Origin: Gallionellales bacterium GWA2_60_142
Lineage (GTDB): Bacteria > Pseudomonadota > Gammaproteobacteria > Burkholderiales > Gallionellaceae
Assembly (NCBI GenBank): GCA_001801085.1
Contig: MGWR01000050.1
Span: forward strand, 1-64,000
Direction: 5' to 3'
DNA: 64,000 nt
Under the pieces are notes generated by a model that worked only from the letters and a program-made list of their open reading frames with translations, did not search any database and was not told where the DNA came from. Of this stretch, positions 1-64,000 are shown piece by piece (the first letter of the stretch is position 1; every line of letters begins with the position of its first letter). Position numbers and translations under genes: made by a program.

Positions 1-293
1 GCCAGGTTGACGAAGCCGGAGGTGTTCGCGTCGAGTCTGTCCGCGCTTCCTGCGCGCCAGCCCGCGCCAGTCGTGGAATCCTGCGCCGTCTGATGGCCGT
101 CTCGGATTCCGACTAGCCTGGATCAGCCGGTATGCTTAAGTAACCGCACTTATTGTGCCTCCTCCTGAATTCCCCCACGATGCACCACGTTCGATTGTGC
201 CGGATGTGTCGCATTGGCAAGCGAGCCGCGGCTTGGGCCGCCCCTCGTATCAGCGGGGCAAACTTGTGGGTGGCAAGGCATGGAGGAAATATC
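1..293. other. Window edge and leader of the first kinase gene
   Basis: No complete gene is visible. Two forward frames stay open from the window edge, one ending at about 93 and one at about 114. Either could be the 3' tail of a gene that begins outside the window, but both are too short to identify. The stretch from 115 to 293 shows no recognisable domain. A good ribosome binding site (GGAGGA, about 283-288) lies just ahead of the ATG at 294. Confidence 0.3.
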
Positions 294-1115
294 ATGTACC
301 AGGAATCTTTGAAGCAATTGAAGCGGTCTTTCGGAACTGGTGTGCGTGGGGATCGCGTCGGCCGGCAAGCCGGAAGATTCGGCAAGTATGGTTACGCGGA
401 CGGGGTCGGCAGTGGGTTCTGGCGCGAATCACGGAGCACCTTGCAACAGATCGCCAACCAGATGCTTTCGATCCAGGAAAACGAGCGGAAGCGTATTGCC
501 ACGGATCTGCATGACGGAGTGGGGCAGTCGTTGACCATGATCAAGCTGTCTTTGTCGCTGGTGGTGCAGCAGCTTGCCGCCGGCGCGGTCAACGATGCCT
601 CCGAATCGCTTCAGCAACTGAAGCTCAAGGTGCATGGCGCACTGGAAGAGGTGCGTCATGCCGCCATGGATCTGCGCCCGCCGATGCTGGACGACCTCGG
701 TCTGCTCGCGACCCTGACGTGGTTCTTCCGGGAGCTCGATGCCGCTTTCCCGGGCATGAAAGTGGAGAAGGATTTCGGTATCCACGAGAACCGCATTCCG
801 GATCAGCTCAAGATCACGATATTCCGCATTCTTCAGGAGGCGACCAGCAATATCGTCAAATATGCCCATGCCGATCTGATGCGGGTGAGGCTCAAGCAAG
901 TCGATGACACCCTGCATTTGTCGATCGAAGACAACGGCGACGGGTTCGATCCTGCGGAAGTGTCCATCCGCAGCGGTTCGGACAGGGGGCTGGGCCTGTT
1001 GAACATGAAGGAACGCGCCACGCTTTCCGGCGGGATCTATGTGATGGACACCGTGATCGGGCAGGGAACGCAGATTCGCGTTGCCTGGCAACTCGATTCG
1101 TCCGGGGCGTGGTGA
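294..1115 (+). CDS. Cytoplasmic NarX/DegS-type sensor histidine kinase
   Basis: A soluble 273-residue kinase of the HisKA_3/HATPase_c class, which normally phosphorylates LuxR/NarL-type response regulators. The H-box is RIATDLHDGVGQSL with His73; Asn186 lies in the N-box, and DNGDGF (213-218) and GLGL (232-235) form intact ATP-binding G-boxes. There is no membrane segment and no clear sensor domain in the first 50 residues, so the input is unknown. An in-frame start exists at 153, but the ATG at 294 has a strong GGAGGA ribosome binding site and is preferred. The likely partner is the NarL-type regulator at 12267-12923, on the far side of the secretion locus; this pairing is inferred. Confidence 0.85.
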   Translation: MYQESLKQLKRSFGTGVRGDRVGRQAGRFGKYGYADGVGSGFWRESRSTLQQIANQMLSIQENERKRIATDLHDGVGQSLTMIKLSLSLVVQQLAAGAVNDASESLQQLKLKVHGALEEVRHAAMDLRPPMLDDLGLLATLTWFFRELDAAFPGMKVEKDFGIHENRIPDQLKITIFRILQEATSNIVKYAHADLMRVRLKQVDDTLHLSIEDNGDGFDPAEVSIRSGSDRGLGLLNMKERATLSGGIYVMDTVIGQGTQIRVAWQLDSSGAW

Positions 1116-1215
1116 TCCGGGCGCGGTTGTCCGGCCGGATCGAGCCTGCCCTTTTATCCCCGCCCTGTATTGATCGATGTCCAGAGGGGTGCTTCCTGCG
1201 CCCGTTCGTCCGCCC

Positions 1216-2241
1216 TCAGTGAGAGACATTATCGGAAGACTTGCCATGGGTGCCTTGCAAATAGCCGTTCCGCCCCGATTCCTTGATGCTGTGCATCGCG
1301 AGATCCGCATGGCGGAGAAGGTCGTTGGCATTCTCCCCGTCGCCGGGGAAGATGGCGATGCCGATGCTGGCGGTGATGCGCAATTCATGTGCGCCGATCT
1401 TCAACGGCTGGGCGCAGGATTCCAGCAATTTCGCGGCGACCTTGCCGGCGGCATCGGGATGGGCGAGGTTGGGCAAGATGACGGCGAATTCGTCGCCGGT
1501 CAGCCTGGCGAGGGTGTCTTCATCGCGCAGACAGGACTTCATGCGTTCCGTTATGTCGATCAGCACCCCGTCCGCGGTCTTGTGCCCCAGCGTGTCGTTG
1601 ATCTGTTTGAACTGGTCGAGATCGATGAACATCAACGCCAGCATGATTTTGTCGCGCCGGGCATGGGAGATGGTGGTGTTCAGGCGGTCCAGAAACAAAT
1701 GCCGGTTGGGCAGTCCGGTGAGTATGTCGTAGTAGGCCAGATAGTTCAGGCGTTCCAGTATGTATTCCCGCGTATGGGCATCGGAAAAAACGCCGACATA
1801 GTGGCTGGTCGCCTGCAGACTGTCCTTGACGGCGCTGATGTTCAGCCACTCGGGAAATATCTCGCCGTTCTTGTGGCGGTTCCATATCTCCCCCTGCCAT
1901 TGTCCGACCTTGTTCAGGGTGTCCCACATATTCCGGTAAAAGTCCCGGTCGTGGCGGCCGGACTTGAGTATCGCCGGCGTCCGGCCTATGGCCTCGCCGG
2001 CGCTGTAGCCGGTGGATCTCTCGAAGGCCGGATTGACCGAGCGGATGATGTTGCGCGCGTCGGTGATCATGATGCTTTCGGCCGCGCTTTCGATGATGCT
2101 GACCGTCAGGCTGTTTGCTACATTCAGTCGCCAGCGCATTTCGGCCAGGTTGAACTTCAGGGCGTCGAACTCGAATTGCTGTGCCGGCAGCTCGATCCGG
2201 AATTGCGTCAGATCCGCGGTCATTCTGTTGAGCATGTTCAT
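1216..2241 (-). CDS. PAS-GGDEF diguanylate cyclase with TGDEF signature
   Basis: A 341-residue protein with a PAS sensor domain (about 45-155) followed by a GGDEF domain (about 165-330). It should make cyclic di-GMP from two GTP. The metal-site loop FIDLDQFKQIND is intact, but the signature motif reads TGDEF (248-252) instead of GGDEF. An RxxD inhibitory I-site (RDED, 239-242) sits five residues before it, as in product-inhibited cyclases. There is no membrane segment, so PAS sensing is probably cytoplasmic. AGDEF and SGDEF variants are known to be active; TGDEF activity is plausible but unproven. It lies convergent to the preceding kinase gene. Confidence 0.87.
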   Translation of the reverse strand: MNMLNRMTADLTQFRIELPAQQFEFDALKFNLAEMRWRLNVANSLTVSIIESAAESIMITDARNIIRSVNPAFERSTGYSAGEAIGRTPAILKSGRHDRDFYRNMWDTLNKVGQWQGEIWNRHKNGEIFPEWLNISAVKDSLQATSHYVGVFSDAHTREYILERLNYLAYYDILTGLPNRHLFLDRLNTTISHARRDKIMLALMFIDLDQFKQINDTLGHKTADGVLIDITERMKSCLRDEDTLARLTGDEFAVILPNLAHPDAAGKVAAKLLESCAQPLKIGAHELRITASIGIAIFPGDGENANDLLRHADLAMHSIKESGRNGYLQGTHGKSSDNVSH

Positions 2242-2523
2242 CGCGTCCGTCCTTCCGATTATGCGTATTTCACGGGAATGACTCTAGCGCCGGGAGGGCG
2301 GTCGCACCAATCAGCAAACGACTTGATTCTCGGGGCCGGGAAGCTGTATCGATCAAGGGAGGTTCGCCGTGGCGTCGGCCCGCGAAGCGGGTGCCGGCTT
2401 TTGCCCCTGTGTAAATACTGTTTTGCACGTACGCACAAATACAGTCAGCCGCCCAGAGAAAGTTCGTGCGGCCCGCATTAAGGTGTGGCCTGTATGAAAT
2501 TCTCTCGATGGAGTATGCCGCAA
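2242..2523. other. Divergent intergenic region before the gspG-like gene
   Basis: About 280 bases separate the divergently transcribed diguanylate cyclase gene and the pseudopilin gene. The stretch must hold promoters for both, but I could not define a convincing -35/-10 pair or a sigma-54 site. A short GC-rich hairpin (CCCGCGAAGCGGG) is visible near 2380. No gene is supported. Confidence 0.4.
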
Positions 2524-2973
2524 ATGAAAAATAAACATTTTCTGTCTGGCCATGCCGGTGCGCGCCCCGGAACGAATGCGGGGTTCACGCTGCTTGAACT
2601 GCTGGTGGTCATGGTGATCATCGGTCTGCTTTCGGGATATGTGGGGCCGAAATATTTTTCCCAGATAGGCAAGTCGGAGATCAAGACGGCGCGTGCGCAG
2701 GCCGATGCGCTGGGCAAGGCGCTGGACCAGTTCCGGCTCGATGCCGGGCACTATCCGGCCACGGACGCGGGGCTGGAGGCGCTGGTCGCGCGCCCGGTCA
2801 ACGAGCCGGGCTGGGATGGGCCTTACCTGACCAAGGGCCTGCCGCCGGATCCATGGGGCAATCCCTATCTGTACAAGTATCCGGGGGAGCACGGGGAATA
2901 TGACCTCGTCTCGTACGGGAACGATGGCAAGCCCGGCGGCGAGGGTGCTGCGGCCGATATTGTTAACTGGTAG
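2524..2973 (+). CDS. gspG: Major pseudopilin GspG-like
   Basis: A 149-residue type II secretion pseudopilin. After a 20-residue basic leader ending in Gly comes FTLLELLVVMVIIGLL, with Glu at mature position +5. That is the class III signal processed and N-methylated by prepilin peptidase (PilD/GspO), which is not encoded in this window. The C-terminal half matches GspG: GHYPATDAGLEALV, then DPWGNPY and a calcium-loop-like segment YDLVSYGNDGKPGG. An in-frame ATG exists at 2485, but the ATG at 2524 has GGAG at a suitable distance. It is the first gene of a run of about 9.7 kb of same-strand secretion/pilus genes. Confidence 0.9.
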   Translation: MKNKHFLSGHAGARPGTNAGFTLLELLVVMVIIGLLSGYVGPKYFSQIGKSEIKTARAQADALGKALDQFRLDAGHYPATDAGLEALVARPVNEPGWDGPYLTKGLPPDPWGNPYLYKYPGEHGEYDLVSYGNDGKPGGEGAAADIVNW

Positions 2974-3016
2974 GCGGGCCAACTGGTAGGCGGGGAGCGG
3001 CAGGGAGGCCTGCCGC
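2965..3016. repeat. Tandem duplication of gspG stop region plus hairpin
   Basis: AACTGGTAGGCGGG occurs at 2965-2978 and again at 2981-2994, a 16-bp period duplication that copies the last codons and stop of gspG. It is followed by a perfect 8-bp hairpin, GCGGCAGG/CCTGCCGC (2997-3016, loop GAGG). There is no T-run, so it is more likely an mRNA-stability or processing element between gspG and gspF than a terminator. Confidence 0.5.
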
Positions 3017-3050
3017 CGACTGTATAACGATTCAATAGCGCGGGGTGTTT

Positions 3051-4241
3051 ATGCAATACGAAGTAAAAGTGTTGCGAGGCAATGCGGGGCTGATGTCGGT
3101 CATGCTGGAAGCGACCGATGCCGGCGATGCCATGGCACAGGCGAATGCGCAAGGTTATACCTTCATCGCCGCCCGTGCGGTCCGGCAATGGCTGCCTTTG
3201 TCACGCTGGCGGAAAGGCGGATTTCCCCTGGTGCTGTTCAGCCAGGAGCTGGTCGCATTGCTGGATGCCGGACTGTCGCTGGTCGAGGCGCTGGAGGCAT
3301 TGAACGAGAAAGAAGAACGGCCCGAAATCAAGAAGACGCTGACCCGAATCATTTCGTTGTTGTACGAAGGTCATCCGCTCTCGTATGCGCTGGAGCAATC
3401 TCCCGGCGACTTTCCCGCGCTCTATGTGGCGACCGTGCGCGCCAGCGAGAGAACCGGTTCGCTGGCCGAGGTTCTGTCGCGTTATATCGTTTACCAGACG
3501 CAAATGGACGGGGTCAGGCGCAAGGTCATCACCTCTTCGATTTATCCGACGATCCTGGCCGTCGTGGGGGGCGCGGTGATCCTGTTCCTGATGATGTTCG
3601 TTGTGCCGCGTTTCAGCCATATCTACGCAGATCTCGGCAACGACCTGCCGCTTATGTCGCGCCTGATGATGCTCTGGGGACATTTCCTGGAAGAGCACTG
3701 GAAGTCGCTCATGACGGTTACGGCCATGCTGTTCGCGGGGCTGGTGATCGCCGCCACCCAACCGGTCTGTCGGGAGTGGGCGGGAAACAAACTGTGGCAG
3801 CTTCCCGTGCTCGGCAAGCGTCTGCATCTGTACCAGATGGCGCGTTTCTATCGTTCGCTCGGGATGCTGCTGCGGGGCGGCATGCCGATCATGCCGGCAT
3901 TGCAACTGGTGGGCGGCTTGCTGCAGGCGTCGATGCGCGAACGCCTGGCGCCGGCCTCGACCCGTATCCGGGAAGGCGCTCCCATCTCCCGCGCCATGGA
4001 CGAATACGGACTCGCCACGCCGTTGGCGTTGCGGCTGCTGCGGGTCGGCGAACGCACCGGACGGATGGGCGAGATGATGGAGCGTATCGCCGCTTTCTAC
4101 GAGGACGAGACGGCTCGCTGGGTCGAGCGTTTCATCAAGGTGTTCGAGCCGCTGCTGATGGCGTTCGTCGGGCTGGTCATCGGCCTGGTCGTGGTGCTGA
4201 TGTATTTCCCGATCTTCGAACTGGCGGGGAGCATCGAATGA
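3051..4241 (+). CDS. gspF: Inner-membrane platform protein GspF/PilC family
   Basis: A 396-residue T2SS/T4P platform protein that transmits ATPase motion to pilin assembly in the inner membrane. It has the family's two repeats: LFSQELVALLDAGLSLVEAL near the start and FYRSLGMLLRGGMPIMPAL in the second half. Hydrophobic segments lie around residues 165-185 and 220-240 and at the C-terminus (AFVGLVIGLVVVLMYFPIF). A GTG at 3045 is in frame, but the ATG at 3051 is better placed. Its stop overlaps the gspE start (ATGA at 4238-4241), indicating translational coupling. Confidence 0.92.
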   Translation: MQYEVKVLRGNAGLMSVMLEATDAGDAMAQANAQGYTFIAARAVRQWLPLSRWRKGGFPLVLFSQELVALLDAGLSLVEALEALNEKEERPEIKKTLTRIISLLYEGHPLSYALEQSPGDFPALYVATVRASERTGSLAEVLSRYIVYQTQMDGVRRKVITSSIYPTILAVVGGAVILFLMMFVVPRFSHIYADLGNDLPLMSRLMMLWGHFLEEHWKSLMTVTAMLFAGLVIAATQPVCREWAGNKLWQLPVLGKRLHLYQMARFYRSLGMLLRGGMPIMPALQLVGGLLQASMRERLAPASTRIREGAPISRAMDEYGLATPLALRLLRVGERTGRMGEMMERIAAFYEDETARWVERFIKVFEPLLMAFVGLVIGLVVVLMYFPIFELAGSIE

Positions 4242-5938
4242 ACCAGATGGTCTTTTGCGATACGTCCGCCGATCCGCTCTTTTCGCCGCAGCATGTCCGC
4301 GCCGCGCGCGTCGTCGCCGCGCAGAGCGGACGCAGCGTGGTCGAAGTGCTGGAAGAGCAGGCGGGTATGGACGCGAAGAGCTTCATCCATGCGCTGGGCG
4401 AGATGCTCCATTATCCGGTGTTCGGAATGGCGGACCTGAACGGACTGACGCCCGCATTCGATATGCTGCCCTTTGCCGAGTCGATGGAACACGGGTGTAT
4501 CGCATTCAGGAACGGCAACGGCGGGCTGATCATCGCCATGGCGGATCCGTTCGACGCCAGCCTCCAGGCCTGGGCGGAGCAGCGCTTCTCCGCCGATCCG
4601 GGCTGGGGGCTGGCCCACGGCGCCGATGTCGCGGCGTATCTGGCGCATTATGAGGAATCGCTGAATGCGATGGACAGTCTCCAGCCGATCACGGGCAAGC
4701 TGGCGGCGTTCGACGAGGATGTGGAAGAGTTGTCGTTCAAGACCATCAGCGAGGATGTCAGTCCGGTCATCAAGCTGGTTCACTCGACGATATACGACGC
4801 GCTGAAGGCCGAAGCCAGCGACATCCATCTGGAGACCGCAGCGTCGGGACTGAACATCAAATACCGCATCGACGGGGTGTTGACCGCGGTTGGTTCGGTG
4901 GCAGGGCAGGAGATGGCGGAGCAGGTCATCTCCCGCATTAAGGTTATCTCGGCGCTGGATATCGCCGAACGGCGCATCCCGCAGGACGGCCGCTTCAAGG
5001 TGTCGATGAACCGGCACGAGGTGGATTTGCGCGTGTCCATCATGCCCAGCATATTCGGCGAGGACGCGGTGCTGCGCATCCTGGACAAGCAGACGCTGTC
5101 CGACCAGATCAAGGGCCTGCGCCTCGATTATCTGGGCTTCGACGAAGCCTCCATGGCAACGTTGCGCAGGCTCTCCAGAGAACCCTACGGCATGGTGCTG
5201 GTCACCGGCCCGACCGGCAGCGGCAAGACGACGACGCTGTATGCCGCGATCTCGGAAATCAACTCGGGGCAGGACAAGATCATCACCATCGAGGACCCGG
5301 TCGAATACCAGTTACCCGGCGTGCTGCAAATTCCCGTCAACGAAAAGAAGGGGCTCACCTTCGAGCGCGGCCTGCGTTCCATCCTGCGCCACGACCCGGA
5401 CAAGATCATGGTCGGCGAAATCCGCGATCCGGAAACCGCCCAGATCGCGGTGCAATCGGCGCTGACCGGCCACCTGGTGTTCACCACCGTGCATGCCAAC
5501 AACGTGTTCGACGTGATCGGCCGCTTCATGCACATGGGGGTCGATCCCTACAGCTTCGTCTCGGCCCTGAACGGCATCCTGGCCCAGCGCCTGATCCGCG
5601 TGAACTGTTCCCACTGCGTGGCGGACGATCATCCGGACGAGGCGTTGCTCAGGGAATCCGGGGTCGGCCCGGAGGAAGCAAAAATCGCGACATTCCGCGC
5701 GGGGCGCGGTTGCGGGCATTGTCGCGGCACCGGGTTCAAGGGGCGCAAGGCCATCGCCGAGATCCTTTATCTGAACGACGAGATACGCGAACTCATCATC
5801 GCCAGGCAACCGGTCAGGCTGGTGCGCGAAGCCGCCAGGCGCAACGGCACCCGCTTGTTGCGCGAGGGCGCGCTGGAGCTGGTGTTCAAAGGCGAAACAA
5901 CGCTACAGGAGATCAATCGTGTCACTTTCGTTGCGTGA
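4238..5938 (+). CDS. gspE: Assembly ATPase GspE/PilB family
   Basis: A 566-residue hexameric ATPase that powers pseudopilus or pilus assembly from the cytoplasm. It has an N-terminal MshEN/GspE_N-like domain (about 20-130), Walker A TGPTGSGKTTT near residue 323, a Walker B-like segment KIMVGEIRDPETA near 388, a His-box TTVHANN, and a zinc site from two CxxC pairs (CSHC, CGHC) near 456 and 491. The C-terminal tetracysteine-type domain is typical of GspE/MshE. It overlaps gspF by four bases and the next gene by 20 bases. The open frame extends far upstream, but that part only overlaps gspF in another frame. Confidence 0.93.
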   Translation: MNQMVFCDTSADPLFSPQHVRAARVVAAQSGRSVVEVLEEQAGMDAKSFIHALGEMLHYPVFGMADLNGLTPAFDMLPFAESMEHGCIAFRNGNGGLIIAMADPFDASLQAWAEQRFSADPGWGLAHGADVAAYLAHYEESLNAMDSLQPITGKLAAFDEDVEELSFKTISEDVSPVIKLVHSTIYDALKAEASDIHLETAASGLNIKYRIDGVLTAVGSVAGQEMAEQVISRIKVISALDIAERRIPQDGRFKVSMNRHEVDLRVSIMPSIFGEDAVLRILDKQTLSDQIKGLRLDYLGFDEASMATLRRLSREPYGMVLVTGPTGSGKTTTLYAAISEINSGQDKIITIEDPVEYQLPGVLQIPVNEKKGLTFERGLRSILRHDPDKIMVGEIRDPETAQIAVQSALTGHLVFTTVHANNVFDVIGRFMHMGVDPYSFVSALNGILAQRLIRVNCSHCVADDHPDEALLRESGVGPEEAKIATFRAGRGCGHCRGTGFKGRKAIAEILYLNDEIRELIIARQPVRLVREAARRNGTRLLREGALELVFKGETTLQEINRVTFVA

Positions 5939-6779
5939 TGAATTGCGGGTGGTGTTGAGTCCGGAACAGCTGCTGCTGGTCCGCATCGGCAGGTCTTTCA
6001 CCTGGCGCGGGCTGACGCACCGGGTGCTCGATAAAAAGTCGGTCCCCTGTGTTGATGCGGGGGACGGGGCCTTGCCATGGAGCGGGGCGATCAAGGCGCT
6101 GGATGCGGAATTGTCGGGTCTGGCCGGCCGCAGCGCTTTTGCGACCATCGTCCTGTCGAATCATTTCATGCATTACGCCATGGTTCCGTGGAGCGGAGCG
6201 CCGATGGACGAAGAGGAAGAGACGGCATATGCGCGGCATTTCTTCAGGAAGCTGTACGGCCCCGCCGCCGAGGCGTGGGAATTGCGGTTGAATCCGGACC
6301 GGGCCGGTGCGCCGCAGCTCGCCTGCGCGGTGGACTGCCGGTTGATGGACTCGGTGCGGGCATCGTTCGCCGGTGCGGGGATCGGGCTGCGCTCGATACA
6401 ACCCCACCTGATGGCGGCATACAACAGTTGCCGGGCCAGACTACAGAAAAGCAGCGCGTGGTTCGTGCTGTTCGAGGCGGGCAATCTTTGCCTTGCTCTG
6501 CTGCGGCAAGGCGGATGGAGTTGCGTGCACACGGTGCGGGCCGGCGACGACTGGTACGAAACGTTGCCGTGTCTTCTTGCACGGGAGGCGTACCTGACCG
6601 ACGAGGATGCGGCGACGGACGAGGTGCTGCTATGGGCGCCCGGGATCGATGCGTCGGGGCTCGATGCGTCGGCCTTGCCGGAGAGCCCGGGGTGGAAGAT
6701 GAGCGTGTTGCATCCGCCGATACGGCCCGGCCTGATGGCGGATTACGACCGGCGCTTTGCCGTCGCGATGAGCGTGTGA
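5919..6779 (+). CDS. PilM/MshI-like actin-fold pilus biogenesis protein
   Basis: A 286-residue soluble protein with a GTG start inside the 3' end of gspE. Position, length and layout fit the actin-like cytoplasmic component (PilM, MshI or the cytoplasmic half of GspL) that links the ATPase/platform to the inner-membrane PilN/PilO pair. Visible landmarks are the early LSPEQLLLVRI strand, VDCRLMDSVRASF near the middle, and SSAWFVLFEAGNLCLALL, which resembles the second nucleotide-fold lobe. I see no membrane segment. Assignment rests mainly on gene order; divergence from canonical PilM is high. Confidence 0.65.
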   Translation: MSLSLRDELRVVLSPEQLLLVRIGRSFTWRGLTHRVLDKKSVPCVDAGDGALPWSGAIKALDAELSGLAGRSAFATIVLSNHFMHYAMVPWSGAPMDEEEETAYARHFFRKLYGPAAEAWELRLNPDRAGAPQLACAVDCRLMDSVRASFAGAGIGLRSIQPHLMAAYNSCRARLQKSSAWFVLFEAGNLCLALLRQGGWSCVHTVRAGDDWYETLPCLLAREAYLTDEDAATDEVLLWAPGIDASGLDASALPESPGWKMSVLHPPIRPGLMADYDRRFAVAMSV

Positions 6780-6783
6780 ATTT

Positions 6784-7311
6784 ATGGCTACCCTGTGGCT
6801 GGATTATCAACGCGACCGCCCCTTTCGCCAGGCGGGGCTGCTACTGCTGGCGCTGGTGCTGGGGGCCTTGGTCGTGACCGTCGCCTATTACATCGAGTTG
6901 AGCGACGAGGCGACCGGCTGGGAGGACAAGCTGGAGCAGATCGAGCGCGACCGCGGCTCGCGGCCGGCCATCGGGGCAGGCCGCCGCGACAGAGTGGACT
7001 CGCCGGAAGTGCGGCGCGCCAACGAAGTGTTGCGCCAGCTTTCCCTGCCCTGGGAGCTATTGTTCCGGACGGTGGAGTCGGTCGCCGGCGATGACGTCAC
7101 CCTGCTGGCGCTGGAGCCGGACATGGAAAAACGGGTGGTGAAGATCAGCGGCGAGGCCAAGGATTTTCCGGCGATGCTGAACTACATCACGCAACTGGAA
7201 GCGAAGGAGGTGTTCGGCCCGGTTTACCTGCAAAGCCACGAGGTTCAGCAGCAGGATCCCAACCGGCCCGTGCGCTTTGCGTTGCTTGTCGTCTGGCGGG
7301 GGAAATCATGA
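6784..7311 (+). CDS. PilN-like inner-membrane assembly protein
   Basis: A 175-residue bitopic protein with a short cytoplasmic N-terminus, one transmembrane helix (about 18-40, GLLLLALVLGALVVTVAYYI), a coiled-coil stretch (about 42-60) and a periplasmic ferredoxin-like domain. This is the PilN/MshJ architecture, where the N-terminus normally contacts PilM. It starts four bases after the PilM-like stop and overlaps the PilO-like gene by four bases. The function is inferred from topology and order: part of the alignment ring between platform and secretin. Confidence 0.72.
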   Translation: MATLWLDYQRDRPFRQAGLLLLALVLGALVVTVAYYIELSDEATGWEDKLEQIERDRGSRPAIGAGRRDRVDSPEVRRANEVLRQLSLPWELLFRTVESVAGDDVTLLALEPDMEKRVVKISGEAKDFPAMLNYITQLEAKEVFGPVYLQSHEVQQQDPNRPVRFALLVVWRGKS

Positions 7312-7931
7312 TGCTCGTTGCGCGTGCATGGTGGGGGGCGGCATCGGTCAGGTGCGCGCGGCTGTGCGGCTTTTCGACGGCGACGCTGCGGGGATGGTTG
7401 TACTGGGCGATCCGGCGCATGTTGCTCGTTCTGGGCAAGCCCGGCGTATTGGCCATCGGCATATTGGTCGTTTTCCCTCCTTTCTATTTCTCGGCGATTG
7501 TTCCGGCGCAGGATCGTCTGGATGCGGCGCGGCGCGGCGCGCTCATGCTGGGCGAACAAGCCGGCAAGCAGTCGGGCGACATCCGGCGCGCGCCGGGCGA
7601 ACAACTCGCCGAGTTCTACCGGCATTTCCCGGAAGAGCGCGATTCGCCGCAGTGGCTGGAGAAGCTGGATGCATTGGCCGTAAAGAACGGACTCAACCTG
7701 AACGAGGGCGAGTACAAGGAGACGTCCGACAAAGAGGGGCGGCTGATACGCTTGCAGATGGTGCTTCCGGTGACGGGCGAATATCAACAGATACGCAGCT
7801 TTCTCATCGCGCTGTCCGCCGAGATCCCCGCGCTCGCGCTGGAGAATGTGAATTTCGTGCGCCAGACCGTCTCCGACCCGACGGTGGCGGCGCAGATCAG
7901 GCTGGCGCTTTATCTGGAGAAGACATCATGA
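7308..7931 (+). CDS. PilO/GspM-like inner-membrane protein
   Basis: A 207-residue protein with one transmembrane helix near residues 44-65 (LAIGILVVFPPFYFSAI), then a coiled coil and a periplasmic domain containing LQMVLPVTGEYQQIRSFLIAL, the PilO-type motif in which a small ferredoxin-like fold dimerises with PilN. The 45-residue cytoplasmic N-terminus is longer than usual. Overlapping ATGA junctions on both sides tie it to its neighbours. The likely role is PilN-PilO heterodimer formation in the inner-membrane alignment complex. Confidence 0.72.
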   Translation: MMLVARAWWGAASVRCARLCGFSTATLRGWLYWAIRRMLLVLGKPGVLAIGILVVFPPFYFSAIVPAQDRLDAARRGALMLGEQAGKQSGDIRRAPGEQLAEFYRHFPEERDSPQWLEKLDALAVKNGLNLNEGEYKETSDKEGRLIRLQMVLPVTGEYQQIRSFLIALSAEIPALALENVNFVRQTVSDPTVAAQIRLALYLEKTS

Positions 7932-8461
7932 AACTGCTCCCTCACAATCTCGGCAAGTGGGCCGTGCCCGTCATCGCTGTGGCGATCGTCGTCGTCGTGG
8001 CGACGCCTTTCGACCAGGGCGGGGCAAAGACGGTGAGTACGGCAGGACGGATCGAGGCTGCGGCCTCCGCTCCGGCGAGTGTCGCGCCACTGCCGGAACC
8101 GGGCGGTGTGGAAATGGATCGCCTGACGCGGACGCAGCCGGAATCGGATGTCGCGGCGGAGATCGGCAATGTTTTCGGCGTCACTTCCTGGTATGTGCCG
8201 CCGCCCCCTCCGCCCCCGCAGCCGGTCCTTCCGCCGCCGCCGCCGAGCGCCCCGCCGCTGCCCTTTACCTATCTCGGCCGCTATGAGGATGCGCCGAAGC
8301 ATCTGACCATCCTGGTCAAGGGCGAGCGGATTTATACCGTCGCCGAGGGAGATGTCATCGACGATACCTATCGCGTCGAGCGCATCGTGCCGGGCATGGT
8401 GGAACTGACCTATCTTCCGCTGAACATCAAGCAGATGCTCAGCACCGGCGAGGCTTTATGA
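7928..8461 (+). CDS. PilP/GspC-like periplasmic linker with proline-rich segment
   Basis: A 177-residue protein with an N-terminal membrane anchor (WAVPVIAVAIVVVVA, about 10-24), a variable linker, a proline-rich segment of about 22 residues (about 96-117) and a C-terminal beta domain (LPFTYLGRYED...ERIYTVAEGDVIDDTYRVERI). The last part resembles the homology-region domain of GspC/PilP, which binds the secretin N0 domain. The rigid proline stretch would span the periplasm. It overlaps the upstream gene by ATGA and ends 39 bases before the preferred secretin start. The assignment is structural and positional. Confidence 0.65.
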   Translation: MKLLPHNLGKWAVPVIAVAIVVVVATPFDQGGAKTVSTAGRIEAAASAPASVAPLPEPGGVEMDRLTRTQPESDVAAEIGNVFGVTSWYVPPPPPPPQPVLPPPPPSAPPLPFTYLGRYEDAPKHLTILVKGERIYTVAEGDVIDDTYRVERIVPGMVELTYLPLNIKQMLSTGEAL

Positions 8462-8500
8462 ATGACTCGACATTTTTTCCCATATTCAAGGGGGCGGACC

Positions 8501-10798
8501 ATGCATGGATATAGTCTCGGATTAAGGCGCGCTGTCGTGCTGCTCTTGCTGGTTGCGGCGACGCTGGCGGGCTGCGCCGGACAAAAGCTGCACCGCGAGG
8601 GGCTGGCGCTGATGGAGCAGGGACGCACGGAAGAGGGGCTGGTGAAGCTGGAAGAAGCCAGCAAGGCCGCGCCGGAAAATCTCTCTTATCGCTCGGTCTG
8701 GTTGCGCAAGCGCGAGCAGACTGCCAACCGGCTGGCCGCAGCGGCGAGCAGCGAACGCGCTTCCGGTAATCTGGACACCGCACAGGCGATCTACGAGCGT
8801 GTGCTCAAGATCGATCCGGAGAACAGCAGGGCTAGGCTGGGGCTGGAAGAGCTGGCGTTGGACAGGCGTCACGCGACCGTGGTCGAAGAGGCGCGCGGCC
8901 TGTTCCAGAAGGGCGATGCGGAGGCCGCGCGGAACGTGCTGAAGCCGGTGCTTCTCGAAAATCCGCGACACGGGCAAGCCATGCTGCTGCAACGCCAGAT
9001 CGACGAGCAGGCAGCCAAGGCGTTGATGGAGGAGCCCGGTCTTAAGCCGCAGTTCAGGAAGCCGGTCACCCTGCAATTCCGCGACGCCAATTTGAAGATG
9101 GTGCTGGAGGCGCTGTCGCGCACCAGCGGCATCAATGTGCTGCTGGACAAGGATGTCAAACCGGATATCAAGATTTCGATTTTCGTGAAGGATGTGTCGG
9201 TGGCGGACGCGATAGGGCTGATCCTGCTACAGAGCCAACTGGAACAGAAGATCATCAGCGACAACACCGTGTTCATTTATCCGAATACGCCGGCCAAGAT
9301 CAAGGATTATCAGGATCTCAAGATCAGGAGCTTCCACCTGACCAATGCCGATCCGAAGCAGATGCTGACGATGATCAAAACATTGCTGAAGACCAAGGAC
9401 ATCTTCGTCCACGAGAAGACCAATTCGCTGGTGATGCGGGACACGCCCGAAGCCATCCGCCTGGCCGAGAAAATGGTCTCGGATCAGGATATCGCCGATC
9501 CGGAAGTCATGCTGGAAGTGGAAGTGCTGGAGATCAGCCGTTCTCGCCTGAGCGAAATCGGCATTAATTACCCCAGCCAGATCACGTTCACGGCACGGGG
9601 TGCGACGGCGACGCCGACCATTAACGAGCTGCGTCAGCTCAACGGCGACAACATCGTCACCAGCCCGGCGCTGAGCGCGACGCTGAACCTGCTCCTGCAG
9701 GACGGCGACACCAATCTGCTGGCCAGCCCGCGCATCCGCGCGCGCAACCGCGAGAAGGCCAAGATCATGATCGGCGATCGCGTGCCGGTGATCACCAATG
9801 CGGTGACGCCGGTGACGACCGGCACGCCGGTGATTACCGGCAACGTCCAGTACCTGGACGTCGGCCTGAAGCTGGAGGTCGAGCCGGAGGTGCACATGAA
9901 CAACGAGGTCTCCATCAAGATCGGCATGGAGGTCAGTTCCATCGCCAAGGAGGTGCTGAATGCCGTATCGGGCACGCTGGCCTACCAGGTTGGGACGCGC
10001 AATACCTCGACCGTGCTGCGTCTCAAGGACGGGGAAACCCAGATACTGGCCGGCCTGATCAACGACGAGGACCGGAATACCGCGAGCAAGGTGCCGGGAA
10101 TAGGCGATCTGCCGCTGCTCGGACGCCTGTTCTCCAGCCACAGGGATAACGGTAGCAAGACGGAGATCGTCCTTTCCATCACGCCGCGAATCGTGGGGAA
10201 TCACCGCTATCCGGATGCGCGGGAATTGGAGTACTGGTCCGGCACCGAATCGAATCTGCGCAGCAGCCTGCTGACCATGAAACCTGCCGGTGCCGTCGCG
10301 GTCGCCGCAGCAGGGGGCGCATCCCCGGCGATGCCGGCAGTGCGTCCGCAGCCGGCGGCGGCCCCGGAGAATTCGCTCGCCGCCACCCCGCCGCTGGCCT
10401 TCTCATGGCAAGGGCCCGTTCAGGCCAAGGTCGGTGACAAAATCAGCCTGACGCTTAATGCTTCGGCGCAGCAGGGCGCGAGCGGTCTCGGCTTTTTGGT
10501 CGGCTTCGATCCGGCCGTGCTGAAGGCGGTCGATGTCGCCGAAGGCGACTGGATGAAACGCGGCGATTCGCCACCGATCTTCACCAAGTCGATAGACCAG
10601 ACCAGCGGCCAGATACGGATAGACATGAAGGGCGCGTCGGACGGCGAGAGCGGCAGCGTCGTCACGCTGATGTTCGAAGTGACTGCGGCCACGGCACAGT
10701 CTCCGGTCATGGTCAGCAGCATCAACTTGTCCGGCAGCGGCGGCGAGTCCCTGGCCTTTGCGGCGCCCGCGCCCCATTTCATTGCGGTCACGCAATGA
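8501..10798 (+). CDS. gspD: Outer-membrane secretin lipoprotein with TPR and C-terminal cohesin-like domain
   Basis: A 765-residue GspD/MshL-like secretin. The preferred ATG at 8501 follows a purine-rich ribosome binding site and gives a short signal peptide ending in the lipobox LAGC; an in-frame ATG at 8462 would add 13 residues and weaken the signal. TPR-like repeats cover about 25-165, an N0/STN domain begins about 190 (VTLQFRDANLKMVLEAL), an N1 domain lies about 260-325, and the secretin core spans about 330-590 (LLASPRIRARNREKAKIMIGDRVP, shown in part; then ILAGLINDEDR and GDLPLLGRLF). After a Pro/Ala linker, residues about 635-765 form a cohesin-like beta domain (GFDPAVLKAVDV). The tail is unusual for canonical GspD. 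Confidence 0.88.
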   Translation: MHGYSLGLRRAVVLLLLVAATLAGCAGQKLHREGLALMEQGRTEEGLVKLEEASKAAPENLSYRSVWLRKREQTANRLAAAASSERASGNLDTAQAIYERVLKIDPENSRARLGLEELALDRRHATVVEEARGLFQKGDAEAARNVLKPVLLENPRHGQAMLLQRQIDEQAAKALMEEPGLKPQFRKPVTLQFRDANLKMVLEALSRTSGINVLLDKDVKPDIKISIFVKDVSVADAIGLILLQSQLEQKIISDNTVFIYPNTPAKIKDYQDLKIRSFHLTNADPKQMLTMIKTLLKTKDIFVHEKTNSLVMRDTPEAIRLAEKMVSDQDIADPEVMLEVEVLEISRSRLSEIGINYPSQITFTARGATATPTINELRQLNGDNIVTSPALSATLNLLLQDGDTNLLASPRIRARNREKAKIMIGDRVPVITNAVTPVTTGTPVITGNVQYLDVGLKLEVEPEVHMNNEVSIKIGMEVSSIAKEVLNAVSGTLAYQVGTRNTSTVLRLKDGETQILAGLINDEDRNTASKVPGIGDLPLLGRLFSSHRDNGSKTEIVLSITPRIVGNHRYPDARELEYWSGTESNLRSSLLTMKPAGAVAVAAAGGASPAMPAVRPQPAAAPENSLAATPPLAFSWQGPVQAKVGDKISLTLNASAQQGASGLGFLVGFDPAVLKAVDVAEGDWMKRGDSPPIFTKSIDQTSGQIRIDMKGASDGESGSVVTLMFEVTAATAQSPVMVSSINLSGSGGESLAFAAPAPHFIAVTQ

Positions 10799-11277
10799 TG
10801 AGACCGAATGCACGAGGCTATACCCTCATCGAGCTGCTCGTCTCCGTGGCGATTGTCGGGCTGCTGGCGACCGTGGTGTTGCCGATGACCGAGCTGGCCG
10901 TGCAGCGCAACAAGGAGCGCGAACTGCGTCAGGCCCTGCTGGAGATACGCACCGGGCTGGATGCATACAAGCGGGCCATCGATGAGGGGCGCGTCGTCCA
11001 TTCGGTGATCAAGTCGGGTTACCCCGCGACATTGAAAGTGCTGGTGGACGGCGAGCCCGATGCCGGCAGCCCGGACGGCAAGGGCAGGGTCTACTTTCTG
11101 CGGCGCATTCCGCGGGATCCGATGAACGGCGATCCGGACAGGCCGGATGAGGCGACCTGGGGCAAGCGCAGTTATGAAAGCCCGGCCAATGCGCCGGCCG
11201 AAGGCGAAGACGTGTTCGACGTGTATTCCATGTCTCCGGGTGTCGGGCTGAACGGCGTTCCATACAGGAACTGGTGA
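10795..11277 (+). CDS. GspG/GspH-like pseudopilin
   Basis: A 160-residue prepilin-like protein. A short leader MMRPNARG precedes YTLIELLVSVAIVGLLATVV, with Glu at +5 and an atypical Tyr at +1. The mature part has an N-terminal helix with a charged stretch (QRNKERELRQALLEIRTGLDAYK) and a C-terminal region rich in Asp and Gly with the ending YRNW. It is probably a second structural or minor pseudopilin of the same apparatus. The ATG overlaps the secretin stop (ATGATGA), so it is translationally coupled. Confidence 0.8.
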   Translation: MMRPNARGYTLIELLVSVAIVGLLATVVLPMTELAVQRNKERELRQALLEIRTGLDAYKRAIDEGRVVHSVIKSGYPATLKVLVDGEPDAGSPDGKGRVYFLRRIPRDPMNGDPDRPDEATWGKRSYESPANAPAEGEDVFDVYSMSPGVGLNGVPYRNW

Positions 11278-11283
11278 GAGGCG

Positions 11284-11664
11284 ATGAACGGAAACGCGGA
11301 AAAAGGATTTACCCTGATCGAGTTGCTGGTGGTCATGGCGATCATCGCGACGTTGCTGACGATTGCGTCGCCGCGATATTTTCACAGCGTGGATAAATCC
11401 AAAGAGGCGGTGCTGCACCAGAATCTTGCACTGACGCGCGAGGTGCTGGACAAATATTACGGTGACAACGGCAAGTATCCGGACAGCCTGGACGAGTTGG
11501 TCAGCAAGAAGTATCTGCGCAGCCTTCCCTCCGATCCGGTTGCCGGCAGCTCCACTTTGTGGCTGGTCATCCCGCCGGACTCTCCGGAAAAGGGCGGTGT
11601 GTACGACATCAGGAGCAGCGCGCCCGGGAACGCCCGGGATGGCTCGGCCTACAAGGATTGGTGA
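11284..11664 (+). CDS. Short GspG-like pseudopilin
   Basis: A 126-residue type IV pilin-like protein. The leader MNGNAEKG is followed by FTLIELLVVMAIIATLLTIA, with Phe +1 and Glu +5, ideal for prepilin peptidase. The C-terminal part (YYGDNGKYPDSLDELV, then LPSDPVAGSS and AYKDW) resembles the GspG fold, and the ending is like that of the preceding pseudopilin (YRNW). It starts six bases after the previous stop and overlaps the next gene by one base. Confidence 0.82.
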   Translation: MNGNAEKGFTLIELLVVMAIIATLLTIASPRYFHSVDKSKEAVLHQNLALTREVLDKYYGDNGKYPDSLDELVSKKYLRSLPSDPVAGSSTLWLVIPPDSPEKGGVYDIRSSAPGNARDGSAYKDW

Positions 11665-12221
11665 TGCGATTTTTCTCGAACAGCCGTGAGCAGGGAAGAG
11701 GGTGCCGGCCGGTGCAGAAAAAACGGTTGGTGCGGAAAAGCAGGGCGGGCGGGTTCACCTATCTGGGGCTGATGATCATGATCGCCATTATGGGCGTACT
11801 GCTGATGACGGCAGGAGAGGTTTGGCACACCGCGCAGCGGCGCGACAAGGAGCGAGAATTGCTGTTCATCGGGAACCAGTTCCGACAAGCCATCGATGGA
11901 TATTACGAACATGCTACGGGACAGGATCAGCGCTACCCGACGACACTGGAAGCCCTGCTCAAGGACCCGCGCTATCCCTCGACGCAGCGATATTTGCGCA
12001 AGATATACCGGGACCCCATCAGCGGAAGCGAGGACTGGGGATTGGTCAAAGGGCCGAACGGGGAGATTTACGGCGTGCATAGCCTGTCCGGGGAAGAGCC
12101 GATAAAGAAAGACGGCTTCAGCCTCGCCGACCAGAATTTTAAAGGCAAGACCAAGTATGCGGATTGGGTGTTCATGCATGTACCCGGCCAGAGTTCGACA
12201 ATATCGTCTCGGCGGCCGTGA
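11664..12221 (+). CDS. Atypical pseudopilin lacking Glu+5
   Basis: A 185-residue protein with a long basic leader (30 residues ending RKSRAGG) and then FTYLGLMIMIAIMGVLLMTA. Processing after Gly30 would place Gly at +5 where pilins normally have Glu. Absence of Glu+5 is a known feature of the GspK tip pseudopilin, so it may cap the pseudopilus, although it lacks the large GspK insertion. The rest has RRDKERELLFIGNQFRQAIDGYYE and a GspG-like end. The ATG overlaps the upstream stop (TGATG). It is the last structural gene before the response regulator. Confidence 0.75.
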   Translation: MRFFSNSREQGRGCRPVQKKRLVRKSRAGGFTYLGLMIMIAIMGVLLMTAGEVWHTAQRRDKERELLFIGNQFRQAIDGYYEHATGQDQRYPTTLEALLKDPRYPSTQRYLRKIYRDPISGSEDWGLVKGPNGEIYGVHSLSGEEPIKKDGFSLADQNFKGKTKYADWVFMHVPGQSSTISSRRP

Positions 12222-12231
12222 CATATGTTCG

Positions 12232-12257
12232 GGTAACGCAACGCAGGTAACGCAACG
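12232..12257. repeat. 14-bp period direct repeat upstream of the response regulator
   Basis: GGTAACGCAACG is present twice (12232-12243 and 12246-12257), immediately before the GGAGG ribosome binding site of the response regulator gene. It may be a simple replication-slippage duplication or alter leader length. Confidence 0.5.
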
Positions 12258-12266
12258 GAGGTAAAA

Positions 12267-12923
12267 ATGATCGGAAAAAAACGCATATTCATCGTCGAGG
12301 ACCACACTTTGCTGAGGGCCGGCCTCAAGGCTCTGCTGGCACAGGACCCCGAGATAGAGATCGTCGGAGAGGCCGAAAATGGCCGCGACGCCGTCCAGAT
12401 GATCGGGACGCTGTCCCCCGATATCGTCCTGACCGATCTTTCCATGCCGGGCATGAACGGCATTGAGGCGATCGTGGACATCAAGCGGCGATTCCCCTCG
12501 ACGAGGATTCTGGTGCTGACCGTGCACAAGACCGACGAATATATCCACGAAAGCCTGCGGGCGGGGGCCGACGGTTATATCCTGAAAGACGCGTCGCATG
12601 ACGAGTTGCGCATTGCGATCCGCAGCGTGCTGAACGGCAAGACCTACCTGAGCCCGGACATCTCGGCCAAGGTAATCAACGGCTATCTCGGCACGGACAA
12701 TGCCAACACACCCTCCAGTCCATGGGATACGTTGACCCACCGCGAGCGGGAAGTGCTGAAGCTGGTGGCGGAAGGCCATCCGAACAAATTTATCGCCGAT
12801 TACTTCTGCCTGAGCATCAAGACGGTCGAGAAGCATCGTTCCAACCTGATGAAGAAACTCGACCTGCACAACGCTTCGACGCTTACCGCCTATGCGATAG
12901 AGAAGGGGTTGATCGCTACGTAG
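12267..12923 (+). CDS. NarL/FixJ-family response regulator
   Basis: A 218-residue two-component regulator with a receiver domain (1-122, phospho-acceptor Asp57 in VLTDLSMPGM, acidic pair Glu11-Asp12) and a LuxR-type helix-turn-helix (about 150-215, LTHREREVLKLVAEG and SIKTVEKHRSNLMKKLDL). A strong ribosome binding site (CGGAGGTAAAA) precedes the ATG. It lies at the end of the secretion/pilus locus and is flanked by two HisKA_3 kinases, the kinase class that partners NarL regulators. It probably controls the adjacent locus; that target is inferred. Confidence 0.9.
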   Translation: MIGKKRIFIVEDHTLLRAGLKALLAQDPEIEIVGEAENGRDAVQMIGTLSPDIVLTDLSMPGMNGIEAIVDIKRRFPSTRILVLTVHKTDEYIHESLRAGADGYILKDASHDELRIAIRSVLNGKTYLSPDISAKVINGYLGTDNANTPSSPWDTLTHREREVLKLVAEGHPNKFIADYFCLSIKTVEKHRSNLMKKLDLHNASTLTAYAIEKGLIAT

Positions 12924-12944
12924 TGGGGAGTGGGAGCAGCCCCG

Positions 12945-14288
12945 TTACCCGCCGCATGCCCACGACGAATGGAGTGTGATCCACCCCGAATTTTCCTGGG
13001 TGGTTGAGAATGCGCCTCCCGACAGGGAGGTGCGTTCTCTTATCTCGGCAAAACGGAGTTGCGGATTGGCGCCGGGATCGAGCCGGGAAATCGTCCCCGC
13101 CTCGGGACGCATGGTCGGCGTGTCGCCGATGAGCAGATGGATCGTGTCGTTTGCCGGATGCAGCAGAAAGCTTATCTGATCGGTCTTCGAGTATTTTGCG
13201 ATATTCCTGAATGCGGACTCGATAATGCGGTAGATCTCTATTTTCAGTCGCGCGGGGATCATGTTTTCCGGCAGCGAGATTTCCCGCCGGATGCGGATTT
13301 CCGGGTGCTGGAGTTCGAATTCCCGGCAGAACCAGTTGATGGTCGGCAGCAGGCCCAGATCGTCCAGGCTGGATGGTCGCAGTTCCGTCGCGATGGTGCG
13401 GACTTCATGGATGGCGTGCTGTAGCACCGGAACAATGGTGTCCATGGACGGCCTGTTCGTCCTGGGGGTTCTGCGCCTGTCCCGCTCCACATTGGCTTTG
13501 ATCGCGCTCAGCGTTTGCGCCAGTCCTTCATGCAGGTCGGTCGCGATCTTCTTCTTTCTGGATTCTTCGCCTTTCAGCAACCCTTCGGACAGCGCCTCCA
13601 GGCTTGCGGTTCTTTCCAGAACGGTTTGCTGTTGAGCGGTGATGATGTTGCGCGCATGCCGCACGACAAAGAACAGTATCCCGTACAGCAATGCCAGGAT
13701 GAGTTCGGCGCCCGCCAGGATATGGAACAGAATTCTGTCGCTTTCTTCTACCAGGTGGCTCATGTCGGCATGGGTTTCAAACACGCCGAGCACCTCTCCG
13801 GGGGAGTCCCCGCGGATTGGGGTGTAGGTTCGCATCAGGTTGTTTGCCGGGGCCGTTTTTATGAGGCGGTCGAATGCACTCTGGAAGGTCATGGCGCCGG
13901 AAGCACGGCCGCTGAGCGCCGCCAGAAACGCGGGATCGCGGCCCCGGGCGGAAACGGGGCGGGTCGTCTGGGTCGAGAACACCAGCAGGCCGTTACGGTC
14001 GTAGATGTCTATCCTGCTCAATGTCGTGTCGCGCGTCATCCTGTGTATGTGCGAAGCAAGGCCGGCCGGCAGTCCCCGCGAACCGGCGCCGGCTCCCGAG
14101 CTGAGGTAGGTTCCGAGCTCGGGTTCGACGGAAGTCAGGGCTGTCTGCGCCAGGGAAAGGTTGCTGGTTTGCGCCAGATGCTCGATCCAATGCATCGTTA
14201 CCTGCCGGTAGAACAGGGTCAGGATGGCGGCGGCGAGAAAAATGACGATGAAGCTGATCGCCGAATAGAAGCGCAGTAGTTTGAACAT
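12945..14288 (-). CDS. Membrane NarX-like sensor kinase with degenerate ATP-binding site
   Basis: A 447-residue protein with transmembrane helices at about 9-29 and 187-209 enclosing a periplasmic sensor domain (RIDIYDRNGLLVFST resembles a PAS-like fold). A HisKA_3 dimerisation domain follows with the H-box KKIATDLHEGLAQTL (His253). An N-box asparagine survives (SAFRNIAKYSK), but the G1 box reads IGDTPTMR (387-394) instead of DxGxG and the G2 glycine box is replaced by LRFA (411-414). ATP binding is therefore doubtful. It could be a pseudokinase sensor, or work through the intact soluble kinase at 294-1115. It is convergent with the response regulator. Confidence 0.82.
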   Translation of the reverse strand: MFKLLRFYSAISFIVIFLAAAILTLFYRQVTMHWIEHLAQTSNLSLAQTALTSVEPELGTYLSSGAGAGSRGLPAGLASHIHRMTRDTTLSRIDIYDRNGLLVFSTQTTRPVSARGRDPAFLAALSGRASGAMTFQSAFDRLIKTAPANNLMRTYTPIRGDSPGEVLGVFETHADMSHLVEESDRILFHILAGAELILALLYGILFFVVRHARNIITAQQQTVLERTASLEALSEGLLKGEESRKKKIATDLHEGLAQTLSAIKANVERDRRRTPRTNRPSMDTIVPVLQHAIHEVRTIATELRPSSLDDLGLLPTINWFCREFELQHPEIRIRREISLPENMIPARLKIEIYRIIESAFRNIAKYSKTDQISFLLHPANDTIHLLIGDTPTMRPEAGTISRLDPGANPQLRFAEIRERTSLSGGAFSTTQENSGWITLHSSWACGG

Positions 14289-14435
14289 TTCGATCCCGTT
14301 GTGTGAACGTGCCGAGGTAGGTCACTTTGCCGCAGATTTCATGGATCACCAACCCCGGATTTACAGTCTTCACTGTATGGAGACGAAAAAAAATCGCACT
14401 TAATCTGCGAAGGAATCGTCCAGCCCGGAGGCCTC

Positions 14436-15059
14436 ATGAAAGCATCGAGATATATCCAGAAACTGGCGGCGGTTGCTTTCGTTCTGTTGGCGGGGTTGTG
14501 CGTGCGGCCTTCGGCGCTGGCGAACATCTACACTTACACCGGGAACGACGGTACGGTGAACCTGAGCAATGTGCCCGCCGACGACCACTACACCATGCTG
14601 CTCCCCGATCCGGTGGAACGTTCCGCCGCAGCGGGCAGGCTTCCTTCGTCCATCGCGGGCAAGGCGCAGTATGACGTGGTCGTCGAAGAGATCGCGAGAA
14701 CCTACGGCCTGGACAGCGCATTGCTGCATGCCGTGATCTCGGTCGAATCGCAATACCGGCCGAATGCCGTTTCGCCCAAGGGGGCGGCGGGTTTGATGCA
14801 ACTCATGCCGCTCATCACCCGGCACTATGGCGTGTCCGATCCGTTCGATCCCGTGCAGAACCTGCACGGCGGAGCCAAGTACCTGAGCCATTTGATGAGG
14901 GCATTCGACAACGATGTCAGTCTTGCGCTGGCCGCCTATAACGCGGGCGAGACCGCAGTCGCGAAATACGGCAACCGGATTCCGCCGTATCGGGAAACGA
15001 CGAAATATGTGCCGCGCGTACTCGGGTTCTACCGGAAGTATCAGGCGAAGTCGATTTAG
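14436..15059 (+). CDS. Periplasmic lytic transglycosylase, SLT (family 1) type
   Basis: A 207-residue exported murein lyase. A signal peptide covers about 1-29 (AAVAFVLLAGLCVRPSALA). It is followed by a small DUF4124-like segment (IYTYTGNDGTVNLSNVP) and the SLT domain from about 82, with catalytic Glu104 in AVISVESQYRPNAVSPKGA, then AAGLMQLMP, GGAKYL and ALAAYNAGETAV. It should cleave peptidoglycan to 1,6-anhydromuropeptides. Such enzymes often open the wall for secretion machines, which would fit the neighbouring pilus/secretion locus, but it is transcribed separately, divergent from the degenerate kinase. Confidence 0.9.
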   Translation: MKASRYIQKLAAVAFVLLAGLCVRPSALANIYTYTGNDGTVNLSNVPADDHYTMLLPDPVERSAAAGRLPSSIAGKAQYDVVVEEIARTYGLDSALLHAVISVESQYRPNAVSPKGAAGLMQLMPLITRHYGVSDPFDPVQNLHGGAKYLSHLMRAFDNDVSLALAAYNAGETAVAKYGNRIPPYRETTKYVPRVLGFYRKYQAKSI

Positions 15060-15092
15060 GGCAGGTGTCGCACTTGCCATGCCCGTTAGTCG

Positions 15093-15170
15093 GTAGGGTG
15101 GGCACGTTTTTAGTGCCCACGCTGTTTGTGAAGGGTATCCGCGTGGGCACATGAAACGTGCCCACCCTAC
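15093..15170. repeat. Long palindromic GTAGGGTGGGCACG hairpin
   Basis: A 78-bp element with perfect 17-bp outer arms (GTAGGGTGGGCACGTTT at 15093-15109; its complement at 15154-15170) and a second nested inverted pair AGTGCCCACGC/GCGTGGGCAC (15112-15122, 15141-15150). It can form a large cruciform or RNA hairpin downstream of the transglycosylase gene. The same GTAGGGTGGGC arm recurs at 52263, so it belongs to a dispersed family. It may also act as a terminator for flanking genes. Confidence 0.75.
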
Positions 15171-15190
15171 GGCTACTGCCGCCGTTCCTG

Positions 15191-15270
15191 CGGGGTGCGG
15201 CGGTTTTAGCCGCGAAGGTTAGGTGGAGTCGGAACGTGTCTATCGCGGCTGAAGCCGCTCCTACGGGGCG
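15191..15270. repeat. Inverted pair of REP-like elements
   Basis: Two short GC-rich hairpins in opposite orientation: GCGGCGGTTTTAGCCGC (15197-15213) and GCGGCTGAAGCCGC (15245-15258), the latter followed by TCCTAC. The second is the complement of the widespread GTAGGAGCGGCTTCAGCCGC type REP. Two REPs facing each other are the layout of a BIME-like unit, mobilised in trans by RAYT transposases; none is seen in this window. Confidence 0.65.
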
Positions 15271-15326
15271 TTTCATCATTCGGGGTGTCAATCACCGTGA
15301 TCGTTCGGTTCCGGCGTGTCCTGGCG

Positions 15327-16928
15327 TTACAGCGAGATTTCCATGTCGCTCAGGCGGAAGTAGCCGTTCTCTTCGTTCGAGAGACAGAATCCCCAGCCGG
15401 TCAATATCGACCAGACCTCGGAACCGTATTTCGCGAGGCTCTCCGGACGTATCCATTCGCGTCCGTCCTGGTTCCTGTTGTCGGTGTAACAGCATTGATA
15501 GTTGCGGCAGAAGGCTCTGATTGTGTTCGGGGTCGCACCCAGTTCCTGCGCGAACCGTCCCTCCCAGCTGAGCTGCGGGGTGTCCTGATGCCTCAGCGGT
15601 CTGGATTGGCGCGAAACGTCCACGCCCTGGCTGACGCTGGTCACACTGAGCGCGCCGATCTCGGCCCAGCCCTTGCTCAGGTAGAACTGGGGCGTGCCCT
15701 GCTTCAAGTCGTAGAGATAGGCATCGTTGTTGTCGCGATTGAATTCCACCACATGGTGATGCTCGAACTGCATGATGCAGGCATGCACGTCGTGCCGGTC
15801 TTCGCTCAGTTTGGCGATCAGGCCTTTCGCCGCACGGCGGAATTTGTAGAGCTCCATGTCGTCGGTATCGAAGGCGTCCCTGCCCAGCGCGAAGTACATG
15901 CCGGTCAGGTCTTCGCTGTAGAGTTTCCAGAAGTTGAGGCGTCGCGAGTGTTTCTTGTCGTCGTCGCTCAGCCGGTTGAAGAATCCGGAGAGCAGGTGGC
16001 GCTTGAGCCAGTACGCCAGCATCTGGCGGGCTTCCTTGCTGCATTGCCACTGATGGCTGTTTTCCGACAGCCACGGATTGCCCCAGCACGCGACGGCGAA
16101 GTCCCTGAGCGGGGCGCTGACCTTGCGGTTGTGGCATCGCGCGTAGCGGTCGAGCAGCATGCCCAGGCCCGCGTCGGCATACAGCCGATAGCTGTGCAGC
16201 AGCAGCAGGATGCTTTCGATGTGCTCCTTGAACTCGTCGTCTTCCATGCCTGTGACGGTCGCAATCGGGGTCATGACCATCTGCCGGACCAGCCAGGAAT
16301 CTACGCTGATCTCGAGTCGCTCGCGCAACTCGTCGAATTCGGACCAGTCTCCTTGCAACACCAGATGTTCGTAAGGGCGGCAGGGATCCGCGCCCAGTAG
16401 ATTGGGGTGCCGGTTCAATGCGGTTATCCAGTCCGGCGTGTAGCCGCGCGTCCCGAGCAGGGCGAGATGCTTGTTCAGGAATTCCCGCAGCTTTTCCCAG
16501 TTGCTGTGCCCCGAAGGCGTGGCGTTCGGCGCATAGGGGTCGTAGGCGAAATAGCAGTTTAGCAGGCCGCGATAGAGTTTGCGCAACGAGGCGGGGCGGT
16601 TGCCATACCGCTCCGCGTAGAGCAGCAGTTGTTCGAACGGCTCGCGGTTGTCGATTACGCGATAGCCGCCGTCCAGCACCTGCGTGCAGCCGTAGCAGAC
16701 CAGCCGTATCTGGCGCAGGCCCTTGAGGTAGTTGTTCTCGCGATAGGCGCTCAGCGCCTCTTCTATCGTACCGGATCGGGAGTCCTCGACCTTGGCCGTG
16801 CCGCCTATCCACTCTTCCAGCTTGGCGCGCTCGTTGAGCATCTGCACCGAATCGCCGGGGCGCAGCCTGGCCAGCACGACCCGGTTGAGGTTGGACAGCG
16901 TCCGCTGCAATCTCGCCAGTGTTGCCAT
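15327..16928 (-). CDS. zorC: ZorC-like EH-signature domain protein
   Basis: A 533-residue soluble protein with no signal or membrane segment. Its length, position directly after ZorA and ZorB homologues, and the C-terminal region (EFNRDNNDAYLYDLKQG, then the ending SNEENGYFRLSDMEISL) match the EH_Signature family, whose member ZorC serves type I Zorya anti-phage systems. There ZorC is thought to be a cytoplasmic, DNA-associated effector recruited by ZorAB. The gene begins four bases after zorB, so it is co-transcribed. No zorD helicase gene follows; downstream are only REP hairpins and the transglycosylase on the other strand. Assignment rests on family pattern and synteny. Confidence 0.75.
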   Translation of the reverse strand: MATLARLQRTLSNLNRVVLARLRPGDSVQMLNERAKLEEWIGGTAKVEDSRSGTIEEALSAYRENNYLKGLRQIRLVCYGCTQVLDGGYRVIDNREPFEQLLLYAERYGNRPASLRKLYRGLLNCYFAYDPYAPNATPSGHSNWEKLREFLNKHLALLGTRGYTPDWITALNRHPNLLGADPCRPYEHLVLQGDWSEFDELRERLEISVDSWLVRQMVMTPIATVTGMEDDEFKEHIESILLLLHSYRLYADAGLGMLLDRYARCHNRKVSAPLRDFAVACWGNPWLSENSHQWQCSKEARQMLAYWLKRHLLSGFFNRLSDDDKKHSRRLNFWKLYSEDLTGMYFALGRDAFDTDDMELYKFRRAAKGLIAKLSEDRHDVHACIMQFEHHHVVEFNRDNNDAYLYDLKQGTPQFYLSKGWAEIGALSVTSVSQGVDVSRQSRPLRHQDTPQLSWEGRFAQELGATPNTIRAFCRNYQCCYTDNRNQDGREWIRPESLAKYGSEVWSILTGWGFCLSNEENGYFRLSDMEISL

Positions 16929-16932
16929 CGAT

Positions 16933-17649
16933 TTAGATCCGGCAGACGCCGAAGTTGCCGCGCGGAATGTCGCTCAGGACGGGGCGGGGTTCGTCCAGCT
17001 GGAAGAATTCCATGCGCAGTTCAATGCGGCGGCTCTCTTCCAGCGAGGCCCTGGCGGAGTTGAAGGAGTAGCCGCCCACCAGAAACAGGTCGCGCACCTG
17101 CTCCTGTTCCTCCGGGCTCAGCCGGTGCTGCTGGGCCGGCTGCGGGGAGAGCAGCACGCACAGCACGCGCTGGCTGCGTTGCAGGCTGAGGTTCAGGTTC
17201 AGCAGGTAATCGCCGCGCTGGTCGGCAAAGCCTTCGGCGACGATGCGCTTGATCCACTTCTGGCCGAGCTGTTCGCGCGAGATGATCAGGATCTCGGAAA
17301 CGAACTGGCTCAAATATTGAGCCTGCTCGGAGGAGAGGTTGGAGCTGCCGGTGTCGAAGCGCGCGCGGTCGCCGAAGTCGATCACGTTGCGGTTTCTGTC
17401 GATGGAGATGCCGGGGTAGCGCTCGGCGGCCTGCTCGATCTTGTTCAGCAGCTCGTCGATTTCCTTTTCGCGTTGCGCCTTCGCCTGGTCGGTCGCCGAG
17501 ACCTCGTTGGTTATTGCCAGCAGCGCGACGCTCATTACCAGCAGGAACATCACCATCAGCGCGGTCATCAGGTCGGCGAACGAGATCCAGAACGGCTTCT
17601 CGCCCTCGTCCTTGTTGCGGTTGGCTTGCACCAGGAATTTGCTGAACAT
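16933..17649 (-). CDS. zorB: ZorB-like MotB/OmpA-type stator protein
   Basis: A 238-residue inner-membrane protein. A single helix (about 24-47) follows PFWISFADLMTALMVMFLL, whose Asp26 sits where MotB-type stators carry the proton-relay aspartate. After a helical linker, residues about 95-220 form an OmpA-like peptidoglycan-binding domain (RIVAEGFADQRGDYLLNLNL, SLQRSQRVL). With ZorA it would form an H+ or Na+ driven rotary complex anchored to the wall. The C-terminus is slightly longer than simple MotB plugs. It starts nine bases after zorA and is followed four bases later by zorC. Confidence 0.86.
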   Translation of the reverse strand: MFSKFLVQANRNKDEGEKPFWISFADLMTALMVMFLLVMSVALLAITNEVSATDQAKAQREKEIDELLNKIEQAAERYPGISIDRNRNVIDFGDRARFDTGSSNLSSEQAQYLSQFVSEILIISREQLGQKWIKRIVAEGFADQRGDYLLNLNLSLQRSQRVLCVLLSPQPAQQHRLSPEEQEQVRDLFLVGGYSFNSARASLEESRRIELRMEFFQLDEPRPVLSDIPRGNFGVCRI

Positions 17650-17658
17650 GTTGCGGCC

Positions 17659-19608
17659 TTACAGGCTGGTGGCCGCATCCAGGGTGCTTTCCAGCTCCTG
17701 GATGCCTTCGCGCAGCAGTTTCACCGAGTCGGACAGCGCCTGGTGGAAATCGCGGTTCGCTTCGCCGACTGCCTTGATCATGCCGTCGCTGAAGGATTCG
17801 TGCGCCGTGCCTATCACTTCGGAGACCTTCGCCAGATAGGTCTCCGCTTCTTTCTGCGCTTCGACCAGCTTCTCCGTGGCAGCTTCTATTCTGGCGATGA
17901 CGTTGCCGGACATCGATGCGTCGCGCTGCACCTGTTCGACCAGCAATTGCAGCGAACCCACCATGGCGATCATCGAATCGCGCGCGGCGTTGTAGTCGGC
18001 CAGCATGCCGCTCAGTCCCTTTGTCGCCGAGGCTACCGAACCCGCGGACTGGGTCAGCTGGTTGGCCAGCGCGGCCGACTTGTCCAGCGTCGCGGTGACG
18101 CCCTGACCGGCCTTGGCGAAATCCTTGGCCGCCAGATAGAGCGTGTCCGCGCCGTTGTTCAGTTTGGACATGGCGTCGCCGGTGGTGTTGCGCATCGCCA
18201 TGACGGCTGCTTTCATCTCGCCGACGGCGCGGTTCACGCCGTCCACCAGCGTGGCGGCCTGCTCGCCGAATTGGCCGACGAGGTGCTCGCTCTGTGTCGT
18301 CAGGTTTTGCTGTTGCTTCGCGCTGGCTTCGGTCGCCGAACGTACCTGCGTGCTCAGGCCATCGATCACCTTGCTCATGCGTTCGGACAGTTCCGCCAGC
18401 GTGTTTTGCAGTCTCTCCTGCGCTTCGTTCTGGGAATGCGCGCCGATCTGGCGCATCTGTTCGACGAATGAGCCGAGTTGTTCGTTCATGATGCGCTGTC
18501 TGGATTCCGCCGCGGCGATGGACTCCGCCAGTTGCTCGGCCATCGCCGAGGTGCTGCGCTGTCCTTCCGCGCCGACGTCGGCGGCCATGCGCTCCAGCGT
18601 CGCGACCGCGGCTTGCAGCGCGTCTATGGTCTGCTGCTGCAGGCTGTTGATGCCAGCCGCTTGTCCGCCGAACAGGTCTTTCATCTGGCTGCTGAAGTTC
18701 TCCAGCACGCCGGTCAGCATGGTCTGCACCGCCGACTCCTGCGAGTTGCTGGTGTTCTTCAGCGCATGGGCCATCTCCAGCAGCGGCGCTTTCATGGTTT
18801 CCTCGATGCTGGCCGCGATGCGGTCGCCCAGCGCCTGCGTGCCGGCGTTGGTCGCGGCGATTTGCCGCTCGGTCAGCTCGGTGAGTATCTGCTTGAGTTC
18901 GCCCTTGAGCAGGCCGGCATTCTGCGTGGCGGAGGTTTCCGTGGCCTTGACCAGCCGCGCCAGATATTCCTCGCCCGCGCCGCTCTCGAACAGACCATCC
19001 AGCAGTTGAACCAGTTTTTCGACCTTGGCGTTCAGGCGGGTGATCACCAGTTTCTCGATGAAGGTGAGGGACATCGCCAGCGTGATCGCTGCGGCGGAAA
19101 CGAGGAAGGCCTCGGATACGCCGTTCAGCAACTGGCTCAGGCTGGCGCGGACGATTACCGGGTTCTCGGAAACGTTGAACGACTGCAGGCCGAGCAGCAG
19201 GCCATAAAAGGTGCCGATGATGCCTATGCCGGTGAACAGCCCCGGCAGGTGTTTGAAAAAGTCCGCGCGCAGCGGGAGATCCACCAGGATGTCCGGGCGG
19301 AACACCATGCCTGCCGGCACGGTGGAGCGGAAGCGCGTCGCCTGCGCCTGTCCTTCGGCGCTCTGCTTGTGCAGCGTGTCCGCATATTCCTGCCACAAGT
19401 GTTTGAGGGTATTGGACTCGCGGAATATCTGGTCGATAGCGCCGTCGGGCTTGCCGTTCAGTGCTTCGAGCTTGCGGTTCGTCCGGGACAACTGCCGGGA
19501 GGCGATGAACGACGGTATCAGGAAGAAGAATACGAACGACAGAAGCAGCAGGCCGAGCAGGCCGGCGAAAATGTAGGTGTGCAGTGGCAGATTGGTGAGT
19601 GTAGACAT
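17659..19608 (-). CDS. zorA: ZorA-like MotA/ExbB-family motor protein with long cytoplasmic tail
   Basis: A 649-residue protein with three predicted membrane helices (about 11-34, 121-141 and 165-183) and the MotA/TolQ/ExbB core (LPGLFTGIGIIGTFYGLLLG, then SEAFLVSAAAITLAMSL). From about 190 to the end it is almost all alpha-helical, Ala/Gln/Ser/Glu-rich coiled coil, the long intracellular tail typical of ZorA and absent from ordinary MotA or ExbB. In Zorya the tail carries the membrane signal to cytoplasmic effectors. It is the first gene of the minus-strand zorABC operon. The 160-base gap to the divergent cyclase-FHA gene should hold both promoters. Confidence 0.87.
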   Translation of the reverse strand: MSTLTNLPLHTYIFAGLLGLLLLSFVFFFLIPSFIASRQLSRTNRKLEALNGKPDGAIDQIFRESNTLKHLWQEYADTLHKQSAEGQAQATRFRSTVPAGMVFRPDILVDLPLRADFFKHLPGLFTGIGIIGTFYGLLLGLQSFNVSENPVIVRASLSQLLNGVSEAFLVSAAAITLAMSLTFIEKLVITRLNAKVEKLVQLLDGLFESGAGEEYLARLVKATETSATQNAGLLKGELKQILTELTERQIAATNAGTQALGDRIAASIEETMKAPLLEMAHALKNTSNSQESAVQTMLTGVLENFSSQMKDLFGGQAAGINSLQQQTIDALQAAVATLERMAADVGAEGQRSTSAMAEQLAESIAAAESRQRIMNEQLGSFVEQMRQIGAHSQNEAQERLQNTLAELSERMSKVIDGLSTQVRSATEASAKQQQNLTTQSEHLVGQFGEQAATLVDGVNRAVGEMKAAVMAMRNTTGDAMSKLNNGADTLYLAAKDFAKAGQGVTATLDKSAALANQLTQSAGSVASATKGLSGMLADYNAARDSMIAMVGSLQLLVEQVQRDASMSGNVIARIEAATEKLVEAQKEAETYLAKVSEVIGTAHESFSDGMIKAVGEANRDFHQALSDSVKLLREGIQELESTLDAATSL

Positions 19609-19769
19609 GGTTCGCTGTGCGCTGATCGAATATAGGCCCGCAGGCCGGGGAATCGGCCGGAATTATGACGCAACTGCCGCATTCCGGTGTGGCTTTTGCC
19701 GACGATGCGATGTCGCCGGGCCGTTCCTGCCTTTATAATGCCGCCCCTGATTCATTTGGAACGACCAGT
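19609..19769. promoter_or_regulatory. Divergent promoter region between zorA and cyclase-FHA
   Basis: A clear TATAAT (19734-19739) lies about 30 bases before the preferred GTG start of the cyclase-FHA gene and probably drives it. No strong -35 box is obvious at the ideal spacing. The same 161 bases must contain the promoter of the zorABC operon on the other strand, so expression of the two units may be coordinated. Confidence 0.5.
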
Positions 19770-20678
19770 GTGAACGATACAACTCCAGCCGGGGCCAACC
19801 AGGAAAGAACGGTGCTGTTCGCCGATGTGAGCGGCAGCACGCGCCTGTACGAGGTGCTGGGCGACGCGCGCGCGTTCGCCGCGATTGATGCTTGTCTCGA
19901 TATCCTGCGCAAACTGACGGCGGCGCATTCCGGACATGTGGTCAAGACCATCGGCGACGAGATCATGGCGGTCTTTCCCGATGCGATGAACGCGGTGCAG
20001 GCCGCCTGCGAGATGCAGCTCGTCGTCAGTTCGCGCAAGCCGGTCGATAACGAGCGTGTGGCGATCCGTGTCGGCCTGCATCACGGCCCGGTGCTGGAGA
20101 GTGCCGACGACGTGTTCGGCGATACCGTCAATATCGCCGCGCGCATGGCGGAAGTCGCCAAGGCGCAGCAGATCATTACCACTGGCTCGACGGTAGCGTT
20201 GCTGCCCCCCATCGTGCGCGCCAGCACCCGCACGCTCAGCACCTTGGCTATCAAGGGCAAGGCCGACGACATCGAGGTGCGCGAGGTGATCTGGCAGGAA
20301 AGCGAAGATATGACCATGATGGTCGGCAATACCCAGTCGCACTCGGATGCCGAGCCGACGCTGAAGCTGATTCATCAGGGCGAGACCTTCATCGTGGACG
20401 CGGCGCATCCTTCGGTCACGATAGGGCGAGACGAGCGGGCCGATATCGTGATCCAGGATAGGCGCGCGTCGCGGATGCATGCCAGGATCGAGCGCCGCCG
20501 CGACAAGTTCGTTTTTGTGGATATCAGCTCCAACGGGAGCTACGTGATCGTCAAGAACGAAACCGAGATCCAGTTGCGCCGGGAAGAGTTCGTGCTGCGC
20601 GAAAGCGGCAGCATCAGCCTCGGACATCCTTACATCAAGGACCCCACCGAGGTAGTCGAGTTTTTCTGCCAGAGTTGA
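19770..20678 (+). CDS. Class III adenylate/guanylate cyclase fused to FHA domain
   Basis: A 302-residue cytoplasmic protein. Residues about 10-165 form a class III nucleotide cyclase: VLFADVSGSTRLYE and VKTIGDEIMAVF carry the two metal aspartates, and DTVNIAARM supplies the transition-state Asn and Arg. Residues about 190-300 form an FHA phosphothreonine-binding domain (VTIGRDERADIVI, ASRMHARIERR, ISSNGSYV). The GTG at 19770 is preferred because a TATAAT sits between it and the in-frame ATG at 19665. The neighbouring Ser/Thr kinase gene is convergent, 30 bases away, and could supply the phosphothreonine ligand. Whether cAMP or cGMP is made cannot be read here. Confidence 0.88.
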   Translation: MNDTTPAGANQERTVLFADVSGSTRLYEVLGDARAFAAIDACLDILRKLTAAHSGHVVKTIGDEIMAVFPDAMNAVQAACEMQLVVSSRKPVDNERVAIRVGLHHGPVLESADDVFGDTVNIAARMAEVAKAQQIITTGSTVALLPPIVRASTRTLSTLAIKGKADDIEVREVIWQESEDMTMMVGNTQSHSDAEPTLKLIHQGETFIVDAAHPSVTIGRDERADIVIQDRRASRMHARIERRRDKFVFVDISSNGSYVIVKNETEIQLRREEFVLRESGSISLGHPYIKDPTEVVEFFCQS

Positions 20679-20708
20679 GTTTTGCGCCGCCGATGAGCGG
20701 CAGGGGCG

Positions 20709-22478
20709 TTACGAGAAGAACAGGATCAGCCCGCCCAGCGCCAGCGCCGCCAGTACTGCGGCGATAGTCATGAGCATGCGGCGAGTTCGTTTGCGCTCCC
20801 GTGCGGCGCGTTCTTCAGCCTCTTTCCGGCGGCGTTCGGTGGCTTCGATGCGCCGATGGGCTTCTTCCAGTTCCTTGTCCCGTTTTTCCAGTTCGGCTTC
20901 CTGCTGGATATTCTCTTCGGCCACGGCGTTCATCTGCGTTTTCATCGCTTCTTTCCTGGAAAGAAGTTTCTTCTTTGCCTGTTGCTTGCGCAGCACTTCT
21001 TCCTCGAGCCTTTTCTTGTTCTCTTTCAGCATCCGGCGTTCTGCTTCGACGGCAGCTTCGCGCCGGGAAACGATTTCCACGAATTTGTGGGGATTCCGGG
21101 ATAACGAGGCCGACAAGTCCTGCACCCGCTGCACCTGTATCTGTTGGGCTTGCTCCGCAGAGTCCTGTTCGCGCTTGGCGGCCTCGACCATTCTGGCCTT
21201 TTCGGCTTCGTCTTTTATTTCCGCGATCTTGCGCGCCCAGCGTTCCTTTTCGGCGGCTTCCTGCTGGCGTCTGGCTTCGGCTTCGGCCTGGGCGCGGGCT
21301 TCCGCTTGCGCTCTTTCCGCTGCGGCTTGCTGCTCCGCTTTCCTGCGTTTTTTCTCCGCTTTTTCCGCATTCATCCGCGCTTCCTGCTGGAGGCGCGCTT
21401 GTTCGGCTACTTCCGTCAGCGCGGCGATGCGCCGGCGCGCCAGTTCCGCAAATTCTCCCGCAGGGTAGTCGCGCAGATAGCGCTGGAAGTCCGCCGTGTC
21501 GCGGCTGTTGGTGATGCGCTGCCATGCGTCGATGTCGTTTTTGCGTGCGGCTTCCGGCGAGACGGTGCGAGTCGGCAGTTTGATGGTGCCTTCGGGGCCG
21601 TATGCCTGATCGGCGACGGCCTTGGGCTTGGCGACCCCGGCCTCCTGGGAAGCAGGCAATGCGTGGCTAGCCAGCTTGAGCGCGGTCATGAATTCGGCCA
21701 CGGTCTGGTAGCGGTCTTCCGGTTTTTTCGCCATCGCCTTCTTCACCACCTCGTCCAGTTGCTCCGGAACGTTGGGGTTGATGCGCGACGGCGGGGTAGG
21801 CTCCTGATTGATGACCTGGTGCATGATGGAGATCACGCCGCCGGTGAATGGGCGCAGTCCGGTCAGGAATTGATACAGGATGACGCCGGTCGAGTAGATG
21901 TCCGCGCGCTGGTCCACCTCGATACCCATGAACTGTTCCGGCGACATGTAGGTCGGCGTGCCCATCACCGCGCCGACCTGGGTGAGCAGCGCCGAGTCGA
22001 TTTTGGCAATGCCGAAGTCCGCGATCTTGATCTTGCCTTCGCGGGTAATCAGGATGTTGGCCGGCTTGATGTCGCGATGCACGACGCCGTGCGTGTGCGA
22101 GTAATCGAGCGCATCGAGAATCTGCATCACGATGCGGACGCCGTCATGGAGGCTGAAGCTGTCCTCGCGGTCGAAGTAATCCTTGAGTTCCTTGCCGCGT
22201 ATCAGCTCCATCACGATGAAGGCCATGTCGTCGTCTTCGCCGTATTCGTAAATGGCGACGATCTTGGGATGCGACAGGCGGCCGGCGGCGCGGGCCTCGC
22301 GGCGGAAGCGGCTGAAGGCTTCTTCGGATTCTGACTTGTCTACCGACGACTTCAGGATGGTTTTGATGGCGACGGTGCGCTCGATCAGCGGATCGAAGGC
22401 CTCATAGACGACACCCATCGCTCCGCGGCCAAGTTCGCTCCGGATTTGATATTTGCCCAGCTTTTTCGGTTTTTCCAT
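20709..22478 (-). CDS. Membrane-anchored eukaryotic-like Ser/Thr protein kinase
   Basis: A 589-residue Hanks-type kinase. The kinase domain (about 9-270) has the glycine loop LGRGAMGVVYEA, the ATP-lysine in VAIKTIL, catalytic HRDIKPANIL, DFGIAK and the activation segment MGTPTYMSPEQF, all intact. A short helical linker (WQRITNSRDTADFQRYLRDY) precedes a long, charged Lys/Glu/Ala/Arg coiled coil (about 355-565), and a transmembrane helix (TIAAVLAALALGGLILFF) ends the protein. The extreme C-terminus would be just periplasmic; no PASTA sensor is present. It is convergent with the cyclase-FHA gene, suggesting a phospho-signalling pair near zorABC. Confidence 0.9.
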   Translation of the reverse strand: MEKPKKLGKYQIRSELGRGAMGVVYEAFDPLIERTVAIKTILKSSVDKSESEEAFSRFRREARAAGRLSHPKIVAIYEYGEDDDMAFIVMELIRGKELKDYFDREDSFSLHDGVRIVMQILDALDYSHTHGVVHRDIKPANILITREGKIKIADFGIAKIDSALLTQVGAVMGTPTYMSPEQFMGIEVDQRADIYSTGVILYQFLTGLRPFTGGVISIMHQVINQEPTPPSRINPNVPEQLDEVVKKAMAKKPEDRYQTVAEFMTALKLASHALPASQEAGVAKPKAVADQAYGPEGTIKLPTRTVSPEAARKNDIDAWQRITNSRDTADFQRYLRDYPAGEFAELARRRIAALTEVAEQARLQQEARMNAEKAEKKRRKAEQQAAAERAQAEARAQAEAEARRQQEAAEKERWARKIAEIKDEAEKARMVEAAKREQDSAEQAQQIQVQRVQDLSASLSRNPHKFVEIVSRREAAVEAERRMLKENKKRLEEEVLRKQQAKKKLLSRKEAMKTQMNAVAEENIQQEAELEKRDKELEEAHRRIEATERRRKEAEERAARERKRTRRMLMTIAAVLAALALGGLILFFS

Positions 22479-22741
22479 GGCGTTGTTTCTGTGCTGCTGT
22501 TTGCGTCGCGTCGCGAGCCGTTGTGCCTTGCTCGCGCCGAAGCATTATAGGCCACCATTTTGCCACGGACGGGGAGGTGATGAATCAACTCAAGGGAGTG
22601 TGTCCCTGTGAGATTGGGAAGTAACGCCATGTGTAACCATCCGGGAAGATGGCTCCCATAAAAGAAGAACTTGGGCCTCACGCATATTTGCCGAGAAAGT
22701 CCAGGTTCTGCATGGGGCGTTATCCGTTGTTCGTTTGCCCC
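22479..22741. other. Intergenic region with promoter of the kinase gene
   Basis: About 260 bases without a supported gene. On the minus strand a TATAAT (complement of 22545-22550) lies about 67 bases upstream of the kinase ATG and is the probable -10 element. The remainder (22560-22741) shows short imperfect hairpins but nothing I can name. Confidence 0.45.
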
Positions 22742-23473
22742 CTAGAACCTCTCGTTTTCGTCCAGATAGCGCCATTGTCCGATAGGCAGGTTGCCCAGTT
22801 TCACTTTGCCGATGCGGATGCGCTTCAGTCCGGTCACTTTCAGGCCCACCAGTTCGCACATGCGGCGGATCTGGCGTTTCTTGCCTTCGCGCAGCACGAA
22901 GCGCAACTGGTCTTCGTTCTGCCAGGTCACTTTCGCGGGCTTGAGGTATTCGCCGTCGAGCTTGAGACCGTGGCAGAGTTGCGCGAGTCCGCCGTCTTTC
23001 AACTGGCCCTGCACGCGCACCAGATATTCCTTGTCTACCGGCGAGTTCTCGCCGATGAGTTGTTTGGCGACGCGGCCGTCCTGGGTCAGCACCAGCAGGC
23101 CGGTGGAGTCGATGTCCAGCCGTCCGGCGGGGGCGAGGCCCAGCAACTGGCTGCGGTGGAATTTTAACGGCGACGGGTCTTCGCGCCAGTGGGTAGATTC
23201 GTCCAGCAGCGTGCTTGCCGGTTTGTAGTCGTGCTCGGCCTGGCCGGAAACATAGCCGACCGGTTTGTTGAGCAGGATGGTTACGCGCTCCTGCTGGATG
23301 TTCTGCGCCGCGCTGCGCAGGGTGATCTGCTGGTGCGGATAGACCTTGCTGCCGAGTTCGCTGACGGTTTCGCCGTCCACCTGCACCCAGCCTTTTTCGA
23401 TATAGCTGTCGGCTTCGCGGCGAGAACAGAGGCCGAGTTCGGACATGCGTTTAGACAGGCGGATTTTTTCCAT
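22742..23473 (-). CDS. rluF: RsuA/RluB/E/F-family 23S rRNA pseudouridine synthase
   Basis: A 243-residue pseudouridine synthase. An S4 RNA-binding domain (about 2-60, RLSKRMSELGLCSRREADSY) is followed by the catalytic domain with ILLNKPVGYVSG, then GLAPAGRLDIDSTGLLVLT, where the Asp of GRLDIDSTG is the nucleophile, and the C-terminal KKRQIRRMCELVGL motif. The overall pattern is closest to RluF, which modifies U2604 of 23S rRNA; RluE- or RluB-like activity cannot be excluded. The ATG at 23473 begins directly at the S4 domain; an upstream in-frame ATG would add unrelated sequence. It is divergent from lnt. Confidence 0.85.
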   Translation of the reverse strand: MEKIRLSKRMSELGLCSRREADSYIEKGWVQVDGETVSELGSKVYPHQQITLRSAAQNIQQERVTILLNKPVGYVSGQAEHDYKPASTLLDESTHWREDPSPLKFHRSQLLGLAPAGRLDIDSTGLLVLTQDGRVAKQLIGENSPVDKEYLVRVQGQLKDGGLAQLCHGLKLDGEYLKPAKVTWQNEDQLRFVLREGKKRQIRRMCELVGLKVTGLKRIRIGKVKLGNLPIGQWRYLDENERF

Positions 23474-23572
23474 GATGCGGGCGATTTGGTGGTTCGGGTC
23501 GCGATTTAACCACAAGTGCCGCGTCGGACGGAATCGGTTATTCTTTGTGCCCTCTTTGTGATCCGTCGTTAG

Positions 23573-25156
23573 ATGTCGCCATCCCTGAAATTTCTGCTCG
23601 TCGCATTCGCCGCCGGCCTGTCCTGCGTGGCCGGTTTCGCGCCGTTCGGTCTGTTCCCGATCCCGGTGCTGGCGCTCGCGGTGTTGTTCCATCTATGGGC
23701 AAAGGCCGAATCGCCGCGCGCGGCGGGATGGCTGGGCTTCGCATTCGGCCTCGGGCTGTTCGTCGCGGGCATAGGCTGGATCTACGTCGCGCTGCACGAC
23801 TACGGCGGCATGCCGTTGCCGCTGGCGGCCTTGGCGACGCTGCTGTTCGCGGCTTTTCTGGCGCTGCTTCCCGCGCTGGCCGGTTACGCGCAGGCGCGTC
23901 TGCCGAATGTGAATTTCTCCTGGTTCCGCAGCCCGGAAGAAGACAAACGCGCCCAGTCCGCAGGGCGCTTCGTCGTCCCCATGCAGGTCAGGCTGGGGGT
24001 GCTGATGCCTGCGATGTGGGTGCTGGTCGAATGGCTGCGCGGCACGCTTTTCACCGGCTTCCCCTGGCTGACACTGGGCTACGCGCACAGCGACGGTCCG
24101 CTGGCTGGATATGCGCCGCTGCTGGGTGTGTACGGTGTGTCGCTGATTGCGGCGGTCAGCGCTGGTTTGCTGGCCACGCTGTGGCGCGAGCGCTGGAACC
24201 GGCAGGGACGCATCGCGGTGGCGGTGCTGCTCTCACTGTGGGTCGGCGGCGCGGCGTTGCGCACCGTCGCGTGGACGCAGCCGCAGGGCGAACCGTTCAG
24301 CGTGGCGTTGGTGCAGGGCAACATCGCGCAGGATTTTAAGTTCAACGAAGACGCACTGGTCGGCACGCTGGAAACCTATCGCCGCTTAACGCTGCAAAGC
24401 GATGCGCGCCTGATCGTGTTGCCGGAAACGGCGATTCCGCTGTTGCGCCACGAAGTGCCCCTCAGCCTCGTCGAACAACTGGATGCGCATGCCGGACGAA
24501 ATGCCGGCGGCGTGTTGATCGGCGCCTTCGTGCGCGAGAATGATGCCTACCACAACAGCGTGTTCGCGCTGACGGGCGGCGGCGAGGCGGCAGAGCAGCG
24601 CTACCACAAGCAGCATCTGGTGCCGTTCGGCGAATTCATCCCGCTGCGGCCGCTGCTGGGCTGGTTCATCAACGGCGTGCTGAACATCCCGATGGGCGAC
24701 CTTGCCAGCGGCGGCAGGCAACAGGCGCTGCTGGAAGTCGCCGGCCAGCACATCGCCGCGAACATCTGCTACGAAGACGTGTTCGGCGAGGAGGTCATCC
24801 GCGCGCTGCCGCAGGCGAGCTTGCTGGTGAACTTCACCAACGACGCATGGTATGGCGATTCCTACGCCGCCGAGCAGCACAACCAGATCTCCCGCATGCG
24901 CGCGCTGGAAACCGGCCGCATGATGTTGCGCGCGACCAACACCGGCGTGACCTCGATCATCGGTGCGGACGGCCGGGTGCTGCAGCAATTGCCGCAGCAT
25001 GTCGAAGGGACACTGTCGGGCATGGCGCAGGGCTACGAGGGCGCCACGCCCTATGTGCGCTGGGGTAACGTCGCGACGATGCTGTTGTTGCTCGGTCTGC
25101 TGGGTTATGCGTGGCTGCGGCGCGAGCCATCGGTCGGTGGCGGCGGAGTGCGATAG
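23573..25156 (+). CDS. lnt: Apolipoprotein N-acyltransferase
   Basis: A 527-residue inner-membrane enzyme that adds the third acyl chain to the N-terminal cysteine of lipoproteins. Several N-terminal transmembrane helices (about 1-215) precede a nitrilase-fold domain with the expected catalytic triad context: Glu in VLPETAIPLL, Lys in YHKQHLVPFGEFIPL and Cys in NICYEDVFG. A C-terminal helix (MLLLLGLLGYAWL) closes the protein. It would serve the lipoproteins of this window, such as the secretin. In many proteobacteria lnt lies beside corC; that is not the case here. Confidence 0.95.
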   Translation: MSPSLKFLLVAFAAGLSCVAGFAPFGLFPIPVLALAVLFHLWAKAESPRAAGWLGFAFGLGLFVAGIGWIYVALHDYGGMPLPLAALATLLFAAFLALLPALAGYAQARLPNVNFSWFRSPEEDKRAQSAGRFVVPMQVRLGVLMPAMWVLVEWLRGTLFTGFPWLTLGYAHSDGPLAGYAPLLGVYGVSLIAAVSAGLLATLWRERWNRQGRIAVAVLLSLWVGGAALRTVAWTQPQGEPFSVALVQGNIAQDFKFNEDALVGTLETYRRLTLQSDARLIVLPETAIPLLRHEVPLSLVEQLDAHAGRNAGGVLIGAFVRENDAYHNSVFALTGGGEAAEQRYHKQHLVPFGEFIPLRPLLGWFINGVLNIPMGDLASGGRQQALLEVAGQHIAANICYEDVFGEEVIRALPQASLLVNFTNDAWYGDSYAAEQHNQISRMRALETGRMMLRATNTGVTSIIGADGRVLQQLPQHVEGTLSGMAQGYEGATPYVRWGNVATMLLLLGLLGYAWLRREPSVGGGGVR

Positions 25157-25212
25157 TATTTGCGTATAATCGCCAGTTATTGAGTCGGCCATTAAATAGA
25201 TTGAAATGAACG

Positions 25213-25254
25213 CCGCGCTGTAGGCTGGCGGTGAGCAACGCGAACCCCAGCATA
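25213..25254. repeat. REP-like hairpin downstream of lnt
   Basis: The stretch contains GCTGG and CCAGC arms around GCGGTGAGCAACGCGAACC, resembling intergenic REP elements of the 'GTAGGCTGG...CCAGC' type. It lies between lnt and the TonB-dependent receptor gene and could act as a weak terminator. I considered a riboswitch and saw no conserved core. Confidence 0.4.
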
Positions 25255-25284
25255 GGTGAGGTCGGCAAATGTTCTGGCCGAATC

Positions 25285-25290
25285 TATAAT
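25285..25290 (+). promoter_or_regulatory. Probable -10 box of the TonB-receptor operon
   Basis: TATAAT at 25285-25290 sits 16 bases ahead of the receptor ATG, giving a very short leader. No good -35 is visible. Another TATAAT lies at 25165-25170. Confidence 0.4.
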
Positions 25291-25306
25291 TTAATTAATC
25301 CACCAG

Positions 25307-27268
25307 ATGGATAATTTGAAAAATCTAAAACTTGTCTGTCTTTCGATTTTGGCCCTGCCAGCGACCGCATGGGCTGAAATCGATCCGTATAGTTTGTCGC
25401 TCGAAGAGTTGATGAATATCCCCGTGACGGTTTCTTCGCGCAAGGCGCTCTCCCAGCGGAAAACGCCGGGCATAGTCACGGTCATTTCCGGAGAGGAAAT
25501 CCGTTATAGCGGCGCGCGCGATCTGATCGACGTGTTGCGGCAGGTGCCGGGCATGGATTTTCGGGTGACGGTCAACAACAGCATTTCGCTGGGGATGCGC
25601 GGTCACATCGGTTCGGACGGGCGTGTGCTGATGCTGGTCGATGGCATCGAGGTCAACGAGCATCGTTACGGCGGCGCAAACCTCGGGCAAGGTTTTCCGG
25701 TCGAGCAGATCGCCCGTATCGAAATCATCCGCGGTTCGGCATTGGCGCTATACGGCGGCACCGCATTGCTCGGGGTTATCAACATCATCAGCAAGAGCGC
25801 GGAAGAACTGGATGGCGTCCACGTCGGCGCTGGTTTTGGCTATGCCAATTCGGGAGTCAGGAGCCGCGAGTATGCGAGCGTCATGCTAGGCAGCGGCGCA
25901 GGCGGTCCGGTGAAATTGACCGCAATGGCCCACACGGGACGCGCCTTGCGCAGCGACCGGACTTATCAGGATGTGAACGGCGCAACTTTCAATATGGCGA
26001 ACGCGAATGCCGTCAGTCCCGGTTTCGTCAACATGGGTTTGCAGGCGGGCAATTTCAGCGCCCGCTATTTGCACGAAGACTCTCAAGTCAACGATCGCGA
26101 TGGTTCTGCAAACAATATCCGTTCCGCGGATTTCAAGAATTTTTACTACAGCGATTCGCTATTGCTGCAACATCGTTACGAGGCGAACGAGCGCGTGACG
26201 CTGACGCCCAGCGTGCTGTTCCAGCAAGAGAACCCGCGCAAGACGGTGAGGTCGGATGGCACGGTGGCCAGCGAAACCACGGTCGGGCGCTTGCAAGTAA
26301 AGCTTCCGGTGGCGTGGGAAACGAATTCCGATTGGCATCTTGCCGGGGGCATGGAATATCTGGGCGAAGATTATCGGGGCACTGTGCGCCCGTTCCCATT
26401 GCGGCAACTGCCTTATAACAGCACCGGGGTCGTCAGCCTGTACGGCGAAGCGTTGTCGCGTAATGACTGGGGCGACATCACGGCCAGCGCCCGGTTGGAT
26501 CGGCACAGCCATGCCGGTCCGCTGCGGGCGGAGCGGCTGGGCTATACGCGCATCATGGGAGATTGGCACGTCAAATTCATGGGCAGCTACGCAAGACGCG
26601 CGCCGTCTATCGAAAGCTATGCCTCCAAACCCTCCCCCTTGATGATAAAGCCGGAAGCGGCTCGTACCTGGGAGATGGAAACGGGTTACCGTATCGACGC
26701 CGATTCGCAATTGGCCGTTAACTTGTTCGACATCGTCACGTATGACACCCAGGTTCTTATCAATATGCAGAAGGTGCGCACCCGCGGACTGGAAGCTGAA
26801 TACAAAATACGCAAGGACTGGGGGTATGCCGATGTCGCATACTCGTACTACAACGCGGCGGGCACCGATACGAATCTGGTGAAGGTGATGCCAGACCCGT
26901 TTGCAACTGCGGTCGTCGATAACAGCATGAACCTGGCTTTCCCGGCCCATAAGCTGACGGCCAATCTGCACTACAAATTATCGGATGGCTTGTCGATCAA
27001 TCCTTCACTGGTTTATCTCGGACCGCGTTGGGGGATGGTGGCGCCGGATCTCGGCGCAGGCGGCACACTCAGGCATTTCGCTGCCATGCCGCTCGTCGAT
27101 GTGGCGCTGAATTGGGAAAATGCTTTGACCAAGGGGCTGGATGTAACCCTTGCTTTGCACAACGCGCTGAATAAGGACGTGGATTTTATTTCCCCGATGC
27201 ATTCGTATCATGCCCCCTTGCCGGGCATGAGTCGCGAAGTGGTGTTGCAGGCGCAATACGAATTTTAA
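25307..27268 (+). CDS. TonB-dependent outer-membrane receptor
   Basis: A 653-residue receptor with a signal peptide (about 1-23, CLSILALPATAWA), a plug domain (about 40-160: VTVISGEEIRYSGARDLIDV, VLMLVDGIEVNE, IARIEIIRGSALALYGG, GVINIIS) and a 22-strand-type beta barrel ending in the aromatic C-terminal strand LQAQYEF. Substrate is unknown. The early segment LSLEELMNIPVTVSSRK is typical of receptors in operons with a YfiR-like protein and a membrane GGDEF/kinase sensor, and exactly that order follows here. Confidence 0.9.
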   Translation: MDNLKNLKLVCLSILALPATAWAEIDPYSLSLEELMNIPVTVSSRKALSQRKTPGIVTVISGEEIRYSGARDLIDVLRQVPGMDFRVTVNNSISLGMRGHIGSDGRVLMLVDGIEVNEHRYGGANLGQGFPVEQIARIEIIRGSALALYGGTALLGVINIISKSAEELDGVHVGAGFGYANSGVRSREYASVMLGSGAGGPVKLTAMAHTGRALRSDRTYQDVNGATFNMANANAVSPGFVNMGLQAGNFSARYLHEDSQVNDRDGSANNIRSADFKNFYYSDSLLLQHRYEANERVTLTPSVLFQQENPRKTVRSDGTVASETTVGRLQVKLPVAWETNSDWHLAGGMEYLGEDYRGTVRPFPLRQLPYNSTGVVSLYGEALSRNDWGDITASARLDRHSHAGPLRAERLGYTRIMGDWHVKFMGSYARRAPSIESYASKPSPLMIKPEAARTWEMETGYRIDADSQLAVNLFDIVTYDTQVLINMQKVRTRGLEAEYKIRKDWGYADVAYSYYNAAGTDTNLVKVMPDPFATAVVDNSMNLAFPAHKLTANLHYKLSDGLSINPSLVYLGPRWGMVAPDLGAGGTLRHFAAMPLVDVALNWENALTKGLDVTLALHNALNKDVDFISPMHSYHAPLPGMSREVVLQAQYEF

Positions 27269-27331
27269 TGTCACGCTTATGACCGCCGCACCAGCCTCGC
27301 CGACGAATCTTATCCAGACCGCTTTCACAGT

Positions 27332-27862
27332 ATGAATTCGTTCCGGTATCTCTCCTTGATGCTGTTCCTGGTATGGCTGCCGCCATGCCAGGCTGGAGGC
27401 GTATCGGAAAATCAGGTGAAATCCGCCTACGTCCTGAATTTTGCCAAATTCGTGGAGTGGCCGGCCGGGACCGCTTGGGACGACAACAAGGCGACGCTTT
27501 GCGTGGTGGGCCGCAACGTGCTGGGCGGCGCGCTTCTGGAGCTTGACGGGCGCAAGGCCGGAGGGCGCGAACTGCGCGTCGTTCAGCGCGAGAATGCCAA
27601 CGACAAGCTGGCCGGTTGCCAGCTGGTGTTTATCGGGGAGTCGGAGCGGCAGCGGGCAGCCGCCATTATTGCCGCTCTCGCAGAGTCTTCCGCGCTGACC
27701 ATTTCGGATATCGATGATTTTGCGGAAAAGGGCGGTTGCATCGGATTGTCGTATTGCGAAAACAAAATCGTTTTCGATGTCAATCTGGCCGCGTCGAAAA
27801 AGTCGAGGCTGCGCTTTCCCAGCCAGTTGCTGAGCCTCGCATCCAATGTTTTCGGAAAATAA
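27332..27862 (+). CDS. YfiR-like periplasmic protein (DUF4154)
   Basis: A 176-residue exported protein with a signal peptide (about 1-22) and the DUF4154/YfiR pattern VKSAYVLNFAKFVEWP, CVVGRNVLGGAL, CQLVFIGESE, ALTISDIDDFAEKGGCIGL and ENKIVFDVNLAA. In Pseudomonas YfiR is a periplasmic inhibitor of the CHASE8 diguanylate cyclase YfiN. The next gene is a CHASE8 protein, so the same pairing is expected, but that partner is truncated here. The start overlaps nothing; the 3' end lies four bases before the likely start of the CHASE8 fragment. Confidence 0.85.
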   Translation: MNSFRYLSLMLFLVWLPPCQAGGVSENQVKSAYVLNFAKFVEWPAGTAWDDNKATLCVVGRNVLGGALLELDGRKAGGRELRVVQRENANDKLAGCQLVFIGESERQRAAAIIAALAESSALTISDIDDFAEKGGCIGLSYCENKIVFDVNLAASKKSRLRFPSQLLSLASNVFGK

Positions 27863-27866
27863 GTAC

Positions 27867-28150
27867 ATGCATATCCTGCCCAACATGTCGCGCTGGTCCC
27901 TGCACAAAAAGATCGTATCGATCATTATGCTGGGCAGCGCGGTTTGCCTGTTTGTCGGCTTTGCGGTGCTGGTCGCCAGTTCGGCGGCCAGCCGTTACGA
28001 AGACTCGCTACGCAATTTATCCGGACTTGCCGATGTGCTCGCCGAGAACGGACAGGCCGCACTGGTTTTCGCCGATCAGCAGGAGTCTGACAGACTGCTT
28101 GCGTCCCTTAAAGAACATCGCGAAATCGCTTCCGCATGGCTGGTGACCGG
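27867..28150 (+). pseudogene. Truncated CHASE8 membrane sensor (YfiN/TpbB-like N-terminus)
   Basis: About 95 recognisable residues: a cytoplasmic start, a transmembrane helix (IVSIIMLGSAVCLFVGFAVLV) and the first part of a CHASE8 domain (LADVLAENGQAALVFADQQE, LLASLKEHREIASAWLV). Family members continue with a second helix, HAMP and a GGDEF or kinase domain; here homology stops near 28150 and the open frame runs on through the antisense of a different gene. The effector half is lost, so any c-di-GMP or kinase output is gone. An upstream ATG at 27846 inside yfiR is also possible. Confidence 0.75.
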
Positions 28151-28372
28151 CGTCAGCGGCAGCAAGGCGATGAAGTCCCGGGTTGTGGGGCTGTCGGTCA
28201 GGGTGGCGGTCATGGACTTGCCGTTGATCGTCATGCGAATCTTCATGGTACTGGCCTCCTGGTGCGCTGCACTGGTTGAATGCCCTGTCCTGCTTTTCGA
28301 GGTGGCGCGGTCTTCTGCGGAACATGCCGAAACGAGACATAGCAGAAACAGGGCCAAGGCAAGGCGCTTCAT
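28145..28372 (-). pseudogene. Truncated cyclophilin-like lipoprotein
   Basis: The 5' part of a gene for an exported cyclophilin-like (Cyclophil_like2) protein: signal peptide MKRLALALFLLCLVSACS with a lipobox cysteine, a linker, then MKIRMTINGKSMTATLTDSP and RDFIALLPLT. Homologues continue for about 80 more residues (the LLPLT is normally followed by the second half of the barrel). Here the frame reads into the antisense of the CHASE8 fragment and stops at 28076. The junction is about 28145-28152. A good ribosome binding site (AGGAG) precedes the ATG. It lies just downstream of the dehydrogenase and probably was its operon partner. Confidence 0.7.
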
Positions 28373-28391
28373 TAAGTTACTCCTGGCGGCT

Positions 28392-29447
28392 TCAGGTCGC
28401 GGTCTTGAGCGAAGCCATGTCGATGACAAAGCGGTAACGCACGTCGCTCTTCAGCAACCGCTCATAGGCCGTGTTGATGTAGTTCATCGGGATCGTCTCG
28501 ATGTCGGAGACGATGCCGTGCTCCGCGCAGAAATCCAGCATCTCCTGCGTTTCCGGAATGCCGCCGATCATCGATCCGGCCAGGTTGCGTCGCTTCATGA
28601 TCAGGTGGAACACGTTGGGCGATGGATGGGGCGATGCCGGTGCTCCGACCAAGGTCATGGTTCCGTCGCGTTTCAGCAGGCAAAGGTATGCGTCGAGATT
28701 ATGGGGGGCTGCGACGGTGTTGAGGATCAGATCGAAGCTCTTGGCTTGCGCAGCCATTTCGTCAGTATTGCGTGAAACCACGACCTCGTCCGCACCCAGC
28801 GCCTTCGCAGCCTTGCGCTTGGATTCCGAAGTGGTGAACGCCACAACGTGAGCGCCCATGGCATGGGCCAGTTTGATCCCCATGTGACCCAGTCCACCGA
28901 TGCCGACTACGCCGACCTTCTTGCCCGGTCCTGCGTTCCAGTGACGCAGCGGCGAATAGGTAGTGATACCCGCGCACAGCAACGGCGCCACCGCGGCCAG
29001 TTGCGCCTCGGGGTGACGGATGCGCAAGACGTAACGCTCATGCACGACGATCTGCTGCGAATAGCCGCCCAGCGTGTGGCCGGGAGCGTCCGGTGTCGGG
29101 CCATTGTAGGTGCCGACCATGTTGTCGCAATAATTTTCCTGGCCGGCATCGCACTCCTCACAATGCTGGCAGCTATCGACGATACAGCCGACTCCAACCA
29201 GATCGTTGATTTTGAAACCGGCAACGTGGGCGCCGACTGCGGACACGCGGCCGACGATCTCGTGACCGGGTACGCACGGAAAGATCGTGCCGGCCCATTC
29301 AGCCCGCACCTGATGCAGGTCCGAGTGGCACACGCCGCAATAGGCGATGTCGATCTGCACATCGTGTGCACCCGGCGGGCGCCGCGTGATTTCCATTGAT
29401 TCCAGCGACTTGTTGCTGGCGTATGAGCCATAGGCTTTGACGGTCAT
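28392..29447 (-). CDS. Zinc-dependent alcohol dehydrogenase, YahK-like aldehyde reductase
   Basis: A 351-residue medium-chain dehydrogenase. Catalytic zinc ligands are in GVCHSDLHQVR and PGHEIVG; the structural zinc cysteines occur in the CQHCEECDAGQENYC region; the Rossmann motif is VGIGGLGHMGIKLA. The cinnamyl-alcohol/YahK subgroup reduces a broad range of aldehydes with NADPH. It sits on the minus strand downstream of an exported hydrolase (21-base gap) and upstream of the truncated cyclophilin-like gene, an arrangement consistent with an aldehyde or xenobiotic stress operon under the divergent LysR regulator. Confidence 0.92.
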   Translation of the reverse strand: MTVKAYGSYASNKSLESMEITRRPPGAHDVQIDIAYCGVCHSDLHQVRAEWAGTIFPCVPGHEIVGRVSAVGAHVAGFKINDLVGVGCIVDSCQHCEECDAGQENYCDNMVGTYNGPTPDAPGHTLGGYSQQIVVHERYVLRIRHPEAQLAAVAPLLCAGITTYSPLRHWNAGPGKKVGVVGIGGLGHMGIKLAHAMGAHVVAFTTSESKRKAAKALGADEVVVSRNTDEMAAQAKSFDLILNTVAAPHNLDAYLCLLKRDGTMTLVGAPASPHPSPNVFHLIMKRRNLAGSMIGGIPETQEMLDFCAEHGIVSDIETIPMNYINTAYERLLKSDVRYRFVIDMASLKTAT

Positions 29448-29468
29448 GGTGTTCTCCTTGATTTGAAA

Positions 29469-30584
29469 TTATTTGAGGTGCGTGGAGAAGAAGCTGGTCA
29501 GCTTGTCGAACGGGATCAGGTTCACCCGGTCGTAAAGATCGACATGCCCGGCACCGGGGACGATGACCAACTCCTTCGGTTCGGCAGCCAGCTTGTAAGC
29601 CTCTTCGCTGAACTCGCGGGAGTGAGCAGCATCACCCGTGATGAAAAGCATCGGTCGCGGCGAGATCGTCTCGATATCGTTGAACGGGTAGAAGTTCATG
29701 AATTTGACGTTACTGGTCAGCGTCGGGTGCGTGGTGAGTTTGCGCGACGAACCCTTGGGGGTGTATTCGCCGCGCTGGGTGCGGTAGAAATCAAAGAACT
29801 CACGCTGAATCGGGTGAGTGTCTTTGTTCAGTTCATGGACTGTTCCACTGGTGTACTTTGTTTCGCCGCCAGTAAATTCCACGTAACGTTGTTCCGCTGC
29901 CTCCGCGATGATCTGCTTGCGCTGCTCAAGGGTCTGCGAGTGATTCAGTGTATTACGATTGGCCGCGCCCATGTCGTACATGCTGACCGTGGCGATGGCT
30001 TTCATGCGCGGATCAATCTTGGCGGCGCTGATGACAAAGCTCCCGCTGCCGCAAATCCCGAGGACGCCAATCCGTTGCCGATCAACAAAAGACTGCGTCC
30101 CAAGGTAATCCACCGCCGCACTGTAATCTTCGGAATATATTTCGGGTGAAACCGCATTGCGCGGCTGACCTTCGCTTTCCCCCCAGAATGACAAATCAAG
30201 GGACAAGGTAACGAAGCCCCGTTCAGCCATTTTCGTCGCATACAGATTGGCGCTTTGCTCTTTGACCGCACCCATCGGATGTCCAACGATGATCGCTGCG
30301 TTTTTCAGATTCCGATCAAGCTTCTTGGGAGTGAAGAGATTCCCCGTGACCTTCATTTGATATTGGTTCTTGAAGGTGACCTTCTGCATGATCACCTTGT
30401 CGCTGGTATAGAAGTTGGCAGCGCCATTCGACATGTCTTGGGCGACTGCCGGCACAGCGAGGGCAGCCACCATGGCGAGCGTTGCCATACCGGCAACGGC
30501 CACTTTCAGGAAATTGCGACGGCCTGCAGACGGAGTCGGGTTTGCATTGATGCTTTGACGCTCAGGGGGAAGGTGCGTGCTCAT
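29469..30584 (-). CDS. Tat-exported alpha/beta hydrolase (YcjY/dienelactone hydrolase-like)
   Basis: A 371-residue hydrolase with a twin-arginine signal (GRRNFLKVAVAGMATLAM, about 21-38) and cleavage near AVPAVAQ. The hydrolase body has the oxyanion region AIIVGHPMGAVKEQSAN, a nucleophile-elbow segment GVLGICGSGSFV where Cys takes the usual Ser position (as in dienelactone-hydrolase relatives), MLFITGDAAHSREFS, and a late His in VPGAGHVDLYD. The substrate is unknown. It is the first gene of a minus-strand operon divergent from lysR. Confidence 0.85.
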   Translation of the reverse strand: MSTHLPPERQSINANPTPSAGRRNFLKVAVAGMATLAMVAALAVPAVAQDMSNGAANFYTSDKVIMQKVTFKNQYQMKVTGNLFTPKKLDRNLKNAAIIVGHPMGAVKEQSANLYATKMAERGFVTLSLDLSFWGESEGQPRNAVSPEIYSEDYSAAVDYLGTQSFVDRQRIGVLGICGSGSFVISAAKIDPRMKAIATVSMYDMGAANRNTLNHSQTLEQRKQIIAEAAEQRYVEFTGGETKYTSGTVHELNKDTHPIQREFFDFYRTQRGEYTPKGSSRKLTTHPTLTSNVKFMNFYPFNDIETISPRPMLFITGDAAHSREFSEEAYKLAAEPKELVIVPGAGHVDLYDRVNLIPFDKLTSFFSTHLK

Positions 30585-30704
30585 AGTCGATACTCCTAAT
30601 AAATTTGGCGAAGTAAGTCTAGTCCGGACAATTACCCTTGACTAGCTAATGAATACTTAATGACAATATAAGCTCACCTAATAAATAACCTTGGAGATCG
30701 GGTC
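30585..30704. promoter_or_regulatory. Divergent LysR/hydrolase control region
   Basis: A 120-base AT-rich stretch between the hydrolase and lysR genes, markedly richer in A/T than its surroundings. Such regions usually hold LysR-type T-N11-A operators, and several short AT-rich dyads are visible, but I could not fix a single site. Confidence 0.4.
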
Positions 30705-31592
30705 ATGGCGAGACGCAACCTCAACGATTTGCTGGCTTTCGTCACGGTAGCGCGGGAAGGCAGCTTTACCCGCGCCGCAGCCGTGTTGGGCGTGAGCCAG
30801 TCGGCCCTCAGTCAGGCGATAGGTGGTCTGGAGACCCGGATGGAAATCCGGCTGCTCGCCCGCACGACGCGCAGCGTGTCGCCGACGGCTGCCGGCGAGC
30901 GGCTGTTGCAGGCAATCGGCCACCGTTTCGACGAGATCGAAGCGGAACTGGATGCCCTCACGGAAATGCGCGACAAGCCGGCCGGTACCGTGCGCATTAC
31001 CTGTACCGATCACGCCCTGAGATCTCTGCTGTTGCCCAAGCTCGCGCCATTGCTGCACGAGTACCCCGACATCAAGCTGGAATTCGACATCAGCTACGGC
31101 CTCAGGGACATTGTCGCGGATCGCTTCGACGCGGGCGTGCGCCTGGGTGACTATGTCGACAGGGACATGATCGCGCTTCCCATCAGCCCGCCGTTTCGGA
31201 TGGCCGCCGCAGCCGCGCCGTCCTATTTCGCAAAGCTACCGCCACCGATGACACCGAACGAATTGACGGCACATCGTTGCATCAATTTTCGTATGTCGGG
31301 TGATGGCGGCCTGTACGCCTGGGAGTTCGAGCGCGACGGTCGCAAGTTGAACGTCCACGTCGACGGCCAGATCATCCTCAACACCTCGGACCATATCGTG
31401 GCGGCAGCACTGGCCGGGTTAGGCATAGCCTTCATACTGGAAGACGAATTTTCACCGCATATCGAGGAAGGCCGTCTGGTGCGCGTGCTAGAAGACTGGT
31501 GCCCGCCATTCGCCGGCTACCGCCTGTATTACCCGAGCCGTCGACAGCTTTCGCCCGCGTTCAAACTGGTTGTCGAGGCGTTACGTATGTAG
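30705..31592 (+). CDS. LysR-family transcriptional regulator
   Basis: A 295-residue LTTR. The N-terminal winged helix-turn-helix (about 5-64) reads FVTVAREGSFTRAAAVLGVS, QSALSQAIGGLE, LLARTTRSVSPTAAGERLL. The effector domain (about 90-295) begins GTVRITCTDHALRSLLLPKL. It belongs to the CrgA/AaeR-like branch often set next to redox enzymes. It is transcribed divergently from the hydrolase-dehydrogenase operon, its probable target. Confidence 0.93.
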   Translation: MARRNLNDLLAFVTVAREGSFTRAAAVLGVSQSALSQAIGGLETRMEIRLLARTTRSVSPTAAGERLLQAIGHRFDEIEAELDALTEMRDKPAGTVRITCTDHALRSLLLPKLAPLLHEYPDIKLEFDISYGLRDIVADRFDAGVRLGDYVDRDMIALPISPPFRMAAAAAPSYFAKLPPPMTPNELTAHRCINFRMSGDGGLYAWEFERDGRKLNVHVDGQIILNTSDHIVAAALAGLGIAFILEDEFSPHIEEGRLVRVLEDWCPPFAGYRLYYPSRRQLSPAFKLVVEALRM

Positions 31593-31867
31593 GCGACCAA
31601 TCGTTGATTGGCGGAAATGAATACCACCAAGTCTACTGCCTGCAAATTGCAGCATAGCGGACTGAAACTGTAGGTCAGTCGAACGTCCGCAAAGTCCGAA
31701 GATGGGTAGCTACCCGTATTGTGCGCGACCGTCCGGAAATGGCACGAAGCTGACTTATTCAACAGCGTTCACCACCGGCAGCTCAGGCCGAAGAGCTGAC
31801 CTTCATAATCGCCACGACTGTCTTTTCATGGCATTAAGCCGTGGATGCGGTGTGCCGGGTAATCGGT
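31593..31867. other. Intergenic region with no recognised element
   Basis: About 275 bases between convergent lysR and the antiporter gene. I see no gene, no strong hairpin with a T-run and no named repeat. It marks the right-hand border of the dehydrogenase-hydrolase-LysR module. Confidence 0.4.
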
Positions 31868-33838
31868 TTAGCCCTGATGCAGCTTGAGCTCCGCCTGCTG
31901 CAGCGCTTCCGGCAGGCCGAACAGCACCAGCACGTCGCCGGTCTGCATGACCATGTCCGGGCTGGGTTGCGAGCCGCGCAGGTTGTGGCGGCGCACGGCG
32001 TTGACTTCGACGTCCAGCGCATCCAGACCGATGTCCCCCAGCGCCTTGCCGACGGCAGTCGAGCCCTCCTTGAGCAGCACGCTGAGGAAGCGCGACTGCA
32101 TGCTCTCGGTGCCGTCGCCGACATCGCTGCCGGGGGTGCGCAGGTAGCCGCTGAATGCGGCATAGCGGCGCGCGCGACTTTCCTGCACGCGGCGGATCAC
32201 GCGGGTGAGCGGGATGCCGGCCATCAGCAGCGCTTGTGAGGCGAGCATCACGCTGCCTTCCAGCACTTCGGCGACGACTTCCGCCGCGCCCGCCGCTTTC
32301 AAGGCCTCGACATGGGTGTCGTCGGTGGTGCGCACGATTACCGGCAGGTCGGGGCGTAATTCCTTGGTGTGGCGCAGGATCGCCAGCGCGGAATGTTTGT
32401 CGCTGTAGGTGACCACCAGCGCCTTCGCGCGCATCAGGCCTGCGGCCATCAGCACTTCGCGCTTGGCCGCGTCGCCGTAGACCACGCTTTCGCCTGCGGT
32501 GACGGCTTCGCGCACGCGCCTTGAGTCGAGGTCGAGGGCGATGAAGCGCAGTTTTTCCTGCTTCAGGAAGTTCGCCAGCGCGCCGCCGCTGCGACCGTAA
32601 CCGCAGATGATCACGTGGCCGCTGCTGCCCATGCTCTGGATCGCAATCTGGTGCATTTGCATCGCGCGGTTGGTCCACTCGGCGGCGGAGAAGCGCCTTG
32701 CGATGGCTTCACCGTGCTGGATCAGGAAGGGTGCGGCCAGCATAGACAGCAGCATCGCCGCCAGCACGATCTGCATCGTCGGGTCGTTGATCAGGTGTGC
32801 ACCGTCCGCCAGCGTCAGCAGCACGAAGCCGAATTCGCCCGCCTGCGCGAGGCCGATCGCGCTGCGCAACGCGACGCCCCAGTCGCCCTCGAAGGCGCGC
32901 GCGAGCAGGGCGACGATCAGTGCCTTGAACAGGATCAGGCACGCCAGCGCCAGCAGTATCCAGCCGAAGTCGCCGATGACCGCACCGACGTTGAGCTTCA
33001 TGCCGATGGTGACGAAGAACAGGCCGAGCAGCACGTCGCGGAACGGCTTGATGTCCTCTTCCACCTGGTAGCGGTACTCGGTCTCGGAGATCAGCATGCC
33101 GGCGACGAACGCGCCCAGCGCCAGCGACAGTCCGGCCAGTTCGGTGAAGAAGGCCAGCCCTAGCGTGATCAGCAGCACGTTGAGCATGAACAGTTCGGAG
33201 GATTTCTGCCGCGCGACGATATGGAACCAGGAGCGCATGATGCGCTGCCCGAATACCAGCAGCACCAGCAGCACGCCGATGGCCTTGAGCGTGGCGTAGG
33301 CCAGAGTGGCGGCCAGGTCGTCTGGATTGGAAGCCAGCGCGGGGATGATGATCAACAGCGGGACCACGGCGAGGTCCTGGAACAGCAGCACGCCCATCAT
33401 CTGCTGGCCGTAGGGCAGGTTCAGTTCGGCGCGCTCGACCAGCATCTTGCTGACGATGGCGGTGGAGGACATCGCCAGCACGCCGCCCAGCGCGAGGCCT
33501 GCGCGCCAGTCCAGTCCGAACAGCGAGGCGATTGCCATCACCAGCGCCATCGTGACGATGACCTGCGCGCCACCCAGCCCGAACACCGTGCGCTTCATCG
33601 CGGTCAATCGCGTCAGGCTGAATTCCAGGCCGATGCTGAACATCAGGAATACCACGCCGAATTCGGCCAAGTGTTGCGTCCCCTCCGCGTCCGGGAGCCA
33701 GGCCAGCGCATGCGGGCCGATCAGGATGCCGACCGCGAGATAGCCCAGCATCACCGGCAGACGCAGGATGCGGCACAGCACCACGACCATTACGGCGGTG
33801 GCGAGGAGGATCAGGACGAGGGAGAGAGTGCTATCCAT
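31868..33838 (-). CDS. KefB/KefC-type monovalent cation/proton antiporter with TrkA-N domain
   Basis: A 656-residue CPA2-family transporter. About 12 hydrophobic segments (1-390) include the exchanger core (GYLAVGILIGPHAL, LMFSIGLEFSLTRL, LALGGVLAMSSTAIVSKML, LLFQDLAVVPLLIII). A RCK/TrkA-N domain (about 412-530, HVIICGYGRSGGALANFL) binds a nucleotide and a TrkA-C-like domain ends the protein (SPDMVMQTGDVLVLFGLPEAL). It probably exports K+ in exchange for H+ under electrophile stress. The ATG at 33838 starts directly before the first helix. Confidence 0.9.
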   Translation of the reverse strand: MDSTLSLVLILLATAVMVVVLCRILRLPVMLGYLAVGILIGPHALAWLPDAEGTQHLAEFGVVFLMFSIGLEFSLTRLTAMKRTVFGLGGAQVIVTMALVMAIASLFGLDWRAGLALGGVLAMSSTAIVSKMLVERAELNLPYGQQMMGVLLFQDLAVVPLLIIIPALASNPDDLAATLAYATLKAIGVLLVLLVFGQRIMRSWFHIVARQKSSELFMLNVLLITLGLAFFTELAGLSLALGAFVAGMLISETEYRYQVEEDIKPFRDVLLGLFFVTIGMKLNVGAVIGDFGWILLALACLILFKALIVALLARAFEGDWGVALRSAIGLAQAGEFGFVLLTLADGAHLINDPTMQIVLAAMLLSMLAAPFLIQHGEAIARRFSAAEWTNRAMQMHQIAIQSMGSSGHVIICGYGRSGGALANFLKQEKLRFIALDLDSRRVREAVTAGESVVYGDAAKREVLMAAGLMRAKALVVTYSDKHSALAILRHTKELRPDLPVIVRTTDDTHVEALKAAGAAEVVAEVLEGSVMLASQALLMAGIPLTRVIRRVQESRARRYAAFSGYLRTPGSDVGDGTESMQSRFLSVLLKEGSTAVGKALGDIGLDALDVEVNAVRRHNLRGSQPSPDMVMQTGDVLVLFGLPEALQQAELKLHQG

Positions 33839-33979
33839 GGGTTCGATGCGTGTTGTTTGTGCGTTTCGATCATTATTCCCTGATGATGCCGTAACTCGCG
33901 CGGATTGCAAAATGAAATCGGGCATCGCGGCAACGGCGTTCGCGTCGCGGCCGGAAACGCGCCCCGCGCTTGCCGCCCT

Positions 33980-33988
33980 TGCTATAAT
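33980..33988 (+). promoter_or_regulatory. Extended -10 promoter abutting kdsD
   Basis: TGCTATAAT (33980-33988) is an extended -10 element (TGn-TATAAT). The first base of transcription would fall within a few bases of the kdsD ATG at 33996, so the mRNA would be leaderless or nearly so. Confidence 0.55.
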
Positions 33989-33995
33989 GCGCGCC

Positions 33996-34982
33996 ATGAA
34001 TAAATCCCTTTCCGCTGCGCCGCGTGCGCTAGATCTGGCACGCGAAGTTTTGAATATCGAAGCGGCCGCCGTGCAATCGCTGGTTTCCCGTATCGACGAA
34101 TCCTTTCTGCGCGCGCTGGATGTCATCTTGCGCTGCGAGGGACGCGTCATCGTCAGCGGCATGGGCAAGAGCGGCCACATTGCGCGCAAGATCGCCGCGA
34201 CCCTGTCCAGCACCGGTACGCCGGCCTATTTCGTGCATCCGGGCGAGGCCAGCCACGGCGATCTCGGCATGATCACCGAAGAAGACGTCATCATCGCGTT
34301 GTCGTATTCCGGCGAGAGTCAGGAGCTGATGACCATCGTGCCGGTGATCAAGCGGCAGGGCGCCAAGCTCATCAGCATGACCGGCAATCCGGCCTCCAGT
34401 CTGGCAGAAGCGGCGGACGTGCATCTCGATGCGCATGTGGACAAAGAGGCCTGCCCGATGGGGCTGGCCCCCACTACCAGCACCACGGCGGCACTGGCGC
34501 TGGGCGATGCGCTGGCGATGGCGCTGCTGGATGCCAAGGGCTTCGGCGCGGAAGACTTCGCGCGCTCGCATCCCGGTGGCAGTCTGGGGCGGCGTTTGCT
34601 GACTCATGTGCGCGACATCATGCGCAGCGGCGAGCGCCTGCCCATGGTGGGCGAAGGCGCGATGCTGAGCGACGCGATTTTGGAAATCTCGAAGAAGGGC
34701 GTGGGCATGACCGCTATCGTGGATGCCGAACGGCGCGTGTTGGGCATCTACACCGACGGCGACCTGCGCCGCACGCTGGAGAAGAAACTGGATTTCGGCA
34801 GCACGCCGGTGCGCGATGCGATGTCGGCCGATCCGCGCTGCATCGGTCCGGACAACCTCGCCGTCGAGGCGGTGCAGATGATGGAGCAATACAACATCAG
34901 CCAGATGCTGGTGGTGGACGAACAGCACCAGCTGGTCGGCGCGCTGAACATGCACGACCTCCTGCACGCGAAAGTGATTTGA
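33996..34982 (+). CDS. kdsD: Arabinose-5-phosphate isomerase
   Basis: A 328-residue KpsF/GutQ/KdsD enzyme converting ribulose 5-phosphate to arabinose 5-phosphate, the first step of Kdo synthesis for LPS. A SIS sugar-isomerase domain covers about 35-185 (VIVSGMGKSGHIARKIAATL, STGTPAYFVHPGEASHGDLG) and a tandem CBS pair about 205-328 (VGMTAIVDAERRVLGIYTDG, DLRRTLEK). It heads the kdsD-kdsC-lptCAB cluster. An in-frame ATG nine bases upstream lies inside the -10 box and cannot be used by that promoter. Confidence 0.95.
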   Translation: MNKSLSAAPRALDLAREVLNIEAAAVQSLVSRIDESFLRALDVILRCEGRVIVSGMGKSGHIARKIAATLSSTGTPAYFVHPGEASHGDLGMITEEDVIIALSYSGESQELMTIVPVIKRQGAKLISMTGNPASSLAEAADVHLDAHVDKEACPMGLAPTTSTTAALALGDALAMALLDAKGFGAEDFARSHPGGSLGRRLLTHVRDIMRSGERLPMVGEGAMLSDAILEISKKGVGMTAIVDAERRVLGIYTDGDLRRTLEKKLDFGSTPVRDAMSADPRCIGPDNLAVEAVQMMEQYNISQMLVVDEQHQLVGALNMHDLLHAKVI

Positions 34983-35012
34983 TTTGTACCCATTTGTTTT
35001 TAGGAGAGATCC

Positions 35013-35531
35013 ATGCTGACTAGTCGCGCAAAACTGATCCGCCTGATGGCTTTCGATGTGGACGGCGTGATGACCGACGGCGGTTTGTATCTGTCGGATT
35101 CCGGCGAGGAGTTCAAGCGTTTCAACTCGCTGGACGGTCACGGTGTCAAGATGCTGCGCGCTAGCGGCGTCGAGGTCGCGATCATCACCGGGCGCAGCTC
35201 GCGCTGCGTCGAGCTGCGCGCGCAGAACCTCGGTATCCAGCATGTCTATCAGGGCGTAGAGCGCAAGCTCGACGCGATGGTCGATCTGCTCAACAAGCTC
35301 AAGCTGTCGCGCGACGCCGCCGCCTACATGGGCGACGACGTGGTGGACCTGTGCGTGATGCGTCACGTCGGATTTTCAATCTCAGTGCCGGAGTCGCCGC
35401 AATTGGTGCGCGAACACTCCGATTACGTCACGCAACGCGCTGGCGGGCACGGCGCGGTACGCGAAGCCTGCGAGCTGCTCATGTCGGCGCAGGGCACGCT
35501 GGACGCGCAATTGGCCCCCTATCTGAAATGA
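35013..35531 (+). CDS. kdsC: 3-deoxy-D-manno-octulosonate 8-phosphate phosphatase
   Basis: A 172-residue HAD-superfamily phosphatase that releases inorganic phosphate from Kdo-8-P. HAD motif I is FDVDGVMTDGGLYL, motif II lies in VAIITGRSS, and the late motif is AAYMGDDVVDLCVM; there is no cap domain, as expected for the tetrameric KdsC. The ribosome binding site GGAGAG precedes the ATG. It overlaps lptC by four bases (ATGA). Confidence 0.96.
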   Translation: MLTSRAKLIRLMAFDVDGVMTDGGLYLSDSGEEFKRFNSLDGHGVKMLRASGVEVAIITGRSSRCVELRAQNLGIQHVYQGVERKLDAMVDLLNKLKLSRDAAAYMGDDVVDLCVMRHVGFSISVPESPQLVREHSDYVTQRAGGHGAVREACELLMSAQGTLDAQLAPYLK

Positions 35532-36103
35532 CCCTTGCTTCCCGCGCCCGCTACTGGCTGCCGCTGCTGCCGTTGCTCGGTTTGCTGGGCGTCACCTACT
35601 GGTTGGACCAGCAGGTGCGCCCGGAGGCGGCCAAAGAGACCGGTCCTTTGCGCCATGATCCGGATGCGGTGATGGAGAATTTTTCCGCGGTCAGGATGAA
35701 CGAGCAGGGGGAGCCCCGTTTCGTCATGTACGCCGCCAAAATGCAGCATTATCCGGACGACGACAGCACCACGCTGGACGCCCCTCGTCTGACCTCGTTG
35801 TCGGTCGGGAAACCCACGGTGCATGCGGTCTCCAGGCGCGCCGAGGTTTCCGGAAGCGGGGAGGAGGTTTTCATGCACGATGATGTCGAGGTGCTGCGCG
35901 AGGCGAGTGCGGGGCGCGGCGAAATGACGCTGCAGACCGATTATCTGCGCGTTCTGCCGGATCGGAACTGGGCCGACACCGACCGTCCAGTGGCGATTTT
36001 CGATGCGCGCAACACCATACATGGAGTGGGGCTGGAGATGGACAACGAGGCACGCACATTGAAACTGCTGTCGCAGGTAAGGAGTGTTCATGAGCCGCGC
36101 TAG
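35528..36103 (+). CDS. lptC: LPS export protein LptC
   Basis: A 191-residue bitopic inner-membrane protein: one N-terminal helix (WLPLLPLLGLLGVTYWL) and a periplasmic beta-jellyroll (ENFSAVRMNEQGEPRFVMYA, SRRAEVSGSGEEVFMHDDVE). LptC passes LPS from the LptBFG transporter to LptA. Its 3' end overlaps the lptA start by 14 bases. Confidence 0.92.
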   Translation: MTLASRARYWLPLLPLLGLLGVTYWLDQQVRPEAAKETGPLRHDPDAVMENFSAVRMNEQGEPRFVMYAAKMQHYPDDDSTTLDAPRLTSLSVGKPTVHAVSRRAEVSGSGEEVFMHDDVEVLREASAGRGEMTLQTDYLRVLPDRNWADTDRPVAIFDARNTIHGVGLEMDNEARTLKLLSQVRSVHEPR

Positions 36104-36686
36104 ATACGTGAGCCGCATGTTGCCGGTGCTGCTGTCGGCAGTGCTGGCGCAACCCTGTATGGCCGAGCGGGCCGACCGCGAGAAGCCGATGCATCTCGAG
36201 GCCGACCTGATGGTGGTGGACGATGCGCGGAAGGTCAGCACGTTCACCGGCAAGGTCCAGATGGTTCAGGGCACGATGCTGATCCGCGGCGACAAGGTCG
36301 AGGTGGTCGAGGGAGCGGATGGGCTGAAGGTCGCCACGATATACGGCAACACGGCCAGTTTCCGGCAGAAGCGCGAGGGGCTGGACGAATATGTGGACGG
36401 GTACGGCGAGCGCATCGTCTACAACGAAAGTACCGAGATTGTGGACTTTTATGTAAGAGCCCGCGTGGTGCGCGAGGGGGACGATGTGCGCGGCGAACAT
36501 ATCACCTATAACCAGAAGACCGAGATATTCCGGGTGAACAGCGGCCCCGCCGGCGCAGATGGCACGCCGAAACGGGTGCGCGCGGTGCTCCAACCCAAGC
36601 CGCGTGCGGAGTCGGCGACTTCGGCGCCGCCGGATGCCTTGCCGATCAAGCCAAGTAGCACCCTTACCCCGATGGAGCAGGAATGA
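36090..36686 (+). CDS. lptA: Periplasmic LPS bridge protein LptA
   Basis: A 198-residue exported protein with a signal peptide ([16 protein letters not shown]) and an OstA-type beta-jellyroll ([39 protein letters not shown]). LptA polymers bridge the periplasm between LptC and LptD. The ATG at 36090 is favoured over the GTG at 36084 because AAGGAG lies at the proper distance. The tail is proline-rich ([18 protein letters not shown]). It overlaps lptB by ATGA. Confidence 0.93.
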
Positions 36687-37405
36687 GCGAGTTGCGCGCA
36701 GTCGGATTAAAGAAGAAGTACGGCGCCCGTATCGTGGTGCACGACGCTTCGCTGTCGGTGAAGAGCGGCGAGGTGGTCGGCTTGCTCGGGCCGAACGGCG
36801 CGGGCAAGACCACTTCGTTCTACATGATCGTCGGTCTGGTCGCTGCCGACGGCGGCGAGATATTTGTCGATGAGCAGAACATCACCCATCTGCCCATCCA
36901 TCGTCGTGCGCGTCTCGGTCTGGGCTACCTGCCGCAGGAGGCGTCGATCTTCCGCCGCTTGACTGTGGCACAAAACATTCAGGCGGTGCTGGAGCTGCAG
37001 GGTCTGGACGACGACGAGTTGGCGAATCGGCTCGACGAGTTGCTGGATGATCTGCATATCGGCCATATTCGCGACAATCCGGCGGCCAGTCTGTCCGGCG
37101 GAGAGCGCCGGCGCGTCGAGATCGCGCGCGCGCTGGCGACCAATCCTCGCTTCATCCTGCTCGACGAACCGTTCGCCGGCGTCGATCCGATCGCGGTGCT
37201 GGACATCCAGAAGATCATCCGCTTCCTCAAAGAGCGCGAAATCGGCGTGCTGATCACCGACCACAACGTGCGCGAGACGCTGGGCATTTGCGACCGCGCC
37301 TACATTATCAACGCCGGGGCGGTGATGGCGGAGGGCAGCCCGGATGAAATCATCTATAATGAAGGCGTGAGAAAAGTATATCTGGGCGAGCACTTCAAGC
37401 TTTAA
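36683..37405 (+). CDS. lptB: LPS export ABC transporter ATPase LptB
   Basis: A 240-residue ABC ATPase: Walker [19 protein letters not shown]-loop [12 protein letters not shown], signature [15 protein letters not shown], Walker [14 protein letters not shown], and H-loop [12 protein letters not shown]. It powers LPS extraction with LptF and LptG, which are not in the window. It is 32 bases upstream of rpoN, the common betaproteobacterial arrangement. Confidence 0.97.
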
Positions 37406-37437
37406 TGAAAGATGGCATCCGGATTCCATAACAGTCA

Positions 37438-38889
37438 ATGAAACACGCACTCCAACTCAGGACTTCTCAGCAACTGACGCTTACGCCGCAGTTGCAGCAG
37501 GCTATCAAGCTGTTGCAGCTTTCGACGCAGGATGTGCAGCAGGAAGTCGCGCGCATGCTCGACGAAAACCCCATGCTGGAACTGGCCGAGGAGTACGCGC
37601 CGGCCACGTTTGCGGCGGATGCGGGCAGTACTCGCGCAACGGAGGCCGCACCGGCATCCGGTTCCGATGATCGCAGTTCCGATGAGCGCGGCCCGGACGA
37701 GCGCGTCAGGGACGATTTCGGCATCGAGGCCGCCGACTGGGAAAGCCGCGACCGGGCGCGCAGTTCCGACGACGAGGACGAGTCTTACCCGGAACATTCC
37801 GCCGGGCAGCTCAGCCTGCGCGAGCACCTGCACGAGCAGCTTGCCTCTGGCTCATTGGAGGGCCGGGATCGTATTGTCGTCGGGCTGTTGATCGAGGCGC
37901 TGGACGAAAATGGCTACTTCGCGCAGGACTTGGCGGAATTGGCCGAGTTGTTGCCGGAGGAGCTGGATATTTCGCTGGACGATCTGGAGACCGCGCTGGT
38001 GCAGTTGCAGCATCTCGATTTGCCGGGGCTGGGCGCGCGCAATCTGGGCGAATGTCTGGTGCTGCAACTCAAGGCGCTGCCGGAGGATACGCCGCAACGC
38101 GACCTGGCGATCCGGCTGGCGGGCAATCATCTGGACACCTTGGCCGCGCACGATTTCAACAAACTCAAGAAGCTGCTGCACTGTTCGGATGCCGAACTGC
38201 GCGCCGCACAGCATCTGATCGTTGGGCTCAACCCGAAGCCGGGCGCGGAGTTCGACCACAGCGTCGCCGACTATGTGGTGCCGGACGTGATCGTCGAGAA
38301 GCATCAGAACAAGTGGCGCGCGCGGTTGAATGTCGAGGCGATGCCCAAACTGCGCGTCAACAGCATGTATGCGAATATTCTTCAGCAGCGCGACGACGGC
38401 AATGCCTCGCAGTTGTCCGTGCAGTTGCAGGAAGCGAAATGGCTGATCAAGAATTTGCAGCAGCGCTTCGAGACCATACTGCGCGTGGCGCAGGCCATCG
38501 TGGCGCGCCAGGAAAAGTTCTTCGAGCACGGCGAGATCGGCATGCGCCCGCTGGTGCTGCGCGAGATCGCCGAGGAACTCGAATTGCACGAATCGACTAT
38601 ATCGCGCGGCACTACGCAGAAATTCATGCTGACGCCGCGCGGCATCTACGAATTCAAACATTTTTTTGGCAGCGGCCTGGCGACGGAGAGCGGGGGAACC
38701 TGTTCTTCAGCCGCGATACGCGAGTTGATCAGGCAACTGGTCAGTGCGGAGAACACCCGCAAACCGCTTACCGACAGCCGCATGTCGGAAATCTTGGCAC
38801 AGCAGGGCATCGTAGTGGCCCGGCGTACCATTGCAAAGTACCGGGAAGCATTGCATATACTCCCGGTGAATCTCCGTAAATCACTCTAA
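37438..38889 (+). CDS. rpoN: RNA polymerase sigma-54 factor
   Basis: A 483-residue sigma-54. Region I has the Gln-rich activator-responsive start (LRTSQQLTLTPQLQQAIKLL), region II is acidic (about 55-125), the core-binding and HTH segments follow, and the C-terminus carries the RpoN box VARRTIAKYREALHI that contacts the -24 element. The length and all regions are complete. It is co-directional with lptB and followed by hpf, ptsN, hprK and rapZ. Confidence 0.97.
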   Translation: MKHALQLRTSQQLTLTPQLQQAIKLLQLSTQDVQQEVARMLDENPMLELAEEYAPATFAADAGSTRATEAAPASGSDDRSSDERGPDERVRDDFGIEAADWESRDRARSSDDEDESYPEHSAGQLSLREHLHEQLASGSLEGRDRIVVGLLIEALDENGYFAQDLAELAELLPEELDISLDDLETALVQLQHLDLPGLGARNLGECLVLQLKALPEDTPQRDLAIRLAGNHLDTLAAHDFNKLKKLLHCSDAELRAAQHLIVGLNPKPGAEFDHSVADYVVPDVIVEKHQNKWRARLNVEAMPKLRVNSMYANILQQRDDGNASQLSVQLQEAKWLIKNLQQRFETILRVAQAIVARQEKFFEHGEIGMRPLVLREIAEELELHESTISRGTTQKFMLTPRGIYEFKHFFGSGLATESGGTCSSAAIRELIRQLVSAENTRKPLTDSRMSEILAQQGIVVARRTIAKYREALHILPVNLRKSL

Positions 38890-38903
38890 ACAAGGAGCGC
38901 ATC

Positions 38904-39230
38904 ATGAACATCAACCTCACCGGACGCCATCTGGAAATCACCCCCGCCATCCGCGAATATGCGACCGGCAAGTTCGGCAAGATCAAGCGCCACTTCGACA
39001 ATGTGATCGACGTGAACATCATCCTGTCCGTCGAGAAGCTGCAGCAGAAGGCCGAGGCGACGATCCACATCAGCGGCAAGGATGTATTCGTCGAGTGCGA
39101 GGACGAGAACCTGTACGCAGCCATCGACGCGCTGGTGGACAAGCTGGATCGCCAGGTGTTGAAGCACAAGGAAAAAGTGGCGGATCGTCGCCATGACGGT
39201 TCCGGCAAGCACGACGTGGCAGCCGAGTAA
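38904..39230 (+). CDS. hpf: Ribosome hibernation promoting factor (short HPF)
   Basis: A 108-residue protein of the sigma-54 modulation/S30EA family (MNINLTGRHLEITPAIREYA, YAAIDALVDKLDRQVLKHKE). It binds the 30S decoding region and promotes 100S dimers in slow growth. The strong ribosome binding site AAGGAG precedes the ATG, 14 bases after the rpoN stop. It lacks the long C-terminal dimerisation domain, so it is the short gammaproteobacterial/betaproteobacterial type. Confidence 0.95.
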   Translation: MNINLTGRHLEITPAIREYATGKFGKIKRHFDNVIDVNIILSVEKLQQKAEATIHISGKDVFVECEDENLYAAIDALVDKLDRQVLKHKEKVADRRHDGSGKHDVAAE

Positions 39231-39237
39231 TCAATGA

Positions 39238-39261
39238 TGGGCGGCATTGCCGCCCATTTTT
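39238..39261 (+). terminator. Intrinsic terminator between hpf and ptsN
   Basis: A perfect 7-bp GC stem GGGCGGC/GCCGCCC (39239-39245 and 39249-39255, loop ATT), followed by ATTTTTC, has the form of a Rho-independent terminator. It would separate rpoN-hpf transcription, fully or partly, from ptsN-hprK-rapZ, whose start is 15 bases further on. Confidence 0.75.
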
Positions 39262-39275
39262 CATTCCAGATACCC

Positions 39276-39737
39276 ATGAACCTCATCAGTAAACTGCTGG
39301 CGCCAGACAATATCCTGCTGGATACGGAATCGACCAGCAAGAAACGGGTGTTCGAACGCGTCGGCCTGCTGTTCGAAAACAATCAGCAAATCGCGCGCAG
39401 CCAGGTGTTCGACAGTCTGTTCGCGCGCGAGAAGCTCGGCTCGACCGGACTGGGGCATGGCGTGGCGATTCCGCATGGCCGCATCGCCAAGCTGCGCGAT
39501 GCCACTGCCGCTTTCGTCAAGACCAGCCATCCGATTCCGTTCGATGCTCCCGATGGGGAGCCAGTGAGCCTGATCTTCGTTTTGCTGGTGCCCGAGCGCG
39601 CCACCGACCTGCATTTGCAGATTCTCGGCGAGCTCGCGCAGATGTTCAGCGATCAGCAGTTCCGCAACCGCTTGCAGGAATGCGAAGACGGGCCGAGTAT
39701 TCATCAACTCTTTTACGAATGGAACGCTGCGGCATGA
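39276..39737 (+). CDS. ptsN: PTS-Ntr EIIA component
   Basis: A 153-residue EIIA-Ntr. The phosphorylated histidine is His67 in GVAIPHGRI; other family hallmarks are REKLGSTGLGHG and ILGELAQMFSD. It is the output protein of the nitrogen PTS and commonly modulates K+ transport and sigma-54 functions. The neighbouring hprK supplies HPr kinase, as usual in this class. It has no dedicated membrane EII partner in the window. Confidence 0.95.
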   Translation: MNLISKLLAPDNILLDTESTSKKRVFERVGLLFENNQQIARSQVFDSLFAREKLGSTGLGHGVAIPHGRIAKLRDATAAFVKTSHPIPFDAPDGEPVSLIFVLLVPERATDLHLQILGELAQMFSDQQFRNRLQECEDGPSIHQLFYEWNAAA

Positions 39738-39780
39738 AAACCGCCATCAATCCATCGGGCGATCAGGCAAAGGCTTCCCG

Positions 39781-40719
39781 GTGAGCGAAGTCAACGTTCG
39801 GCAGCTGTTCGAAGACAAGCAGGCGCGACTGGAGCTCAGTCGCGTGGCGGGGACGGACGGTAATGATCGCATCCTTACGACCGAGGACTCGAATTCTTCC
39901 AACAGGGGGTTAATCGGCCATCTCAATCTGATTCACCCGAATTGGGTGCAGGTGTTGAGCGTAACCGAGCTCGATTACCTGCGCGGCCTGGGTATGGACG
40001 AACGCAATGCCGCCTTCGATCAGATTGAGCGCAGCGAACCGACTTGTCTGATTGTCGCCGGTACGAACGACATCCCGTCGGAGTTGGTGGATTTTTCCAA
40101 CAGGACGCATATCCCGCTGTTCTGTTCGCCCAAACCCAGCGTGCATTTGATGTGGCTGATCCGCCACTACCTCGCCAAGGAGCTGGCCGAATCGACCACG
40201 CGTCACGGCGTGTTTCTCGATGTGCTCGGCGTCGGCGTGATGATTACCGGCGAGAGCGCGGTCGGCAAGAGCGAGCTGGGACTGGAGCTCATTACGCGCG
40301 GCAACGGCTTGGTGGCCGACGATATCGTCGAGTTGCACCGCATCGCGCCGGACACGCTGGAAGGCCGCTGCCCCGAGTTGTTGCGCGACTTTCTCGAAGT
40401 GCGCGGGCTGGGCGTGCTGAACATTCGCACGATGTTCGGCGAGACCGCGGTGCGGCGCAAGAAGAGCCTGAAGTTGATCGTGCATTTGCACCGTCCGCCC
40501 GGCGGCGACCTGTCTCAGGTGGAGCGCCTGCCGATCAATGCCAGCTATCAGGACATCCTCGGTGTGAGCGTCAGCACGGTGAACATTCCCGTGGTCGCCG
40601 GGCGTAACCTGTCGGTGCTGGTGGAAGCCGCCGCACGCAACTTCGTGTTGCAGCAGCGCGGTATCGACAGTATGCAGGAGTTCATCATGCGACACGATCA
40701 GTTGTTGCACGAGGATTAG
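39781..40719 (+). CDS. hprK: HPr kinase/phosphorylase
   Basis: A 312-residue bifunctional enzyme that phosphorylates or dephosphorylates Ser46 of HPr. An N-terminal Hpr_kinase_N domain (about 3-130) is followed by the catalytic domain with P-loop [15 protein letters not shown] (about 156-170) and the K3-type signature [19 protein letters not shown]. The start is GTG. In betaproteobacteria it couples with ptsN and rapZ, as here; rapZ follows after one base. Confidence 0.95.
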
Positions 40720-40720
40720 C

Positions 40721-41566
40721 ATGTCCGGCTCGCAGCTCATCCTGATCAGCGGCCTGTCCGGCTCCGGCAAGAGCGTTGCATTGAAGACGCTGGAAGACGC
40801 CGGTTTCTATTGCGTGGACAATCTGCCGGCCGAGTTGTTGCCGGATCTGATCGGCCAGCTCCTGCCGGAAGGTTTTCGCAACATCGCGGTCAGTGTCGAT
40901 GTGCGGAATGCCCGCAGCGTGCAGGTGCTGCCGTCTTTGATGCAGCAATTGATGCAGAAGGAGTTGGCGGTGCATCTGTTGTATCTGGATGCGAAGACCG
41001 AGACGCTGGTGAAGCGCTTCTCCGAGACGCGTCGGCTGCATCCCCTCAACGATGGAGTGATGACGCTGCCGGAATGCGTTGCCCGCGAGCGCGAACTACT
41101 GGCCGAAATCGGCAGCATCGGCCATCACATCGACACCTCCGACCTGAATGCCAACGCGCTACGCGCCTGGATCAAGCAATTCATCCAGTTGGATCGGGCG
41201 CGTCTGACGCTGTTGTTCGAATCGTTCGGTTTCAAGCACGGCATCCCGCTGGACGCCGATCTGGTGTTCGATGTGCGCTGTCTGCCTAATCCCCATTACA
41301 GCGAAAGCCTGCGCCCGCTCACCGGCCGCGATGCCGCAGTGATCGAGTTTATCGAGCAGACCGAGTCGGCGCAGCAGATGTATGCCGATATCCGCGACTT
41401 CGTCGCCAACTGGCTGCCCTGTTACATCGCCGACAACCGCAGCTATCTCACCGTTGCCGTCGGTTGCACCGGCGGCCAGCATCGCTCGGTATATCTGGCC
41501 GAAAAGCTTGCCCGTCATTTCGAGCCGCAGCAACAGGTGCTGGTGCGCCACCGTGAACTGGCATGA
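40721..41566 (+). CDS. rapZ: RNase adapter protein RapZ
   Basis: A 281-residue P-loop protein (Walker [12 protein letters not shown] at 11-21). The C-terminal half carries the RNA/sugar-binding signatures [26 protein letters not shown] and [10 protein letters not shown]. RapZ controls glucosamine-6-phosphate synthase through small RNA decay in enterobacteria; in this class the RNA targets are less clear. The end overlaps the next gene by 14 bases. Confidence 0.95.
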
Positions 41567-41951
41567 TCCGTTGCGCGCAGATGTCCTGCCGCACCTGAAG
41601 TCCGGCGACTGGCTGACATTGCTGTTCGGCGGCATCGGGGTGGCGATACTGGCGCTCACGCTGTGGAGCGGCGAACTCGCCGATCACGCCGTCATCCGTA
41701 GCGGTGGAAAAATATTCCTCGAAGTATCGTTGTCGCGCGACCGGCAGATCGAAGTGCCCGGCCCGCTCGGCGTCAGCATCGTCACCATAGAGAAGCGCCG
41801 GGCACGCATCAGCTCCGACCCCAGCCCGCGGCAATATTGCGTGCGCCAGGGCTGGCTGCAACAGGCCGGCGAGGTTGCAATCTGTTTGCCAAACGAGGTC
41901 AGCGTCGAATTGACTGGCAGCCGGAAAAAATATGACAGCCTTAATTACTGA
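41553..41951 (+). CDS. Membrane-anchored NusG domain II-like protein
   Basis: A 132-residue protein with a GTG start inside rapZ ([20 protein letters not shown]), one membrane helix ([16 protein letters not shown]) and a beta domain with [39 protein letters not shown] and [12 protein letters not shown], the NusG_II (DUF1312) pattern. Proteins of this type commonly precede a Gx-transporter gene, as here. The function is unknown; a role in extracytoplasmic electron or isoprenoid-quinone processes has been suggested for the pair only by synteny. Confidence 0.75.
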
Positions 41952-41953
41952 AA

Positions 41954-42060
41954 GTGGGGAGTGGTAAGTGGTGAGTAAAAATCAGGGGCGAGAAACTGAA
42001 CAGATGCTGGAACCGGCGCTGTCCACTATCGACCCACCAATCGCCACTCACCACTCACCT
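41954..42060. repeat. Inverted AGTGGTGAGT / ACTCACCACT low-complexity repeats
   Basis: GTGGGGAGTGGTAAGTGGTG (about 41954-41973) and ACTCACCACTCACC (about 42046-42059) form imperfect inverted repeats with a large loop. They flank the possible starts of the Gx-transporter gene. The composition is unlike coding sequence, and this kind of element is common in intergenic regions of related genomes. Confidence 0.45.
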
Positions 42061-42603
42061 GGCACATCGATCCTGCTTGCTTCGACTGCGGAAGATCATC
42101 ACATCGCGCGCATGGCGGCGGTGGCGCTGGGGCTGGCCGTGCTGGAGAACGCGATCCCTTCGCCGCTGCCGGGCGTGAAGCCGGGGCTGGCGAACATCGT
42201 GACGCTGATTGTGCTGGCGCGCTACGGCTGGCGAGTTGCCGCATGGGTGTCGCTGCTGCGTGTGGTCGCGGGCAGTCTGCTGTTCGGCAATTTCCTCGCG
42301 CCCGGATTCTTTCTCAGCCTGTCCGGCGCGGTGCTCAGCCTGATTGTGCTGGCTGCGGCGCAGCACCTGCCGACGCGCTGGTTCGGCCCGGTCAGTCACA
42401 GCATCTACGCCGCCTTCGCGCATATCGCCGGGCAGATGGCGGTGGTATATCTATGGCTGATCCCTCATGCCGGCATCGCCTACCTGATCCCGATATTCGC
42501 CGCCGCCGCGCTGGTGTTCGGCGCGGTGAACGGGGTGATCGCGGCGCGCTTCATGAACAATGCCGCGGAGCGTTTTTCGCGAAGCGACGGGCGTCAAGAC
42601 TGA
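42004..42603 (+). CDS. Gx-transporter family membrane protein
   Basis: A protein of about 199 residues with at least four membrane helices. The family core begins [20 protein letters not shown], then [20 protein letters not shown], and ends with a [11 protein letters not shown] helix. It belongs to the Gx_transporter/heptaprenyl diphosphate synthase component I family, with ECF-type S-component-like topology. Start is uncertain: GTG starts at 41968 and 41971 fall in a repeat, the ATG at 42004 is used here, and even residues before about 42085 may not be translated. Its 3' end overlaps lipB on the other strand by ten bases. Confidence 0.75.
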
Positions 42604-43268
42604 GCGTTCTGTTTGGACGCGAGGTGTTGCTGCAGGCCGTGCACCAGATTCTGCGCCAGTTCTGCCTGCAGTTCGTTGATCGGTGCGGCGACGCCGAGTT
42701 CGCAGGCTTGCGTGACGCGCAGTCCGGCATAACCGCAGGGGTTGATATTGGCAAACGGCGATAAATCCATGTCTATGTTCAGCGCGAGGCCGTGGTAGCA
42801 GTAGCCGTTTTTGATCTTCAGCCCCAGCGAGGCGATCTTCGCGCCGTCGACATAGACGCCGGGCGCGTCCTCGCGGCTGTGCGCGGTGACGCCGTATTCG
42901 GCGAGCAGGTCGATTACCGCCTGCTCCATCAGTCGCACCAGTTCGCGCACGCCCAGCTTCCAGCGGCGCATGTCCAGCAGCAGGTAGGCGACAATCTGGC
43001 CGGGGCCGTGGTAAGTGATCTGGCCGCCGCGGTCGATTTTTATCACCGGAATATTGGTCGGGTTCAGCAGGTGCTCCGGTTTGCCGGCCAGTCCTTGTGT
43101 ATAGGTCGGCGGATGCTGCACCAGCCAGATTTCGTCGCGCGTCCCCGGTGTCTGTCCATCGGGCGTGCGCTCGGCGGTGAAGCACTTCATCGCGTCCCAG
43201 GTCGGCTGATATTCGACCAGGCCCAGCGCGTGAATGGCCGGTATCGCAGGGTGTTTCCCGCTTCCCAT
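42594..43268 (-). CDS. lipB: Lipoyl(octanoyl) transferase
   Basis: A 224-residue octanoyltransferase that moves octanoate from acyl-carrier protein to lipoyl domains. Motifs are [20 protein letters not shown], the catalytic lysine in [10 protein letters not shown] and the cysteine in [10 protein letters not shown]. The ATG at 43268 overlaps the stop of the upstream ybeD-like gene (ATGA), so the two are translationally coupled. lipA is not in the window. Confidence 0.96.
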
Positions 43269-43552
43269 CACAGCACCATCACCACCATAGGGTGGTCGCA
43301 CAGTTCCTGATAGATCGCATCGAGTTGTTCGCGCGAGGTGGCGCGTATGGTGCAGGTTAGGCTGACGTAGCGCGCGGTCTTGCTGGCGCGCATTTCCATG
43401 CTGGCGGCGGCGAAGCCGGGGTCGTGTTTGGTGACGACTTCCAGCACGGCCTGGGCGAAGCCAGCCTGTTGCTGGCCGAATATCTTCAGCGGGAAGTCGC
43501 ACGGATATTCGACGAAGCTATGTTTCAGTTCGTTTTGGTCTGGTTGGTTCAT
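43268..43552 (-). CDS. ybeD: YbeD/DUF493 family protein
   Basis: A 94-residue small protein of the DUF493 family ([49 protein letters not shown]). It has an ACT-like ferredoxin fold and typically sits between a D-alanine-related gene and lipB, as it does here. Its role is not established. It overlaps dat by four bases upstream and lipB downstream. Confidence 0.92.
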
Positions 43553-44418
43553 TTGCGCATTACGTTGTGTTTGAAGTCTTGGTACAGCTCGTGCAATTGG
43601 GCGAACATCGGCCCCGGTTTGCCGTTGCCGACTGCTAGCCCGTCGAGGTGGGTAATCGCCAGCACTTCCTTGGTCGAGGAGGTGAGCAAGAGCTCGTCGG
43701 CGGAGAAAAGTTCCTCTTTCATCACGCGCCGCACTTCGCAGGGGATGTCATTCACAGCGGCGATTTCCAGAATCACGTCGTAGGTGATGCCGGGCAGCAT
43801 CAGGTTGTCCTTGGGCGGGGCGAGCAGCGATCCGTTCTTGACGACGAAGACGTTGCTGGCCGCGCCCTCGGTCATGAAATCGTTCCCTGTCACCGGGTCG
43901 TCGCGGATCAGGATGGTCTCGGCGCAGCCGGCGTCCACGGCCATCTGGCGCAACAGCACGTTGGGCAGCAGCGCGATGGCCTTGATGTCGCAGCGCAGCC
44001 AGCGGTTGTCCTGCGCGGTGATGCAAGAAATACCGGATTCCAGCAGTGCGGCAGGCGGAGTGGGCAGCGGGCTGCTCATCGCGAACACAGTAGGCGGTAC
44101 CGGCGGATTCGGGAAGGCGTGGTCGCGCTTCGCCGCGCCGCGCGTGATATGCAGGTACAGATACTGGTCTTCGCCTTCGTTGCGCGCGATGATCTCTTCG
44201 ACGATGCGTGTCCATTCGGCTTCGTCGTGCGGATTGGGAAGCTTGATGCCGTCCAGGCTATGTTGCAGGCGCTTCAGATGTTCGGGCAGCCTGAACGCGC
44301 GGCGCGAATACACCGGAATCACTTCATACACGCCGTCGCCGAAGATGAAGCCGCGATCCAGCACGGAAACTTTCGCTTCCGTTATGGGCATAAATTCGCC
44401 GTTCAAGTAGATCGTCAT
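43549..44418 (-). CDS. dat: D-amino-acid aminotransferase (class IV)
   Basis: A 289-residue PLP-dependent aminotransferase of fold type IV. GFIFGDGVYEVIPVYSRRAF begins near residue 28, HITRGAAKRDH follows near 109, and NDFMTEGAASNVFVV (near 185) and LLLTSSTKEVLAITHLDG complete the pattern. D-alanine aminotransferases of this length make D-Glu or D-Ala for peptidoglycan; branched-chain specificity seems less likely given the neighbours dacC-ybeD-lipB. Confidence 0.9.
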   Translation of the reverse strand: MTIYLNGEFMPITEAKVSVLDRGFIFGDGVYEVIPVYSRRAFRLPEHLKRLQHSLDGIKLPNPHDEAEWTRIVEEIIARNEGEDQYLYLHITRGAAKRDHAFPNPPVPPTVFAMSSPLPTPPAALLESGISCITAQDNRWLRCDIKAIALLPNVLLRQMAVDAGCAETILIRDDPVTGNDFMTEGAASNVFVVKNGSLLAPPKDNLMLPGITYDVILEIAAVNDIPCEVRRVMKEELFSADELLLTSSTKEVLAITHLDGLAVGNGKPGPMFAQLHELYQDFKHNVMRK

Positions 44419-44427
44419 TGCGTCCTC

Positions 44428-45564
44428 CTATTCGAACATCAACCGTATGCTGTCCCAACCGCGCGACAGCACGTTCGCCAGCGGCACGCTATCCAGCGCG
44501 ACCAGCGGATATTCCGCATAGGGCTTGCCGGCTATCGAGAGTTTTAGCACGCCGAGTTGCTGACCGTTGGCGATCGGGGCGAGTATCGGTTGGCGCGTCT
44601 GCACTGTAGCCTTGATTTGCGCGAGTTTGCCTTTGGGTATGCTCAGGAACAGATCGTTGCGGAAGCCGACGCCGATCTCGCTCTCCGAGCCTTTCCAGAT
44701 GCGTAGCTGGGTGACCGGTTGATCCTTCTGGTACAGACGCACCACGTCGAAATTCTGGAAACCGAAATTCAGCAGCTTCTGGCTTTCGGTCGCGCGCAGG
44801 TTGTCGGAGCTCGCGCCGAGCAGCACCGCGATCAGGCGGTGGTCGTTGCGCTTGGCCGTGCCGACCAGACAGTAGCCGGCGGTTTCGGTATGCCCCGTTT
44901 TCATCCCGTCCGCATAAGGGTCCAGCCACAGCAGGCGGTTGCGGTTGGCCTGCGTCACATTGTTGAAGGTGTAGTCGCGCAGCGCGAACAGATGCTGGTG
45001 CTGGGGATAGTCGCGCACGACTGCGGCGGTCAGCAGCGCCAGATCGGTCGCACTGCTGTAATGTCCGGCATCCGGCAGGCCAACCGGGTTGACGAAGCGG
45101 GTGTTGTTCATGCCCAGACGCTTCGCTTCCTTGTTCATCATATCGACGAAGCCAGCCTCGCTGCCGGCGATGCTGAGGGCCAGCGCGATCGCGGCATCGT
45201 TGCCGGATTGCACGATCAGGCCGCGCAGAAGCTCGTTCACGGTGACTTCCTGGCCGGCCTTGAGCAGCATGCGCGATTCGCCGCCCTGGGTGCGCACCGC
45301 GCTGGATGGAACCGTCAGCGGCTGTTCCAGCGACAGCGTCTTGTGCTTGAGCGCGTCGAAAGTCAGATAAGCTGTCATCAGCTTGGTCAGCGACGCGGGC
45401 TCCATGCGCGCATCGCCGTTCTGGTTCACCAGAACCTGGTTGCTGGTGTAGTCGTAGAGCAGATAGGACTTGGCTGACAGCTGGGGGGCGGTGGGTATGG
45501 TCGCCGGAGCGGCGAGGCCGGGAGCCGGGAGCAGCAGTGCGGCTAGAAGCAGGATGGGTCTCAT
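44428..45564 (-). CDS. dacC: D-alanyl-D-alanine carboxypeptidase (PBP5/6 type)
   Basis: A 378-residue periplasmic penicillin-binding protein with a signal peptide (LLLAALLLPAPGLA). The active-site serine is in SLTKLMTAY, the SxN motif is SGNDAAIAL and the KTG motif is MKTGHTETAGYCLVG. A C-terminal beta domain precedes an amphipathic helix (ANVLSRGWDSIRLMFE) that tethers it to the membrane. It trims the terminal D-Ala of the muramyl pentapeptide. Confidence 0.95.
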   Translation of the reverse strand: MRPILLLAALLLPAPGLAAPATIPTAPQLSAKSYLLYDYTSNQVLVNQNGDARMEPASLTKLMTAYLTFDALKHKTLSLEQPLTVPSSAVRTQGGESRMLLKAGQEVTVNELLRGLIVQSGNDAAIALALSIAGSEAGFVDMMNKEAKRLGMNNTRFVNPVGLPDAGHYSSATDLALLTAAVVRDYPQHQHLFALRDYTFNNVTQANRNRLLWLDPYADGMKTGHTETAGYCLVGTAKRNDHRLIAVLLGASSDNLRATESQKLLNFGFQNFDVVRLYQKDQPVTQLRIWKGSESEIGVGFRNDLFLSIPKGKLAQIKATVQTRQPILAPIANGQQLGVLKLSIAGKPYAEYPLVALDSVPLANVLSRGWDSIRLMFE

Positions 45565-45773
45565 GGTTGGCAGGTTTTCCTTTATGGAAGCAATTATAGT
45601 CCGTGCGGGGCATGCGGCGAAGCCGGAACTGAATCCGGCTTCGCCGGGTGCGCGCGGCCGCAGGTTAAGGGGCTAGGGAAATGACTAGGCCGGAATATAT
45701 AGGTATTTCGGCATATTGTTATTGTGCCGATGCAGAGATATAAATGCCGAAAGATTAATGAATGGAGGTTGAT
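45565..45773. promoter_or_regulatory. Divergent region dacC / CZB gene with imperfect hairpin
   Basis: About 209 bases. At 45686-45715 lies an imperfect hairpin whose left arm TAGGCCGGAATAT is identical to an arm of the perfect hairpin at 56022-56051. The ribosome binding site GGAGG (about 45764) precedes the CZB ATG. Promoters for both divergent genes must be here but are not clearly readable. Confidence 0.45.
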
Positions 45774-46196
45774 ATGGCGCTGTTAGCTGGAGTAAAGGAT
45801 TTTTTTGGGTTCGATGCGGTGCGTGCTTCTCGCAACGATCTCAATCTGCTTGGCGCAGCCGAGGCGCATATCCTGTGGAAGGCGCGTCTGGGGCATCATA
45901 TCGAGGGAAACATCCGCGAACCGCTGGAACATGTGCTGGTCGGGCAAAGCGGATTTTGCCAACTGGGATGCTGGATCACCGGGCCGGAACTGGAGGCGTT
46001 CCGGGATATGCCGGAGTTCGAACAACTGAAAGAGGCGCACCGGCAGTTTCACCAGTTCGGTGGACTGATAGTCGAGAAACTCAAAGTCGGCGAGCGCTCT
46101 GCCGCACGGGAAATATTCCGGAACGAGTACAACCAGGCGCTACGTGCCATCATTCAGGCGCTGACCGGGATCAACAGGCACCTGCACGGGGGCTGA
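45774..46196 (+). CDS. Stand-alone CZB (chemoreceptor zinc-binding) domain protein
   Basis: A 140-residue protein consisting of a CZB-type domain: LGAAEAHILWKARLGHHIEG, CQLGCWITGPELEAF and LKEAHRQFHQFG contain the expected His, Cys, His, His ligands of a zinc-binding four-helix bundle. In Vibrio, Helicobacter and E. coli (DgcZ) such domains sense zinc, reactive chlorine or pH and are fused to chemoreceptors or cyclases; here it stands alone with no receptor in the neighbourhood. The ATG at 45774 is preferred over 45762 since the GGAGG lies between them. Confidence 0.85.
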   Translation: MALLAGVKDFFGFDAVRASRNDLNLLGAAEAHILWKARLGHHIEGNIREPLEHVLVGQSGFCQLGCWITGPELEAFRDMPEFEQLKEAHRQFHQFGGLIVEKLKVGERSAAREIFRNEYNQALRAIIQALTGINRHLHGG

Positions 46197-46235
46197 TGCC
46201 CTAGATGTCGGTATGCCCTAGATACCGGATATGTC

Positions 46236-47108
46236 CTAAATTCCAGATATCTGGGCGGCTTGCACCGCCAGTTCGTTGGCCTGTGCGCAGATATCGTCCG
46301 CTTCCGACGGATCGATGCCCAATTCTTCCCATTCAAAGTTTGTCACGGTATCTCCCGTGTGTTCGGCGATGCCGAAGTCAGGCAGGATTTTCTCGGCCAC
46401 GCTAATTAGCCTTGCCAGCAGGTTTTTCTCCGGCATCTCGTCCACGTAGGGCGGATGGTGGTAGCCCAGCACCGCCGATATCTCCGCAGGCAGATTCCAG
46501 TGCCGTGCGATCTGCGATCCAATATAGCAATGCGTGATTCCCAGCGTTTCCAGTTCGACTTCCAGCACCGGGCGCTTGGGTTGCAGGTGAATCTGATGGT
46601 GCAGTTCGTTGCTCAGGTCGTGGTCGAGGTAGTGCAGCGCCATGAAGCCGATGTCGTGCAGCAGGCCGGCCAGGAAGATCTGATCTTCGGGGGGGCGGAT
46701 GCTGTGAGGCATCGCGGAGGCGATGGTGCGCATCACCACGGCAATGGTCATGCAGTGCAGCCACAGGTCTTGCGGTTTGAAATCGCGACCCGGCGGGAGC
46801 TTGGTGAAGTCGGACATCGAGGCGATACCGATGGCGACCGACTTCACCCGGGTCAGACCGAGCAACAGGGCGGCATCATGCACGGCGGCGACCTTGCGGG
46901 TCACGCCCATGATCGGGGAGTTGGCCAGGCCGACCAGTTTTGCGGAAATCTGCGGGTCTTGTCCTATCAGTTTGAGCAGTTCCGCTTCGCCTTCGTCGGT
47001 GTTGAGCGGGAGGGCGAGCAGTTTTTGCGCGATGCTGGGCATTGCGGGCAGGGATTCGAGATTGGCCAAGGCCTGCTTAAGCCTGGTGCGGGTGTTCTGG
47101 TCGGTCAT
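46236..47108 (-). CDS. HDOD-domain signalling protein
   Basis: A 290-residue HDOD protein (about 20-220: LESLPAMPSIAQKLLALPLN, LIGQDPQISAKLVGLANSPI, QIFLAGLLHDIGFMALHY, EISAVLGYHHPPY). Residual His-Asp positions (LLHDIG) are present, but HDOD domains are usually non-catalytic relatives of HD-GYP. A tail with FEWEELGIDPSEADDICAQA follows. The function is unknown; it may act in c-di-GMP-linked or motility signalling. Confidence 0.88.
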   Translation of the reverse strand: MTDQNTRTRLKQALANLESLPAMPSIAQKLLALPLNTDEGEAELLKLIGQDPQISAKLVGLANSPIMGVTRKVAAVHDAALLLGLTRVKSVAIGIASMSDFTKLPPGRDFKPQDLWLHCMTIAVVMRTIASAMPHSIRPPEDQIFLAGLLHDIGFMALHYLDHDLSNELHHQIHLQPKRPVLEVELETLGITHCYIGSQIARHWNLPAEISAVLGYHHPPYVDEMPEKNLLARLISVAEKILPDFGIAEHTGDTVTNFEWEELGIDPSEADDICAQANELAVQAAQISGI

Positions 47109-47248
47109 CGGTATTCTTTGCGTATTGCGACTGGTTCGGCTTGCGGCGGATCGCCGTGAAGGGCGAACTATACGAAAGATTCGCGGAATCCGCGAGGGCT
47201 AGTTCCGGTCAGGGCTAGTTCCCCTCCTAGGGTAATTCTTGCTTGGGG

Positions 47249-47803
47249 TTAATTCTGGTCCGTGCGCGAGGGCGGCTTGCCCAGTTTGCGTTGCAGCGTG
47301 CGGCGATGCATGTTGAGCGCGCGCGCAGTGGCCGAGACGTTGCCGTCGTGTTCGTGCAGCACGCGCTGGATGTGCTCCCATTCCAGATTGCCGATCAGCG
47401 TGGGTTGCACCTTCGGTAGCGTGTTTTCGTCGGGCGAGTGGCTGAAGGCGGCGACGATTTCGTCGGCATTGGCGGGTTTGGCGAGGTATTGGGTCGCGCC
47501 CAGTTTGATTGCCTCGACGGCGGTGGCGATGCTGGCATAGCCGGTCAACATCACGATACGCGTGTTCGGGTCGAGTTCGTGCAGCGCCTTGACCAGCACG
47601 AGGCCGGGCGCGCCTTCCATTTTCAGGTCTACCACTGCGTATTCCGGCGGGTTGGCCTGCGCCAGCGGAATGGCTTGTTCCACGCTGTGGGCGACGCAGA
47701 CGCTATAGCCGCGCTTTTTCAGTGCGGCGGACAATACCTGACAGAAGGTGGCGTCGTCGTCCACCAGCAGCAAGGAGGCTTGTTCGTTGGCGGTTTCGCT
47801 CAT
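47249..47803 (-). CDS. regA: RegA/PrrA-family redox response regulator
   Basis: A 184-residue response regulator with a receiver domain (phospho-acceptor Asp59 in YAVVDLKMEG; MLTGYASIATAVEAIKLGAT) and a compact Fis-like HTH (NVSATARALNMHRRTLQRKL). This short receiver-HTH layout is diagnostic of RegA/PrrA/RoxR, a global redox regulator of respiration, autotrophy and nitrogen metabolism. It overlaps its kinase gene regB (ATGA at 47800-47803), so the pair is co-translated. Confidence 0.93.
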   Translation of the reverse strand: MSETANEQASLLLVDDDATFCQVLSAALKKRGYSVCVAHSVEQAIPLAQANPPEYAVVDLKMEGAPGLVLVKALHELDPNTRIVMLTGYASIATAVEAIKLGATQYLAKPANADEIVAAFSHSPDENTLPKVQPTLIGNLEWEHIQRVLHEHDGNVSATARALNMHRRTLQRKLGKPPSRTDQN

Positions 47804-49137
47804 GTCCGTAACGGCAGGGTGATTTCGGTGGTCGCGCCGCCGCCTTCGCGGTTGAATAGCCGCACCTTGCCGCTCATTCGTTCGACGGTGGCGTTGGCGA
47901 GGAACAGCCCCAGCCCGCGGCCTTCTTCCTTGGTGGTGAAAAACGCCGAACCGGCGCGGGCGGCGGCTTCCGGTGTGAGTCCCCGGCCGTGGTCGCGGAT
48001 GGACAGCGTGAAGTTGTCGGCATCCCAGTGCGTCTCGATGTCGATTTCGTCCGGGGATGCGTCGGCGGCGTTGTTGAGCAGGTTCAGCAGTGCGGCGCGC
48101 AAGGCGGGATCGATGCGCAATTGCGGTGCGGGCTGGCCTCCTGTCGCGCGGTAACTGTAGTGGATGGTGGGCCGCAGCAGCTGCCATTCGTCGAGTGTCT
48201 CGGCGAGGAATTGTTCCAGCGATTGCTGCGTTTCGCCATCTTGCGCATGGGCGAGCAGCTTGTCGAGGATGCGTTTGCAAGCCCGCACCTGCCCGTCGAG
48301 GATGTCCAGATTCTCGCGCCATTCCGGTTGCATGGACGGTTCGTTCTTTAGTTCGCCTATCACTACCGCGAGTGTCGATAGCGGCGTGCCGAGTTCGTGC
48401 GCCGCACCGGCAGCCTGCGTGCCCAGCGACACGATGCGTTCGTTGCGCAGGGTCTCTTCGCGCGCACGGGCCAGTGCTGCATCGCGTTCACGCACCGCAT
48501 GCGCCATCTTCACCACGAAGTACGCGACCACGACCGCGCTGATGACGAAGCCCAGCCACATGCCGAATACATGCAGATTGAAAATGCTGTCCTGCGGCAG
48601 GGTGCCCATGTCAATCGAACTCATCGCGCTCATGTCATGGCCCATGTGGTCCATATTCGAGTGGTCCATGCCCGACATGTCGCCGCTCATGTCGGGCGGC
48701 ATGGATAGCGGCACGTAATATTTCATTAACAGGGTGTAGCAGCCGGTGGTCAGCGCGGTCATCGCCCAGGTGTAGCGGTGCGGCAATGTTGCGGCGGCGA
48801 TCACCAGCGGCAGCAGGAACAGCGAGATGAACGGGTTGGTCGAGCCGCCGCCGTAGTAGAGCAGCACCGACAGCGCGAGCACGTCCGCGCAGAGTTGCGC
48901 GAACAGTTCCGCATTGGAGACCGGTTTGTTGCTGCGCAGGCGCAACCAGGTCAGCAGGTTCAGCACGGATTGCGCGACGACCGTGGCGATCATCGGCAGC
49001 CATTGCAATTCCATCTGGAGAAAGCGGAACACCAGCAGCAGCGTGGCGCATTGCGCGACGATGGCGATGGTGCGCAGCCACAGCAGGCGACGCAAATGAC
49101 TGTGTCCGGTCTGGGCGGCGAAGGGGGAAGAATTCAT
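47800..49137 (-). CDS. regB: RegB/PrrB-like redox sensor kinase with Met/His-rich insert
   Basis: A 445-residue membrane kinase with six hydrophobic segments. The ubiquinone-binding motif GGGSTNPF (96-103) of RegB is intact. H-box His247 lies in AAGAAHELGTPLST; Cys287 in VRACKRILDKLL aligns with the redox-active cysteine of RegB. HATPase boxes are complete (NLLNNAADASPDE, DHGRGLT, EGRGLGLFLA). Residues 146-177, between the fifth and sixth helices and probably periplasmic, contain nine Met, three His and several Asp, a pattern seen in copper- or silver-binding segments. Close neighbour of a copper chaperone gene. Confidence 0.9.
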   Translation of the reverse strand: MNSSPFAAQTGHSHLRRLLWLRTIAIVAQCATLLLVFRFLQMELQWLPMIATVVAQSVLNLLTWLRLRSNKPVSNAELFAQLCADVLALSVLLYYGGGSTNPFISLFLLPLVIAAATLPHRYTWAMTALTTGCYTLLMKYYVPLSMPPDMSGDMSGMDHSNMDHMGHDMSAMSSIDMGTLPQDSIFNLHVFGMWLGFVISAVVVAYFVVKMAHAVRERDAALARAREETLRNERIVSLGTQAAGAAHELGTPLSTLAVVIGELKNEPSMQPEWRENLDILDGQVRACKRILDKLLAHAQDGETQQSLEQFLAETLDEWQLLRPTIHYSYRATGGQPAPQLRIDPALRAALLNLLNNAADASPDEIDIETHWDADNFTLSIRDHGRGLTPEAAARAGSAFFTTKEEGRGLGLFLANATVERMSGKVRLFNREGGGATTEITLPLRT

Positions 49138-49233
49138 GGTGCGCGATTTTACCGGGTTGCCGATCCGGCAGGGTGCGACAAAATGTCGCATTCCCGCCGC
49201 CGGCTTCCTGTCCAATAATAACGCCAACCGACG

Positions 49234-49310
49234 GATCGTATGGCTTTTCGGACAAGGTGCGGCATCGCTTTTTCCTCCCCGCGCGCCGACAAGCGGCGAG
49301 CCATACGATC
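49234..49310. repeat. 77-bp element with 12-bp perfect inverted ends
   Basis: GATCGTATGGCT (49234-49245) is repeated inverted as AGCCATACGATC (49299-49310). The element occupies the divergent gap between regB and the copper chaperone gene. It is either an operator-like palindrome at both promoters or a small mobile/REP-type unit. No target-site duplication could be confirmed. Confidence 0.5.
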
Positions 49311-49378
49311 ATTGAGCGGCGGCCCCGGATGGAGACGTATAATTCGCGGCTCCAGAATTCTTATCGACGGAAGACATC

Positions 49379-49870
49379 ATGAACAGTTTGTATCGTATGG
49401 GTGGTTTGTTGGCGGCATTGCTGCTGAGCGTCAATGTGTATGCCGGTGATGTGTCGGCGGAAGGTGCGTGGTCGCGTGCCACCGCACCGGGACAGGATTC
49501 CGCGATGGTGGATATGTCCATCACCAGCAAGCAGGCGGCAACGCTGGTGGGCTTTTCCAGCCCGGCATGCAAATCGGCTGAATTGCACAGCATGACGCAC
49601 GAGGGGGGCGTGATGAAGATGCGCGAGGTCAAAAAAGTCGCTCTGCCTGCGGGCCAGCGAATCAATCTCGGCGAGAGTGGCTACCACCTGATGCTGATCG
49701 GCCTGAAAGCGCCGCTGAAGGCGGGCGATGCCGTGCCGCTGACGTTGAGCGTCCGCTTGGCGAACAAGCGCATCGTGAAGATCGAGGCCACGGCGGAAGT
49801 AAAGCCGCTGACCGAAGCCCGTGCTGCGCCGCAGGACGCCGGACACATGATGCATCATAACCATCACTGA
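49379..49870 (+). CDS. pcuC: Periplasmic copper chaperone PCuAC
   Basis: A 163-residue PCuAC-family protein with a signal peptide (1-22, LLAALLLSVNVYA). The Cu(I) site H-x10-M-x21-H-x-M is complete: His70, Met81, His103, Met105. A C-terminal His/Met tail (GHMMHHNHH) adds further metal capacity. PCuAC delivers copper to the CuA site of cytochrome oxidase. The gene is divergent from regB, whose sensor has a Met/His-rich insert, suggesting a link between copper and redox control. Confidence 0.93.
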   Translation: MNSLYRMGGLLAALLLSVNVYAGDVSAEGAWSRATAPGQDSAMVDMSITSKQAATLVGFSSPACKSAELHSMTHEGGVMKMREVKKVALPAGQRINLGESGYHLMLIGLKAPLKAGDAVPLTLSVRLANKRIVKIEATAEVKPLTEARAAPQDAGHMMHHNHH

Positions 49871-49922
49871 GGCATCTTCGCGCGAAGCGAAGAGGCTTCG
49901 ATGGAGCGAGTGCGGCAGGTAA

Positions 49923-50939
<1,017 letters not shown>

Positions 50940-50946
50940 AACCTTA

Positions 50947-51004
50947 TCCGCAGATTACGCAGATGAACGCAGATTTAAAACCAATCTTTCTAATCTGCGG
51001 ATGA
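50947..51004. repeat. Inverted TCCGCAGATTA repeat between argB and HAD gene
   Basis: TCCGCAGATTA (50947-50957) and its inverse TAATCTGCGGA (50992-51002) flank a stretch with a further ACGCAGATGAACGCAGATT. The inner motifs CGCAGATT/CGCAGATG are direct repeats. Such 'CGCAGAT' elements are frequent intergenic repeats in this class. The right arm reaches the HAD gene start, so it may influence its translation. Confidence 0.6.
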
Positions 51005-51651
51005 AGATGATGGTTGGCCCGGTATGGATTTTCGATCTGGACAACACGTTGCATAACGCGACGCCGCATATCTTTCCGCACATCAACCGCAGCATGACGG
51101 CGTACTTGCAGGAGCATCTGCAACTGGACGAAGACGCCGCGAACGCGCTGCGCATGCATTACTGGCAGCGCTACGGCGCGACGCTCTCCGGGCTGATGCG
51201 CCACCACGGCACCAAGCCGGAACATTTTCTGTGGCACACCCACCAGTTCCCCGAACTCGAACGCATGGTGCTGCGCGAGCCGCGTTTGCGCCATATGCTG
51301 CAAGCCTTGCCGGGCAGGAAGGTGGTGTTCTCCAACGCGCCGCAGCACTATGCGCATGCGGTGCTGAAGCTGTTGCGCATCGACGGCCTGTTCGACGACG
51401 TGATGGCGGTGGAGCAGACGCGTTACCGTCCCAAGCCGGATAGTTTCGGTTTCATGCGATTGTTGCGCCGCCATCGTCTCAAGGCGGCGCAGTGCGTGAT
51501 GGTCGAGGACAGCCTCGAAAATCTGATGGCCGCGAAACGGCTGGGGATGCGCACTGTGTGGGTGACGGGAGAGACGCGCAATCCGCCCTGTGTGGACGTA
51601 AAGGTGCGAAACGTGATGGAACTGCCGCGCGCGATGGCGCGGCTTAATTAA
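51001..51651 (+). CDS. HAD-family pyrimidine 5'-nucleotidase-like protein
   Basis: A 216-residue HAD phosphatase of the PPase/SDT1-like class. Motif I is WIFDLDNTLHNATPHIF, motif II is VVFSNAP, the conserved Lys/Arg lies in RYRPKPDSFGF and motif III is CVMVEDSLENLMAAK. It probably dephosphorylates pyrimidine nucleotides or a phosphosugar. Three ATGs (51001, 51007, 51010) are possible starts, and the first overlaps the inverted repeat. It precedes slmA by 11 bases, as often found in betaproteobacteria. Confidence 0.88.
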   Translation: MKMMVGPVWIFDLDNTLHNATPHIFPHINRSMTAYLQEHLQLDEDAANALRMHYWQRYGATLSGLMRHHGTKPEHFLWHTHQFPELERMVLREPRLRHMLQALPGRKVVFSNAPQHYAHAVLKLLRIDGLFDDVMAVEQTRYRPKPDSFGFMRLLRRHRLKAAQCVMVEDSLENLMAAKRLGMRTVWVTGETRNPPCVDVKVRNVMELPRAMARLN

Positions 51652-51662
51652 AGGGGAGCGAA

Positions 51663-52241
51663 ATGGCGGCTAAACCGGGCGAAAGAAAATTGCAGATACT
51701 GCAAACCGTGGCGCACATGCTGGAGCAACCCAAGGGCGAAAAAATCACCACGGCTGCACTCGCCGCCAGGCTGGAGCTGTCCGAAGCGGCGCTGTACCGT
51801 CACTTCGCCAGCAAGGCGCAAATGTTCGAAGGTCTGATCGAGTTCATCGAACAGACCGTGTTCGGCCTCATCAACAAAATCACCCAGGAAGAGAAGAGCG
51901 GGTTGCAGCAGGCCGATGCCATCGTCTCGCTGCTGTTAGGCTTTGCGCAGAAGAATCGCGGCATGACGCGCGTGTTGATCGGCGATGCGCTGGTCAACGA
52001 AGACGAGCGCTTGCAAGCCCGCATTAACCAGTTGCTGGATCGCATCGAAGCGACGCTGAAGCAGTCTTTGCGCATCGCCGCAACGCAGGGCGAAATGGGC
52101 GAGGCCGTGGACGTGGGTGCGCACGCCAACCTGCTGCTGTGCTACGTCATTGGCCGTTGGCAGCAGTTCGGTAAAAGCGGTTTTACGCGCGACCCGCTGG
52201 TGGGATGGGCGGCGCAGCGCAAGATTTTGCTGGGCAGATAA
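51663..52241 (+). CDS. slmA: Nucleoid occlusion factor SlmA
   Basis: A 192-residue TetR-fold protein with the SlmA HTH (ITTAALAARLELSEAALYRH, FASKAQMFEGLIEF) and the conserved GRWQQFGKSGFTRDP near the C-terminus. It binds DNA over the nucleoid and blocks FtsZ ring assembly there. The short gap to the HAD gene suggests one operon. Confidence 0.93.
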   Translation: MAAKPGERKLQILQTVAHMLEQPKGEKITTAALAARLELSEAALYRHFASKAQMFEGLIEFIEQTVFGLINKITQEEKSGLQQADAIVSLLLGFAQKNRGMTRVLIGDALVNEDERLQARINQLLDRIEATLKQSLRIAATQGEMGEAVDVGAHANLLLCYVIGRWQQFGKSGFTRDPLVGWAAQRKILLGR

Positions 52242-52262
52242 ATTGGGGGGCGGTAGGGTGGG

Positions 52263-52306
52263 CTATGCCCACCATGTCGGGCATAGCCCGACCTACATTT
52301 GGTTCC
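52263..52306. repeat. GTAGGGTGGGC-family hairpin
   Basis: An 18-base left arm GTAGGGTGGGCTATGCCC (52263-52280) pairs with GGGCATAGCCCGACCTAC (52289-52306) with two mismatches. The outer GTAGGGTGGGC is the same as at 15093, indicating a dispersed REP-type family. It may end slmA transcription. Confidence 0.7.
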
Positions 52307-52343
52307 GGTTCATCCGGCTTAGGTTGATAACTAGAGGTGCAAT

Positions 52344-53456
52344 ATGATCCTGATTCTCGGTTCCAACATCGGCGAGCAGTCGCCGGAATATCGCCAGTTG
52401 CTGGCTCATCTCGCGACGCTGGAAGGCATCCAGACCCGTGTGCATGTCGAGCGCGGTAGCGAGCAGAATCTCACCGAGATTTACCTGATCGGCAACACCA
52501 AGGCGCTGGATATCGAAGACATGCAGAGCCTGCCTGGCGTCGAGCGGGTGGTGCGGGTGTCGGAGGAGTACCGCATCCTCGGCCGCCACAAGGACGAGCA
52601 GCGTCCGACGCATTTCGACTACAACGGCGTGCGCTTCGGGCAGGACACGCTGCATGTGTTCGCGGGGCTGTGCGCGGTGGACAATCGCGAGCATGTCGAG
52701 ATCATGATGAAGGCGGTGCGCGACGCCGGGCAGGTGTGCACGCGCATGGGCGCATACAAGCCGCGCACCAGTCCCTATGCATTCCAGGGACACGGCAAAA
52801 CGTGTTTGCCTTATGTGTTCGAGCTGGCGGGCAAGTATGGCATCAAGGTGATCGCGATGGAGATCACCCACGAGTCGCATCTGGACGAGATCAACGAGGC
52901 GTTGCGCCAGACCGGCAATCCGACCGGCGTGATGTTGCAGATCGGCACGCGCAACACGCAAAACTTCGAATTGCTGAAGATCGTCGGCCGCCAGACCGAG
53001 ATGCCCATTCTGCTCAAGCGCGGTTTCGGCATCACGCTGGACGAGTCGTTGAACGCGGCGGAATACCTCGCATCGGAAGGCAACCGCAAGGTGATCTTCG
53101 GGCTGCGGGGGATGAAGACGAATATGGGCGATCCGCACCGCAATCTGGTCGACTTTGCGCATGTGCCGGTGGTGAAACGGCTGACGCGCATGCCGGTGTG
53201 CATCGATCCGTCGCACTCGGTCGGCACGCGTGCCGCCTCGTCGGACGGCATCCTCGACGTGATGCATGCCACTGCGCAGGGCGTGATGGCGGGCGCGAAC
53301 ATGGTGCTGGTGGATTTCCATCCCGCGCCGCCGAAGGCGCTGGTGGACGGGCCGCAGGCGCTGTTGCTGAAGGAGTTGCCTTACTTTCTCGAAGACGTAC
53401 AGATCGCGCGCGAGGCGTACCTCAAGCGCGTGGCGTTGCGGCAGCGACAGGAATAA
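52344..53456 (+). CDS. 3-deoxy-7-phosphoheptulonate synthase (type I-beta DAHP synthase)
   Basis: A 370-residue DAHP synthase, the first enzyme of the shikimate pathway. It has an N-terminal ferredoxin-like regulatory domain (about 1-70) and the KDO8P-synthase-type barrel: GAYKPRTSPYAFQGHG, GIKVIAMEITHESHLDEIN, MPILLKRGFGITLDESL, PVCIDPSHSVGTR and the metal/phosphate ligands in VDFHPAPPKALVDGPQAL. This layout is the AroF/AroG-like I-beta class; feedback control by the N-domain is possible. It lies 37 bases after a REP hairpin, so it is likely transcribed alone. Confidence 0.94.
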   Translation: MILILGSNIGEQSPEYRQLLAHLATLEGIQTRVHVERGSEQNLTEIYLIGNTKALDIEDMQSLPGVERVVRVSEEYRILGRHKDEQRPTHFDYNGVRFGQDTLHVFAGLCAVDNREHVEIMMKAVRDAGQVCTRMGAYKPRTSPYAFQGHGKTCLPYVFELAGKYGIKVIAMEITHESHLDEINEALRQTGNPTGVMLQIGTRNTQNFELLKIVGRQTEMPILLKRGFGITLDESLNAAEYLASEGNRKVIFGLRGMKTNMGDPHRNLVDFAHVPVVKRLTRMPVCIDPSHSVGTRAASSDGILDVMHATAQGVMAGANMVLVDFHPAPPKALVDGPQALLLKELPYFLEDVQIAREAYLKRVALRQRQE

Positions 53457-53466
53457 ATGCAGGGAC

Positions 53467-55782
53467 TCATGCGCCCGGGTAGCTCGATGCTTGTGCGGCC
53501 AGCGCCGACTTCAGCCTGATTATGTTGACCGGCTTGTGCAGCGCCGGCCAATTGCAGTTTGCGGCCTCCCGGATGAACGCGGCCGACGTGTCTCCGGTCA
53601 TCAACACCGCATGGATCGGACTTCCGCGCTTCTGCCGCACCCGGTTCAGGAACTGGATGCCGTTGAGCGAGTCGCCCAGCATATAATCGACGATGAAGTA
53701 ATCGGCATGTTCGATGCCGGGATGGAGCAATGCATCGTCCGGATTATGGAAACAGGTCACGTTTCCGCCCATTCCCTCTAGCAGCGCCACCATGGCTTGC
53801 GCGACCAGCATGTCGTCGTCCAGCACAATAAAGTGTTTGCCCCGGACGAATAGATCTTTGTCGGGAGTCGCGGCAGCGGCGATTCGGTGCTCAATCCGGT
53901 CGGGGATGCCGTCCAGCGGCAAGCTGAACTCGAAGACCGAGCCGCGCCCGACCCGTGATCGGCAACCGATCTCGCTGTGCAGCAGCGCCAATGCCCGCTT
54001 GACGATGGACAGCCCCAGTCCAAGCCCTTTTGTGCGGTCGCGTTGCGGATTGTCTATCTGATAGAACTCGTCGAAGATATTTCCGATGAATTTCTCCGGG
54101 ATGCCTGTTCCGGTGTCCCAAACTTGAAAAAGCACTTTGTCTTTGCGCTGCCGGGCGCTGACCAGAATGGAATTGTCGGAGGTGAATTTGATCGCATTCG
54201 AAACGAGATTCATCATCACGGAGTTGACCAAGCCGATGTCGCTATGGATGAGCAGTCTTTCTCTGGCCGAGATGCGGAAACGGAAATCGATTCGCTTTTC
54301 ACGGGCCAGCGCGGCGAAATTCTGTTCCAGCCAGCCGAATATTTCGGCGACATCGATCGATTTCAGTTCCGGCTTGATGACGCCTGCATCCAGTTTCGAA
54401 ACATGCAGCAGGGTATCGAGCAGGCCGTTGAACGTTGACATCGCCTGGTCCAGTTGCTGGATGATCGTATGTTGCTGCATGGTCGGACTGGTCAGCTTGA
54501 GCGTATCGATGAACAAGTTGGCGGCGGCCAGCGGTTGCCGCAGGTCGTGGCCTGCCGCCGCGAGGAAGCGGGATTTGGCCAGTTCCTTGGTTTCCAATTG
54601 GCGCATCGATTCGGTGAGCGCATCTTCCGCATGCTTGCGCTCGGTGATGTCGTTTCCGACGCTCAGTATTTCGATCATTTTTCCGGTGTCGTCGAATATC
54701 GGACGGTTGGTCCACATCACCCACAGGCGTTCGCGATTCTTCTTGATGTTTTCATTGATGTTCATCCGATACTTTTCCGGATGGGCAAGAATGTCACCCA
54801 TCAGTCTGGACAGGTCGCGCGACGTAGTTTCCGTTTTCGGCACGATGCTGCCCACGATGTTCTGGCCGATTAATTCGTTCGGTTGGTATCCGAACAAGCT
54901 TTCGGCATAGTTGTTGATATACACGATGCGCCCCTGCGTATCCCAGCGCAAGATGATGCTGAGCGCGCTTTCTATCAAGGTGCGGTATTTCTCCTCGCTT
55001 TTGCGCAGCGCTTCCTCGCGATCTTCCTGCACCGCCATCATGTCGTTGAAGGCGTGTGCCATCGCGGCGATATCCTTGGGGCCGCCCGGCTTGGCGCGCA
55101 CCTGCGATTCACCCGTTTGGGCCCGTTCCATGCTGTCCGACAATTCGTCGAGCGGACGTGCCATGTTGCGGGAAAGCGAGCGGATCAACAGAAGGAAGAA
55201 CAGGGCGAAGGAGAAAGAAATGGTCAGATTGGTCGTGAAGATGTCGGAGGACAGTCTCCCTATCCCCGCCTTGCCGGTCACGACGATAACGTGTCCCAGC
55301 AATTCCGGCGCGGCGGCCTCGGCAAGCGGCGAGTCGGCAAAGGGGTGGCTGTAGACCGGGGCGGTGAAATGCCATGCGTTCTGGGTGTCGTCCAGCAGGA
55401 TGGCGGCATGAGAGTCGCCGGTCTGTCTCGCAGGGGGTAGGAATCGTCCGGGGAGATTGTCTCCGTGGGCAACGAGCAGGTGGCCGTCGGTATGGTAAAT
55501 CGCCACCCCGACGACCTCGGGGAAGGTCAGCGTGGTCTTCGCCGCCTCTGCCACATTGTCGGGCGAATCGAAGATCAGTGCGAGCACGCTCTGACGCGCC
55601 AGATTCTCGGTGATGCGCTTTCCGTGCTCGATGATGTCGCGGCTCACGCGCTCGTTGCTTTGCCATGAGCCGGCGATGGATGAGAGTATCGCCAGAAAGA
55701 GGATGCCGAGCGTGACCGTGATACCGAGCTGGCGCTGAAAGGTGAGATTCTTCGAAAATGCCGCGAATATCTTGTTGTTCAT
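53467..55782 (-). CDS. CHASE8-HAMP-PAS hybrid sensor histidine kinase
   Basis: A 771-residue membrane hybrid kinase: helix 1 at about 18-40, a CHASE8-like periplasmic domain (about 45-170, ARQSVLALIFDSPDNVAEAA), helix 2 at about 185-203, HAMP (about 203-255), PAS (about 262-385), HisKA with His412 in AAGHDLRQPLAAANLF, HATPase with intact N and G boxes (NLVSNAIKFTSDN, VWDTGTGIPE, KGLGLGLSIVKRA) and a C-terminal receiver with DYMLGDSLNG (phospho-Asp). The partner response regulator is not adjacent. The CHASE8 domain is related to that in the fragment at 27867. Confidence 0.92.
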   Translation of the reverse strand: MNNKIFAAFSKNLTFQRQLGITVTLGILFLAILSSIAGSWQSNERVSRDIIEHGKRITENLARQSVLALIFDSPDNVAEAAKTTLTFPEVVGVAIYHTDGHLLVAHGDNLPGRFLPPARQTGDSHAAILLDDTQNAWHFTAPVYSHPFADSPLAEAAAPELLGHVIVVTGKAGIGRLSSDIFTTNLTISFSFALFFLLLIRSLSRNMARPLDELSDSMERAQTGESQVRAKPGGPKDIAAMAHAFNDMMAVQEDREEALRKSEEKYRTLIESALSIILRWDTQGRIVYINNYAESLFGYQPNELIGQNIVGSIVPKTETTSRDLSRLMGDILAHPEKYRMNINENIKKNRERLWVMWTNRPIFDDTGKMIEILSVGNDITERKHAEDALTESMRQLETKELAKSRFLAAAGHDLRQPLAAANLFIDTLKLTSPTMQQHTIIQQLDQAMSTFNGLLDTLLHVSKLDAGVIKPELKSIDVAEIFGWLEQNFAALAREKRIDFRFRISARERLLIHSDIGLVNSVMMNLVSNAIKFTSDNSILVSARQRKDKVLFQVWDTGTGIPEKFIGNIFDEFYQIDNPQRDRTKGLGLGLSIVKRALALLHSEIGCRSRVGRGSVFEFSLPLDGIPDRIEHRIAAAATPDKDLFVRGKHFIVLDDDMLVAQAMVALLEGMGGNVTCFHNPDDALLHPGIEHADYFIVDYMLGDSLNGIQFLNRVRQKRGSPIHAVLMTGDTSAAFIREAANCNWPALHKPVNIIRLKSALAAQASSYPGA

Positions 55783-56060
55783 GTCGGCGCGCTAGATCAG
55801 CTGTGGATGCTCCATGTCGAAAGATTTTTCAGTCATCCGGATATCTGTCCATTCGGCGTTGCTGCAGGGTGTTGCGCCGAGAGTGAATAATATGGATGGA
55901 ATTATGCTGCGAATTTTTCCGTCATTTGTTTTTATTGTTATATGGGGCCGGATGAACACTCGATCTACGTCGCTTTTCCCGGTTCGCGCTGTCTTATAAC
56001 CTCACTGGAGGTGTGGGGCAATAGGCCGGAATATCTATATATTCCGGCCTAGGTGAATTC
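55783..56060. other. Intergenic region with a perfect 13-bp hairpin
   Basis: About 278 bases, AT-rich, between the hybrid kinase and the antiporter genes. No gene is supported. At 56022-56051 is a perfect hairpin with 13-base arms (TAGGCCGGAATAT and its inverse, loop CTAT). The same left arm occurs at 45686. Without a T-run in the antiporter direction it is at best a weak terminator. Confidence 0.55.
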
Positions 56061-57137
56061 CTAGATCAAACCCATCGCCACCAGTGCGATGAATGCGGCG
56101 AACAGCACGAAGTGGCTGATGCCCTCGATCGCATTGGTCTCGCCGTCGTGCAGGTTGTTCATCACCGTGAGGAAGGTCAGCAGCAGCATCCCGGCCTGAA
56201 CCGGCGTGAGCGCCATGTCGATGCGTTCGCCGCTGAACAGCGCGATGGCCTCGATCACCGGCAAGGTCAGCAGCACGGTGGCGAGCGAGGCGCCCAGCGC
56301 GATGTTGACCGTGGTCTGCATGCGGTTGTGCTGTGCGGCCCTGAGTGCGGTGAGGATCTCCGGGCTGGCGGAAATCAGTGCGACCAGCACCGCGGGGATC
56401 GCCTTCGGCAGATCGCTGCCGGACAGTCCGGCATCCAGCAGCACCGACAGCACTTCCGACAGCAGGCCAACCAGCACGATCGCGCCCAGCATTACCGCGA
56501 CGTGTAGCGCGTTCGGGCTATGCGCTTCGTCGTGCACTTCGTCGTCGGTCTCGTTGGAGTATTCGAAGAAGGTGCGGTGCTCCACGGTCTGCAAGCGCAG
56601 GAAGGCCAGATACATGATCGCCATGATGCCGATGGAGAAGATCGAGTAAATCTGCCATTTCGCTTCCGGCACGAAGTCCGGGATAAACATGCCGACGCCG
56701 ATCGCGACCAGCAGCATCGCGATGAAGGAGTTGGCCGAATCCACGTTGTATTTGGTGCTGCCGTGCTTCAGTCCGCCGACGATGGCGGCGAGGCCCAGGA
56801 TGCCGTTGATGTCGAACATCACCGCGGCGAAAACCGTGTCGCGCGCCAGCGTCGGGTTGGGCTCGCCCATCAGCAGCACTACCAGGATCACAACCTCCAC
56901 CGAGACTGCGGCGAGCGTGAGGATCAGCGTGCCGTAGGGTTCGCCGAAGCGCATCGCCAGCACTTCGGCGTGATGCGCGATGCGGAATGCGACGCCGATG
57001 ATGGCCGCGAGTATCACCAGCAGCAGTCCCCACAGCATCCCGCCGCCGTGTTCGACGGCACTATGTTCCAGTGTGAAACCCAGTCCGAGGATGATCAGGG
57101 CGATGGCGATGGGGAGTTCGGATTTCAGGTATTTCAT
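56061..57137 (-). CDS. chaA: Ca2+/H+ antiporter (ChaA/CaCA family)
   Basis: A 358-residue cation/proton exchanger with about 11 transmembrane segments and the two CaCA alpha-repeats: GEPYGTLILTLAAVSVEVVI, with acidic ligand Glu, and IPAVLVALISASPEILTAL. A central acidic loop (NETDDEVHDEAH) is His/Glu/Asp-rich and may bind metal. ChaA exchanges Ca2+ or Na+/K+ for H+. The ATG at 57137 gives the expected start; an upstream ATG would add 11 residues. Confidence 0.9.
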   Translation of the reverse strand: MKYLKSELPIAIALIILGLGFTLEHSAVEHGGGMLWGLLLVILAAIIGVAFRIAHHAEVLAMRFGEPYGTLILTLAAVSVEVVILVVLLMGEPNPTLARDTVFAAVMFDINGILGLAAIVGGLKHGSTKYNVDSANSFIAMLLVAIGVGMFIPDFVPEAKWQIYSIFSIGIMAIMYLAFLRLQTVEHRTFFEYSNETDDEVHDEAHSPNALHVAVMLGAIVLVGLLSEVLSVLLDAGLSGSDLPKAIPAVLVALISASPEILTALRAAQHNRMQTTVNIALGASLATVLLTLPVIEAIALFSGERIDMALTPVQAGMLLLTFLTVMNNLHDGETNAIEGISHFVLFAAFIALVAMGLI

Positions 57138-57295
57138 GGATGGCAAGTGTTGAAAAGATGTCGCGCACACTAGCCGCTAGGTGAGGTAACGTCAATACGA
57201 AATCGGTGGAATCTGTTGACCGGTCTGGCTTACCCGCCATATCATGGACTGAGTGGAGCTTTATTAATCGGTTCAGATATTTACAAGGAGGCATC

Positions 57296-57670
57296 ATGGT
57301 AGAGCAAAAAGCAAAAGCTGCTGTAGTCAAGAAAACCGCCGCGACGGCGACGAAGACCTTGGTTGCAGCCGCTCCGGCCGTAAAAAAGGCTGCTGCACCC
57401 GCCGCGAAGAAAGCTGCAGCTCCTGTAGTCAAGAAGGCTGCGGCATCGGCGGTGAAGAAAGCGGCTACGCCTGTTGCAGAGAAGAAAACGACGGCCAGAA
57501 AAGCAGCGGCTCCGAAGGCCAAAAAGGCGGCAACTCCGTCGCCGGAAGAGCGTTACCGCATGGTCGAGACCGCGGCCTATTTCATCGCCGAGCGCCACGG
57601 ATTTCAGGGCAACTCGACCGAACACTGGGTAGAGGCCGAGCGCCAGATCGCGGCCATGCTGGGAGAGTAG
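57296..57670 (+). CDS. Lys/Ala-rich DUF2934 protein with histone H1-like tail
   Basis: A 124-residue protein with a strong AAGGAGG ribosome binding site. Residues 1-82 are almost only Ala, Lys, Val, Pro and Thr, with repeated VKKAA/AKKAA units, resembling the C-terminal tails of histone H1-like bacterial proteins (AlgP, Hc1). Residues about 83-124 form the DUF2934 domain (PEERYRMVETAAYFIAERHG, STEHWVEAERQI). The function is unknown; the basic repeats suggest binding to nucleic acid or polyanions. It is transcribed alone and divergent from the antiporter gene. Confidence 0.8.
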   Translation: MVEQKAKAAVVKKTAATATKTLVAAAPAVKKAAAPAAKKAAAPVVKKAAASAVKKAATPVAEKKTTARKAAAPKAKKAATPSPEERYRMVETAAYFIAERHGFQGNSTEHWVEAERQIAAMLGE

Positions 57671-57683
57671 GTCTGACGGTTAA

Positions 57684-57709
57684 ATCCGCATGGTTGGCCA
57701 CATGCGGAT
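57684..57709. other. Hairpin between convergent genes
   Basis: ATCCGCATG (57684-57692) and CATGCGGAT (57701-57709) form a perfect 9-bp stem without a T-run, between the DUF2934 gene and the GGDEF-EAL gene. It may be a bidirectional terminator. Confidence 0.5.
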
Positions 57710-57758
57710 GGGCGGGAAGGTTAGATGTTGACGCCGATGGACTTGTAGGTGTTGTTGG

Positions 57759-60700
57759 TCACTCGATTACGCCCGTTTGTCCGATCTGGGCCTCGAATTC
57801 TGTCAGCGGCACCGCCTTGCTGAACAGGTAGCCCTGGAAGGCCTGACAGCCGTTCTCCCGCAAAATCTCCAGTTGTTCCTCGGTCTCCACGCCTTCGGCA
57901 ATCACTTCCAGATTGAAGTTCAGCGACATGTCGATGATGGTCTTGACGATGATCGCATCGCTCTTGTCCACGACGATGTCGCGCACGAACGACTGGTCGA
58001 TCTTGATCTGGTTCAGCGGCAGTTGCTTCAGGTAGCTGAGCGACGAGTAACCGGTGCCGAAATCGTCCATGGAGAATTGCACGCCGAATTGCTTCAGCGC
58101 GAGCATCTTCTGCACGGTCTCTTCCACGTCGGTCAGCACGATGCTCTCGGTCAGTTCCAGTTTCAGCCGCGTCGGATCGATGCCGTATGTCTTCAGCAAC
58201 TCTCCGATTTGTGCGACGAAATTCGGCTGGCGGAATTGTCGCGCGCTCACGTTCACCGCGAGTTGCAGGTGACGGGTCGCCGGGGAGTCCTGCCATTTTT
58301 GCAGTTGGCGGCAGGCCGTTTCCAGCACCCAAAGTCCGATCGGCAGGATCAGGCCGCTCTCCTCGGCCAGCGGGATGAATTGCGCCGGAGAGACGAAGCC
58401 GCGCTCTTCGTTGATCCAGCGCAACAGCGCCTCAGCGCCGACGATGCGCTGTTCGCGATTGACCTGCATCTGGTAATAAAGCTGCAACTCTTCCTTGGCA
58501 ATCGCCTGGCGCAGCGCGGTCTCCATCATCGCGCGCGATTCGACGGCTTTTTGCATGTCGGTTTCGAAGAAACGCACCGCATTGCGTCCGGCGGATTTGG
58601 CCTGGTACATCGCGGTATCCGCCCGCTTCAGCAATTCGTCCACCGTCGTGCTGCGCCCGTGGAACAGGCCGACGCCGATGCTCACGCTGCTGTGATGTTC
58701 GTGCGCGCCCAGACGGTATGTCTCGCTGAGTGCGGCGACGATCTTTTCCGCGATGTCTTCCGCCTGGTTGGCGGCCAGCAGTTCGCTGCTGCCCAGTCCC
58801 TGCAGGATCACCACGAATTCGTCTCCGCCGAGGCGAGCTACCGTGTCGCTTTCGCGCACGCTGGTCTTGAGTCGTCGCGCGACCTCGATCAGCAGCATGT
58901 CGCCGACATCGTGCCCCTGCGTGTCGTTCAGGATCTTGAAGTTGTCCATGTCCATGAACAGCAGCGCGCCGAATGAGCCGCTGCGTTCGCTGGCGATCAG
59001 CGACTGGATCAGCCGGTCCAGCAGCAGGCGGCGGTTGGGCAGTTCGGTCAGCGTATCGTAGAAGGCAAGCCGCTGGATCTCCTCCTCGGCGCGCTTGCGT
59101 TCGCTGATGTCCATGAAGATCGCCACATAGTTGGTGACTTCCTGTTTTTCGTTGCGCACCGCAGAGATGGTCAGCCACTTCGGGTAAATGCTGCCGTCCT
59201 TGCGCTTGTCCCACATCTCGCCGGACCAGATGCCATCCTTGAGCAGCGTAGCCCACATTTCCAGGTAGAACTGCTGGTCGTGGCGGCCCGACTGCAGGAT
59301 CTTCGGATTCTGGCCGATGGCTTCCGCGGCGCTGTAACCGGTCAGCTGTTCGAAAGCACGATTGACATTGATGATGTTGGCCTGCATATCGGTGACCACG
59401 ATGGCCTCGTGGGTCTCGAAGGCGATCGAGGCGATACGCAGCTTTTCTTCGGTCTGTTTCTGGGCGGTGATATCGGTGCTGATCGCGATGTAAGAGGCTG
59501 AACTCGGCAGCGGCACGAAGGTGTTCTTCGCCCAGTACAGGCTGCCGTCCTTGGCGCGATGGCAGGTCTCGCCGTGCCACACGATGCCGTTTCTGATGGC
59601 GTCCCCCATCTCGCGATAGAACGCGGCGTCGTGCATGCCGGACTTGACGATACGGTGGTTCTGTCCGATCAATTCCCTGCGCTCGTATTGGCTGATCGCG
59701 CAGAACTTGTCGTTGACGTAGGTGATCGTACCGTCCAGGCCGGCGATCGCGACGATCGCATGCTGATCGAGCGCGAATTTCTGCTGGTTCAGCTCGCCGA
59801 GCAGGTGCTGCAGGTCGATGTTGCTGTCTTCCTGGGCGAGCTGGGAGCGGCTCAGGCGGAAGCTGATCGCGAAGGCTAATGCAAGGAACAGGAAGACCAG
59901 CAATGTAGTCTGCTTGCGTAGAGTTTGATTCTGCATGCTCAGTGCCGCAGCATCGATGTACTTCACCATTTTCATCCGGCCGGCGTTTTCCGCAGCGGGC
60001 ACCGGATTGTTGGCAATGACGCGATTGGGATAAACGGTGTCGAACATCCACAGGCCGCCATCGGCATCGAAGAAATGTCCGGACGGGGCCTGGGCGATCT
60101 TCTGCCAGACTTCCGGCTGCTGCGCTGCCATGCTGGCGCGGTGCGGCAGCATGAAGCCGAATTCCTGCGCCGGATCGTTGCTCCTGAGCCAGTAGCCTTG
60201 CTCGTTGAGCAGCATCCAGGAGGTGCCGGCGGTCGCGGAGACCTGGTCGATGTGCTCGAACAGGTCGCGCGCCGAATAGGAAATCACGGCGATGCCCCGT
60301 GCGCGGCCGGATTGATCGAACAACGTCGTCGCAGCACGGAGGGTCGGGCGCTGGTGACGCTCGACGGCGCCTTGTTCGATCTCGAGATCGAGCGGCGAAA
60401 GATAGGTCTCGCCCTGCTCGAGCTTCATCGCCTGCTCGAAGTAATAGCGGAGGGCCTTGTTCTCGGTTTCGCCGGATGTGGCGATGGAAACCCGGTCGTG
60501 CGATTCGACGCGAACCTGTTCCTGTCCGCGTTCGTCGATCCAGCGCACCTTGTGGTAGATGCCCTTGGCCGCGATGAATGCGGCCAAGTCTTGTTCGAGT
60601 CTGTCGATTCTGGCGCGGCCTGGACGCTCGACGGCCTCGGTGAGCAGCGTCGAATGAGCCAGATACTGCGTGTCGTGCTTCAGCGTCAGCAAGGTGCGGT

Positions 60701-60863
60701 TGACCGACTCCACGCCGGCATGCACATGGTCTTTCTCATGGGCGATCAGCGCTTTGAGGTCGTCGGCAGACTCGAACGCATAGAATACGCTGCCCAGTGC
60801 TGCGATGATCAGCGTAGCGGGCAGGAAGTTGCGTATCAGGCGTTTGATGAATCTGGATTGCAC
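57759..60863 (-). CDS. Membrane PAS-PAS-GGDEF-EAL protein
   Basis: A 1034-residue c-di-GMP enzyme. A transmembrane helix (ATLIIAALGSVFYAF), a periplasmic double-Cache-like sensor (about 40-305), a second helix (TTLLVFLFLALAFAI), two PAS domains (about 355-480 and 485-610), GGDEF with intact RLGGDEFVVIL and an RxxD I-site (RESD), then EAL with GAEALLRW, SMDDFGTGYSSL and VIAEGVETEEQ. Both synthesis and hydrolysis are possible. Start GTG at 60863 is preferred; the frame stays open upstream through an 8-bp tandem repeat to 61571, overlapping the DUF1841 gene. Confidence 0.88.
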   Translation of the reverse strand: MQSRFIKRLIRNFLPATLIIAALGSVFYAFESADDLKALIAHEKDHVHAGVESVNRTLLTLKHDTQYLAHSTLLTEAVERPGRARIDRLEQDLAAFIAAKGIYHKVRWIDERGQEQVRVESHDRVSIATSGETENKALRYYFEQAMKLEQGETYLSPLDLEIEQGAVERHQRPTLRAATTLFDQSGRARGIAVISYSARDLFEHIDQVSATAGTSWMLLNEQGYWLRSNDPAQEFGFMLPHRASMAAQQPEVWQKIAQAPSGHFFDADGGLWMFDTVYPNRVIANNPVPAAENAGRMKMVKYIDAAALSMQNQTLRKQTTLLVFLFLALAFAISFRLSRSQLAQEDSNIDLQHLLGELNQQKFALDQHAIVAIAGLDGTITYVNDKFCAISQYERRELIGQNHRIVKSGMHDAAFYREMGDAIRNGIVWHGETCHRAKDGSLYWAKNTFVPLPSSASYIAISTDITAQKQTEEKLRIASIAFETHEAIVVTDMQANIINVNRAFEQLTGYSAAEAIGQNPKILQSGRHDQQFYLEMWATLLKDGIWSGEMWDKRKDGSIYPKWLTISAVRNEKQEVTNYVAIFMDISERKRAEEEIQRLAFYDTLTELPNRRLLLDRLIQSLIASERSGSFGALLFMDMDNFKILNDTQGHDVGDMLLIEVARRLKTSVRESDTVARLGGDEFVVILQGLGSSELLAANQAEDIAEKIVAALSETYRLGAHEHHSSVSIGVGLFHGRSTTVDELLKRADTAMYQAKSAGRNAVRFFETDMQKAVESRAMMETALRQAIAKEELQLYYQMQVNREQRIVGAEALLRWINEERGFVSPAQFIPLAEESGLILPIGLWVLETACRQLQKWQDSPATRHLQLAVNVSARQFRQPNFVAQIGELLKTYGIDPTRLKLELTESIVLTDVEETVQKMLALKQFGVQFSMDDFGTGYSSLSYLKQLPLNQIKIDQSFVRDIVVDKSDAIIVKTIIDMSLNFNLEVIAEGVETEEQLEILRENGCQAFQGYLFSKAVPLTEFEAQIGQTGVIE

Positions 60864-60890
60864 ATTGTGCCTTATGCGGTTGAACGGTAT

Positions 60891-60942
60891 TGCGATGTTG
60901 CGATGTTGCGATGTTGCGATGTTGCGATGTTGCGATGTTGCG
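60891..60942. repeat. 8-bp tandem repeat (TGCGATGT)6.5 upstream of GGDEF-EAL gene
   Basis: Six complete TGCGATGT units (60891-60938) and a partial one (TGCG), all perfect. It lies 28 bases upstream of the GTG start of the GGDEF-EAL gene and 16 bases below the DUF1841 stop. Identical short tandem units are prone to slipped-strand change, so the spacing between promoter or ribosome binding site and start could vary between cells. Confidence 0.8.
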
Positions 60943-60958
60943 GGGCGCATTTTACCCG

Positions 60959-61387
60959 TTATTGCTGCCGGGCGAGACAATCCAGGTAGATCGCCGCATC
61001 CGGCTGAGTGCGGTTGTGCTGCGCCTGCCAGATCATCTCGGTCAGGCATTCCATCATCGCGTGCTGGGCATCGTGTTCCGATTCGAACCTGTGTGTCAGG
61101 CGGACGAAATGGGCGCGTATGCCCGGCGGCTGGTCGATGGATATCTGTTCCTCTATGGTCAGATGCATCATCAGGTGCAGGAAGGGGTTGGTCTCGCCAT
61201 GCTGTGGCCGGTAGTCGCGGTCGAGATGAGATTCGCGATCCTCGAATACGGCATGGTGTTCCGGATGCTTGGCGATCAACTGTGCGGCGAGATCCTCCAG
61301 CGGCGTCAACAGTTCGCCGGCGCGGCGTTTGCGCCAGGATTCGATCAGGAAGTCGCGCGCTTCGTCGCGTGTCGGGTTGAACAGCAT
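60959..61387 (-). CDS. DUF1841 family protein
   Basis: A 142-residue cytoplasmic protein matching DUF1841: MLFNPTRDEARDFLIESWRK, RAGELLTPLEDLAAQLIAKH, ETNPFLHLMMHLTIEEQISI, DQPPGIRAHFVRL. It is conserved in beta- and gammaproteobacteria; function unknown. The ATG at 61387 is the family start; the open frame continues upstream without support. Its stop is 16 bases from the tandem repeat. Confidence 0.88.
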   Translation of the reverse strand: MLFNPTRDEARDFLIESWRKRRAGELLTPLEDLAAQLIAKHPEHHAVFEDRESHLDRDYRPQHGETNPFLHLMMHLTIEEQISIDQPPGIRAHFVRLTHRFESEHDAQHAMMECLTEMIWQAQHNRTQPDAAIYLDCLARQQ

Positions 61388-61600
61388 TTCTTGTAATATT
61401 TTCGGGTGGGCGAGGGAATGCGAATGATACAGCTTCCCTGCCACAGCAAGCGAGCCCGCTGCGATTTTCCCGCTGTAATTTCCATATCCCGCGAAGGCGT
61501 GAATTCGAAACGCTTCTCCGTTGTAACAAATCGAACACGCGGCTAGTATTTCGCGCATGCTGCACCAACAACAGGGCCCATTATTCAGGATTCAAAACAG
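61388..61600. promoter_or_regulatory. Divergent region between DUF1841 and PAS-fragment genes
   Basis: About 213 bases that must include the promoters of both divergent genes. No strong box or repeat is visible. Confidence 0.35.
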
Positions 61601-61945
61601 ATGAACGAATCTTTGCACGAGAGCGCCCATTTCATGAAAATGGGCGCCGATTTCATGCTCGGCATGGTGGGGTACTGGACCCGGGATCTGCGTTCGACTT
61701 TCGCCAACCGGGAGTATCTGAACTGGTTCGGCAAGAGCCCGGAGGAAATGCGCGGGGTCCCTGTCCAGGATTTGCTGGGCGGCGAATTGTTCCGCAAACA
61801 CGAGCCCTATATCCGTGCCGCCCTCGCGGGCCAGCCCCAGAAGTTCGACTACCCCCTGGCGTGGGCGACTATATATTCGAGCCGCTGTTGCGAGGCCTTG
61901 ATGAAACCGTTTGCCCTGAGTTGTTTCAGGTCAGGTTCATTTTGA
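61601..61945 (+). pseudogene. PAS-domain signalling gene truncated after about 86 residues
   Basis: Residues about 8-86 match a PAS_4-type domain (MLGMVGYWTRDLRSTFANRE, SPEEMRGVPVQDLLGGELF, PYIRAALAGQPQKFDYPL). Such proteins normally finish the PAS fold and continue with a GGDEF, kinase or receptor domain. Here similarity ends at about 61860 and the frame closes at 61945 within unrelated sequence that leads into a cluster of hairpins. It is probably a remnant cut by insertion or deletion. Confidence 0.7.
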
Positions 61946-61969
61946 TTATCAACACAGTTCGTCTTAAAC

Positions 61970-62087
61970 CACCGGCTTTAACCGGTGACTTTGACTTTCC
62001 GGAATTGACTCATGCGCGTCTAGCCGGAGCGATTGGCGACTTTAGTCGTCGCGACGACTGCGCTAACCCACCAGCTTTAGCTGGTGG
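61970..62087. repeat. Cluster of REP-like hairpins with TTTA loops
   Basis: CACCGGCTTTAACCGGTG (61970-61987), CGACTTTAGTCG (62037-62048), overlapping the palindrome GTCGTCGCGACGAC (62045-62058), and CCACCAGCTTTAGCTGGTGG (62068-62087). Each pairs around a CTTTA core, as in REP/IS200-type end hairpins recognised by Y1 (RAYT-like) transposases. No transposase is present in the window, so this may be a non-autonomous element. Confidence 0.65.
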
Positions 62088-62103
62088 TAGTTAAGTTGCG
62101 AAA

Positions 62104-62697
62104 TCAACTACCGCTGACGCGAAACCAGCCGGCAATGCTGCGTCGAGTGGCGTGAGAGACGAGTACTTCATGAGGAAAAGATTCACTCAGGAAAATGATC
62201 ATCGTGCCGAAGGTCGGGTTCACCGTTGCGATCACCGACTTTCCTGTCGGCTCGAACACCACCAGCTCGCCCCCGTCGCAGGTATGCCAGTCTTCGTTCA
62301 AGTACAGCACCGTGGTCAGTATCCGGTTCTTCTTGCCTTGCAGCACATCGGAATGTTTTGCATAACCATCGCCTTTGCCGTAGATGGCGTAATGGCATTC
62401 ATAATCGAACAAGCCCAGATAAAGCGCCGCATTCAGCCCCAGACGCAGTTCTTCCATGCAGGCCAGATAGGCCTGATCGGTGTCGTTGCCTGCATCCAGC
62501 CAGTCGATCACGTCGCCGCGTATAGTCCCGATCTGCTGCTTCGCCGCGCCTCTACCCACCTGGGCCGCATGAAAACGCGCGGGATCGTTATCGTGGCAGC
62601 GCGTGAATAAATCTGCCAATAGTTTATCGACCAGCGGTTTAGCCAGAACGATGTAGCCGGTATGCTCAAGCTGTTTGGAAATCTCGGCGATGTCCAT
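62104..62697 (-). CDS. 2-oxoglutarate/Fe(II)-dependent oxygenase
   Basis: A 197-residue protein of the 2OG-FeII_Oxy family (prolyl-4-hydroxylase/PiuC-like fold). The metal triad is His and Asp in YAKHSDVLQGKK and a distal His in ESFPHEVLVSHATRRSIAGW, whose Arg would bind 2-oxoglutarate. The substrate is unknown: a protein prolyl or arginyl side chain is common for this subgroup. The ATG at 62697 begins the family start (MDIAEISKQLEHTGYIVLAK); the frame extends 42 codons further upstream without similarity. Confidence 0.85.
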   Translation of the reverse strand: MDIAEISKQLEHTGYIVLAKPLVDKLLADLFTRCHDNDPARFHAAQVGRGAAKQQIGTIRGDVIDWLDAGNDTDQAYLACMEELRLGLNAALYLGLFDYECHYAIYGKGDGYAKHSDVLQGKKNRILTTVLYLNEDWHTCDGGELVVFEPTGKSVIATVNPTFGTMIIFLSESFPHEVLVSHATRRSIAGWFRVSGS

Positions 62698-62837
62698 AAG
62701 TGCGCGGAGTCTAGCAGTTATGGCTCCATGGGCTGGAACTGATTGTGAATTCGCTAAAGTTGTATCGCTAATAGATACAACAAAAGGCTCATCGCACTCG
62801 CAATATAGAAGGCTGTATCTCAATAGACTGGGGTTTC

Positions 62838-62863
62838 GTAGGTTGGGTTAGCGCAGCATAACC
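62838..62863. repeat. GTAGGTTGGGTTAGCGCAGC-type repeat
   Basis: GTAGGTTGGGTTAGCGCAGC followed by ATAACC is a well-known type of intergenic repeat in proteobacteria, forming a short hairpin (GGGTTA/TAACCt). It lies between the oxygenase gene and the CheB-like pseudogene. Confidence 0.55.
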
Positions 62864-62976
62864 TGATGTATACCCGGCGAATCCATCCGTGCTGTAGTGT
62901 TGATTAGAAGCCGTGGCCCTGATTATTGTTCGTTAGCGGACAGAGTGATTGTTGGTCATTCATTACCCTTCAAGCC

Positions 62977-63491
62977 ATGGTCAACAGCATGGTCGAAAAG
63001 GTTATGGAGATGAATGACAAGGCAGATACCCGGGCAAAAGATTTTCCCATCGTGTGTGTCGGCGGATCGGCGGGCGACCTCGATGCCTATATTCGCTTGT
63101 TGCAAAATCTTCCGGCCGATATGGGGGTGGCGATCGTCATCGTGAATCACATTACCGAAATGCCTACCCACCTGCGACGGAGAGTTCATGCTCAAGCTCA
63201 TATCCAAGCCAGCGCGGCTGGCCCGATGTCATCTCCGTCTTCCTGCGCTCACTCACCCGCTACTGGGACGGCAAGCTGGTTGCCGTGATCGTCTCTGGTT
63301 ACGATGGCGACGGGGCCGCGGCAATGTGCGGCATCAAACAAGTCGGCGGCATCACCGTCGCGCAGAAACTCAGTACCGCAAAGCAACCGGATATGCCTGC
63401 AAGCGCAATCGAAAGCGGCTGCATCGACTTTATTTTGTCGCCGGAAGATATTGCAAAAGAGATCATACGAATTGCGCGGGTTGAAGCCTGA
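62977..63491 (+). pseudogene. CheB-like methylesterase domain with internal deletion and frame change
   Basis: The first part (about 63030-63175) encodes FPIVCVGGSAGDLDAYIRLL and VAIVIVNHITEMPTHL, the N-terminal half of a CheB catalytic domain with the Ser and His of the active site. After about 63180 the next recognisable piece, in another frame (63230-63491), is VISVFLRSLTRYWDGKLVAV, IVSGYDGDGAAAMCGIKQVG and SAIESGCIDFILSPEDI, with the catalytic Asp. About 60 central residues are missing and the two halves are out of frame, so no active enzyme is expected. Homologues are either CheB or the CheB-CheR-PAS fusion kinases. Confidence 0.75.
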
Positions 63492-63645
63492 GTAATCAGC
63501 TCTTGTGGGCAAGTCGGTAGTCTGTAGATCGCCTATTGACGGGCGCTTCCATGAAGCTTGGTTGTGGAACTAATGCGAACCCGCCCCTTTTAGCCGAGGG
63601 TCCGGCTGAAGGAAATGCGAAGCTGGCCCCTTTAGCTCTCAGACC
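63492..63645. other. Intergenic region with imperfect direct repeat
   Basis: About 150 bases. AATGCGAACCCGCCCCTTTT (about 63571) and AATGCGAAGCTGGCCCCTTT (about 63614) are imperfect direct repeats, each followed by AGC. No gene is supported. Confidence 0.4.
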
Positions 63646-64000
63646 CTAAAAGCGCAAATCCAGCGCCTTGCACAGGAACTCCATGTAGGGCGCAGCCTGC
63701 CGGAAACGTTCCACCACCAGCGTGCGCAGCTTCTTCGATGTCACTTCGGCTGTACTCAACGCGGCCATGCCGATGAAGTCCTTGCGCTTCAGGTCTTCCA
63801 CCAGCGGATTATCCTTGGCGAAGCCGCGCGGCGCGTTGACGAGCGAGTCGCCTTCGAGCGTGAAATGTTCGCGGAAATCCTTGTCGTCGCGCGCCGCGAC
63901 CCACGCATCGGGATGTTCGACGATGGCGCTGCGTATTTTGAACAGCGCATCCGCCTCGGGACGCCACAGGCCGATGCCGAGAAAACACCCGCCTGGTTCG
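63646..64000 (-). CDS. DUF2461 (TIGR02453) family protein, 5' part outside the window
   Basis: The last 117 residues of a DUF2461 protein: CFLGIGLWRPEADALFKIRS, LEGDSLVNAPRGFAKDNPLV, EDLKRKDFIGMAALSTAEVT and a short C-terminus ending in LCKALDLRF. The start lies beyond the right edge. The family is widespread and uncharacterised, often about 220 residues long. Reading frame and stop are clear. Confidence 0.88.
   Translation of the reverse strand, partial: EPGGCFLGIGLWRPEADALFKIRSAIVEHPDAWVAARDDKDFREHFTLEGDSLVNAPRGFAKDNPLVEDLKRKDFIGMAALSTAEVTSKKLRTLVVERFRQAAPYMEFLCKALDLRF

Follow-up and report, generated by a model that had tools for sequence, protein, structure and literature searches.

A RegB-like sensor kinase with a methionine- and histidine-rich loop in Gallionellales as a candidate reader of quinone redox state and copper

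In Gallionellaceae and some other lineages, the loop between transmembrane helices 5 and 6 (TM5-TM6) of the RegB-like sensor kinase is, judging from comparison of its relatives, repeatedly rebuilt with methionine and histidine. The analysis centers on 64,000 nucleotides of Gallionellales bacterium GWA2_60_142 (contig MGWR01000050.1), referred to as the window, in which such a kinase is encoded divergently from a copper chaperone. As a tentative reading, RegB may receive two inputs in these organisms, with the membrane domain responding to the quinone pool and the disordered loop to copper, and RegA would then set copper import, storage and delivery, as well as cbb3 oxidase and NosZ, through one palindrome.

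The regB-like gene (positions 47,800 to 49,137, minus strand, ATG at 49,137) is an open reading frame for a sensor histidine kinase of 445 amino acids, in which profile searches placed HisKA, HATPase_c and 6TM_PilS domains, all above cut-off. The best match in the library was ActS_PrrB_HisK (NCBIfam NF033792), with a score of 250.4 bits that is under the curated cut-off of 350, and the protein is classified from its sequence as RegB-like, short of a certified equivalog. The RegB hallmarks present include six predicted TM helices, GGxxxNPF, the H-box AAHELGTPLS and a redox cysteine after the H-box. As stated in the earlier note, the kinase retains the ubiquinone-site motif GGGSTNPF (residues 96-103; 48,829 to 48,852, minus strand), of which G97, G98, N101 and P102 are invariant in 32 RegB, and Cys287 (in RACKR; 48,277 to 48,279, minus strand). 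The latter residue aligns with the redox Cys of RegB and is invariant in the same 32 proteins, as is the phospho-accepting His247 of the H-box (48,397 to 48,399, minus strand); Cys also occupies the Cys287 position in the alpha-type sequences shown in the alignment.

The end of regB is abutted by a regA-like gene encoded with it (47,249 to 47,803, minus strand), the product of which combines a receiver (Response_reg) with a Fis-type HTH (HTH_8) and scores 196.7 bits with ActR_PrrA_rreg (NCBIfam NF033791), under the curated cut-off of 250. Its HTH, NMHRRTLQRKL, is close to that of alpha RegA. Upstream of the HTH it has His152 where alpha RegA carries its copper/disulfide Cys (Cys156 in R. capsulatus), the residue through which group 1 RegA forms copper-driven dimers; among 96 Gallionellaceae rows this position is filled by 41 His, 28 Asn, 13 Gln, 10 Cys, 2 Tyr and 2 gaps. 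The divergent neighbor (49,379 to 49,870, plus strand) is indeed a copper chaperone, i.e., a periplasmic PCuAC protein (PF04314, 113.7 bits, cut-off 29.4) with a His/Met C-terminal tail, in which the PCuAC copper motif H-X10-M-X21-H-X-M is intact from residue 70. The gene after pcuC (50,055 to 50,939, plus strand), which we take to be argB-like, provided a synteny marker, being matched on the far side of pcuC in related loci with 79-100% identity. The chances that the locus represents a copper-linked form of the RegB/RegA redox two-component system are about even.

Residues 146-177 of the kinase (48,607 to 48,702, minus strand) read MPPDMSGDMSGMDHSNMDHMGHDMSAMSSIDM and contain the nine Met and three His counted previously. 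Taking the remainder of the protein as background (19 Met and His in 413 residues), the binomial probability of at least 12 such residues in 32 is 8.5e-9; the Met/His density of the insert exceeds chance, and among stop-to-stop frames of at least 100 aa it is the densest Met cluster in the window. AlphaFold2 predicted six membrane helices and a stretch with pLDDT below 50 at residues 143-180, flanked by helix 120-141 and by a long helix, 182-264, that runs into the kinase. Lys/Arg counts, for which segment borders were placed by hand, were zero in loops 1, 3 and 5, three in loop 2, one in loop 4 and seven in the segment after TM6. The helices and the charge pattern agree with the proposed periplasmic position of the insert, and the entire TM5-TM6 loop (residues 142-181; 48,595 to 48,714, minus strand), which lacks Lys and Arg and is hypervariable in relatives, is predicted to be periplasmic and disordered.

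For comparison, RegB loci were fetched from genomes with a RegB match, 90 of 116 in the family and 99 of 131 in the phylum sample; collapsed by sequence, these yielded 254 RegB, including some fragments, of which 249 were used in upstream scans. A FastTree tree of 149 rows was constructed, from which at least L140, L159 and L307 had been dropped for gaps. Among the Gallionellaceae examined, the shortest loop has 24 aa and the longest 124 aa, and the tree shows at least 14 switches between short and expanded forms. Met and His account for 11.6% and 10.4%, respectively, of 55 distinct expanded Gallionellaceae loops (2.2% and 2.3% of the remainder of the protein), an enrichment of approximately 4.5-5 fold, and they are the top two enriched residues in these loops as well as in those of family f36 (34 loops) and Methylococcaceae (6 loops), where the enrichment is 3.6-6.8 fold. 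Short loops are rich in His (22% in Gallionellaceae, 27% in Nitrosomonadaceae), whereas five other stretches of Gallionellaceae RegB contain just 2.1-9.3% Met plus His. Met and His did not rank as the top two enriched residues in either the remaining gamma/beta loops (32) or the alpha-like ones (19), with His at 3.6-4.3%; the loops of the alpha-type sequences shown are short, with few Met or His, and the ten distinct RegB of family f13 have a short loop with none or one of these residues. The idea of an insert confined to the window was discarded, as loops rich in Met and His are also present in f36, in Methylococcaceae and at a single locus each of Chromatiales and Sulfuricellaceae, and the alignments identify the insert as an enlarged version of a loop that bears His or Met/His in many beta/gamma RegB. 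Two loops (L060 and L065) contain Pro/Ser-rich stretches, which we assume to resemble inserted repeat DNA.

The earlier note had tied the insert to the divergent pcuC gene, and this part of its argument for copper failed. After exclusion of 10 distant g9-like RegB, 73 distinct RegB of Gallionellaceae had 2.5 kb or more of upstream sequence, and among these PCuAC was divergent within 0.9 kb in 26 of 29 short-loop versus 10 of 44 expanded-loop cases; within 5.5 kb it was found for at least 36 of the 44 expanded-loop RegB, a lower bound in that some loci have 2.5 kb upstream only. Short-loop relatives retain the divergent pcuC and expanded-loop relatives often have it more distant. Loop expansion and close PCuAC change independently on the tree (7 independent pairs for PCuAC within 1 kb: 0.1 same, 0.6 opposite, 6.2 no difference), and the presence of at least six Met plus His was not significantly associated with any linked copper gene (9 independent pairs: 2.1, 0.6 and 6.3, respectively). 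Moreover, the counterexample named in that note exists, in that Met/His-rich loops occur in three genomes without a PF04314 match (G132, G124 and G271; 99%, 100% and 98% complete). Coupling of the insert to a divergent pcuC is ruled out by the short-loop relatives with pcuC and by the tree, and a fixed distance between regB and PCuAC by the TonB receptor that intervenes in a Sideroxydans-like genus. The three genomes without a PF04314 match refute the coupling and not a role of copper, because in G132 a Csp1 copper-storage gene adjoins regB (L226); the copper context is real and broader than first noted.

Many relatives have a TonB-dependent receptor gene between regBA and pcuC, which in at least two of them encodes a copper receptor by the curated model TIGR01778 (L038, 763 bits; L106, 687 bits; cut-off 472); receptors adjoining regB in L104, L110 and L276 scored only 128-176 bits. 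Within f36 (34 searched), both genomes with a TonB-copper receptor above cut-off (G148 and G155) have it right after regB, across a gap the size of regA, and Csp1 precedes regB on the same strand, at no more than about 1.1 kb, for 4 of 34 distinct RegB (two confirmed by TIGR04401), many f36 loci having 1.5 kb upstream only. A divergent PCuAC was seen in families f5 and f7 too, and the two f13 genomes that were checked have PCuAC grouped with TonB-copper at a large distance from regB. The upstream counts for PCuAC, TonB, Csp and Sco rely on local profiles, of which the TonB profile, built from L038, admits weak receptors, including one near an f13 regB. With these profiles no match was obtained within 4.5 kb upstream of regB in Nitrosomonadaceae (30) and Methylococcaceae (6), which have His- or Met/His-bearing loops; Sco-like matches upstream of regB were obtained at one locus each in f41, f56 and f59, as expected from the senC literature. 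According to passages in one source, regA and/or regB of group 1 systems are cotranscribed with senC, the gene for a copper chaperone of the Sco type, and RegA of R. capsulatus binds copper as well as the promoter of its target ccoN (PMC9147068).

The divergent regB/pcuC promoter region contains a palindrome conserved in the family, TGCGACAAAATGTCGCA (49,174 to 49,190), with the consensus TGCGRC-AWWWT-GYCGCA at approximately 50 bp upstream of regB. Within Gallionellaceae, the pattern YGCGRC-N5-GYCGCR was present upstream of 66 of 97 distinct regB (0.05 expected), its refined form with an AT-rich spacer was present in 105 of 120 family genomes (0 of 120 for a reversed-pattern control), and in most cases the palindrome begins 51-56 bp before the start of regB. 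Five f36 genomes carry it 100-139 bp ahead of the regB match, and an f11 genome carries it at a distance of 38 bp from the open reading frame for a weaker RegB-like kinase (L346). Across the phylum sample, 19 of the 131 genomes that have RegB at E <= 1e-60 contain the palindrome, versus 11 of the 218 that do not (Fisher P 0.003), the latter including G467, in which a weaker RegB-like kinase is located directly behind it. PrrA/RegA sites follow the consensus GCGNC-Nx-GNCGC. Two predicted PrrA/RegA sites quoted in a section of PMC7561615 resemble the palindrome in their two half-sites and spacer, and the palindrome is probably the site of RegA.

Among 30 Gallionellaceae palindrome regions other than regB, which were taken from the matches listed, blind to gene content, and are not a random draw, 8 contain, no more than about 150 bp away, a copper or copper-enzyme family that exceeds its curated cut-off, comprising Sco1, TonB-copper, Csp1 (four regions), MbnP, NosZ and ccoN. 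The other 22, without a copper-family model nearby, comprise 10 regions with outer-membrane-barrel-like proteins, 4 with a TonB receptor lacking copper-model support (one scanned), 2 with a cytochrome c and 6 with other or unclear genes. In L351, outside the eight regions, a Csp1 gene is found 1.7 kb from the palindrome. The loose form TGCGRC-N5-GYCGCA was not enriched in the window's genome (6 sites versus 15 for the reversed control), which disqualifies it as a genome-wide regulon marker and leaves the AT-rich-spacer form alone as clean; the latter occurs twice in this genome, at regB/pcuC and near a protein-kinase-like gene with no known copper role. An inverted repeat at 49,234-49,245 and 49,299-49,310 was rejected as a conserved element, as none was found in the corresponding segment of L115, a close relative; a 24-base pattern placed on the first arm has a single match in the genome. 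Because the palindrome recurs next to copper genes and regBA can adjoin TonB-copper or Csp1 genes in other lineages, RegBA very probably belongs to a regulon for copper supply and copper enzymes.

In the proposed mechanism, RegA would bind the palindrome and thereby control regBA itself, pcuC and a wider set of copper and terminal-oxidase genes. The Met/His loop would bind periplasmic copper and, since it is joined straight to the TM6 signalling helix, copper could adjust kinase output, such that a single kinase would gauge demand from the oxidases through the redox state of quinone and supply through periplasmic copper. Copper binding by the loop is somewhat more likely than not; an effect of this copper on kinase activity is possible, with the balance slightly against it, and it is plausible that the loop senses copper directly. 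Another metal is possible as well, because RegBA of Methylomonas controls iron uptake, as described in part of PMC13274454.

The kinase might instead be an ordinary RegB with a neutral, low-complexity loop that accepts any hydrophilic insert and whose Met and His play no part in signalling, pcuC and the oxidase genes being regulated via the quinone redox state and the redox Cys only, a reading that we consider somewhat unlikely. It would accommodate the hypervariable length of the loop and its frequent switches, the Pro/Ser-rich stretches, the independence of expansion from copper linkage, and the quinone and redox sensing ascribed to alpha RegB in passages of PMC9147068, the alpha-type loops being short and poor in Met and His. 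Neutral inserts, however, should not converge on Met and His as they do in Gallionellaceae, f36 and Methylococcaceae, nor does neutrality fit short loops that are His-rich when the five other stretches are not. Instead of acting as a copper sensor, the loop could also buffer or hand over copper, or else iron or an oxidant, in the periplasm close to the oxidases, or its Met residues could be what oxidants attack, in a sacrificial or a sensing role; the loop is Met-rich and predicted to be disordered, its partner PCuAC has a His/Met tail, and oxidation of the copper-coordinating residues of the chaperone PcuC is a subject of PMC12860648, in the part consulted. This is quite improbable, as bulk buffering would be an odd task for a kinase and the loop connects directly to the TM6 signalling helix.

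A further alternative assigns the palindrome to a separate copper-responsive regulator, with regBA as one of its targets and RegB as a plain redox sensor under copper control. The named genes next to the palindrome relate to copper, to copper enzymes or to the outer membrane and do not form a broad redox set, the palindrome is found in the 11 genomes without RegB at the threshold used, and a passage on At. ferrooxidans reports that no RegA motif was detectable in bound promoters (PMC5506826). Against this, the position of the palindrome relative to regB is fixed within Gallionellaceae and again within the five f36 genomes, its half-sites and spacer resemble the PrrA/RegA sites (PMC7561615, in part), and the window RegA has an HTH close to that of alpha RegA, for which ccoN is a target in R. 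capsulatus according to passages in PMC9147068. In addition, the "RegB-less" G467 has its RegB-like kinase behind the palindrome, and a separate regulator is judged unlikely.

The preferred reading is a copper-linked RegBA, and if it matches copper supply to copper-dependent respiration, the linkage to copper genes would be explained. RegB/RegA is a textbook redox regulator, of which the adjacency to senC in alphaproteobacteria is known and poorly explained. Three more unrelated copper families (PCuAC, TonB-copper receptor and Csp1) adjoin regBA in different lineages. If true, RegBA would be a candidate regulator of copper supply for neutrophilic iron oxidisers, with a metal-sensing loop that is directly testable.

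The locus resembles the alpha RegB/RegA systems (PrrB/PrrA and ActS/ActR; Rhodobacter) in its six-helix membrane domain, GGxxxNPF, H-box and redox Cys, in the adjacent Fis-type-HTH RegA, in having ccoN among the likely targets, and in the adjacent copper chaperone gene, which is senC there (PMC9147068, in part) and pcuC here. Unlike in the alpha systems, the loop between helices 5 and 6 is expanded and Met/His-rich, the neighbors are PCuAC, TonB-copper receptor or Csp1 instead of Sco, His152 replaces Cys in the window RegA, and RegB and RegA are both under the NCBIfam equivalog cut-offs. The domain plan and HTH regulator are shared with RoxS/RoxR, which we take to be the Pseudomonas-type gamma/beta RegBA, and with other gamma/beta RegBA, whereas f13, taken here as Pseudomonas-like, has a short loop with at most one Met/His and, in the two genomes checked, a PCuAC far from regB. 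CusS and CopS are periplasmic copper sensor kinases, and if the loop senses copper, periplasmic Met/His sensing by a histidine kinase would be a common feature; in contrast to CusS/CopS, the window kinase has no predicted folded periplasmic sensor domain, its disordered loop is placed on a six-helix, quinone-type membrane domain, and its regulator is Fis-type and not OmpR-type.

The RegB-type kinase of 445 aa is encoded by an ORF at 47800-49137 (minus strand), with HisKA, HATPase_c and a six-transmembrane PilS-like domain (Pfam), and is directly followed by the gene for the response regulator RegA (47249-47803, minus strand; receiver and HTH_8 domains by Pfam). Divergently oriented and some 240 bp away from the start of the kinase gene, a gene at 49379-49870 (plus strand) encodes a PCuAC protein of 163 aa, the copper chaperone that the earlier note had named as neighbour. 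The best NCBIfam models were the ActS/PrrB/RegB equivalog for the kinase (250 bits, under the cut-off of 350) and the ActR/PrrA/RegA equivalog for the regulator (197 bits, under the cut-off of 250). The quinone motif GGGSTNPF at position 96, the H-box His247 and Cys287 are present, and the key residues are invariant across 32 relatives, in agreement with the claim that motif and cysteine are kept. In the window's genome (assembly 80.5% complete), this kinase is the sole full-length RegB match. A 771-aa ORF, hybrid sensor-kinase-like by eye, lies about 3.6 kb past pcuC (53467-55782, minus strand).

Residues 146-177 of RegB contain the nine Met and three His originally reported (binomial P 8.5e-9 versus the remainder of the protein). 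An AlphaFold2 model (mean pLDDT 72.9) displays six membrane helices and places a disordered loop (143-180) between helix 120-141 and helix 182-264. Since it precedes helix 182-264, which runs into the cytoplasmic kinase, the loop is predicted to be periplasmic. Lys and Arg are absent from loops 1, 3, and 5; loop 2 has three, loop 4 one, and the stretch after TM6 seven, a distribution that agrees with a periplasmic placement of this TM5-TM6 loop. By prediction, the Met/His loop should thus face the periplasm, as first supposed.

RegB was detected in 116 of the 120 Gallionellaceae genomes (E <= 1e-40), and the loop between KYYVPL and HVFGMW spans 24-124 residues in those examined. When composition was compared over 254 distinct RegB proteins from wider sets, Met and His were the two most enriched residues in the expanded Gallionellaceae loops (n=55) and in the loops of family f36 (n=34) and Methylococcaceae (n=6); the short Gallionellaceae loops (n=47) and those of Nitrosomonadaceae (n=30) were His-rich, and in another 32 gamma/beta loops and in 19 alpha-like ones Pro led, with His at just 3.6-4.3%. 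Elsewhere in the Gallionellaceae RegB proteins, five stretches contained 2.1-9.3% Met plus His. The trait is thus one of composition, maintained while the sequence and its length change, and this speaks for metal or oxidant chemistry rather than neutral filler, short of proof. Nine long, otherwise unalignable Gallionellaceae loops (L042, L047, L051, L056, L060, L061, L065, L069, and L127) share a motif with one Cys, like [YFL]C[RQKI]T. The loops of L060 and L065 (112 and 124 residues) have Pro/Ser-rich stretches resembling intergenic repeat DNA that was inserted in frame and translated.

The proposed coupling of the loop to pcuC did not hold. Among RegB with at least 2.5 kb upstream, 10 distant g9-like proteins being set aside, PCuAC was located within 0.9 kb of regB for 26 of the 29 proteins with a short loop and for 10 of the 44 with an expanded one, and within 5.5 kb for 26/29 and 36/44, respectively. 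The PCuAC family (PF04314) is present in 117 of 120 family genomes, so presence alone tells little there, and in 39 of 60 chosen genomes outside the family. A PF04314 search found no PCuAC in three f36 genomes (G132, G124, and G271; 98-100% complete), the loops of which are Met/His-rich, with 58, 31, and 30 residues between the anchors. On a tree of 149 rows built without the loop, 14 or more changes in loop expansion were counted, and no association with close PCuAC was found. Judged from these sequences, the loop has evolved without a tie to any single copper gene.

Across much of the family Gallionellaceae, regB and the PCuAC gene point away from each other. A TonB receptor gene separates regB from pcuC in the Sideroxydans-like genus; the receptor of locus L038 passes the TonB-dependent copper receptor model TIGR01778 (763 bits, cut-off 472), as does that of L106 from another genus (687 bits), and those of L104 and L110 fail it (128 bits each). 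An argB-like gene follows pcuC, not always directly, both with and without the intervening receptor, so the two arrangements are one locus. The divergent PCuAC-regB arrangement also occurs in families f5 (G374, G447) and f7 (G338), with at most two Met/His in the loops. In f36, a protein above the TIGR01778 cut-off occurs in 2 of 34 genomes (G148, G155); in both its gene comes after regB on the same strand, 0.84-0.87 kb further on, which would fit regA in length. In the same family, 4 of 34 distinct RegB have a same-strand Csp1 copper-storage gene within about 1.1 kb upstream, two of these confirmed by TIGR04401.

Upstream of regB, a palindrome, TGCGACAAAATGTCGCA (49174-49190), is positioned 37-53 bp before the start codon and 189 bp before pcuC. 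The pattern YGCGRC-N5-GYCGCR was present in 66 of 97 distinct Gallionellaceae regB upstreams (0.05 expected from dinucleotide shuffles) and in 94 of 249 overall (0.55 expected). In the Gallionellaceae the spacer, mostly AT-rich, had five bases in 67 cases and nine in one, no other length from 0 to 10 being found, and the box mostly started at -51 to -56. In five f36 genomes the palindrome precedes the regB match by 100-139 bp. Of the 120 family genomes, 105 have the refined form, TGCGRC-AWWWT-GYCGCA, with as many as six copies each, and none has its reversed control; in a phylum sample, 19 of the 131 genomes carrying RegB have the refined form versus 11 of 218 lacking RegB (P 0.003). The window's genome has only two refined copies, at regB/pcuC and about 100 bp upstream of an ORF that is Ser/Thr-kinase-like by eye (L203, 1501-1517; contig C61, 72378-72394), where no copper connection was seen. 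The regB-pcuC intergenic region also holds a perfect 12-bp inverted repeat (49234-49310, arms 53 nt apart); the corresponding stretch of relative L115 showed no inverted repeat, and a pattern on its first arm occurred once in the genome.

The neighbouring genes were read for 30 Gallionellaceae palindrome regions other than regB. In eight, a copper or copper-enzyme family scored above its curated cut-off no more than about 150 bp away: Sco1 (L319), TonB-copper receptor and Csp1 (L322), Csp1 with a TonB receptor (L324, L326), Csp1 (L354), MbnP, which is linked to copper (L335), TAT-type NosZ (L350, 992 bits), and ccoN (L329, 649 bits). In L324, L326, and L354 the palindrome follows csp1, and by orientation the receptor or next gene is the likelier predicted target. 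Ten regions (L320, L323, L327, L330, L331, L334, L351, L352, L353, and L356) encode secreted proteins of about 320-340 aa that resemble outer-membrane barrels; detected with three query members, these have Cys in the mature N-terminus (e.g., CGAGFC or CVAC) followed by W-x-x-QG; the four scanned had no Pfam family above cut-off. The remainder comprised four TonB receptors without copper-model support (the scan covered L332) and two cytochromes c (L318, L348). The last six regions had O-antigen-ligase-like genes (L317, and L321 by similarity), a BNR-repeat protein (L336), DsbB and a weakly CoxB-like protein (near L333), or no clearly identifiable gene (L325, L328). In a complete genome of family f3, from the same order (G221, L337), five palindromes within 6 kb (2397, 4994, 5500, 7328, and 8314) surround a thioredoxin-like protein and secreted proteins reading AHTRLxVP or THTRLxVP, the latter without family match.

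RegA is probably the binder of the palindrome, because this element precedes regB in Gallionellaceae and f36, and a RegB-like kinase gene in f11, because it resembles the general PrrA/RegA site consensus and two predicted PrrA sites quoted in PMC7561615, because the RegA HTH is conserved, and because ccoN is a target shared with R. capsulatus (PMC9147068). Against RegA counts At. ferrooxidans, for which PMC5506826 states that no RegA motif could be found. A separate copper regulator, with regBA among its targets, may instead bind the palindrome. Binding by RegA would tie RegBA to copper and copper-enzyme genes, and membership of this family's RegBA in such a regulon is the best-supported reading of the sequences. 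As a reasonable further step, the loop may be a copper sensor, given that it is rich in Met and His, is predicted to be periplasmic, and connects to the signalling helix.

No description of a Met/His-rich RegB loop or of this regulon was found among the open-licence papers searched, which included PMC6769254 (betaproteobacterial copper proteomes with metal-sensing domains set aside), PMC13274454 (Methylomonas RegBA and iron uptake), PMC4064962 (RegR boxes), PMC4263372, and PMC6759348. A copper-chaperone neighbour is known from group 1 systems, in which, according to PMC9147068, senC is cotranscribed with regA and/or regB. At the copper/disulfide Cys position of alpha RegA, Gallionellaceae proteins have His, Asn, Gln, Cys, or Tyr; the copper route of R. 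capsulatus RegA uses Cys156, whereas the window's RegA has His152 there, so that this route is not available to it.
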